DNA of 31,685 nucleotides. It comes from Holophaga sp. Its GTDB lineage: Bacteria; Acidobacteriota; Holophagae; Holophagales; Holophagaceae. The notes beneath the pieces are model-generated. The model was not told where the DNA came from, made no database searches, and saw only the letters and a program-made list of their open reading frames with translations. Positions 1 to 31,685 of the stretch are shown one piece after another. How positions within the stretch are numbered: position 1 is the first letter of the stretch; each line of letters begins with the position of its first letter. Both the position numbers and the translations under genes were made by a program. The DNA is taken from the NCBI GenBank assembly GCA_031292735.1, contig JARLGP010000107.1:1-31685 (forward strand), given 5' to 3'.

Positions 1-262
1 CAAACCCGCAACCCGACATATTTCCCCGACTCCCACTGGTGATGATGACAAGCTGGCTCGGTCGCTCATTGGAACATGCCACCTATCTTTGACTTTCGCA
101 GAAAGCCGGCCTGTTTCCGTTTGCCAACTCCCAGTGGTGATGATGACAAGCCGGTTCGGCCGCTCATTGGAACCATAGCCACCAGAGCTTTCCCATCGCA
201 GCATGCCCCGAAACGCAGCAACCATGCACCTTTCGGTGAGTCGGCGCCCCGCTTGGGCCTAA
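1..262 (-). mobile_element. third integron cassette, 5' part (cut by window edge)
   Basis: Reading on the minus strand, this cassette begins at base 262, just inside the GTTAGGC core of the neighbouring attC, and runs off the left end of the window. Its first ~25 bases resemble the starts of the two cassettes to its right. It holds two good copies of the dispersed repeat at 31-75 and 129-173. Open frames exist on both strands, but none has a recognisable protein family or a convincing ribosome binding site, so I call no gene here. Confidence 0.55.
31..173. repeat. dispersed cassette repeat, copies R1 (31-75) and R2 (129-173)
   Basis: Two 45-bp copies lie 98 bp apart. Both carry the core GGTGATGATGACAAGC followed by a CGGCTCGG-like block, and both end in GCTCATTGGAAC. 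They differ at only a few positions. The same family recurs in the cassette at 1087-1902. On the plus strand the core would read GDDDK; on the minus strand it would read a serine-rich peptide. I see no proof that either is translated. Confidence 0.7.
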
Positions 263-383
263 CGCCAGCATTGACCGGCACGGCCCCTGACGCATGACCG
301 GCGGAGGATGGACGATTGAATGATAACGCCAGCCGGTTGGGGCAGAAGCGGGGCCGTGTCCGGCGTCGAATGCAAGGTTAGGC
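257..383 (-). other. integron attC recombination site (of the brnTA cassette)
   Basis: On the minus strand the site opens with GCCTAAC (383-377) and closes with GTTAGGC (263-257), matching the RYYYAAC and GTTRRRY outer boxes of attC. The ends fold back as an imperfect palindrome: GCATTCGACGCCGG near one end pairs with CCGGTCAATGC near the other, and CACGGCC pairs with GGCCGTG. The length of 127 bp is like the long attC sites of chromosomal integrons. It lies 33 bp downstream of brnA, where the attC of that cassette should be. The site at 1081-1207 has the same length, near-identical outer thirds and a variable centre. Confidence 0.88.
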
Positions 384-416
384 AAGATGGCCCTGAAATA
401 ATCCCTTAAACCCGCA

Positions 417-677
417 TCAGGACTGGATTGGGCGCGATCGCTCCGCGGGCTTATCGGCTTTGGGACCGCTCAGCCAAGCCAACCGAAGGTGTTTTTGAGA
501 AGCCGCACATTCTCGGAGGTAAAGGTTGATTAAGGTTTGATAGGGAATCGCAGTCTCTTCGGCCAATGACTTGAAGTACACAAGGGTTTGCTCATCCAAC
601 CGAATGGTAACCTGCCGTTTGAGCAGCTTGGCATACGGGTTGGGCTGCCCAGTGGAGAAATCGTAATGCTTTCTCAT
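417..677 (-). CDS. brnA: BrnA-type antitoxin
   Basis: This 86-residue protein resembles BrnA antitoxins. It has a basic, aromatic N-terminus starting MRKHYDFSTG, then the beta strand VTIRLD (about residues 23-28) typical of ribbon-helix-helix dimers, then a helix pair ending in YQTLINLYLRE (about residues 46-56). In the family the N-terminal part wraps and inhibits the BrnT ribonuclease, and the ribbon-helix-helix domain binds the operon promoter. The start was chosen because its ATG overlaps the brnT stop codon as ATGA, implying translational coupling; longer upstream starts would lie inside brnT. The order toxin-then-antitoxin is normal for brnTA. The gene ends 33 bp before the attC site, as expected for a compact cassette. 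Identification is by motif recognition only. Confidence 0.85.
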   Translation of the reverse strand: MRKHYDFSTGQPNPYAKLLKRQVTIRLDEQTLVYFKSLAEETAIPYQTLINLYLRECAASQKHLRLAWLSGPKADKPAERSRPIQS

Positions 678-973
678 GCCTTGAACCTCCCGAAATAAAC
701 CTGCCGTTCTTGGCCATCCGCTTTTCGAGCTGAAATGATTCGAATTGTTTTTCCTTCCGCCCGGTAGCAATGGCAGACAATCAGCACCCGCAAAGAGGAA
801 CTGAGCCCCATAAGGATGAATCGATCTTCCGAAAGAGAATGGTCTGGATCATCAATGAGAATTGCGTTTTCATCGACGAAGACAGTAGAGGCGTCATCGA
901 AGGAAACACCATGGCGCCGAAGATTGCTGGTGCTCTTCCCGGGATCCCATTCGAAACGAAGGTCGTTCGTCAT
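674..973 (-). CDS. brnT: BrnT-type ribonuclease toxin
   Basis: This 99-residue protein matches BrnT, a small RelE-fold ribonuclease toxin. The diagnostic N-terminus FEWDPGKSTSNLRRHGVSF lies at about residues 7-25, where the family has an F-x-WDxxKxxxNxxKHGVSF pattern. It is followed by an acidic stretch with a DDPDHS turn and the C-terminal IRIISARKA and ER..Y region (about residues 77-93). The toxin is expected to cleave RNA and slow growth when BrnA is lost. I chose the start at 973 rather than an upstream start at 1117, because the longer frame would run into the palindrome and the attC-proximal leader. No strong ribosome binding site precedes it. A TACAAT box sits so close to the ATG that the message could be leaderless. 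Confidence 0.85.
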   Translation of the reverse strand: MTNDLRFEWDPGKSTSNLRRHGVSFDDASTVFVDENAILIDDPDHSLSEDRFILMGLSSSLRVLIVCHCYRAEGKTIRIISARKADGQERQVYFGRFKA

Positions 974-977
974 CCCT

Positions 978-995
978 ACATTGTAGTTACAATGT
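978..995. promoter_or_regulatory. palindromic brnTA operator/promoter
   Basis: An inverted repeat with 8-bp perfect arms and a 2-bp centre, ACATTGTAGTTACAATGT, ends 4 bp upstream of the brnT start codon. On the minus strand its inner half contains TACAAT, a good -10 box. BrnA-type antitoxins repress their own operon by binding inverted repeats overlapping the promoter, so this is the expected position. I see no clear -35 box; TGGCGA at the right distance is a weak match. Confidence 0.65.
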
Positions 996-1080
996 CGGTT
1001 CTTCGCCAGAGGCATGCATAAACTTGTGCCTACTGTGCGCCTGATCACGGTCTGATGCGGTGCTACGGCGCCCCGCTCGG

Positions 1081-1207
1081 GCCTAACGCCAGGATTGACC
1101 GGCACGGCCCCAGCCACGCGATCGGAGGAGAACAGCAGACTGAATGATGACGGCGGCTGGTTGGATCACAACCAGGGCTGTGTCCGGAGTCGAATCCAAG
1201 GTTAGGC
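1081..1207 (-). other. integron attC recombination site (of the first cassette)
   Basis: This is a second 127-bp attC. On the minus strand it opens with GCCTAAC (1207-1201) and closes with GTTAGGC (1087-1081). Its outer arms are nearly identical to those of the site at 257-383, with TCGACTCCGGACAC opposite CCGTGCCGGTCAAT, while the central part differs. High similarity between attC sites of one array is a hallmark of chromosomal integrons, in contrast to the mixed sites of mobile integrons. Confidence 0.88.
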
Positions 1208-1902
1208 AAGTACGGCCTTGATCTTTTTGCTGGAACCCGCGGCGCCATTGGAGCTGGGACGATTTGATGGCCCATCTATGAGCGGCTGCATTGACGAGGA
1301 ACCTGCTCCCATGGGTGATGTTGACAAGCCGGCTCGGCCACTTCGCTTGAGGACGCCTGCTCGGACTTGACCGACAAAGATCTCTCCTCCGGGCCACGGC
1401 CCTGGATTGGCTTGCGCCTGACGAATGATTGTCAGCATCCTTGCAGTCTTCGGCACCACGATTGTTTTTGCGCCTGGCGGATTTCCAGGCGGCCGGATGC
1501 ACATTTGGAACCGACTTCCGCTGGTGATGATGACCGGAATCTTTGACGCCCACTGCCAGACGGACGACTCAAACCTGCAGCCTGAAACCATGACCGTACA
1601 GCCCTTCACCGGGGTGCGCCTGACGAAGGCCACATCACACACCACGGTGATGGCCAGCCCTGGCCGCCATACCGACTCCCAAGGGTGATGGTGACAAGCC
1701 AGCTCGGCCAATGAATTGTGGACGGCCATCGGTCCCAACAAGCAACCGGCTCGGTGACGCCTGCCGATTTCCAGTGGTGATGATGACAAGCTAGCTCGGC
1801 CGCAAATTACTGGAACGACAGATTGGCCTGAACTGGCGATGCATGCACCGAAGCGCCAAACCATTGTGAATAGCGGTGCTACGGCGCCTCGGCTGGGCCT
1901 AA
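1087..1902 (-). mobile_element. first integron cassette, no convincing gene
   Basis: This 816-bp cassette lies directly next to attI and would be the most recently inserted one. It is bounded by the attI-like core at 1897-1903 and the core of the attC at 1081-1087. Several open frames exist on both strands, up to about 220 codons on the minus strand, but they overlap the attC, lack a recognisable fold or a good ribosome binding site, and consist largely of the degenerate repeats. I therefore treat the cassette as non-coding or as carrying a decayed or unrecognised product. Confidence 0.6.
1307..1816. repeat. dispersed cassette repeat, copies R3-R6
   Basis: Copies related to those at 31-173 start at 1307 (R3), 1517 (R4, only the first 18 bp), 1677 (R5) and 1769 (R6). 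R6 is nearly as good as R1/R2 and also ends in TGGAAC. Start-to-start distances are 210, 160 and 92 bp, against 98 bp for R1-R2, which suggests a decayed tandem unit of about 95 bp with lost copies. A partial copy, CAAGCAACCGGCTCGG, is visible near 1740-1754. Confidence 0.6.
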
Positions 1903-1903
1903 C
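1897..1903 (-). other. attI-like integron insertion core
   Basis: The minus strand reads GTTAGGC here, preceded by TTAGC. This is a lone core site with no matching palindromic partner nearby, which is what separates attI from attC. It lies 449 bp upstream of the integrase start codon, at the integrase-proximal edge of the array. The exact extent of attI, including the accessory integrase-binding boxes, cannot be fixed by eye. Confidence 0.6.
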
Positions 1904-2351
1904 GCTAATTGGACATCACCACCCAAACCTGAAAGAACAGGCCAATCCGAGTCCCTTCACGTGCCAACCTTACCGCATTAGGAATCTCCAAGCGAGAAGT
2001 CCTTACTCGGTATGCAACGTCATTACAGTTTTTAACTAAATTCAACCTTACGCAATCCAGGCGAAGGGAGATGATTAACACGGCAATTATGTATTCTTCC
2101 GTGCTGGTGGCCAGGAGCAATAGGCGGCATGGACGGATGGGGAACTGGCTGGATCGGGGCAGGTCCACAGGATTGTTTGAAACCAAATCGGAGGACTCGG
2201 TAGTCAACCGGCCAGAAAGACGGGTGCTTAAGAATTCAGATTAGCTCTTGACGAACGCTAAAATCTTGTTATTTTTTCGCTTAAAATATCTTTCCCTTTT
2301 ACAGAATACCTTCGATGGTCCTTGGGCCCTGCCCCCACATTCCGGTGATGG
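1904..2351. other. integron leader between attI and intI, no assigned gene
   Basis: This stretch separates the cassette array from the integrase and should contain the rest of attI, the outward cassette promoter Pc on the minus strand and the intI promoter. It is AT-richer than the surrounding chromosome, most clearly at 2010-2100 and 2240-2310. An open frame of 100 codons on the minus strand (1905-2207) matches nothing I know and would abut the attI core, so I do not call it a gene. I could not find a convincing Pc by eye. Confidence 0.5.
2248..2275 (+). promoter_or_regulatory. candidate intI promoter
   Basis: TTGACG (2248-2253) is followed after 16 bp by TATTTT (2270-2275) in an AT-rich stretch about 75 bp upstream of the integrase start. 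The -35 box is good and the -10 box is weak. No LexA-like CTG-N10-CAG palindrome is visible, so SOS control, common for proteobacterial intI genes, is not supported here. Confidence 0.35.
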
Positions 2352-3371
2352 ATGATAGCTTCCAACTCTCCCGCTCCTCGAACGACGCCGCCGGTGGCTA
2401 CGCCGGCACCTCCGGCCCCAAGGCTCCTGGATCGGGTCCGCACCGAGATCCGCGCCCGCCACTACAGTCTACGTACGGAGGAGACCTATGTGGACTGGAT
2501 CAAGAGGTTCATTCTCTTCCACCACAAGCGGCATCCCGACGGCATGGGCCTTCGCGAAGTGGAGGCATTCCTCTCCTACCTGGCCTCGGAACGCCATGTG
2601 GCTGCCTCCACTCAAAACCAGGCCAAGGCCGCGCTCTTGTTTCTGTACAAACGAGTCCTGGGCATGGAACTGCCCTGGCTGGATGGGGTCATCCAGGCGA
2701 AAGCCTCCCGGCGACTGCCGGTGGTCCTCACTCCGGGGGAGGTGCGCAGGCTCCTGGACCAGATGAGCGGGGTCACGGCCCTGGTCGCCCGGCTGCTCTT
2801 CGGCACGGGCATGAGGCTATTGGAGGGGCTTCGGCTCCGGGTCAAGGATCTGGACTTCGACCGCCACGAGGTGATCGTCCGCGCCGGCAAGGGGGACAAG
2901 GACCGGGTGACCATGCTCCCCGATTCGCTGGAACCTCTCGTCCGGAAACACCTGGACAAGGCCAAGGCGCTCCACGACCGGGATCTGGAGGACGGCTTCG
3001 GCGAGGTGTGGCTGCCCGGGGCTCTGGGGCAGAAATACCCCCAGGCCGGCCGGGCCTGGGGCTGGCAATGGGTATTCCCCTCCGCCACCCGCTCGGTGGA
3101 CCCCAGGACGGGCGTGGAACGCCGCCACCACCTGCACCCGGAAACGATTCAACGGGCGGTACGCACTGCGGCACGCTCGGCGGAACTGGTGAAACCGGTC
3201 ACGCCCCATGTGCTGCGCCACAGTTTTGCCACGCACCTGCTCCAGAACGGCCACGATATCCGCACCATCCAGGAACTGCTGGGCCACAAGGATGTGGAAA
3301 CGACCATGATCTACACGCACGTGCTGAACCGCGGGGGCCGTGGGATCACCAGCCCCCTGGACCAGCTGTGA
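2352..3371 (+). CDS. intI: integron integrase IntI (tyrosine recombinase)
   Basis: This 339-residue tyrosine recombinase catalyses attI x attC and attC x attC exchange. It resembles IntI throughout: the N-terminal SAM-like domain contains [18 protein letters not shown] (about 37-54), followed by [11 protein letters not shown] (121-131). The catalytic set is complete: R155 in GTGMR, K180 in AGKGDKDR, H286 and R289 in [10 protein letters not shown]312 in LLGHKD and nucleophile Y321 in MIYTHV. The extra segment that distinguishes IntI from XerC/D, running from [13 protein letters not shown] to the RRHH motif (about 221-260), is present. This segment lets the enzyme bind folded attC hairpins. The N-terminus is a proline-rich extension of uncertain start with no clear ribosome binding site. 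The gene looks intact and divergent from the cassette array, the normal integron layout. Confidence 0.95.
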
Positions 3372-3386
3372 ACGGCTTCCCGCCGG

Positions 3387-4808
3387 CTACCACAGCCGCA
3401 CGGTGCCCAGCATCCCGTCGGGGTCGAACCGGGCCTTCAGGGCTGCTCCCGCGGCCTTCTGCGCGGGACTGGTGTAGGCGTCGAAGGAGGCCTGGTTGTG
3501 CGGGCCTACGCCATGCTCGGCGCTGTAGCTGCCGGCGAAGTCCTGCACGGCGATCTGGTAGATCCGGCGCTGCACCTGGGGCACCAGCTGGGCGGCGGGA
3601 ATAGGCGAATCCTGCTCCCGCCACACCAGGTTCAGGTGGGTGCCGCCATCGCCCCAATGGCCGAAATCACAGACCCGGAAGCAGGGATGCTCGGCCTGGA
3701 GCCAGGCCTTCACGGCATCGGTGAAGGCGGGCAGCCGGGATCGCGGCACGGCCAGGTCGAAGGCCAGGACTTTGCCCTCCTCGCGCAGGCTCTCGGAAAT
3801 GTGGTGGCGCAGGGCCCAGAACTCTTCGGGCTTTCCCATGATCACGTCGGTGATCTCCTCGCCATGCGCTTCCAGGTGGTCGGAAAGGGCCGACTCCAGC
3901 AGGTCGGCCAGGTTCAGGGCGCTCTCCGGAAGGGTGGAGGCCAGTTCCACCAGGACGGTGTACGGGGCCAGGACGCCTGCGCCGAAGGGGTTGCGCAGCG
4001 GCGCGGAGCCGCTGAACACCGGGCCCAGGGCCTCGGCCGACATGACTTCATAGGCGGCCAGCAGTTCGGACAGGCCATGCTCCAGGGCCTGCAGCAAACC
4101 CAGGGCGGCGGGACCATCCTGCAGGCCCACCAGGGCCGTGGCCCGCTGCCGGGGCAGGGGTGCCACCTGCAGCACCGCGCCGGTGATGACCCCGAACACC
4201 CCGGAGGTGCCGGTGAACAGCTGCTTGAAGTCCAGGCCGGTGTTGTTCTTGCGCAGGGCGGTCAGGGCGTCCACCACGCTGCCGTCGGCCAGCACCACCT
4301 CCAGCCCCAGCAGGTTGTGGCGCACGTCGCCGTAGCGCAACAGCCGGGCGCCCCCGGTGTTGGCGGCGATCATGCCACCGATCTGGGGGTCGGCCGGAAG
4401 GTCCACGGGAAAGGTGAGCCCATGCTCGGCCAGGGCCTCGTTCAAGGCGCTGAGCAGGACGCCGGCGTCCACTTTCACGGTCCGGTCCAGCACATCCACG
4501 TCCAGCCGCCGGTTGAGCCGCTCGAGGCTCAGCACCACCATCCGGCCGCTGTCATCCGGCACCGAGCCGCCCACCAGGCCGGTATTGGCCCCCTGGGCGA
4601 TCACCCGCAGCCCGTGCTGCCGGCAGAAGGCCAGCACCTGGGCCACCTGCCCGGTGCTGGCGGGACGGGCCGCCAGCAGGGCCTTGCCATGGCCGTAGCG
4701 CCACCCGGTTTCATACTTCTCCAGATCCGGGGGCTCGGTCAGCACGGCCCCGGGCCCGAGCAGGGTGCTCAATTCCTGTTGGAGCATGGCAGGTGTGGTC
4801 ATGGTCAT
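3387..4808 (-). CDS. FAD-linked oxidase, probable D-2-hydroxyglutarate dehydrogenase
   Basis: A 473-residue flavoprotein of the GlcD/D-lactate dehydrogenase/D2HGDH family. The FAD-binding PCMH domain occupies about residues 20-215, with AQGANTGLVGGSVP (71-84) and PQIGGMIAANTGG (141-153). The C-terminal FAD-oxidase domain carries the metal-binding GHWGDGGTHLN (383-393) and SAEHGVG (429-435), as in enzymes that oxidise D-2-hydroxyacids. Its ATG overlaps the stop of the upstream HglS-like gene as ATGA, so the two are coupled. HglS-type enzymes release 2-hydroxyglutarate, so the expected reaction is D-2-hydroxyglutarate to 2-oxoglutarate with electrons passed to an acceptor. Glycolate or D-lactate oxidation cannot be excluded from sequence alone. 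It converges on intI with a 15-bp gap and no clear terminator. Confidence 0.8.
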   Translation of the reverse strand: MTMTTPAMLQQELSTLLGPGAVLTEPPDLEKYETGWRYGHGKALLAARPASTGQVAQVLAFCRQHGLRVIAQGANTGLVGGSVPDDSGRMVVLSLERLNRRLDVDVLDRTVKVDAGVLLSALNEALAEHGLTFPVDLPADPQIGGMIAANTGGARLLRYGDVRHNLLGLEVVLADGSVVDALTALRKNNTGLDFKQLFTGTSGVFGVITGAVLQVAPLPRQRATALVGLQDGPAALGLLQALEHGLSELLAAYEVMSAEALGPVFSGSAPLRNPFGAGVLAPYTVLVELASTLPESALNLADLLESALSDHLEAHGEEITDVIMGKPEEFWALRHHISESLREEGKVLAFDLAVPRSRLPAFTDAVKAWLQAEHPCFRVCDFGHWGDGGTHLNLVWREQDSPIPAAQLVPQVQRRIYQIAVQDFAGSYSAEHGVGPHNQASFDAYTSPAQKAAGAALKARFDPDGMLGTVRLW

Positions 4809-5821
4809 TCTCCACCGGCGGAAGTCATCTTGAAGATGGCCTGGGCGTTGCCGGTATCGAAGCTCAGGTCAAGGCGCCCATCCGGCATGGGTTTGCGGGT
4901 GATGAACTCGAAGAAGGAACCGGGCACGGTGACCACCTCCAGGTGTCCCGCGGCGGTGCGGAAGGTCCGCTCCACCGGGGCGGCCCGGAACGCGGTCTGC
5001 AGCACCCGTCCGGAGGCGGAGCACTCCACGGCCGCCTTCATGGGCCGGCCCAGCGCCTTCTGCTCCAGGGCCAACGCCGCCACGTCCGCCACCCGGTCGG
5101 TGACGTGGTTGAAGGCGTTGCCTTCGGTGGCGATCCAGGCCATCTCTTCGCTCTCCGCCAGCAGGGTCTGGTAGTCGGAGCGCAGCGGGGCCGGGTGCTG
5201 CCGGTCGAAACAGGCCACAAGGTCGGGCAGCAGCCGCTGCGCCTGGTCGAAGGACAGGGCGCCCTCGGCCTGCAGTTCCGCCAGCAGGGCCACCGCCCGG
5301 GGCGGCAGCGGATCCTGGGATCCGGCCAGGGTGCGGGCCACGGCGACCTGGAAGCCGGCGCTGAACCGCTCGGGGTGGAACTCGCTGAGGAAGAACTGGG
5401 GGATGTCTTCGGGGAAGTCCTGGTGCGCGTAGGACCGGCCGGTGAGGGCGATCCGGTCCAGGGGGTAGACTTCGGCGCGGCGGTAGCCCAGCGGTTCCAG
5501 GATCCGCACCATGGCCGCCTCGCCCTCGGGCAGGGCGCCGGACGGGGCCTTCACGGTGCGCAGGGCGCCATGGTCGAACTGGACCTTGCGCCCGGATCGC
5601 ACGCCGTCCCGCACGTAGGCACGGGCATAGGGCACCCGCTGCTCGAGCCCTTCGAACAGGAGCAGGTTCATGGCCATGGCCAGCTGGGCCCGGGACACCC
5701 GGGTTGTCTTCGGGCCGGTCAGGGCCGCGGGCACGGCCACGGCCTCCAGGATGGCAGCGGCGCGGCGGCTGCCGACCACCGCTTCCACCAGGGTGCCCAG
5801 ATTGTTTTCAACGAACTGCAT
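4805..5821 (-). CDS. hglS: DUF1338 / HglS-type 2-oxoadipate dioxygenase-decarboxylase
   Basis: This 338-residue protein belongs to DUF1338, the Fe(II)-dependent family whose characterised bacterial member, HglS of Pseudomonas putida, converts 2-oxoadipate to D-2-hydroxyglutarate in lysine catabolism. Candidate metal and substrate residues fit that enzyme in type and spacing: H84 and R88 in FDHGALR, H239 in FNHVTDRV and E305 in SFFEFITRK. The published HglS residues, as I remember them, are H70, R74, H226 and E294. The protein is shorter than HglS (about 460 residues), so it belongs to the compact branch of the family and its substrate may differ. It sits 45 bp downstream of the aconitase-like gene and overlaps the dehydrogenase gene by 4 bp. 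A downstream 2-hydroxyglutarate oxidase is the strongest argument for the 2-oxoadipate assignment. Confidence 0.8.
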   Translation of the reverse strand: MQFVENNLGTLVEAVVGSRRAAAILEAVAVPAALTGPKTTRVSRAQLAMAMNLLLFEGLEQRVPYARAYVRDGVRSGRKVQFDHGALRTVKAPSGALPEGEAAMVRILEPLGYRRAEVYPLDRIALTGRSYAHQDFPEDIPQFFLSEFHPERFSAGFQVAVARTLAGSQDPLPPRAVALLAELQAEGALSFDQAQRLLPDLVACFDRQHPAPLRSDYQTLLAESEEMAWIATEGNAFNHVTDRVADVAALALEQKALGRPMKAAVECSASGRVLQTAFRAAPVERTFRTAAGHLEVVTVPGSFFEFITRKPMPDGRLDLSFDTGNAQAIFKMTSAGGE

Positions 5822-5866
5822 GTGCGCCTCCCAATCGGTTGGCCTTATCCTAGCTGGACCGGCCCG

Positions 5867-7831
5867 TCAGAGGCCAGTGGCCGCTTTCAACCCTTCCAGG
5901 CTGCAGATCTTGCCGGCGAAGGCGCTGGCGGCGACGGTGGCCGGGCTGGCCAGCCACACCGGGCCCGGACCGCTCCGGCCCGGGAAATTGCGGTTGAACG
6001 AACCGATGGTCACCTGGTTGGTGCGGGTGGAGATTCCCGGGCCGGCATGGATGCAGGCGCCGCAACCGGGGCTGATGACCCGGGCGCCGGCCTCTTCGAA
6101 GGCGCCGACCCAGCCATGCTCCAGGGCATGGCGGCGCACGTCCTCGCTGCCCAGCTGGATGAACAGCTGCACCTGGAGCGGAAGCATCACCCGATGGTCC
6201 AGGGCCCAGCGCACCACTTCGTAGACCCGCTCGATGTCGTCCCGCTTGCCGCCGGAACAGCTGCCCACGTACGCGATGTCCACGGCCACGTCCCGCTCCA
6301 GCCGGTCCAGCGCCAGGGCGTTGCCCGGGTCGCCCGGGGCGGCGAGCATGGCCCCCACCGTGTCGCAGTCCACGTCCACCACGCAGGCGTACTCGGCGCC
6401 GGGATCGCTTTGCATCCAGGGCTCCAGCGCCACCGCGACGCCCCGCCGCTCCTGGAGGAAGCGCCGGGTCTCGGCGTCCGGAGCGATGATTCCGGTGAGG
6501 GCGCCCAGCACCGGCGCCATGTTGGTCAGGGTGGCCCGTTCGTCGGTGGCCATGCCGGCCAGGGCCTCGCCCTGGAATTCCAGGATGTGCCCCGCCAATG
6601 CGCCATGGTGCAGCGGCACGAGGGTCATGAGATGCAGCGCCAGGTCCTTGCCGTACACGCCGGGGCGCAGTCTGCCATGCAGCCGCACCAGGCAGCTGGG
6701 CGGAACGGTCAGCCGCATGTCGCCGTTGACCCAGGCGTTGGCCAGGTCGGCGGCGTCCACCCCGAAGGCCAGGGCGCCCAGGGCGCCGGAATGGCTGGCG
6801 TGGGCATCGGTGCCCAGCACCACCTGGCCGGGCAGCACGTAGCGGTCGGCCATGAGCACGTGGCTGATGCCTTCGGCGGCTCCGTCCGGCAGGGTTCCAT
6901 GCAGGTGGATGTCGTGGGCCGCGCAGAAGGAATCCTGGAAGGCCTGGAGCCGCCGCACCACTTCCGGGAACCCGGGCTGGCTGTCCTCCTGGAACTGGCC
7001 GACGAAGCTGAGGTGGTCGCGGAAGGCGACGATGTGGCCGGGATCGGCGAAGGGCGCCTGCTCGGGCAGGAACATGTCGAGCATGGCGGCGGCCAGGTTG
7101 GTGGCGGTTTCGTGGGAGTAGCGCCAGTCCGCCCGCACCAGCAGGCCGTCGCCTGGGGCCACGGCCGCCAGGCCCCGGGCCGGGGCGTAGAGGTCGGTGA
7201 TGGCGGCCCGGGCCAGGGTCTTTTCGCCCAGGGTCATGGGCCTGGGGGCCCGCGACGGCACCGGGAGCACGGCGGTTCCGGTGAGCCGGGCATGGGTGTA
7301 GCCGAACAGCCCGCCGTTGCGGATGATCTCGGCGGTGAACGGGTCTTCGCCGCGGGTGAACAGCTCCATGGGCAGCGGCTCGCCCCGCTCCAGCAGGTCG
7401 AGGATGCCCAGGTCGGTGCTGGTGAGCAGGCCCAGGTCATGGCAGTGCCGGAGGTATTCCGGATCGAAGCTCTTGGCCAGCACCAGCCGGATCCCGGCGG
7501 CGAATTCGGCGAACAGGGCGGCCTCCCGGGAACCGTGGGTGCCGTGATGCTCTCCGGAGACCACCACCTGGAACCCGCCCCGGACCACGGCGCCTTCGCT
7601 GATGGGGAAACTGCCGCCGCAGGCCAGGCCCAGGTAGGGGAAATCCTCCAGCCGCTCGCCGAAGTAGTAGCAGACCCAGGTGGGGGCGATCTCATCCACC
7701 GAGACTTCATCGCGCAGGGGCAGCGCCGCCGCGAGGGGAAGATCTTCCCCACGGATCTGCCTCTGGATCTTGGAGGGATCCTGGGACAGGTAGAGCACGC
7801 GACCCGGCAGCTTGATGCAATCCATCGCCAT
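5867..7831 (-). CDS. domain-permuted aconitase/isopropylmalate-dehydratase family protein
   Basis: About 654 residues combining both halves of an aconitase-type hydro-lyase in reversed order. A LeuD-like swivel domain comes first (about 1-190), with GEHHGTHGSREAALFAEF carrying the substrate-binding Ser-Arg. The LeuC-like catalytic part follows (about 200-654). Cluster ligands are visible in GSCSGGK (C525) and in SPGCGACIHAGPG (C590, C593); GTDAHASHSGALGALAFG and NRNFPGR are further LeuC-type motifs. Ordinary aconitases place the swivel domain last. The substrate is not deducible. Linkage to a 2-oxoadipate enzyme makes a homoaconitase-like or C5/C6 tricarboxylate or hydroxyacid substrate plausible. 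The start is uncertain: ATGs at 7831 and 7825 both precede the conserved KLPGRVLYL; a further ATG at 7873 adds an unlikely tryptophan-rich leader. None has a good ribosome binding site. Confidence 0.75.
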   Translation of the reverse strand: MAMDCIKLPGRVLYLSQDPSKIQRQIRGEDLPLAAALPLRDEVSVDEIAPTWVCYYFGERLEDFPYLGLACGGSFPISEGAVVRGGFQVVVSGEHHGTHGSREAALFAEFAAGIRLVLAKSFDPEYLRHCHDLGLLTSTDLGILDLLERGEPLPMELFTRGEDPFTAEIIRNGGLFGYTHARLTGTAVLPVPSRAPRPMTLGEKTLARAAITDLYAPARGLAAVAPGDGLLVRADWRYSHETATNLAAAMLDMFLPEQAPFADPGHIVAFRDHLSFVGQFQEDSQPGFPEVVRRLQAFQDSFCAAHDIHLHGTLPDGAAEGISHVLMADRYVLPGQVVLGTDAHASHSGALGALAFGVDAADLANAWVNGDMRLTVPPSCLVRLHGRLRPGVYGKDLALHLMTLVPLHHGALAGHILEFQGEALAGMATDERATLTNMAPVLGALTGIIAPDAETRRFLQERRGVAVALEPWMQSDPGAEYACVVDVDCDTVGAMLAAPGDPGNALALDRLERDVAVDIAYVGSCSGGKRDDIERVYEVVRWALDHRVMLPLQVQLFIQLGSEDVRRHALEHGWVGAFEEAGARVISPGCGACIHAGPGISTRTNQVTIGSFNRNFPGRSGPGPVWLASPATVAASAFAGKICSLEGLKAATGL

Positions 7832-7889
7832 GGATAAGGATGCCACGAATGACCATGACCATGACAGCGTCATGATCGACCGAAATGAA

Positions 7890-7919
7890 CATGCCGCGAA
7901 GGGTCAGCTTCGCGGCATG
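7890..7919 (-). terminator. hairpin terminator after the DUF1292 gene
   Basis: A perfect 12-bp stem, CATGCCGCGAAG paired with CTTCGCGGCATG around a 6-base loop, begins 36 bp past the DUF1292 stop. On the minus strand it is followed by TTCATTTCGG, a modest T-rich tail. It should end transcription from the flagellar/DUF1292 side before the aconitase operon. Confidence 0.7.
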
Positions 7920-7955
7920 CGTTTGGGTGGAACGGTCAGCGGGCGAGGATCGCGG

Positions 7956-8333
7956 TTATTTACCTTCCTCGGCTTCCAACTTGGCGGAAACTTCATCCAG
8001 ATGGGCCAGCAGACGCTGGGCAAAAGCCTCGTCTTCCAGCATGGTGAAGTCGTCGCCCTTCACCTCGAAGATCTCGATGGTGAGGTTGTCTTCCTTTTCG
8101 TTCTCCTCGTCGGTGCTGTCCGAGTACGCCTGGACTTCGGCCAGGGGAGCCATGATCGCGAAGTGCCGCTCTTCAAAATCCACTTCTTCGAGGATGGCGA
8201 ACTCTTCCTTTTCGCCGTTCTCGTCCTCGAGCTCTACCACTTCGATCTCATCGGCGTGATCCTCGCAGCATGGGTCCTCGGGACCGCAGCCGCACTCGTG
8301 ATCTGGATTCTGGTGGTCATGTTCATGGGCCAT
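7956..8333 (-). CDS. DUF1292 family protein with His/Cys-rich N-terminus
   Basis: A small, very acidic 125-residue protein. Residues about 31-66, including ELEDENGEKEEFAILEEVDF, match the DUF1292 (YrzB-like) pattern, best known from Firmicutes and of unknown function. Ahead of it lies a head of about 28 residues rich in His and Cys (HEHDHQNPDHECGCGPEDPC), a likely metal-binding segment. The ATG at 8333 follows an AGGAG motif at 5-bp spacing, so the start is firm. It lies 54 bp downstream of flgA's start-distal end on the same strand and may be co-transcribed with the flagellar genes; a terminator follows it. No signal peptide or membrane segment is present. Confidence 0.75.
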   Translation of the reverse strand: MAHEHDHQNPDHECGCGPEDPCCEDHADEIEVVELEDENGEKEEFAILEEVDFEERHFAIMAPLAEVQAYSDSTDEENEKEDNLTIEIFEVKGDDFTMLEDEAFAQRLLAHLDEVSAKLEAEEGK

Positions 8334-8387
8334 GGGGGCTCCTGTGCGAGCTACCAGAGTAGGCCCATTACCGGTTTCCCACCAGCG

Positions 8388-9176
8388 CTAATTGCCGTTC
8401 GCCCACTGGACCCGCGCCTCGTCCGGGCCGGTCACCACCGCCTGCACGTTCTTGTGGGAGCTGGGCATTTCCAGCCTAACCTTGTCCCCCACCGCCCCGC
8501 TGGACCGGGCCAGGGCGTCCACCGCGATCACCAGGTTCCCGCTCACCACCTCCAGCCGCACCTGTTCGCCGGCCGCCACCACCGGGATGGTTTCCAGGTC
8601 CTGCATGACCAGGATGTGGCCGGACGACACCGGGGCCCGCAGCCGGTAGCCCTTCGGCAGCTCACTGATGGCGCCCACCGGGGGATTGCCTTCGAAGTCC
8701 ATCTGCTCGAACTGGGCTGGTTCTGGAACCGTCTTGCGGGGCATGGGGGCCTTGACGCGCAGCAGCCTGCCGGTCCATTTCCCCTCCAGGTCCACCCGGA
8801 TCAGCCCCAGCAGGCGCCCATCCAGCTTCTGCCTGAAGGTGGCGAAGAACATGCCGCCCAGTTCCTTCCGGCTCAGGTGCTCCGGTTCGAAGCTGAGCTT
8901 GCCGCCGGCCGGCACCCGCGGCAGCACCGGGGGCTTGACCACCCGGAAGGTGTAGTGGCCGGACCGCGACGCGGCCTGGGATTCGGCGAAACGGATGGCG
9001 TCCACCTGGAGCTGCTCCAGGGGCGTCAGCGGAACCCGCTCCTCGGCCGGGGCGGCGCCCTCCGGCAGAACCGCGCCCGGGACGGCGACTTCCGGCGAAG
9101 CCGCGCCCGGGACGGCGGCTTCCGGCGGAGCCGCGCCCAACGCAGCGCACAGGCAGAACATCCACAGGATACGCAT
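8388..9176 (-). CDS. flgA: flagellar P-ring assembly chaperone FlgA
   Basis: A 262-residue periplasmic protein with an N-terminal signal peptide (about 1-16, hydrophobic WMFCLCAALGA). An unusual low-complexity spacer follows, with PEAAVPGA, PEVAVPGA and PEGAAP repeats (about 18-45). The C-terminal SAF-like/ChapFlgA region (about 180-262) has the order typical of FlgA: VSSGHILVMQDLETIP, then AGEQVRLEVVSGNLVIAVDA, then GAVGDKVRLEMPSSHKNVQA. FlgA helps assemble the P ring around the rod. It lies 3 bp after flgG in the flgF-flgG-flgA order. The usual followers flgH and flgI are absent downstream. Identity rests on the C-terminal region and gene order. Confidence 0.85.
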   Translation of the reverse strand: MRILWMFCLCAALGAAPPEAAVPGAASPEVAVPGAVLPEGAAPAEERVPLTPLEQLQVDAIRFAESQAASRSGHYTFRVVKPPVLPRVPAGGKLSFEPEHLSRKELGGMFFATFRQKLDGRLLGLIRVDLEGKWTGRLLRVKAPMPRKTVPEPAQFEQMDFEGNPPVGAISELPKGYRLRAPVSSGHILVMQDLETIPVVAAGEQVRLEVVSGNLVIAVDALARSSGAVGDKVRLEMPSSHKNVQAVVTGPDEARVQWANGN

Positions 9177-9179
9177 GGT

Positions 9180-9968
9180 TCACCGCTTGAGGTTGTTGAC
9201 CAGCTGCAGCATCTGGTCGCAGGTCTGGATCGTCTTGGAATTGGCCTCGTAGGCCCGCTGGCCGACGATCATGTTGACCATCTCGGTGGCCATGTCCACG
9301 TTGGAGCCTTCCAGAGAGGACTGCTGGATGGTGCCCAGCCCGGTCTGGCCGGGCACCCCGTCGATGGGGTCGCCGCTGGCCAGGGTCGGCTGGAACAGGT
9401 TGTGGCCCAAGGACGTGAGCCCGTTGGGGTTGATGAAGTTGGAGATGGTGATCTGGCCCACCTGCTGGGGGGTGGTCTGGCCCTGCTCGGTGACGGTCAC
9501 GGTGCCGTCCGGGGCGATGGTCACGCTCAGGCTGTCCTGGGGGATGGTGATCTGCGGGTCGAGGGTGTTGCCGCTGGAGTTCACCAGGTTGCCGTTCTGG
9601 TCCACGGTGAAGGCGCCGTCCCGGGTGTAGGCGAAGGTTCCGTCGGTCTGCAGCACCCGGAAAAAGCCTTCGCCCTGGATGGCCATGTCGTAGGGAGAAT
9701 TGGTCTGCTGCAGGCTGCCGGTGCTGAAGTCGGAGACCATGGCGGACAGGCGCGCCCCATGGCCCAGCTGGAGGCTGGTGGGCTGCGTGGTGGTGGTGGA
9801 AGTGTTGGTGCCGGCGGTGTTGATGGTCTGGTAGAGCAGGTCCTGGAACTCGGCCCGGCCGGACTTGAACCCGGTGGTGTTGATGTTGGCCAGGTTGTTG
9901 GAGATGGCGTCCATGTTCATGGTTTGCACGTTCATGCCGGCGGCGGCGGACCACATGGCTCTCATCAT
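9180..9968 (-). CDS. flgG: flagellar distal rod protein FlgG
   Basis: A 262-residue rod protein matching FlgG in length and motifs. The N-terminal coiled-coil segment ends in MDAISNNLANINTTGFKSGR (about 19-38), the hallmark of flagellar rod and hook proteins. The central part has GEGFFRVLQTDGTFAYTRDG. The C-terminus has the SNVDMATEMVNMIVGQRAYE signature that stacks in the rod. An AGGAG motif 7 bp upstream supports the start at 9968; the second ATG at 9965 is equivalent. It is exported by the flagellar type III system and therefore lacks a signal peptide. It lies between flgF and flgA in one operon. Confidence 0.96.
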   Translation of the reverse strand: MMRAMWSAAAGMNVQTMNMDAISNNLANINTTGFKSGRAEFQDLLYQTINTAGTNTSTTTTQPTSLQLGHGARLSAMVSDFSTGSLQQTNSPYDMAIQGEGFFRVLQTDGTFAYTRDGAFTVDQNGNLVNSSGNTLDPQITIPQDSLSVTIAPDGTVTVTEQGQTTPQQVGQITISNFINPNGLTSLGHNLFQPTLASGDPIDGVPGQTGLGTIQQSSLEGSNVDMATEMVNMIVGQRAYEANSKTIQTCDQMLQLVNNLKR

Positions 9969-9993
9969 GGCGGGACTCCTGAAAGGCTAAGGC

Positions 9994-10737
9994 TTAATGG
10001 CCGGTGGAAATATCGGTGATGCTCTTCTCGTCCATGTCGTTGGTGACCGTGGAAGCCACCTTCATGCTCATTTCGAACATCCGGTTCAGGCGCACCAGGT
10101 CGATCATGCAGGAGGCCATGTCCACCCCGCTCTGTTCCAGGCTGCCCTGGTTGACGGTGGCGTTGCTGGCGGCGGGGGGAACCCCGGCGAGGCTGTAGCG
10201 GTTGGCGCCCAGCCGCTGGAGGGCGCTGGGGTTGGCCACGGCCTGCAGATCGATCTGGCCCTGGGTGTTCTCCCCCTGCTGCACGGTTCCGTCCAGAAGG
10301 ACCTTCACCGGCCCGCCGGCGGGGTCGATGGGGATGGGTAGGTTGTTCTTGCCCAGCAAAGGGTAGCCGTCCAGGCTGGAGAGCCGACCATCCTTGCCCA
10401 CCATGAACCGGCCGTCCCGGGTGGCCTGGGGGCCCTGGGGGGTCTGCAGCATGAAGAATGCGTTGCCGTCGATGGACAGATCCAGGCTTCGACCGGTGGT
10501 GCGCTGGTTCCCCTGGGAGAAGTCCACGCCGCTCTGGGCCATGACGGTACCTTCGTTCACGTAGGACGAAAGCGGCAGGCCGCGGCCATCGACCTTGGCC
10601 TTGTTGTAGATGGAAAAGAAGGTCTTCTCGGTCTTGTAGCCCACCGTGGAGGCGTTGGCCAGGTTGTTGGAGACGACATCCATCTGATAGGACCGGGCCC
10701 TCAGACTGCCTGCTGCGACGTAGTATGCGGGATCCAC
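9994..10737 (-). CDS. flgF: flagellar proximal rod protein FlgF
   Basis: A 247-residue rod protein. The N-terminal rod motif YQMDVVSNNLANASTVGYKT (about 17-36) and the C-terminal QSGVDMASCMIDLVRLNRMFE (about 202-222) place it in the flagellar rod/hook family; its position directly before flgG identifies it as FlgF. The start is a GTG at 10737, chosen because the protein then begins VDPAYYVAAGSLRA, the right distance from the rod motif, with AGAGG just upstream. The open frame continues much further 5' but those codons overlap moaE and are not part of this gene. It is the first gene of the flgFGA unit and is preceded by a sigma-54-type promoter. Confidence 0.93.
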   Translation of the reverse strand: MDPAYYVAAGSLRARSYQMDVVSNNLANASTVGYKTEKTFFSIYNKAKVDGRGLPLSSYVNEGTVMAQSGVDFSQGNQRTTGRSLDLSIDGNAFFMLQTPQGPQATRDGRFMVGKDGRLSSLDGYPLLGKNNLPIPIDPAGGPVKVLLDGTVQQGENTQGQIDLQAVANPSALQRLGANRYSLAGVPPAASNATVNQGSLEQSGVDMASCMIDLVRLNRMFEMSMKVASTVTNDMDEKSITDISTGH

Positions 10738-10760
10738 CTGGGCACCTCTGTCCTGGACAG

Positions 10761-10777
10761 TGCCAACGCCGTGCCAA
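10761..10777 (-). promoter_or_regulatory. sigma-54 (-24/-12) promoter of flgF
   Basis: The minus strand reads TTGGCACGGCGTTGGCA, which matches the sigma-54 consensus TTGGCACG-N4-TTGCA at all but one position and keeps the invariant GG and GC exactly 10 bp apart. It lies in the 56-bp gap between moaE and flgF, 24 bp before the GTG start. Initiation would fall near 10750, leaving room for the AGAGG ribosome binding site. Confidence 0.75.
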
Positions 10778-10793
10778 TCGTGGAGGTTCCGGT

Positions 10794-11222
10794 TCAGCGC
10801 CGGGACTCGCCCTCCACCCAGGTCTCGGTGCCGTCGCGGTAGCGCTCGCGCTTCCAGATGGGCACCCGCTCCTTGATCCGGTCCATGATCCAGGCGGCGG
10901 CCTCGAAGGCCTCGCGCCGGTGGGCGCTGGCCGCGGCGACGATCACCGCGGCCTCCATCAGGGGCACCTCGCCCAGGCGGTGGTGGATCAGGCAGCGGAT
11001 CAGGCCGAACCGGGCCATGGCCTCCTCCCGGAGCCCGGCCAGCTCGGCCTCGGCCATGGGCACGAAGGCCTCGTAGGCGAGCTGGGCCACCGCACGGCCC
11101 TGGTGGCTGTCCCGGGCGCAGCCCTCGAACAGCACCACGGCCCCGGCCCGGGCATCCAGCACCGCGGCCCGGATGCCCGCGGCATCCAGGGGCGCTTCTT
11201 GAACGGCGATGCTGGCGACCAT
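10794..11222 (-). CDS. moaE: molybdopterin synthase catalytic subunit MoaE
   Basis: A 142-residue MoaE. It forms a heterotetramer with MoaD and transfers sulfur to precursor Z to make the dithiolene of molybdopterin. Family features are [16 protein letters not shown] (about 27-42), [11 protein letters not shown] (48-58), the histidines of [10 protein letters not shown] (77-86) and the catalytic RVPIWKRE (119-126) with Lys124. A GGAGG motif 4 bp upstream of the ATG supports the start. No moaD or other moa gene is adjacent, so the partners must be elsewhere. It diverges from rnhA. A molybdopterin enzyme is encoded at 19876-21891, a possible client for the cofactor. Confidence 0.93.
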
Positions 11223-11269
11223 GGTGCCTCCGGAACCCTATGGTAGTCTGGCCGGACTTTGAGGCTTCC

Positions 11270-11737
11270 ATGAACCAGATGAATCTACCCCGCACCCAAG
11301 TCGAGCTGTACTGCGATGGCGCCTGCCTGGGCAACCCCGGGCCGGGCGGCTGGGGCTACCTGCTGCGGGTGCACACCCCCGAGGGGCCCAAGGAAAAGGA
11401 GGCCAGCGGGGCCGAGCCCGGCACCACCAACAATCGCATGGAACTGCAGGCCGCCATCCAGGGCCTGGGCGCGCTGGCCCGGCCCTGCCATGTGGAGCTC
11501 TACTCCGACAGCCAGTACGTGGTGAAGGGCATCCAGTCCTGGCTGGAAGGCTGGAAGCGCAAGGGCTGGCGCAAGGCCGACGGCCAGCCGGTGATCAATG
11601 TGGAGCTCTGGCAGGCCCTGGACGCCCAGCTCAAGACCCACCGGGTGGAGGCCCACTGGGTTCGGGGCCACGACGGCCATGTGGAAAACGAACGGGTGGA
11701 CCGCCTGGCCAGCGACGCGGCCAAGTCCATCGCCTGA
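11270..11737 (+). CDS. rnhA: ribonuclease HI
   Basis: A 155-residue ribonuclease HI that cuts the RNA strand of RNA-DNA hybrids. The four acidic metal ligands are visible: D16 in [17 protein letters not shown]58 in [10 protein letters not shown]80 in YSDSQYV and D144 in NERVDRLA, together with H134 in VRGHDG. The basic-protrusion region [15 protein letters not shown] (91-105) of the E. coli type is present. I chose the ATG at 11270 because GAGG lies just upstream; an upstream start at 11240 would add residues not seen in the family. It diverges from moaE with a 47-bp gap. Confidence 0.95.
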
Positions 11738-11778
11738 GCAGGCCATTGCTTTTTCAGGAATCGAAATATAATTTAATC

Positions 11779-12294
11779 ATGTCGCCTGAAAAGCCCCCGA
11801 TCCGCATCCTCCTGTTCCGCCTGCTCACGTCCCGGACCGCCCTCATCGCCATGAACGCGGTGTTCACCTACTGCACCGCCCTCATCCTGTGGGGCGTGGT
11901 GCTGGAGATGCGGCACGGCCAACCGAACATGCACGAGCTGGACCAGATCATCGAAGGCATGGCGGTGATCAGCATCGCCTTCGGGGTCGCCCTGGAAAGC
12001 CGGGAGGACATCATGGAGATCCTCCGCCTGTACCCGCGCTTCCTCTGCGCCACCGAGGAGCGCATCGACCAGGTGTGCAAGGATTTCGGGATCGGGTTCC
12101 TGCTGTATGGCCTGTTCATGGAAATTCCCAACCAGATGGTGCGGATCCCCAACCACATCGTCAACACCGCCGGAATCGAGCTCCCCACCCTGATGCTCTC
12201 CGTCGTCTTCGTGGCCGCCATCCTGCTGACCAGCCTCATGGCCACCTGGCGGTTGATCAGGCTGCCGCCCCTGAGGAAAACCAAGAATCACTGA
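11779..12294 (+). CDS. unrecognised inner-membrane protein
   Basis: A 171-residue membrane protein that I do not recognise. Four hydrophobic segments are visible: one near residues 20-43 containing MNAVFTYCTALILWGVVLEM, one around 60-75 (GMAVISIAFGVAL), one around 104-120 (FGIGFLLYGLFMEIPNQ) and one near 137-160 (TLMLSVVFVAAILLTSLMAT). An acidic loop with SREDIMEI lies between the second and third. The stop is followed 39 bp later by the convergent yqgE stop. The start is uncertain: ATG 11779 has a poor ribosome binding site, while a TTG at 11746 is preceded by GCAGG. It lies 41 bp after rnhA and could be co-transcribed with it. Confidence 0.6.
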   Translation: MSPEKPPIRILLFRLLTSRTALIAMNAVFTYCTALILWGVVLEMRHGQPNMHELDQIIEGMAVISIAFGVALESREDIMEILRLYPRFLCATEERIDQVCKDFGIGFLLYGLFMEIPNQMVRIPNHIVNTAGIELPTLMLSVVFVAAILLTSLMATWRLIRLPPLRKTKNH

Positions 12295-12332
12295 GCCGAT
12301 GGGCCCAGAAAGGGAACGATCCCGTCCGGACC

Positions 12333-12842
12333 TTATTCCGAAATGGACTGGATGGCCTGGTTCCACAGGTCGGTGGGCTCGCTGCTCATGAGCCAGGCCG
12401 GGTTCAGGGGCAGCCGGGCCCAGCCGCCGCCATCCAGCTCCTGGTCGAGCTGCCCGGCGCCCCAGCCGGCATAGCCCAGGAACAGCCGGAACCGGGCCGC
12501 CGGCTCCACCAGCAGGGACTCCAGCAGATCCTTGCGGTAGCTGATGAAATCGGTGAAATCCAGCACGGTGTCGTCGGCCGAGGGCAGCCCGCCGCGCACC
12601 AGGACGATGCCCCGCTGGGGCTCCACCGGACCGCCGCGCCAGGCGGTGGCGCAGTCGTCGCCCTGGAAGGGCAGCCGGCTCTCCTCGCAGATCTGCGCCA
12701 GGGTCACCGGCAGGGGCCGGTTGAGGATCACCCCCATGGCGCCGCTGTCGTCGTGCTCCACCAGCAGGATCACGGTATGCAGGAAGTTGGGGTCCAGGAT
12801 CCGAGGACTCGCCACGAGGATGCATGGGGCCAGATGACTCAT
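12333..12842 (-). CDS. yqgE: YqgE/AlgH family protein (UPF0301)
   Basis: A soluble protein of about 169 residues belonging to the YqgE/AlgH (DUF179) family. Typical features are LAPCILVASPRILDPNFLHT near the N-terminus, the HDDSGAMGVILNRPL segment, the WRGGPVEP motif in the middle and the late RLFLGYAGWGAGQLDQEL. The biochemical role is unsettled; AlgH has been linked to alginate expression in Pseudomonas, but structural work suggested other functions. The start may be any of three nearby ATGs (12854, 12848, 12842). I give the last because the conserved region begins immediately after it; no clear ribosome binding site discriminates. It diverges from the membrane protein at 12874. Confidence 0.88.
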   Translation of the reverse strand: MSHLAPCILVASPRILDPNFLHTVILLVEHDDSGAMGVILNRPLPVTLAQICEESRLPFQGDDCATAWRGGPVEPQRGIVLVRGGLPSADDTVLDFTDFISYRKDLLESLLVEPAARFRLFLGYAGWGAGQLDQELDGGGWARLPLNPAWLMSSEPTDLWNQAIQSISE

Positions 12843-12873
12843 GCCCATGATCATAGCGCGCTACTCTCTTAAG

Positions 12874-13611
12874 ATGACGTCCTCTGCCAAAACCGATCTC
12901 CTAAGCCTTCTCGAAGGCACCCGCTGCCTGCTCCGCCGTCCCTGGATGACCCTGGGCATCTCCGGGCTGGGCATGGCCCTGGCCGCCCTGGCCGCCCTGC
13001 TCCAGATCCGCGCCGGCCTGCCGGAGGACCCCATGGTGGACGCGGCCCTCACCTTCGCCAGCCTGCTGCCCCTGGAACTCTACTTCATCCCCCGCTTCCT
13101 CATCTCCGCCGACGCCCTGGCCGGGCAGAACCCGCTCAACGCCCCGGACCAGTGGCGGCAGCACTTCGAGGAGCGCTGGCTGCGCGCCTTCTGGGGCAAG
13201 GCCCTGCTCGCCCTGGCCACCGGGATCGGACTCAGCCTGTTCATCTTCCCCGGCCTCATGGTGCTCATGGCGTTCGGCTGGACGCCGCTGCGCATCCTGC
13301 TGCGCGGCGAATCCCTGGCCCAGGCGGCCCGGGGCAGCGTGCTGATGATCGCCCGCTCCTGGCGCCGGGTGCTCCTGGCCACCTCGGCCATGGCCATGGT
13401 CTACCTGGCCTGCATCCTCCTCCTGTCCTACCTGGTGGGGCTGCGGGTGGCGGACCCCACCGCCCAGGTGCGCATGACCCACCCGCTCATCTGGGCCGGG
13501 AACTTCATGGGCAGCCTGCTCAGCCTTTGGCTCAGCGTCTGTCTGCTCGCCCTGTTCCGCCGGCTGGAGCCGGAGCTGGGCGATCCGGGGGCCGTGCCCA
13601 AGGCCGGCTGA
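12874..13611 (+). CDS. unrecognised multi-pass membrane protein
   Basis: A 245-residue membrane protein that I cannot assign to a family. It has about five or six hydrophobic segments, containing LGISGLGMALAALAALLQ (about 27-44), FASLLPLELYFIPRFLI, ALLALATGIGLSLFIFPGLM, LLATSAMAMVYLACILLLS and FMGSLLSLWLSVCLLALF, the last near the C-terminus. The GLSLFIFPGLMVLMAFGW segment followed by an amphipathic loop resembles proteins of the broad glycerophosphoryl-diester/YciC-like membrane type, but this is weak. The ATG at 12874 is preferred over 12841, because the earlier one overlaps the divergent yqgE start. No strong ribosome binding site is visible. Confidence 0.6.
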   Translation: MTSSAKTDLLSLLEGTRCLLRRPWMTLGISGLGMALAALAALLQIRAGLPEDPMVDAALTFASLLPLELYFIPRFLISADALAGQNPLNAPDQWRQHFEERWLRAFWGKALLALATGIGLSLFIFPGLMVLMAFGWTPLRILLRGESLAQAARGSVLMIARSWRRVLLATSAMAMVYLACILLLSYLVGLRVADPTAQVRMTHPLIWAGNFMGSLLSLWLSVCLLALFRRLEPELGDPGAVPKAG

Positions 13612-13663
13612 CCCTCCCGGGAAACCCCAGGAGGCCGCCGGCCCCGGGACCGCCGGGCCGGAT

Positions 13664-14818
13664 TCAGCCCAGCGCTTCGGCCCCGCCGAACACCCGGGCC
13701 GGGCTCAGCTCCTCCAGGATGGCCGCATCGCCCGGGCGCAGGTCGTTGGTGACCACCCGCGCCACCAGGGCGCCCACCCCGGGGCCCAGCATGTAGCCCT
13801 GGCCGCACATGCCGATGGCGTCCACGTAGCCTTCCAGGTCCATGGAACGGCCGATGATGGGCGAGCCGTCCGGGGTCATGGGGTAGAGCCCGCGCCAGGT
13901 GCGGCGGATCTTCAGGTTGCCCAGCTTGGGCATGAGGTCCACCATGCGCCGGGCGATCATCGGCAGGTAGGCCGAGGTTTCCCGCCGGTCGGAGCCGACG
14001 ATGGCCGGGTTGGGCGTGTAGCAGAAGATCACCTGCCCGGGCCGGTGCTGGTAGAAGTAGAAATTGGCCGAGCCCGGGGCCTCGCGGATGTCCACCACCA
14101 TGGGGTCCAGGAACGGCGCCACCGGCTCGGTGATGCCGCCCTCGTGGCAGTCCGGCGCCACCGGGGCGTCCAGCCCGCCCGCCTGGGCAACGGCCCGGGC
14201 CCAGGCCCCGCCGGCGTTGACCACGCAGCCGGTGGCATAGCCGCCCTTGTCGGTGCGCACCCCCACCACCTTGCCCTTGCGCCGCATGATGTTGGTGACC
14301 CGCTCGGTGAAGCGGAAATCCACCCCCAGCTCCAGCGCCCGGGCCTTGAAGGCCAGGTTGCTGCGCATGGGCGAGGCGGAGCCGTCCTCGGGGGACAGGG
14401 TGCCGCCCAGCAGGCCCTCCTGGCGCAGCCCGGGGCTCTTGCGCAGCAGCTCGTCCCGGTCCAGCCAGTCGATGTTCAGCCCGGCCCGCTTCTGCACCAC
14501 CAGCAGGTCCTTGAGCAGCTTCTCCTCCTCGGGCCGGTACGCCACGAAGGCGTAGCCGCCCTGGTACCACTCGATGTTGAAGCCGTGGGCCTCCTCCCAG
14601 TGGGAGAACACCTCCAGGCTGTCCAGGCAGAGCTTGATCTTGGCCGGCGCCGAATGGGTGGCGCGGATGCCGCCCAGGGCGCACTTGTTGCTGCCCTGGC
14701 CGCTGGAGGCGAACTGGTCCAGGCACAGGACCTTGAGTCCCTTTTCGGCCAGGTACATGGCGGAGGGCATGCCGATGCTGCCGGCGCCGATGACAATGGC
14801 GTCATAAACGATGGTCAT
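13664..14818 (-). CDS. FAD-dependent oxidoreductase, catalytic subunit of an amino/imino-acid dehydrogenase
   Basis: A 384-residue DAO-family flavoprotein, the family of sarcosine oxidase beta, D-amino-acid dehydrogenase and the beta subunit of dye-linked proline dehydrogenases. The dinucleotide-binding GAGSIGMPSAMYLAEKG lies at about residues 11-27. GIRATHS follows near 50-56, and the C-terminal FAD-contacting GMCGQGYMLGPGVG lies near 342-355. Its ATG overlaps the stop of the large Fe-S/flavin subunit by one base (TGATG), with GGAGG 7 bp upstream, so the two products are coupled and probably form one complex. The substrate is not fixed by sequence; proline, hydroxyproline, sarcosine or a D-amino acid are all possible. 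Confidence 0.8.
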   Translation of the reverse strand: MTIVYDAIVIGAGSIGMPSAMYLAEKGLKVLCLDQFASSGQGSNKCALGGIRATHSAPAKIKLCLDSLEVFSHWEEAHGFNIEWYQGGYAFVAYRPEEEKLLKDLLVVQKRAGLNIDWLDRDELLRKSPGLRQEGLLGGTLSPEDGSASPMRSNLAFKARALELGVDFRFTERVTNIMRRKGKVVGVRTDKGGYATGCVVNAGGAWARAVAQAGGLDAPVAPDCHEGGITEPVAPFLDPMVVDIREAPGSANFYFYQHRPGQVIFCYTPNPAIVGSDRRETSAYLPMIARRMVDLMPKLGNLKIRRTWRGLYPMTPDGSPIIGRSMDLEGYVDAIGMCGQGYMLGPGVGALVARVVTNDLRPGDAAILEELSPARVFGGAEALG

Positions 14819-16989
14819 CACAGACCTCCCTGGAAGGCACTGACGGCATGGGTCTTGGCCACATCGGGAACCGGGCCTTCGCCCGTGACCAGGCCGGCGA
14901 AGGCGCCCATGGGCACCTCCATGAAGATCGGCCGGCGGGTCAGCTCGGTGACCTCGGACGGCGGCACCCCTTCCTCCCGGAACAGCCGGGCGATGAGGCT
15001 CGGGCAGGTCTTGCCGCCGCAGGCCCCCATGCCGGCGCGGGTGCCGGCCTTCAGCTCGTTCATGTCGCGCACCCCGGCCCGGATCCGGGCGCGGATCTCG
15101 CCCGCGGTGACCCGCTCGCAGCGGCAGACGATCTCGTCGTCCTCCAGCCGCTTGACGGTATCGGGCATGGACTCGCCCACCCAGGGCTGCTGCACCCGGA
15201 TCCCGGCGATCTGCTTGGCGATGGCCAGGGGCGCCCGCACCTTCACCAGCACCGCGTGGTCGGCGAACGTGGGAGACCGGGTCTTCACCACCGGCACGTT
15301 GCCCAGCACCTGGCCGAGGGTGTCCAGCACGGTGACCGCCTGGCCCACCTCCAGCGTGTTGCCGGGGAACTCGTAGGGGATCGTCACCAGCGCCTCGCCC
15401 ACCTGCTTGCGGTAGTCCACCAGGGTCACCGCCAGCCCGGGGCACACCGCCACGCACTGCTCGCAGGCGATGCAGTCCTGCTCGTTGAAGGTGGGCACCC
15501 CGAGGATGTCGCCGCCCTCGATCTGGATGGAGCCCTGCGGGCAGATGCTGGTGCAGGGGTTGCAGGGGATCTCCTGGGAGCAGTGGAACACCGGGAACAC
15601 GCCCTGCTCCTGCTCGGGGATCTCCTCGGTGATGGTGGCGCCCGGCCGCGCCTTCAGCACGGCGGCGGTGCGGTGCCACTCGGGCGGCACCTCGCCCACG
15701 TCCCGACCCAGGGACTTGGCGATCTCCAGCCCGCGGATCTTGCCGGTGAACATGGCCGCCGAGGCCTCGGCGATCTCCTCGGCGTCGCCGGCGGCGAACA
15801 CCGGCAGGCCGAACTCCTTGGCCTTGAGGAAGAACTCGTTCACCGATTCCAGGCCCACCGCCACCAGCACGGTGTCGCACTTGAAGGTGCGCTCGGTGCC
15901 GGCCACCGGCCGCCAGGCGCTGTCCAGCCGGGCGACGGTCACCGATTCCACTTCCTCGGCGCCGTTGGCGGACAGCACCGTGTGCGAGGTGTAGATGGGC
16001 ACGCCCATGCGCGCCAGCTTGTCCTTGTGCACCTTGTAGCCGCCGCATTCCGGCAGCGCCTCGCACAGGCCCACCACCTCGATGCCCGCCTGCAGGGCGT
16101 GGTACGCGGCGATCAGGCCGACGTTGCCGCCGCCGACGATGAACAGGCGCTCGGTGGGCCGCACCATGTCCCGGTTCACCAGGGTCTGGAAGGCGCCCGC
16201 GCCGTACACCCCCGGCAGGGTGTTGCCCCTGAAAACCAGGGACTTCTCCCGGGCCCCGGTGGCCACCAGCAGCACCTGGGGGGCCACCAGGAAGTAGTGG
16301 CCGTCCCGGAGAATGCCCACCTTGCGGTCGGAGAACACCGCCAGGGCGTTGCTGTTGTTCCAGATGCGCACGTTCTCGTAGCCGCGCAGCTCCTTCTCCA
16401 GCTTGGCGCCGATGTCCAGGCCGCGGGTGCCGGCGTGGCAGGCGTCGATGGAGCCGAAGAACTTGTGGGTCTGCAGCACCAGCTTGCCGCCCAGGCTGGC
16501 CTTGTCGTCCACCAGGATCACCCCGACCCCGGCCTTGGCCAGTTCGATGGCCGCGGACAGGCCGGCGGGACCGCCGCCCAGGATCAGGCATTCCACATCC
16601 AGGGTTTCGATGTCGCGGAAACGCACGGCCTTTTCGTCCTCCCGGCAAGGCATGCCTTGCCAGGAGTCTAAGGGCACCTCGGGCAGCTGGGACTTGCCGT
16701 CCAGCGGCCCCACCGCCATGCCCTCGCGCACCGGCACCATGCAGGACTTCACCGACAGGCCGTCGGCGATCACCGAGCACTGGGCGCACTGGCCGTTGGC
16801 GCAGAAGATGCCCTGGGGGGCGCCGTCCTTGAAGTGGTGGCCGAACACCCTGATCCCGTTGGCGAACAGGGCCGAGGCGATGGTTTCCCCTTCCCGCGCC
16901 AGCAGCGCCTTCCCCTGCCAGGTGAACCTGACGGTGGGATCCGGCGGCACGGCCAGGATGGGATGCTCCTTGATCCGGAAGTCCGACAT
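14818..16989 (-). CDS. multi-domain Fe-S/FAD/NAD oxidoreductase, alpha subunit of an amino/imino-acid dehydrogenase
   Basis: A 723-residue fusion that joins parts found as separate subunits in other dye-linked dehydrogenases. In order: a [2Fe-2S] ferredoxin-like domain (C63, C68, C71, C83); a pyridine-nucleotide-disulfide-type flavoprotein domain, with GGGPAGLSAA (138-147) for FAD and GGGNVGLIAA (286-295) for the second nucleotide; two [4Fe-4S] clusters (C470, C476, C479, C483 and C506, C509, C512, C516); and a C-terminal BFD-like [2Fe-2S] domain (C622, C624, C657, C662). This fits the electron-transfer subunit of proline, hydroxyproline, opine or HcnBC-type dehydrogenases, with the downstream DAO-family protein oxidising the substrate. 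AGGAG 7 bp upstream supports the start. It diverges from the aspartase-like gene across a palindrome-bearing intergenic region. Confidence 0.82.
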   Translation of the reverse strand: MSDFRIKEHPILAVPPDPTVRFTWQGKALLAREGETIASALFANGIRVFGHHFKDGAPQGIFCANGQCAQCSVIADGLSVKSCMVPVREGMAVGPLDGKSQLPEVPLDSWQGMPCREDEKAVRFRDIETLDVECLILGGGPAGLSAAIELAKAGVGVILVDDKASLGGKLVLQTHKFFGSIDACHAGTRGLDIGAKLEKELRGYENVRIWNNSNALAVFSDRKVGILRDGHYFLVAPQVLLVATGAREKSLVFRGNTLPGVYGAGAFQTLVNRDMVRPTERLFIVGGGNVGLIAAYHALQAGIEVVGLCEALPECGGYKVHKDKLARMGVPIYTSHTVLSANGAEEVESVTVARLDSAWRPVAGTERTFKCDTVLVAVGLESVNEFFLKAKEFGLPVFAAGDAEEIAEASAAMFTGKIRGLEIAKSLGRDVGEVPPEWHRTAAVLKARPGATITEEIPEQEQGVFPVFHCSQEIPCNPCTSICPQGSIQIEGGDILGVPTFNEQDCIACEQCVAVCPGLAVTLVDYRKQVGEALVTIPYEFPGNTLEVGQAVTVLDTLGQVLGNVPVVKTRSPTFADHAVLVKVRAPLAIAKQIAGIRVQQPWVGESMPDTVKRLEDDEIVCRCERVTAGEIRARIRAGVRDMNELKAGTRAGMGACGGKTCPSLIARLFREEGVPPSEVTELTRRPIFMEVPMGAFAGLVTGEGPVPDVAKTHAVSAFQGGL

Positions 16990-17071
16990 TCCAATTCTCC
17001 TATGTGCGATGACCCTGGGAGGGAATTGCCTACAATTCGACAGGTCCAGTAAACCACCACTCCCGGGGCCC

Positions 17072-17089
17072 TGTTCTGGGCCCAGAACA
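17072..17089. promoter_or_regulatory. 18-bp perfect palindrome, candidate operator
   Basis: TGTTCTGGGCCCAGAACA is a perfect, gapless 18-bp palindrome in the 180-bp gap between two divergent genes, 82 bp from one start codon and 80 bp from the other. Gapless symmetry suits a dimeric regulator better than a terminator hairpin, since there are no loop bases and no T-run. Confidence 0.6.
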
Positions 17090-17109
17090 CTTGTGACATT
17101 TGTCAGAAG
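17090..17109. promoter_or_regulatory. second inverted repeat, candidate operator/promoter region
   Basis: TGACA-TT-TGTCA (17094-17105) lies directly beside the 18-bp palindrome and is flanked by CTTG and GAAG, which extend the symmetry with one mismatch. On the plus strand TTGTGA (17091-17096), followed after 17 bp by TTTAAG, could serve as a weak promoter for the lyase gene and would overlap this element. Confidence 0.4.
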
Positions 17110-17169
17110 CTAATTTAAGTTACCAGCCCCCGGGGCGGTATATTTCCAGAGACAGCTTCTCAGGACCCC

Positions 17170-18597
17170 ATGGCCAGTGATCCCCATGCCCTTCCGCAAC
17201 GCCAGGAGCAGGACTCCCTGGGCGCCATGGCTGTCCCGGCCCGGTCCCGGCACGGCATCCACACCGCGCGCGCCCTGGACAATTTTCCCCTCCTCGGGCG
17301 GCCGGTGCACCCCGCCCTGGCCCGGGCCTTCGGCGCGGTGAAGCTGGCGGCGCTGCGCAGCAACCGGCAGCTGGGATTCTTCCCGGACGCGGCCAAGGCC
17401 GACGCCATGGAGCGGGCCTGCCGGGAACTGATGGAGGGCGCCCTGGCCGCCGAGATCCAGGTGGACGCCCTGCAGGGCGGCGCCGGCACCTCCACCAACA
17501 TGAACGTGAACGAGGTGCTGGCCAACCGCGCCCTGGAGCTGCTGGGGCTGGCCCCGGGGGAATACGGGCGGGTGTCCCCGCTGGATGATTTCAACCTGCA
17601 CCAGAGCACCAACGACACCTTCCCCACCGCCCTGCGGATCGCCGCCATCGGCGGGCTGCGCGAGCTGGAGCGCAAGGTGCTGGCCCTGCAGGAGGCCTTC
17701 CAGGACCAGGAAAAGGCCCTGGCCCACGTGGTGAAGGTGGCCCGCACCGAATGCCAGGACGCCGTGCTCACCACCCTGGGGCGGAGCATGGGGGCCTACG
17801 CGGAGGCGCTAAACCGCGACCGCTGGCGGCTGGCCAAGAGCGAAGAGCGGCTGCGGGTGGTGAACCTGGGCGGCACCGCCATCGGCACCGGGCTGGCCGC
17901 GCCCACCGCCTACATCTTCCGGGTGGTGGAGGAGCTGCGCGAGATCACCGGGCTGGGCCTGGCCCGGGCCGAGAACCTGGTGGAGGCCACCCAGAACCTG
18001 GACACCCTGGTGGAGGTTTCCGGCCTGCTCAAGGCCCTGGCCACCACCCTGATCAAGCTGTGCTCCGACCTGCGCCTGCTGTCCAGCGGCCCCGAAGCGG
18101 GCCTGGGCGAGCTGCGGCTGCCGCCGCGCCAGGCGGGCAGCTCGATCATGCCCGGCAAGGTGAACCCGGTGATTCCCGAGGCGGTCACCCAGGCCGCCAT
18201 CATGGCCCTGGCCCATGACCAGGCGCTGAGCCTGGCGGTGGCCATGGGCTCCCTGGAACTGAACCCGTTCATGCCCCTGGTGGCCCACAGCCTGCTGGAA
18301 AGCCTGGACCTGCTGGCCCGGGGCTGCGACATCCTGCGCCGCCACTGCGTGCTGGGGCTCAGCGCCGACGAGGCGCGCTGCCGGTCCCAGGTGGAGAACG
18401 GCACCGCCGCCGCCACCGCCCTGCTGCCGCTGATCGGCTACGACCAGGCCGCGGCCCTGGCCGCCGAAGCCCGGCGCACCGGCCTCGGGCTCAAGGCCAC
18501 CGCCCTGGCCTCCGGGCTGGTGAGCGCCGAACAGTTCGACCAGCTCACCAGCCCCGAAGCAGTGGGCCGGCTTGGCTGGAGGAAGGCTTTGCCATGA
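17170..18597 (+). CDS. aspartase/fumarase superfamily lyase, probable aspartate ammonia-lyase
   Basis: A 475-residue member of the aspartase/fumarase superfamily. GGAGTSTNMNVNEVLANRA (about 102-120) and HQSTNDTFPTALRIA (about 144-158) match the first two conserved regions. The mobile loop GSSIMPGKVNPVIPE (about 330-344) carries the catalytic serine. The VIPE ending and the NEVLANRA form favour aspartase over fumarase, though the usual NMSQS before TND is replaced by NLHQS. The reaction would be aspartate to fumarate plus ammonium. Its stop overlaps the hydF start as ATGA. That coupling suggests a role in hydrogenase maturation, for example supplying ammonium for the bridging amine ligand, rather than general aspartate breakdown. 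An AGGA motif precedes the ATG. Confidence 0.8.
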   Translation: MASDPHALPQRQEQDSLGAMAVPARSRHGIHTARALDNFPLLGRPVHPALARAFGAVKLAALRSNRQLGFFPDAAKADAMERACRELMEGALAAEIQVDALQGGAGTSTNMNVNEVLANRALELLGLAPGEYGRVSPLDDFNLHQSTNDTFPTALRIAAIGGLRELERKVLALQEAFQDQEKALAHVVKVARTECQDAVLTTLGRSMGAYAEALNRDRWRLAKSEERLRVVNLGGTAIGTGLAAPTAYIFRVVEELREITGLGLARAENLVEATQNLDTLVEVSGLLKALATTLIKLCSDLRLLSSGPEAGLGELRLPPRQAGSSIMPGKVNPVIPEAVTQAAIMALAHDQALSLAVAMGSLELNPFMPLVAHSLLESLDLLARGCDILRRHCVLGLSADEARCRSQVENGTAAATALLPLIGYDQAAALAAEARRTGLGLKATALASGLVSAEQFDQLTSPEAVGRLGWRKALP

Positions 18598-19844
18598 CCA
18601 TGCAGTCCGCCCCCCAATCCCTTCGTCTGCACATCGGCCTGTTCGGCCGGCGGAACGTGGGCAAATCCTCGCTGCTCAACGCCATCACCCGCCAGCAGGT
18701 GAGCATCGTGTCCAGCCAGGCCGGCACCACCACCGACCCGGTGGAAAAGCCCATGGAACTGCTGCCCCTGGGCCCGGTGCTGTTCGTGGACACCGCCGGG
18801 GTGGACGACGAAGGCGCCCTGGGCGAGCTGCGCATGGCCCGCACCCGCGCGGTGCTGGACCGGGTGGACCTGGGGGTGATCGTCACCGAGGGGGCGTGGG
18901 GCGGCTTCGAGGCCGGCCTGCTGGAGCAGCTGCGGGCCCGCAAGGTGCCGGCCCTGGTGGTGCGCAACAAGGCCGACCTGGGGCTGGAGGCCTGGGCCGA
19001 CCCCGGGGTGCCCCAGGTGGCGGTGAGCGCCCTGGAGGGCACCGGCATCCTGGACCTGCGCGAAGCGCTGCTGGCCCTGGCCCCGGCCGACTTCTTCGAC
19101 AACCGGCGGCTGGTGGCCGACCTGGTGCCGCCCGGGGAGCTGGCGGTGCTGGTGGTGCCCATCGACAAGGAGGCGCCCAAGGGCCGGCTGATCCTGCCCC
19201 AGGTGATGGCCATCCGCGACCTGCTGGACGGCGAGGCCATGGCCCTGGTGGTGCAGGAGCGGGAGCTGGCCAGCGCGCTGGCCCGGCAGAAGCGCCCGCC
19301 CGCGCTGGTGGTCACCGATTCCCAGGTCTTTCTCAAGGTGGCCGCGGACGTGCCCCCGGCGGTGCCCATGACGTCCTTTTCCATCCTCATGAGCCGGTTC
19401 CAGGGCGACCTGGCCGAACAGGTGCGCGGCACCCTGGGCATCGAGCGGCTGAAGGGCGGCGACCGGGTGCTCATGGCCGAGACCTGCAGCCACCACCCGG
19501 TGGGGGAGGACATCGGCCGGGTGAAGATCCCCCGCTGGCTCACCCAGTACGTGGGCGCCAAGCTGGAATTCGTGCACGTCCAGGGCCGGGACTTCCCGGC
19601 CGACCTGAGCCCCTACCGGCTGGTGGTGCACTGCGGCAACTGCACCGGCAACCGCCGGGAGATGCTGTCGCGGATCCACCGCTGCCGGGAGGCCGGGGTG
19701 CCCATCACCAACTACGGCCTGACCATCGCCTACTCCCTGGGCATCTTCCAGCGCGCCCTGGGACCGTTCCCGGCGGCGCTGGAAGCCTTCGCCCAGGGCG
19801 CGGCACGAACCTACTTGCCCCTGGCCGAGCGTCCGGATCGATGA
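18594..19844 (+). CDS. hydF: [FeFe]-hydrogenase maturation GTPase HydF
   Basis: A 416-residue HydF, the scaffold on which the 2Fe subcluster of [FeFe]-hydrogenase is completed and from which it is delivered to HydA. The N-terminal GTPase domain has GRRNVGKSS (18-26), the switch threonines TTTD (45-48), DTAG (66-69) and NKAD (125-128). A dimerisation region follows. The C-terminal cluster-binding domain has C298 and H300 in ETCSHHP and C347 and C350 in HCGNCTGNR, the CxH...CxxC signature that separates HydF from other GTPases. The ATG overlaps the lyase stop by 4 bp. HydE, HydG and a hydrogenase are not in the window, so they must be elsewhere. Confidence 0.95.
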   Translation: MTMQSAPQSLRLHIGLFGRRNVGKSSLLNAITRQQVSIVSSQAGTTTDPVEKPMELLPLGPVLFVDTAGVDDEGALGELRMARTRAVLDRVDLGVIVTEGAWGGFEAGLLEQLRARKVPALVVRNKADLGLEAWADPGVPQVAVSALEGTGILDLREALLALAPADFFDNRRLVADLVPPGELAVLVVPIDKEAPKGRLILPQVMAIRDLLDGEAMALVVQERELASALARQKRPPALVVTDSQVFLKVAADVPPAVPMTSFSILMSRFQGDLAEQVRGTLGIERLKGGDRVLMAETCSHHPVGEDIGRVKIPRWLTQYVGAKLEFVHVQGRDFPADLSPYRLVVHCGNCTGNRREMLSRIHRCREAGVPITNYGLTIAYSLGIFQRALGPFPAALEAFAQGAARTYLPLAERPDR

Positions 19845-19875
19845 GAACATGATGACCGGTTCAGACGAGGCCACC

Positions 19876-21891
19876 ATGACCCCCACCCTACGACACTCAG
19901 TCTGCCCCTTCGATTGCCCCGACAGCTGCGGCCTGCTGGTGGAAGTGGCCGAAGGCCGGGCGGTCGCGGTGAAGGGCGACCCCGAGCACCCCCACAGCCG
20001 GGGCACCCTCTGCCCCAAGATGACCCAGTACCAGGACACCGTGCACTCCCCGCTGCGGCTCACCACCCCCCTGCTGGCCACCGGCCTCAAGGGCAGCGGG
20101 AGCTTCGCCCCCATCTCCTGGGCGGAGGCCATCGCCCGCATCGCGGAGCGCTGGCGGGCGATCATCGCCGAGCACGGGGCCCAGGCCATCCTGCCCTACT
20201 CCTACGCCGGCACCATGGGCCTCATCCAGCGCAACGCCGGCCACCCCTTCTTCCATCGGCTGGGCGCCTCGAAACTCGACCGGACCATCTGCTCGCCGGC
20301 CAAGGCGGCCGGCTGGGCCGCGGTCATGGGCCAGACCCCGGCCCTGCCGCCGGACACCGTGCGCCACAGCGACCTGGTGCTGCTCTGGGGCATCAACGCC
20401 CTGGCCACCAGCCTGCACAGCCTGCAGTGGGTGCGCGAAGCCCGCCGGGCCGGGGCCAGGGTCTGGCTGATCGACACCTACGAAACCCCCACGGCGGCCG
20501 TGGCCGACCGCACCTTCCTGGTGCGCCCGGGCAGCGACGGCGCCCTGGCCCTGGGCCTCATGCACCTGCTGGTGCGGGACGGGCTGCAGGACACCGCCTT
20601 CATCGAGGCCCAGGTGCAGGGCTTCCCGGAGCTGGCGGCCCAGGTGCTGCCGCACTATCCGCCGGAGCGGGTGGCGGCCCTCACTGGGCTTCCGGTGCCG
20701 GTGCTGGAAGAGCTGGCCCAGGCCTACGGCCGGGCCCGGGCGCCGTACCTCCTGCTGGGCAGCGGGCTGTCCCGCTACGGCAACGGCGCCATGAACATCC
20801 GCGCCATCGCCTGCCTGCCGGCGCTGGTGGGCGCCTGGGCCCACCCGGGCGGCGGCGGTTTCGCCGGGGTCAGCAACAGCGGCGGCTTCGCCATGGACCA
20901 GGTGACCCGGGAGGACTTCCTGCCCGGCCCGGTGCGCACCATCAACATGAACCGCCTGGGCCAGGCCCTGGAAACCCTGGACGACCCCCCGGTCCAGGGC
21001 CTGTACGTCTACCATTCCAACCCCGCGGCGGTGGCTCCGGACCAGAACGCCGTGCTGCGCGGCCTGGCCCGCCCGGACCTGTTCACCGTGGTGCACGAGC
21101 GCTTCCTCACCGACACCGCGCGCTATGCCGACCTGGTGCTGCCGGCCACCTCCTCCCTGGAGCACAGCGACCTCTACCGGGCCTACGGCAGCTACTGCGT
21201 CCAGCGGGTGCGGGCCGCCATCCCCCCGGTGGGCGAAAGCCGCAGCAACTGGGAGGTGTTCCGCCTGCTGGCCGAGGCCATGGGCTTCCAGGAGCCGTTC
21301 TTCCGGCAAAGCGCCGACGACCTCATCGACCACCTGCTCAGCCTGCCCAGCCCGGTGCGGGAAGGCCTGGACCGGGACGCCCTGGAGGCCGGCAAGGCGG
21401 TGGAACTGCGCCCGCAGGCCAGCGGCTTCCGCACCCCCTCCGGCCGGATCGAACTGCTGAACCCCCGGCTGGACCCGCCCCTCCCCTGCTACCTGCCCCG
21501 CCACGCGGACGGCGATCCTCTGCCGTTCTCCCTCATGACCGCCCCCGCCCTGCTCAGCCTCAACTCCTCCTTCCAGGAGCGGGACGCCCTGCGCAAGCGC
21601 CAGGGCGGCATGCGCCTGCTCATGAACCCGGACGACGCCCGGGCCCGGGGGTTCCAGGACGGGCAGCCGGTGGCCGCCTGCAACGATCTGGGCGAAGTGC
21701 GCTTCCAGCTGGAGATCAGCCCCCGGGTGCCCCCGGACCTGGTGGTGGCCGAAGGGGTGTGGTGGACCGCCTTCGCCCCCGGGGACCGCACCGTCAACGC
21801 CCTCACCTCCCAGCGGCTCACCGACCAGGGCGGCGGCAGCACCTTTTACGACAACCGGGTGGACGTCCGGGCATTGGCCGGGAACCTTTAG
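19876..21891 (+). CDS. molybdopterin oxidoreductase (DMSO-reductase superfamily)
   Basis: About 671 residues of a DMSO-reductase-family catalytic subunit that binds bis-molybdopterin guanine dinucleotide. The N-terminal [4Fe-4S] motif reads CPFDCPDSCG, with a later Cys in GTLCPK. A Cys in DRTICSPAKAAGW (about 136-148) aligns with the position that ligates molybdenum in formate dehydrogenase and Nap-type enzymes. The C-terminal molydop-binding domain starts near FSLMTAPALLSLNSSFQERD and ends at GGGSTFYDNRVDV. No Tat signal is present, so it is probably cytoplasmic. The substrate is unknown. GAGG supports the ATG at 19876 over 19849. The gap from hydF is 31 bp, so co-transcription is likely. 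moaE at 10794-11222 provides one cofactor enzyme. Confidence 0.85.
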   Translation: MTPTLRHSVCPFDCPDSCGLLVEVAEGRAVAVKGDPEHPHSRGTLCPKMTQYQDTVHSPLRLTTPLLATGLKGSGSFAPISWAEAIARIAERWRAIIAEHGAQAILPYSYAGTMGLIQRNAGHPFFHRLGASKLDRTICSPAKAAGWAAVMGQTPALPPDTVRHSDLVLLWGINALATSLHSLQWVREARRAGARVWLIDTYETPTAAVADRTFLVRPGSDGALALGLMHLLVRDGLQDTAFIEAQVQGFPELAAQVLPHYPPERVAALTGLPVPVLEELAQAYGRARAPYLLLGSGLSRYGNGAMNIRAIACLPALVGAWAHPGGGGFAGVSNSGGFAMDQVTREDFLPGPVRTINMNRLGQALETLDDPPVQGLYVYHSNPAAVAPDQNAVLRGLARPDLFTVVHERFLTDTARYADLVLPATSSLEHSDLYRAYGSYCVQRVRAAIPPVGESRSNWEVFRLLAEAMGFQEPFFRQSADDLIDHLLSLPSPVREGLDRDALEAGKAVELRPQASGFRTPSGRIELLNPRLDPPLPCYLPRHADGDPLPFSLMTAPALLSLNSSFQERDALRKRQGGMRLLMNPDDARARGFQDGQPVAACNDLGEVRFQLEISPRVPPDLVVAEGVWWTAFAPGDRTVNALTSQRLTDQGGGSTFYDNRVDVRALAGNL

Positions 21892-21900
21892 GCGGGCCGG

Positions 21901-21924
21901 GGCAACTATTCAGGAGTAGTTGCC
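21901..21924. other. stem-loop between the molybdoenzyme and kinase genes
   Basis: A perfect 8-bp stem, GGCAACTA with TAGTTGCC, surrounds an 8-base loop TTCAGGAG, 9 bp past the molybdoenzyme stop. No T-run follows, so it is a weak terminator candidate or an mRNA-stabilising element. The loop shows an AGGAG motif, but the kinase start lies too far downstream for it to act as its ribosome binding site. Confidence 0.4.
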
Positions 21925-21942
21925 AATCCGCCCAAGGTTCCC

Positions 21943-23925
21943 GTGCCGCCCATCCCGACCCCAGCCCCCGAACAGACCCAGGCCGGCGCCGGCCCCCCGG
22001 CTTGGCCGGGAGGCCGGGTGATCGGCCGCTACCGCCTGGGGCCGCGGCTGGGCAAGGGCGGCATGGGCGAGGTGTTCGAAGCCTGGGACGGCCTGCTGGG
22101 CCGGCGCGTGGCCCTGAAGACCCTGAACGTGCCTTCCGCTTCCGCCATCCTCCGCTTCATGCGGGAGGCCCAGCTGCAGGCCCGGGTGAGCCATCCCAAC
22201 GTCTGCCGGATCTATGACGTGGACGCCTCCGGGGAGGTGCCGGTGATCGCCATGCAGCTGGTGGAAGGGCCCAACCTGCAGCAGGCCGCGGCGGACCTGA
22301 CCGTGGTCCAGGCGGTGGAGATCCTGGGCGCGGTGGCCATGGCCATCAACGCCGCGCACCGGCTCAACCTGATCCACCGGGACCTGAAGCCCGGCAACAT
22401 CCTGCTGGAAAACGACGGCATGGGCGGCTGGACCACCTACGTGGCGGATTTCGGCCTGGCCAAGGACCTGGCCGCCGTCGGCTGCACCGAGACCCAGGTG
22501 GTGATGGGCACCCCGGAATTCATCGCCCCGGAGCTGCATGGCGACGGCTCCGGGGTGGGCCCCGCCACCGACATCTATGCCCTGGGGGTCACCCTCCAGA
22601 CGGTGGCCGGCCTGTGCCGCGGAGACGGCTCCCCGGGGCCGGGCGGCGGCCGCGCCCTGCCCCGGCGGCTCCGGCTGATCATCGCCCGCTGCCTGGAAGA
22701 GCGGCCCCAGGACCGCTACCACAGCGCCGGAGAGCTGGCCGAGGACCTGCGCCGGGTGCTGGACGGCGAGACCCTGCTGGCCGAGCGGGGCGAATGGCGC
22801 CGGGGGCTGCGCCGGTTCATCCGCCGGCACCCCACCTGGACCGTGTCCCTGGGCCTCGTCCTGCTGCTGGGCACCAGCTTCCTGGGCTGGACCAGCCACC
22901 TGGCCGCGCGCAGCCACCGCCAGGCGGCCCTGGCCCAGCGCTTCGCCCTGGAGGCCCGGGACCTGGAGAACCGCCTGCGGGTGGAGCGGCTGATCCCCGC
23001 CCACGACCTGCGCCCGGCCCACGCCCAGCTTCAGGAAGGGCTGGACCGGATCCGGAAGGAGATGGAGCGGCTGGGCCCGGTGGCCCTGGGCCCCGGGAAC
23101 CTGGCGCTGGGGCGCGGCTACTGCTACCTGGGCGACCTGGAACAGGCGCGCCGGGTGCTGACCACCGCCTGGCAGGGCGGCTACCGCACCCCGGATGTGG
23201 CCTACGCCCTGGGCTGGGTGGCCTGCTTCTCCTACTTCAGGCTGCTGGACCGGGCCGAGATGGGCGATCTGGAAGATCCCCTGGAGCCGGCCTTGCAGGT
23301 GCACCTGCAGGCGGCCCGCACTTACGGCGCGCTGTCCCGGGGTCAAAGCTGGGAACCGGCCGGGCTGGGCGAATCCCGGCTGTTCTACCTGGAGGGGAAA
23401 TTCGAGGCCTCGGTGCGCCAGGCCCAGGCCGCGTTCAAGGAGCACCCCTGGCTCTACGAAGCCAAGATGCAGGAGGCCTTCAGCCTGGGCGCCCTGGCCT
23501 GGGCCTGCCAGACCCGGGGCGAGCTGGGCCGGGCCCAGAGCCTGTACCGGGAAGCCGGCCTGGCCGCCCAGGCCGCCCAGGCCATCGGCCAGAGCGACGG
23601 CAACTGCGCCCTGGCCGACATGGAATGGCGCCTCCACTGGGTGCAGCTACCCGGCCTCGGCGGCCCGGAGCGGATGGGCCAGCTGGACCAGGCCGAGCGC
23701 CAGGCAGACCATCTGCTGGCCCTGCAACCGGACAGCCCCCGGGCCCTGTGTTCCAAGGCCTTCGTGCTGATCCGCCGAGCCGCCGCCCTGGCCGCCCAGG
23801 GGCTCAGCCCGGAGCCGGAACTGCAGCGGGCCGAACGGCTGCTGGCCCCGGCCGCGGAGCGGCCCGCGTTCCAGCGCATGGTCACCCTGAAGCGCAGGCA
23901 GATCCAGGATGTGCGGGGCAACTAA
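21943..23925 (+). CDS. membrane Ser/Thr protein kinase with TPR-like C-terminal region
   Basis: A 660-residue Hanks-type kinase. Catalytic elements are complete: glycine loop [10 protein letters not shown] (36-45), K59 in VALK, E75, HRDLKPGN (145-152) with D147, DFG (169-171) and APE (195-197), with an activation-loop segment [11 protein letters not shown] single transmembrane helix at about 285-307 ([17 protein letters not shown]) separates it from a long helical, Ala/Leu-rich part with TPR-like pairs such as [17 protein letters not shown] and [14 protein letters not shown]. That order puts the TPR-like region outside the membrane as a possible sensor, or makes it an interaction platform. 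Translation starts with GTG, preceded by AAGG. It converges on the ABC ATPase gene, and the two stop codons overlap. Its targets are unknown. Confidence 0.88.
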
Positions 23926-24650
23926 TTCTTGCGCAGGATCTTGCTGAAGAACTGCCGGGTGCGTTCGTGGGTGGGCGCGTCGAAGAACTGCTGGGTGGGG
24001 GCCTCGTCGATGATCAGGCCGTTGTCCATGAACACCACCTTGTCCGCCACCTCCCGGGCGAAGCCCATCTCGTGGGTGACGATCACCATGGTCATGCCGT
24101 CGGCGGCCAGGGCCTTCATCACGTCCAGCACCTCGCTGATCAGCTCCGGATCCAGCGCCGAGGTGGGTTCGTCGAACAGCATCACTTCGGGGGTCATGGC
24201 CAGCGCCCGGGCGATGGCCACCCGCTGCTGCTGGCCGCCGGACAGCTTCGAGGGGTATTCCCCGGCCTTTTCCGGCAGGCCCACCTTCTCCAGCAGGGCC
24301 ATGGCCTGGGTCCGGGCCTCCTGGGGCGCCAGCTTCTTCACGTGGGTGGAGGCCAGGGTGATGTTCTCCAGCACCGTCTTGTGCGGAAACAGGTTGAACT
24401 GCTGGAACACCATGCCGGTCTTCTGGCGGATCCGGTGCAGGTTGGCCCGGCCCTTGAGCGGGATGCCGCTCACCTCGACGCTGCCGCCGTCCAGGCTCTC
24501 CAGCCCGTTGATGCAGCGCAGCAGGGTGCTCTTGCCGGATCCGCTGGGGCCCAGGATCACCACCACCTGGCCTTCGGCCACCTCCAGGGACACCCCCTTG
24601 AGCACCTCGTTGGCGCCGAACCGCTTGTGGATATCCTTGATCTTAATCAC
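23922..24650 (-). CDS. amino-acid ABC transporter ATPase (GlnQ-like)
   Basis: A 242-residue ATPase of the polar amino-acid uptake family. The Walker A motif GPSGSGKST lies at about 34-42, the Q-loop in [12 protein letters not shown], the signature [15 protein letters not shown] in mid-protein, Walker B in [12 protein letters not shown] and the switch His in IVTHEMGFA. It powers import with the permease and binding protein encoded upstream. I use the GTG at 24650, because the family normally begins with the [11 protein letters not shown] strand; an ATG at 24677 would add nine unrelated residues. The GTG lies 8 bp inside the permease gene, so translation is coupled. Its stop overlaps that of the convergent kinase gene. 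Confidence 0.92.
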
Positions 24651-25299
24651 TGCGGGCCATCCTTTTTTCCAGCACACGGACCAGACGGGAGAGTATGAAA
24701 GACAGCGCGAAATAGAACACGGCGATGGCCATCCAGACCTCGAAGGCCCGGAACGTTTCGGTGACGATGTTCTTGGCGGCGTAGGTGAGTTCGGTCACCG
24801 CGATCACCGAAACCAGCGAAGAGTCCTTGATCAGGCTGATGAACTGGCCGGCCAGGGGCGGCAGGATCCGCTTGAACGCCTGGGGCAGGATCACCAGGCG
24901 CATGGCCATGCCTTCGCTCATGCCCAGGGACAGCGCCGCCTCCCGCTGGCCCTTGTGGATGGACTGGATGCCGGCCCGGATGATCTCGGTGATGTAGGCG
25001 CCGGAGAAGATGGACAGGGCCAGAACCGCCGACAGGAAGGCCGACAGCGGCAGGAACACGCCCAGCCCGAAGTAGATGAACAGCAACTGGATGAGCAGCG
25101 GGGTGTTGCGGATCCATTCCACGTAGATCACCGCCAGGGCGTTCAGCACCCGGCTCCGGGAAATGCGCGACAGGGCCCCGGCCACCCCCAGGATGGTGCC
25201 GCCGACGATGGACAGCAGCGAGATCACGAAGGTCACGCGCAAGCCCGCGAGCATCTGGGGCAGGTATTCCACCAGCACCCCGAAATCCAGTTTGTACAT
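24643..25299 (-). CDS. amino-acid ABC transporter permease (HisM/GlnP type)
   Basis: A 218-residue inner-membrane permease of the polar amino-acid family. Several hydrophobic helices are visible, including [37 protein letters not shown] and [16 protein letters not shown]. The EAA loop that docks the ATPase reads [20 protein letters not shown] (about 140-159). [14 protein letters not shown] and [19 protein letters not shown] are family signatures. A single permease gene implies a homodimer. ATG 25299 is the likely start, with GGAG 8 bp upstream; a GTG at 25302 is directly adjacent. The gene follows the binding-protein gene after a strong hairpin and overlaps the ATPase gene. Confidence 0.93.
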
Positions 25300-25320
25300 C
25301 ACCCGCGCTCCGCAAAGGGA

Positions 25321-25346
25321 GAGCGGCCGCGCTCAGGCGGCCGCTC
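25321..25346 (-). other. stem-loop between binding-protein and permease genes
   Basis: A perfect 10-bp GC-rich stem, GAGCGGCCGC with GCGGCCGCTC, encloses a 6-base loop and lies 18 bp after the binding-protein stop. On the minus strand only TCCCTTTG follows, so full termination is unlikely. Such hairpins after binding-protein genes commonly stabilise that message or attenuate readthrough, so the binding protein exceeds the membrane parts. Confidence 0.65.
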
Positions 25347-25363
25347 CGGTGGCCTTGGAATGG

Positions 25364-26182
25364 CTATTTCTTGAGGGGAACCCCATTCCACCAGTCCATG
25401 GTGACGAACCAGTATTTGTAGGTCTTGGCGTATTCGCTGCTCTTCACGTACTTGGCCAGGAAGCCGTTGAGGTGGTCCACCAGCTGCGGGTTGCCCTTGG
25501 GCACCGCGACGCTGAGCAGCTCGGTGGTGAACGGCTCCAGCACGGCGTAGGTCTGGGTGGGATTCATGCGCTGGTAGATGGCCACCCAGGGCACCTCGTG
25601 GATGACCGCCTGGGCATGGCCGTTGAGCAGCTCCAGCCCGGCCAGGGCCGAGCCGTCGAACTTCTTGACCGTGGCGTTCTTGAACATCTTGGTGGCGGTG
25701 GTGTCGGCGGTGGTGCCCTGGGACACGGCGATCACCCAGCCCTTCTTGTCAAGATCCTGCCACTTCTTGATGTTGGGAACGTTCTTGTTCACCAGCAGGG
25801 CCTGCCCCGAGGTGAAGTACGGCACCGTGAAGTCCACCACTTCCTTGCGCTTGTCGGTGCCGGTCATGCCGGCGATGACCAGGTCCACCTTCTTCGACTG
25901 CATGGCGGGAATGAGCCCGGAAAAGGCGTAGTTCTGCCACTCCAGCTTCACCCCGAGATCCTTGGCGATCGCCTTGGCCACGTCGATATCGAATCCCACC
26001 AGCACATTCTGCTTGTCCACCATCTCGAACGGGTAGTATCCGGTGGCGGTGCCCACCACCAGGGTGCCCTTCTGCTTGATGGCCGCCACCCCGGTTTCGG
26101 CCCTCAGGGCCCCGCCCATGAGCACGGGAAGCAGCAGCCCCGTGCAGAAAGCCGCGATCTTCCGCTTCATCCCGAACATCAT
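25364..26182 (-). CDS. amino-acid ABC transporter substrate-binding protein
   Basis: A 272-residue periplasmic binding protein of family 3 (SBP_bac_3). A signal peptide occupies about 1-28 (KRKIAAFCTGLLLPVLMGGALRA split over its charged start and hydrophobic core, ending in an ALRA-type cleavage site). The mature part has GTLVVGTATGYYPFEMVD, the family signature VGFDIDVAKAIAKDLG, MTGTDKRKEVVDFTVPY and AVSQGTTAD, all contacting a bound amino acid in relatives. I chose the ATG at 26182 because GGAGG lies 5 bp upstream. Substrate specificity cannot be read off; the linked ornithine aminotransferase suggests ornithine, arginine or lysine. It is the first transporter gene, 34 bp after the regulator gene. 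Confidence 0.9.
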   Translation of the reverse strand: MMFGMKRKIAAFCTGLLLPVLMGGALRAETGVAAIKQKGTLVVGTATGYYPFEMVDKQNVLVGFDIDVAKAIAKDLGVKLEWQNYAFSGLIPAMQSKKVDLVIAGMTGTDKRKEVVDFTVPYFTSGQALLVNKNVPNIKKWQDLDKKGWVIAVSQGTTADTTATKMFKNATVKKFDGSALAGLELLNGHAQAVIHEVPWVAIYQRMNPTQTYAVLEPFTTELLSVAVPKGNPQLVDHLNGFLAKYVKSSEYAKTYKYWFVTMDWWNGVPLKK

Positions 26183-26200
26183 GAAATCCTCCACATGGCA

Positions 26201-26221
26201 CTTGAGCGATTGTAGCTCAAG
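26201..26221 (-). other. stem-loop at the end of the regulator gene
   Basis: CTTGAGC and GCTCAAG form a perfect 7-bp stem around GATTGTA. It spans the stop codon of the XRE-cupin gene and ends just before the leader of the binding-protein gene. No T-run follows, so it may tune readthrough rather than stop transcription. Confidence 0.4.
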
Positions 26222-26774
26222 CCACCACGTTGAGGGTGAAACAGAGGCTGCCCTTGCCGCTGTTGGCGAAAGCGTACGGCTGGTCCGAAGGAAAGGCGAT
26301 GGATTGCCCGGCCTTGAGCACCTGGGTGCCGTCCCCCCGCTCCAGGGTCAGCTCGCCGCGGATCACGTAGACCATCTCCCGGTAGCCGGTGAGGTCCGGC
26401 TCGCCCTGGTAGCGGTCGCCCGGGGCGATGGTCCATTTCCACAGCTCCACCGTGCGGGAAGCCGGGAAGCTTTGCAGCAGGTCCACCTTGGTGCCCGGCC
26501 GGCCGCCCTGCCAAAGCCGCAGCCCCTTCTCCGGCAGCCCCTCCTGGGGCCCGAGGTCGTTCACCAGCTGGGAGAAGGTGAGGCTGAAGGCGGCGGCGAT
26601 GTGGCCCAGGGTGGCCAGGCTGACATTGCTTTCCCCGCTTTCGATCATGCCGATCATGCGCCGGCTCACCTGGGACCGGTCGGCAAGCTCCTGCTGGCTC
26701 CATTTCAGGGCGCGCCGGTGCCGGACCACGTTGCCCGAAATGGACCGGAGCAGTTTCTTCGAATCGAAGGGCAT
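26217..26774 (-). CDS. XRE-family regulator with C-terminal cupin domain
   Basis: A 185-residue two-domain regulator. The helix-turn-helix lies at about 10-65, including KWSQQELADRSQVSRRMIGMIE and NVSLATLGHIAAAFSL. The cupin domain follows (about 100-184), with YREMVYVIRGELTLERGDG and AGQSIAFPSDQPYAFANSG, and probably senses a small ligand. Relatives of this architecture control amino-acid, polyamine and similar catabolic genes. The ATG at 26774 is supported by GAGG 5 bp upstream; an ATG at 26804 is a less likely alternative. It is the first gene of the transporter operon and divergent from rocD, so it probably controls both sides and itself. Confidence 0.88.
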   Translation of the reverse strand: MPFDSKKLLRSISGNVVRHRRALKWSQQELADRSQVSRRMIGMIESGESNVSLATLGHIAAAFSLTFSQLVNDLGPQEGLPEKGLRLWQGGRPGTKVDLLQSFPASRTVELWKWTIAPGDRYQGEPDLTGYREMVYVIRGELTLERGDGTQVLKAGQSIAFPSDQPYAFANSGKGSLCFTLNVVA

Positions 26775-26819
26775 GGCAACCTCGGTGGAGACTATATTGC
26801 GCATGGGGACGCTTTGGGC

Positions 26820-26847
26820 ATTATACTGCTCATGAAGTATCGAACAA
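26820..26847 (-). promoter_or_regulatory. promoter of the regulator/transporter operon, overlapping a rocD promoter
   Basis: The minus strand has TTGTTC (26847-26842), a 16-bp spacer and a perfect TATAAT (26825-26820), 46 bp before the regulator start. The plus strand reads TATACT over the same bases (26822-26827), a good -10 box for rocD; the best upstream -35 match, TTGCGC at 26797-26802, has a long 19-bp spacing. The two promoters would therefore share the same bases back to back. Confidence 0.55.
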
Positions 26848-26885
26848 TCAACCCTGTATTCCATCCACCCCGAAGAGGAGGCCCC

Positions 26886-28097
26886 ATGACCTTGGCAGCC
26901 AACAAGTCAACCCCTTACATCGAGCAGGAAGACCAGTACGGCGCCCACAACTATCACCCCCTGGACGTAGTCTGCACCCGCGGCGAAGGGGTCCACCTCA
27001 CCGACGTGGACGGCAAGCAGTACATGGACTTCCTGTCCGCCTACTCGGCAGTGAACCAGGGCCACAACCACCCGAAGATCGCCGCCGCCATGATCAAGCA
27101 GATCCAGACCCTGGCCCTCACCAGCCGGGCCTTCCGCAACGACCGGTTCCCGCCGCTGCTGGAAAAGCTGTGCAAGCTCACCGGGTTCGAGAAGGCCCTG
27201 CTCATGAACAGCGGCGCCGAGGCGGTGGAAACCGCCATCAAGGGCATCCGCAAGTGGGCCTACGACGTCAAGGGCGTCCCCCAGGGCCGGGCCGAGATCA
27301 TCGTCGCCGGAGGCAACTTCCACGGCCGGACCACCACCATCATCGGCTTCAGCACCGATCCCGACGCCACCACCGGGTTCGGCCCGTTCACCCCGGGCTT
27401 CAAGGTGGTGCCCTACGGCGACCTGGCCGCGGTAGCCGCGGCCATCACCCCCAACACCGCGGGCATCTTCATGGAGCCCATCCAGGGCGAGGCCGGCGTG
27501 CTGATCCCGCCCGCCGGCTTCCTCAAGGGCCTGCGCGCCCTGGCCGACCAGCACCACTGCCTGCTGGTGCTGGACGAGATCCAGTCCGGGTTCGGCCGCA
27601 CCGGCAAGCTGTTCGCCTTCGAGCACGAAGCCATCCGGCCCGACGGCATCACCGTGGGCAAGGCCCTTTCCGGCGGTTTCTACCCGGTGAGCGCGTTCCT
27701 GGCCTCCAAGGAGATCATGGACGTGTTCACCCCGGGCATCCACGGCTCCACCTACGGCGGCAACCCGCTGGCCTGCGCCGTGGCCACGGCGGCACTGGAC
27801 GTGCTGATCGACGAGCGGCTGGTGGAGCGTTCGGCCGAGCTGGGACGCCACTTCAAGGCTCGCCTGGAAGGCATCAAGTCCAGCAAGGTCAAGGCGATCC
27901 GGTGCCTGGGGCTGTGGGCCGGAATCGATCTCAGCGAGGCGGCCGGTCCGGCCAAGGACTACTGCTACGCCCTCAAGGACCGGGGCATGCTTTGCAAGGA
28001 CACGCACCTCCGCACTATCCGGCTGGCCCCCCCGTTGGTCATCACCAAGGCCCAGATCGACTGGGCCGTAGACCAGCTGGAGGCCGTGCTCAAATAG
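26886..28097 (+). CDS. rocD: ornithine aminotransferase
   Basis: A 403-residue class III PLP aminotransferase matching ornithine-oxo-acid transaminase. The N-terminal YGAHNYHPLDVVCTRGEGV (about 19-37) and FLSAYSAVNQGHNHP (about 48-62) are characteristic of this enzyme. Further features are MNSGAEAVETAIK, NFHGRTTT, the PLP-contacting LVLDEIQSGFGRTGK and the Schiff-base Lys259 in TVGKALSGG. It moves the delta-amino group of ornithine to 2-oxoglutarate, giving glutamate semialdehyde, which cyclises to pyrroline-5-carboxylate. AGGAGG 4 bp upstream marks the start. It is divergent from the XRE-cupin regulator and amino-acid importer, forming a likely uptake-and-breakdown unit. Confidence 0.93.
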   Translation: MTLAANKSTPYIEQEDQYGAHNYHPLDVVCTRGEGVHLTDVDGKQYMDFLSAYSAVNQGHNHPKIAAAMIKQIQTLALTSRAFRNDRFPPLLEKLCKLTGFEKALLMNSGAEAVETAIKGIRKWAYDVKGVPQGRAEIIVAGGNFHGRTTTIIGFSTDPDATTGFGPFTPGFKVVPYGDLAAVAAAITPNTAGIFMEPIQGEAGVLIPPAGFLKGLRALADQHHCLLVLDEIQSGFGRTGKLFAFEHEAIRPDGITVGKALSGGFYPVSAFLASKEIMDVFTPGIHGSTYGGNPLACAVATAALDVLIDERLVERSAELGRHFKARLEGIKSSKVKAIRCLGLWAGIDLSEAAGPAKDYCYALKDRGMLCKDTHLRTIRLAPPLVITKAQIDWAVDQLEAVLK

Positions 28098-28100
28098 AAC

Positions 28101-28116
28101 GGAAGTCACGACTTCC
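28101..28116 (+). terminator. weak hairpin after rocD
   Basis: GGAAGT and ACTTCC form a perfect 6-bp stem around CACG, 3 bp after the rocD stop, followed by CTTGGG rather than a T-run. It may serve as a weak or factor-assisted terminator. Confidence 0.35.
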
Positions 28117-28156
28117 CTTGGGCCGAAGCAGGACGATTGCCCAATCCGGCGGTTGA

Positions 28157-28173
28157 ATCCATCATGGATGGAT
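28157..28173. promoter_or_regulatory. inverted repeat upstream of the CDF transporter gene
   Basis: ATCCATC-ATG-GATGGAT has 7-bp perfect arms with a 3-bp centre and lies 28 bp before the transporter start codon. The position suits a repressor operator, perhaps metal-responsive, but no promoter boxes are clear around it. Confidence 0.4.
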
Positions 28174-28201
28174 CGGCCGCCGGCCGACCCGAAAGAGGCC
28201 C

Positions 28202-29191
28202 ATGGACGCCCCCCTCCCCAACCAGACCGCGCGCCTGCGCATTGCCATCCTTTCCATCGTCGTGGGCTGCGTGGTGCTGGTCATGAAGTACGTCGCCTTC
28301 CACGTGTCCCATTCGGCCGCCCTCAAGTCGGACGCCATCGAGAATGTGGTCAACGTGGTGGCGGCGGTGTTTGCCCTGGGCTCGATCATCTTCGCCGACA
28401 AGCCCGCCGACCGCGAGCACCCCTACGGCCACGGCAAGATCGAGCACTTCTCCGCGGCCTTCGAGGGCGGCATGATCAGCCTCGCCGCCGTGCTGATCGC
28501 CTACGAGGCGATCCAGTCCATCGTCGAAGGCATCCCCATCCAGAACCTGAGCCTGGGCCTGGGCATCAACTTCCTGGCCGGGCTGCTCAACGGACTGCTG
28601 GGGCTGTTCCTCATCCGCCAGGGCAAGCGCCAGCAGTCCCATGCCCTGGAGGCCGACGGCCACCACGTGTTCTCCGACTTCTACGTGACCCTCGGGCTGG
28701 CCGCGGGCCTCCTGCTGGTCAAGGCCACCGGCCTCACCTGGCTGGACCCGGCCATGGCCCTGGTGGTCTGCGTGGTGCTGGCCCTCACCGGCTTCAAGCT
28801 GGTGCGCAGCTCCAGCGCCGCCCTGCTGGACACCGAGGACCCGGCCATGGTGCAGCACCTGGTGGAGTCCATCAACAAGGTGCGGCCCCGGGACATCGTC
28901 GCCATCCACGAGCTGCGCACCCTGCGCTCGGGACGCTACATCCACGTGGACATCCACATGGTGATCCCGGAGTTCTACGGCATCGGCCAGGGCCACGAAC
29001 TGGCCGACGACTTCGGCAAGGCCGTGCTGAAGGAGGCGGCCATCGAAGGGGAGCTGCACACCCATGTGGATCCCTGCCTCAAGGCCTTCTGCGACCATTG
29101 CGACGTCACCCCCTGCCCGGTGCGGCAGAACCCGCAAACATATGAGTGCAAAATAACTCTTGATGAAGCAGTGGCGCCGGGACCCATCTAG
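28202..29191 (+). CDS. cation diffusion facilitator (CDF) metal efflux transporter
   Basis: A 329-residue CDF protein, a proton-coupled exporter of divalent metals such as Zn, Fe, Co or Mn. Transmembrane signatures include SAALKSDAIENVVNVVAAV (about 37-55), the loop DREHPYGHGKIEHFSA (about 71-86) and the second metal-site helix ALEADGHHVFSDFYVTLGL (about 148-166). The cytoplasmic domain follows, with GRYIHVDIHMVIP. The protein ends in a Cys-rich tail, CLKAFCDHCDVTPCP (about 296-310), absent from most CDF proteins and a possible extra metal-sensing site. AGAGG just upstream supports the start. It lies 104 bp after rocD and seems unrelated to it. Confidence 0.92.
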   Translation: MDAPLPNQTARLRIAILSIVVGCVVLVMKYVAFHVSHSAALKSDAIENVVNVVAAVFALGSIIFADKPADREHPYGHGKIEHFSAAFEGGMISLAAVLIAYEAIQSIVEGIPIQNLSLGLGINFLAGLLNGLLGLFLIRQGKRQQSHALEADGHHVFSDFYVTLGLAAGLLLVKATGLTWLDPAMALVVCVVLALTGFKLVRSSSAALLDTEDPAMVQHLVESINKVRPRDIVAIHELRTLRSGRYIHVDIHMVIPEFYGIGQGHELADDFGKAVLKEAAIEGELHTHVDPCLKAFCDHCDVTPCPVRQNPQTYECKITLDEAVAPGPI

Positions 29192-29199
29192 GCGCCAGG

Positions 29200-29216
29200 T
29201 TGGCACCGGATTCGCT
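29200..29216 (+). promoter_or_regulatory. sigma-54 (-24/-12) promoter of flhA
   Basis: TTGGCACCGGATTCGCT keeps the full -24 box TTGGCAC and the invariant GG and GC 10 bp apart; the -12 box differs from TTGCT at one base. It sits in the 45-bp gap before flhA. Initiation near 29227 would leave a leader of only about 10 bases, with no obvious ribosome binding site. Confidence 0.65.
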
Positions 29217-29236
29217 CAGGTTCTCCTGGTGTCAAC

Positions 29237-31327
29237 ATGCTGACCCTCCTCGACCGACTTCTTCCGTACATGGCCCGCTTGTCCAAGCGGGTGGATCTGG
29301 CTGCGCCCATCTTCATCCTGATCGTCATGGTGGTGATGATCCTGCCGCTGCCGGCCTTCCTCATTGATATCTTCATCGTTTTCAACATCACGATGTCGCT
29401 GGTCATCCTCATGGTGGGCATGTATGTGGCCCGGCCCCAGGAGTTCAACGCCTACCCCTCGATCCTCCTGATGATCACCATCTTCCGGCTGGCCCTGAAC
29501 GTGGCCACCACCCGCCGGATCCTGCTCTACGGCGGCGAGCAGGGCCCCGAGGCGGCCGGCCACATGGTCCAGGCCTTCGGCCAGTTCGTGGTGGGCGGCA
29601 GCTACGTGATCGGCCTGGTGGTGTTCCTGATCCTGCTGGCGATCCAGTTCATCGTCATCAACCACGGCGCCGGGCGCATCGCCGAAGTGACCGCCCGGTT
29701 CACCCTGGACGCCATGCCCGGCAAGCAGATGGCCATCGACGCCGACCTGAACGCCGGCTACATCGACGAGACCGAGGCCCGCAGGCGGCGCAAGGACCTG
29801 GGCGCCGAAGCCAGCTTCTACGGGGCCATGGACGGCGCGGTGAAGTTCACCCAGCGGGACGCGGTGGCCGCCCTGATCATCCTGGCGGTGAACATCGTAG
29901 CCGGCATCATCATCGGCATCGTCAAGTACGACCTCCCGGTCATGCAGGCCATGGAGACCTTCACCCTGCTCACCGTGGGTGACGGACTGGTGACGGCCAT
30001 CCCCAGCCTGCTGATCTCGGTGGGCGGCGCCATCCTCACCACCCGCAGCGGCTCCACCTCGCCCAACCTGGGCACCGAGGTGATGGGCCAGCTGGGCGGC
30101 GATTTCCGGCCCCTGGCCATCGCCGCCTCGGTGCTGTTCCTGTTCGGCGCGGTGCCCGGCCTGCCCCTGGTGCCGTTCTGGGTCATGGGCGCGGTGTTCG
30201 GCATCATGGCCTACACCACCTGGAAGTTCGCCGACCGCAAGGCCCAGGCCATCGTGGAGGCCGAGGCCAAGGACAAGCCCAAGGTGGAAGGGCCGGAGCG
30301 GGTGGAGGCCCTGCTCAAGGTAGACCCCCTGGGCCTGGAGGTGGGCTACGGCCTGATCCCGCTGCTGGACGCCAGCCACGGCGGCACCGTGCTGGAGCGG
30401 ATCAAGGCGCTGCGCCGGCAGATGGCCCAGGACATGGGCATCGTGGTTCCGCCCATCCGCATCCGCGACAACCTCCAGCTGCCCGCCAACACCTACCGGC
30501 TGCTGCTGCGCGGCGAGGAGATCGCCCGCAGCGTCGTGGCCCCCGGCATGTTCCTGGCCATGAACCCCGGCACCGCCACCGGCGAGATCCAGGGCACCGC
30601 CACCACCGAGCCGGCCTTCGGCCTGCCCGCCTTCTGGATCGCCGACAACCAGCGGGACCAGGCCCAGCTCCTGGGCTACACCGTGGTGGACGGCGCCACC
30701 GTCATCACCACCCACATCTCCGAACTGGTCAAGCAGCAGGCCCCGGAGCTGGTGGGCCGCACCGAGGTACAGCAGCTGCTGGACGCCCTGAAGGAAACCT
30801 ACCCCAAGCTGGTGGAAGACCTGGTGCCCACCGTGGTGCCCCTGGGCATCCTCCAGAAGGTGATCCAGAACCTGCTCCGGGAGCGGGTGCCGGTGCGCGA
30901 CCTGGCCCGGATCCTGGAAGCCACCGCCGACGCCATCGGCATCACCCGCGACCCGCTCACCCTCACCGAGTACGTGCGCCAGCACCTGGGGCGCTCGCTC
31001 ACCAGCCCCCACGTCTCCGACAGCAACGAACTGGGCGTGCTGGTGCTGGACCCCAAGCTGGAACAAACCATCCAGGCCGGCATCGAAACCACCGACCGGG
31101 GCAGTTTCCTGGCCATCGATCCCGCCAAGCTCCAGGAACTGCTCAACCGGATCACCACCGGCATCACCAAGCTGCTACCCGGCGCCCAGCCGGTGCTGCT
31201 CACCAACCCGGTGGTGCGTCCCCACCTCCGCCACCTGCTGGAACGGGCCCTGCCCCACCTGGTGGTGCTGAGCCACAGCGAGGTGCCCATGGACGTCCGA
31301 GTCGTCAACCTGGGCACCGTCGCATGA
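29237..31327 (+). CDS. flhA: flagellar export gate protein FlhA
   Basis: A 696-residue FlhA, the large membrane component of the flagellar type III export gate. Hydrophobic segments fill about residues 20-320, e.g. IFILIVMVVMILPLPAFLI and YVIGLVVFLILLAIQFIVI. The conserved FHIPEP-family block RPQEFNAYPSILLMITIFRL lies near 66-85, and the cytoplasmic FHIPEP loop contains DAMPGKQMAIDADLNAGYID. The C-terminal half (about 340-696) is the cytoplasmic ring that receives chaperone-substrate complexes. Length is normal. The ATG lacks a good ribosome binding site, consistent with the short sigma-54 leader. The next gene, flhF, follows after 25 bp, as in many flhAF operons. Confidence 0.97.
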   Translation: MLTLLDRLLPYMARLSKRVDLAAPIFILIVMVVMILPLPAFLIDIFIVFNITMSLVILMVGMYVARPQEFNAYPSILLMITIFRLALNVATTRRILLYGGEQGPEAAGHMVQAFGQFVVGGSYVIGLVVFLILLAIQFIVINHGAGRIAEVTARFTLDAMPGKQMAIDADLNAGYIDETEARRRRKDLGAEASFYGAMDGAVKFTQRDAVAALIILAVNIVAGIIIGIVKYDLPVMQAMETFTLLTVGDGLVTAIPSLLISVGGAILTTRSGSTSPNLGTEVMGQLGGDFRPLAIAASVLFLFGAVPGLPLVPFWVMGAVFGIMAYTTWKFADRKAQAIVEAEAKDKPKVEGPERVEALLKVDPLGLEVGYGLIPLLDASHGGTVLERIKALRRQMAQDMGIVVPPIRIRDNLQLPANTYRLLLRGEEIARSVVAPGMFLAMNPGTATGEIQGTATTEPAFGLPAFWIADNQRDQAQLLGYTVVDGATVITTHISELVKQQAPELVGRTEVQQLLDALKETYPKLVEDLVPTVVPLGILQKVIQNLLRERVPVRDLARILEATADAIGITRDPLTLTEYVRQHLGRSLTSPHVSDSNELGVLVLDPKLEQTIQAGIETTDRGSFLAIDPAKLQELLNRITTGITKLLPGAQPVLLTNPVVRPHLRHLLERALPHLVVLSHSEVPMDVRVVNLGTVA

Positions 31328-31352
31328 CCCCCTCCCCTGATCGGACCCGCCC

Positions 31353-31685
31353 ATGCGCGTGAAGACCTTCGAAGCCACCTCCATGCAGGAAGCGCTCAAC
31401 ATCGTCAAGCAGGACATGGGCGAGGAGGCCTTCATCCTGTCCACCCGCACCAAGCACCGCAAGAACGCCATGGGCCTGGGCGAGGAGCCCGTCATCGAAG
31501 TCACCGCCGCGGTGGACGAGGCCAGCGACTCGCCCCAGCCCGACCCGCTGCCCATCCAGGGCAACGGCCTCTACGGGCTGCGCCCGCCCCTGGCCAACCG
31601 GGCGCCGGAGCCCCCGCCGCGCCGGCCCAGCCCGATCCGGGACCGGATGCCGCCGCCCGCCCCGGAGCGCCCTGTGGCGCCTCCC
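31353..31685 (+). CDS. flhF: flagellar GTPase FlhF, N-terminal part (cut by window edge)
   Basis: The first 111 codons of FlhF, an SRP-type GTPase that sets flagellar number and position. The N-terminal MRVKTFEATSMQEALNIVKQ and DMGEEAFILSTRTK are the typical FlhF B-domain start. From about residue 60 it becomes a proline-rich linker (PEPPPRRPSPIRDRMPPP), also usual before the GTPase domain, which lies beyond the window. The frame is open to the last base. Its place directly after flhA supports the call. Confidence 0.9.
   Translation, partial: MRVKTFEATSMQEALNIVKQDMGEEAFILSTRTKHRKNAMGLGEEPVIEVTAAVDEASDSPQPDPLPIQGNGLYGLRPPLANRAPEPPPRRPSPIRDRMPPPAPERPVAPP

Follow-up and report, generated by a model that had tools for sequence, protein, structure and literature searches.

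The window, meaning the whole stretch of 31,685 bases analysed, contains near its left end a recombinase gene with repeated sites to its left, and an earlier note took these for an integron. This raises the question of whether the locus is a resident gene-capturing system, a decayed one or a recent mobile arrival, and of what its cassettes contain. Almost certainly, the integron is chromosomal and sedentary and belongs to a Holophagaceae-like acidobacterium; the window shows its integrase end. The IntI, attI and two attCs that the note had placed at one locus were all recovered, by profile, homology and covariance model; the parts, their order and orientation and their family membership are established here. 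The cassettes lie on the minus strand and follow one another to the left in the order cassette 1, cassette 2 (brnT-brnA) and cassette 3, the last of which is partly visible, being cut by the window edge. The main features are as follows.

2352..3371, plus strand: intI, integron integrase of 339 aa (TIGR02249, catalytic residues, 2a3v alignment, dN/dS)
1904..2351: attI-intI spacer, 448 bp, 48% GC (distances, alignment, GC)
1897..1914, minus strand: attI, comprising the GTCCAATT motif, 3 nt and the core GTTAGGC at 1897-1903 (homology to Holophagaceae loci)
1087..1902, minus strand: cassette 1, 816 bp, repeat R in three full copies and one partial, without a match to any protein family
1081..1207, minus strand: attC of cassette 1, 127 bp, the plus strand being the bottom strand (model R1, fold, covariation)
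263..1086, minus strand: cassette 2, 824 bp, brnT-brnA toxin-antitoxin (boundaries from cores; PF04365, PF14384)
257..383, minus strand: attC of cassette 2, 127 bp (model R1, fold)
1..262, minus strand: start of cassette 3, with two repeat R copies, cut by the window edge

The integrase

In a profile search, IntI scored 471.8 bits against TIGR02249 integrase_gron (cut-off 265) and fell far under the cut-offs for XerC (147 bits, cut-off 335) and XerD (140 bits, cut-off 330). The solved integron integrase 2a3v aligns to residues 26-339 (E 2e-89) and covers the stretch 205-256, where XerA from the same listing is unaligned, so that the IntI-specific segment proposed earlier is indeed present. All six catalytic residues, which we take to be R155, K180, H286, R289, H312 and Y321, are in place; the protein is complete, as the note had held. 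In a tree of 63 of the 80 loci, with a long-branch warning for L069 and the Xer rows and a root for drawing only, IntI groups with the integron integrases, apart from six non-IntI recombinases; L071-L080 were left out, and so were loci that contained stops or had an aligned span below about 280, among them the closest locus, that of the sister metagenome-assembled genome (MAG) L011. Both profile and tree therefore place the protein among integron integrases and not with XerC/D. Comparison with the sister MAG gives a dN/dS of 0.107 over 268 codons, which establishes purifying selection on intI.

The attC sites

Both attCs are 127 bp long and have identical GCCTAAC/GTTAGGC cores. A covariance model, R1, was trained on 23 of 24 other Holophagaceae attCs (an identical copy from L026 was omitted), and the window sites were never included. 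It recovered both sites at the positions first proposed, 1081-1207 with 48.5 bits (E 4e-11) and 257-383 with 44.5 bits on the plus strand and 6.3 on the minus (E 5e-10), and in the rest of the window, on both strands, the next best match had an E of 0.19. Rfam, which may or may not include an attC family, yielded no match. The arms had been called near-identical, which holds for the arms themselves; compared over 153 nt, the sites show 80% agreement.

Folded as DNA, the site at 1081-1207 gave z scores of -2.5 (plus strand) and -3.2 (minus), and that at 257-383 gave -5.0 and -4.6. As both strands fold, folding alone cannot assign the strand. The consensus with other Holophagaceae sites comprises 26 pairs, 10 of which have changed on both sides yet still pair, and the structure is thereby established with covariation. 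Bulged bases (1, 2 and 1) occur in the 3' arm of the plus strand only, and extrahelical bases are expected in this location on an attC bottom strand. R boxes, an imperfect palindrome and one-arm extrahelical bases are thus all present.

Across 37 of the relative loci, R1 returned 92 attC matches at E < 1e-9, distributed over 17 loci and including the 23 training sites; the remaining 20 loci, many of them short contigs, had no strong attC. All 90 matches in intI-bearing loci lie upstream of intI on the plus strand, and the attCs are all of one lineage-specific type. Two are visible in the window and up to 14 or more within 10 kb in relatives.

attI, the spacer and the state of the integron

The lone core, described earlier as attI-like, is attI itself by homology of the adjoining motif. 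Among 10 Holophagaceae loci, picked for a visible upstream core, GTCCAATT stands 3-4 nt before the core and is exact in eight, with one change in L018 and L021. The crossover was placed between 1903 and 1902.

The attI-intI spacer would be the putative seat of the intI and array promoters. It exceeds that of the 10 relatives by approximately 220-260 bp and is richer in AT; a promoter scan came near chance (three candidates, none standing out, against 1.3 expected, sd 1.3), and a scan for LexA boxes found no good site, the best matches being two mismatches off. Taken with the broken intI of a related locus, L072, these features could point to a defunct integron, with a decayed intI or decayed sites and an array that no longer changes. 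This is very unlikely, however, given that IntI is intact, with its catalytic residues and under purifying selection, and that both attCs retain their cores, stem and extrahelical bases. The set is presumably functional.

By extension from known integron biology, capture, excision, replicative resolution, promoter-driven expression and stabilisation by toxin-antitoxin genes may all operate here. IntI would recombine the folded attC bottom strand with double-stranded attI, with crossover at 1903/1902, in which case new cassettes would enter beside intI and older ones would be pushed left. Recombination between two attCs would release cassettes in circular form. Loss of the brnTA cassette would free the toxin, which probably makes this cassette hard to lose.

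Chromosomal context

Of the nine genes downstream of intI, seven are collinear with genes of the sister MAG over approximately 10 kb, with protein identities of 63-94% (85% for IntI itself); the other two have no match there. Collinearity is established for this one sister species. Together with IntI above cut-off in 46 of 77 family genomes, it underlies the sedentary reading, and the chromosomal setting that the note had suggested is borne out to that extent.

The GC content of the cassette region (0.52-0.59, against 0.69 in the flank) and the absence of the window's neighbour genes next to intI elsewhere among the Holophagaceae loci examined might instead suggest a mobile integron that arrived recently on a plasmid or transposon. 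Such an origin is extremely unlikely. The collinear neighbourhood and the single lineage-specific attC type both argue against it, and positions 1-2351 of the window (a query without intI) had no match in 72,556 plasmid records.

Cassette contents

Cassette 2 carries a toxin-antitoxin pair.

674..973, minus strand: brnT toxin gene (PF04365, 95 bits)
417..677, minus strand: brnA antitoxin gene (PF14384, 32 bits, cut-off 26.1)

The two genes overlap by ATGA, and both domains score over their cut-offs within one operon, as in type II BrnTA systems; neither NCBIfam nor PADLOC returned anything for BrnT or BrnA. The start of cassette 3 resembles, by eye and at the peptide level, the start of a metagenome ORF, P0122.

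Cassette 1 has no recognisable gene and is read as gene-less; it has no Pfam match at E 1. It does contain an open frame of 220 aa (1202-1864, minus strand), which could encode a protein that terminates inside the attC core, a typical arrangement for cassettes. The reading frame spans most of cassette 1 and closes in an attC box, and its last 46 or so residues are common to three metagenome ORFs (72-96% identity), which are mutually gapless over the last stretch, judged by eye. That it is coding is nevertheless quite unlikely. Its GC by codon position (0.56/0.58/0.62) lacks the position-2 dip seen in brnT, brnA and intI, repeat R sits in all three of its frames, the frame finds no Pfam family, and database ORFs are preselected for openness.

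Repeat R

Cassettes 1 and 3 contain repeat R, a sequence of approximately 40 nt present in five full copies and one partial copy.

25..64: copy 1, cassette 3 (families D3/D4)
123..162: copy 2, cassette 3 (repeat search)
1301..1340: copy 3, cassette 1 (repeat search)
1511..1534: partial copy of 24 nt, cassette 1 (family D4; missed by the longer pattern)
1671..1710: copy 4, cassette 1 (repeat search)
1763..1802: copy 5, cassette 1 (repeat search)

No full copies were expected (0 in 100 shuffles). Elsewhere, R occurs in the sister's array, as one isolated pattern match, and apparently in three metagenome ORFs. A coding repeat was rejected, all three frames being occupied and the changes showing, by eye, no third-position bias; so was an RNA hairpin, with four weak pairs and no covariation among seven copies, and with z scores of -1.35 and -0.56 for cassette 1 folded as RNA. 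R is also not a genome-wide repeat. The sister's 14 matches at three or fewer mismatches comprise four array copies on contig C82 and 10 others; all three with two or fewer mismatches are on C82, the other 10 all have three, and a reversed control gave three.

The pattern was absent from four genomes and, in a stricter form, from 396 genomes of the phylum, and among 77 family genomes it had a single match, in G055. The pattern searches missed the sister's extra-A copies, so such variants would escape them. Better evidence comes from a DNA search with cassette 1, which matched one of the 77 family genomes, the sister. A match in L072 (3208), solitary and beside the broken intI, was set aside. 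Viral contigs contained no match to R and no relative of P0122.

Shared cassette ends

The cassettes also share sequence at their ends, according to an identity test.

1872..1896, minus strand: leader of cassette 1, 25 nt
1056..1080, minus strand: leader of cassette 2
232..256, minus strand: leader of cassette 3
1208..1252, minus strand: trailer of cassette 1, before attC
384..428, minus strand: trailer of cassette 2, before attC

The 5' leader is common to all five cassette starts in the window and the sister, with a mean identity of 0.79 that none of 20,000 random draws equalled, in a null that treats the cassettes as unrelated, yet R-bearing cassettes supply three of the five leaders. By cargo, these cassettes are of three kinds, namely with R repeats (in three of them), with brnTA and, in the sister, with an unknown ORF. 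Four trailers of 45 nt have a mean identity of 0.585, again unequalled in 20,000 random draws. Other Holophagaceae cassettes differ from those of the window in having little or no common 5' leader, in a comparison of 83 sites from 11 arrays plus the window (12 of 97 attC matches, being weak, partial or lone in their locus, were omitted).

Neither end appears to extend the attC stem, as folds of 216 nt contained no further stem (z 0.06 and -1.83). Nor is the trailer a common genomic repeat: six genomes yielded one extra copy in the sister and one three-mismatch match in G071, where the control also gave one. The extra sister copy sits behind an apparent panB on contig C121.

Between the two species, the trailer, attC and leader of the brnTA cassettes are 79% alike over 237 nt, and the BrnT proteins are just 50% identical, with silent sites saturated. 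In the sister an R module also lies approximately 100 nt upstream of brnT. Cassettes of this lineage could have been built on a common gene-less scaffold (5' leader, R body, 3' trailer and attC) into which genes such as brnTA enter, although this is offered tentatively, as unlikely. Alternatively, the cassette ends may be homogenised by gene conversion, or the leader and R may be regulatory signals. If the scaffold is real, it would provide one concrete route of cassette genesis and a natural setting in which to study cassette formation. A native mechanism of cassette genesis is mentioned, unnamed, in the passages concerned of an earlier study (PMC8352920).

Comparison with known systems

The literature searches, in which the papers listed by the wider queries were judged by title, found no paper on Geothrix or Holophaga integrons; the nearest match, as far as the part consulted indicates, concerned class 1 integrase abundance in sewage (PMC4482650). 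The Acidobacteria attC group of 2021 is reportedly the work of Ghaly et al. The remark in the note that integrons beyond the Proteobacteria have been little characterised has to be tempered, since the sections consulted of a 2021 review record them from 14 phyla, Acidobacteriota among these (PMC8618304), and those of another 2021 paper describe a covariance model for Acidobacteria attCs, which share their phylum with the window and were modelled by structure and sequence (PMC8352920). brnT-brnA cassettes, of the same toxin-antitoxin family as the cargo of cassette 2, are named in part of a further review (PMC8876359).

Homogeneous attCs are characteristic of Vibrio superintegrons. The sections consulted of PMC11014356 describe gene-less next to gene cassettes, with a toxin-antitoxin locus as neighbour, as in the present reading of the window. 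Promoters were measured in the Vibrio cassettes, and no counterpart of repeat R was found in these sections (PMC11014356).

The closest systems are those of Geothrix and other Holophagaceae (L001-L022, L024, L026 and others), in which IntI is 67-74% identical to that of the window, apart from the sister. They resemble it in an array divergent from intI, attCs of approximately 124 bp whose stem and bulges follow the pattern of the window sites, and the GTCCAATT attI motif. They differ in their shorter attI-intI spacers and, over stretches of up to 10 kb and often less, in having none of the window's neighbouring genes beside intI. Integron platforms are common in the family, and the kind seen here is ordinary: the host of this standard gene-capturing platform is a Geothrix relative in soil, which adds a further Holophagaceae-like lineage to a known kind.

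Integrase and attI site

The complete IntI described in the earlier note is borne out. The ORF at 2352-3371 (plus strand) matches the integron integrase family TIGR02249 at full length (471.8 bits, cut-off 265, all 315 model positions covered), whereas it scores 147 bits for XerC and 140 bits for XerD, both far below the respective cut-offs. All six catalytic residues are present, at what we take to be the catalytic positions (R155, K180, H286, R289, H312 and Y321). The solved integron integrase 2a3v aligns with residues 26-339, including the stretch 205-256, to which XerA shows no alignment in the same structure listing.

The nearest locus compared is L011, from a bog MAG of the Holophagaceae (hereafter the sister), with an IntI 85% identical; P0001, a protein known from a metagenome only, is closer (94%). 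Between the window and L011, dN is 0.088 and dS 0.83 over 268 codons, and the ratio of 0.107 indicates that the gene is maintained by selection. In a 70-row tree (midpoint root, with a long-branch warning; L011 was left out, its aligned span being too short), the window IntI groups exclusively with Acidobacteriota, in a clade of 30 rows (support 99/83). All 64 rows of IntI type, among them that of the window, separate from the six remaining rows (four proteins of Xer type, two other recombinases), so that the proposed phylogenetic check places this protein with integron integrases. In another Holophagaceae MAG (L072:2498-4025), intI is in broken pieces, its first part missing and an attC remaining upstream; an integron of this type has decayed there.

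Ten relatives have a core upstream of intI. In eight, the motif GTCCAATT lies 3-4 nt before the first core, and the other two (L018 and L021) carry a one-change variant at attI. The window has GTCCAATT at the equivalent position before its core (1897-1903). The sequence directly after this core is the leader that also starts the other two cassettes, and the lone attI-like core noted earlier is therefore the attI-cassette junction. The attI-intI spacer, at 448 bp, is about 220-260 bp longer than in relatives.

attC sites and cassette array

The features of the array, with cassette bounds taken from the cores, are as follows.

1902-1087, minus strand: cassette 1
1081-1207: attC, 127 bp, ends GCCTAAC and GTTAGGC
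1086-263, minus strand: cassette 2
257-383: attC, 127 bp, ends GCCTAAC and GTTAGGC
262 to beyond the window edge, minus strand: cassette 3

To provide the independent check proposed in the earlier note, a covariance model, R1, was built from 23 attC sites of nine loci outside the window (seven Geothrix, two other Holophagaceae). With filters off it recovered both claimed 127-bp sites (E 4.4e-11 and 5.1e-10), the third-best window match having an E of 0.19. Across 37 loci R1 gave 92 strong matches in 17 loci and none in the remaining 20, many of which are short contigs. In a joint alignment of 10 attC sites, 10 of the 26 predicted pairs have changes on both sides with pairing preserved. Bulged bases occur in the plus strand's 3' arm. 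The plus strand is therefore the bottom one, and the array extends to the left of intI on the minus strand. The R1 scores at 257-383 agree (44.5 bits on the plus strand against 6.3 on the minus). Folding alone does not decide the strand, because either strand folds more stably than shuffled sequence (z -2.5/-3.2 and -5.0/-4.6).

Cassette 2 carries brnT and brnA, which overlap via ATGA; both have Pfam matches over cut-off, and neither has an NCBIfam match. Upstream of brnT, at 978-995, is a perfect inverted repeat (8-bp arms, 2-base spacer), and the sister brnT start (L083:2417-2431) has a different, 7-bp inverted repeat. These are likely to be autoregulatory toxin-antitoxin operators. The review PMC8876359 lists brnT-brnA among cassettes carrying their own promoter.

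Repeat R and putative gene-less cassettes

Cassettes 1 and 3 contain five full copies and one partial copy of a repeat of about 40 nt, R; a 24-nt R pattern matches five times in the window, with none expected from 100 shuffles. A conserved hairpin was looked for in R and none was found. The sister has four R copies surrounding its brnTA cassette (contig C82), and was the only one of 77 family genomes to match cassette 1 in a DNA search. Of two R patterns searched more widely, one gave a lone match elsewhere in the 77 genomes (G055) and the other none in 396 phylum genomes; as neither pattern detects the sister's variant copies, this absence is not firm. A cassette of this type seems to be present in three metagenome ORFs; by eye, one of them, P0122, resembles cassette 3 at its start and cassette 1 at its end. 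As a query, P0122 matched only itself and P0123.

We regard cassettes 1 and 3 as probable members of a single gene-less family; a coding reading is less likely. Two papers describe gene-less cassettes in other systems that function as promoters (PMC11014356) or yield regulatory RNAs (PMC8876359).

Between the R copies of cassette 1, the motif GCGCCTGRCG (family D6; 1412-1426, 1468-1482 and 1614-1628) is able to start small hairpins, and is also present in the sister's R modules. At L127:7026-7706, a gene resembling FAD-dependent oxidoreductases by eye is truncated where the first R module starts; this could be an array boundary, a rearrangement or an assembly join.

Shared cassette ends

The leader, taken as the first 25 nt following an attC or attI core, is 76% alike across the three window cassettes, against 35-48% in subsequent 25-nt steps. 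For 83 sites in 11 further arrays the same measure ranges from 0.20 to 0.48, and just three of these arrays fall outside 0.27-0.32. Five leaders, three from the window and two from the sister, have a mean identity of 0.79, a value that 20 000 random draws from those arrays never reached (maximum 0.42). They belong to three R-bearing cassettes, one brnTA cassette and one sister cassette with an uncharacterised ORF. Since the leader lies across the crossover from attC, it is part of each cassette. The 45 nt before attC (the trailer) are also alike at four sites, with a mean identity of 0.585 (0 of 20 000 such draws, maximum 0.46), but more weakly; between the window's two trailers alone, ungapped identity over 25 nt is 40%.

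BrnT is 50% identical between window and sister, with silent sites saturated, whereas trailer, attC and leader of the two brnTA cassettes are 79% alike over 237 nt. The frame has therefore lasted longer than its cargo.

In an uncultured Holophagaceae array (L018:4033-5953), several adjacent cassettes have, by eye, near-identical starts and look like recent cassette duplications. On sister contig C121 (L129:10625-10668), a 41-bp trailer-like stretch (85% identity) with a degenerate core and no adjoining attC immediately follows a panB-like gene, and is perhaps a cassette remnant at a secondary site. At L126:785-3618 (sister contig C81), a Y2 transposase domain, PF04986, presumably IS91-like, and a tyrosine recombinase adjoin a half attC (3543-3618), which looks like an element insertion in the attC loop. 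This and another half attC (L127:8996-9066) start at one attC position, equivalent to 309 in the window.

Genomic context

The closest relatives of the locus are Holophagaceae. IntI scores over cut-off in 46 of 77 genomes of the sister's family, against none of 14 control genomes. Seven of nine compared genes to the right of intI are collinear with those behind intI in L011, across about 10 kb and with identities of 63-94%; the other two have no match there. No neighbour gene was found near intI in the available DNA of other Holophagaceae loci, and outside the family L063 and L070 have one weaker match each. The occurrence of IntI in much of the family and the collinear neighbourhood indicate an integron settled in the chromosome of this lineage. 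Array and spacer (1-2351) have no match among plasmids, again in keeping with the chromosomal integron and resident array first proposed.

What could raise interest is the common cassette frame together with the R-bearing cassettes; these suggest, but do not prove, that cassettes of this lineage are built on a shared scaffold. As an integron the locus is well formed and ordinary: sedentary, chromosomal and of an already known type.
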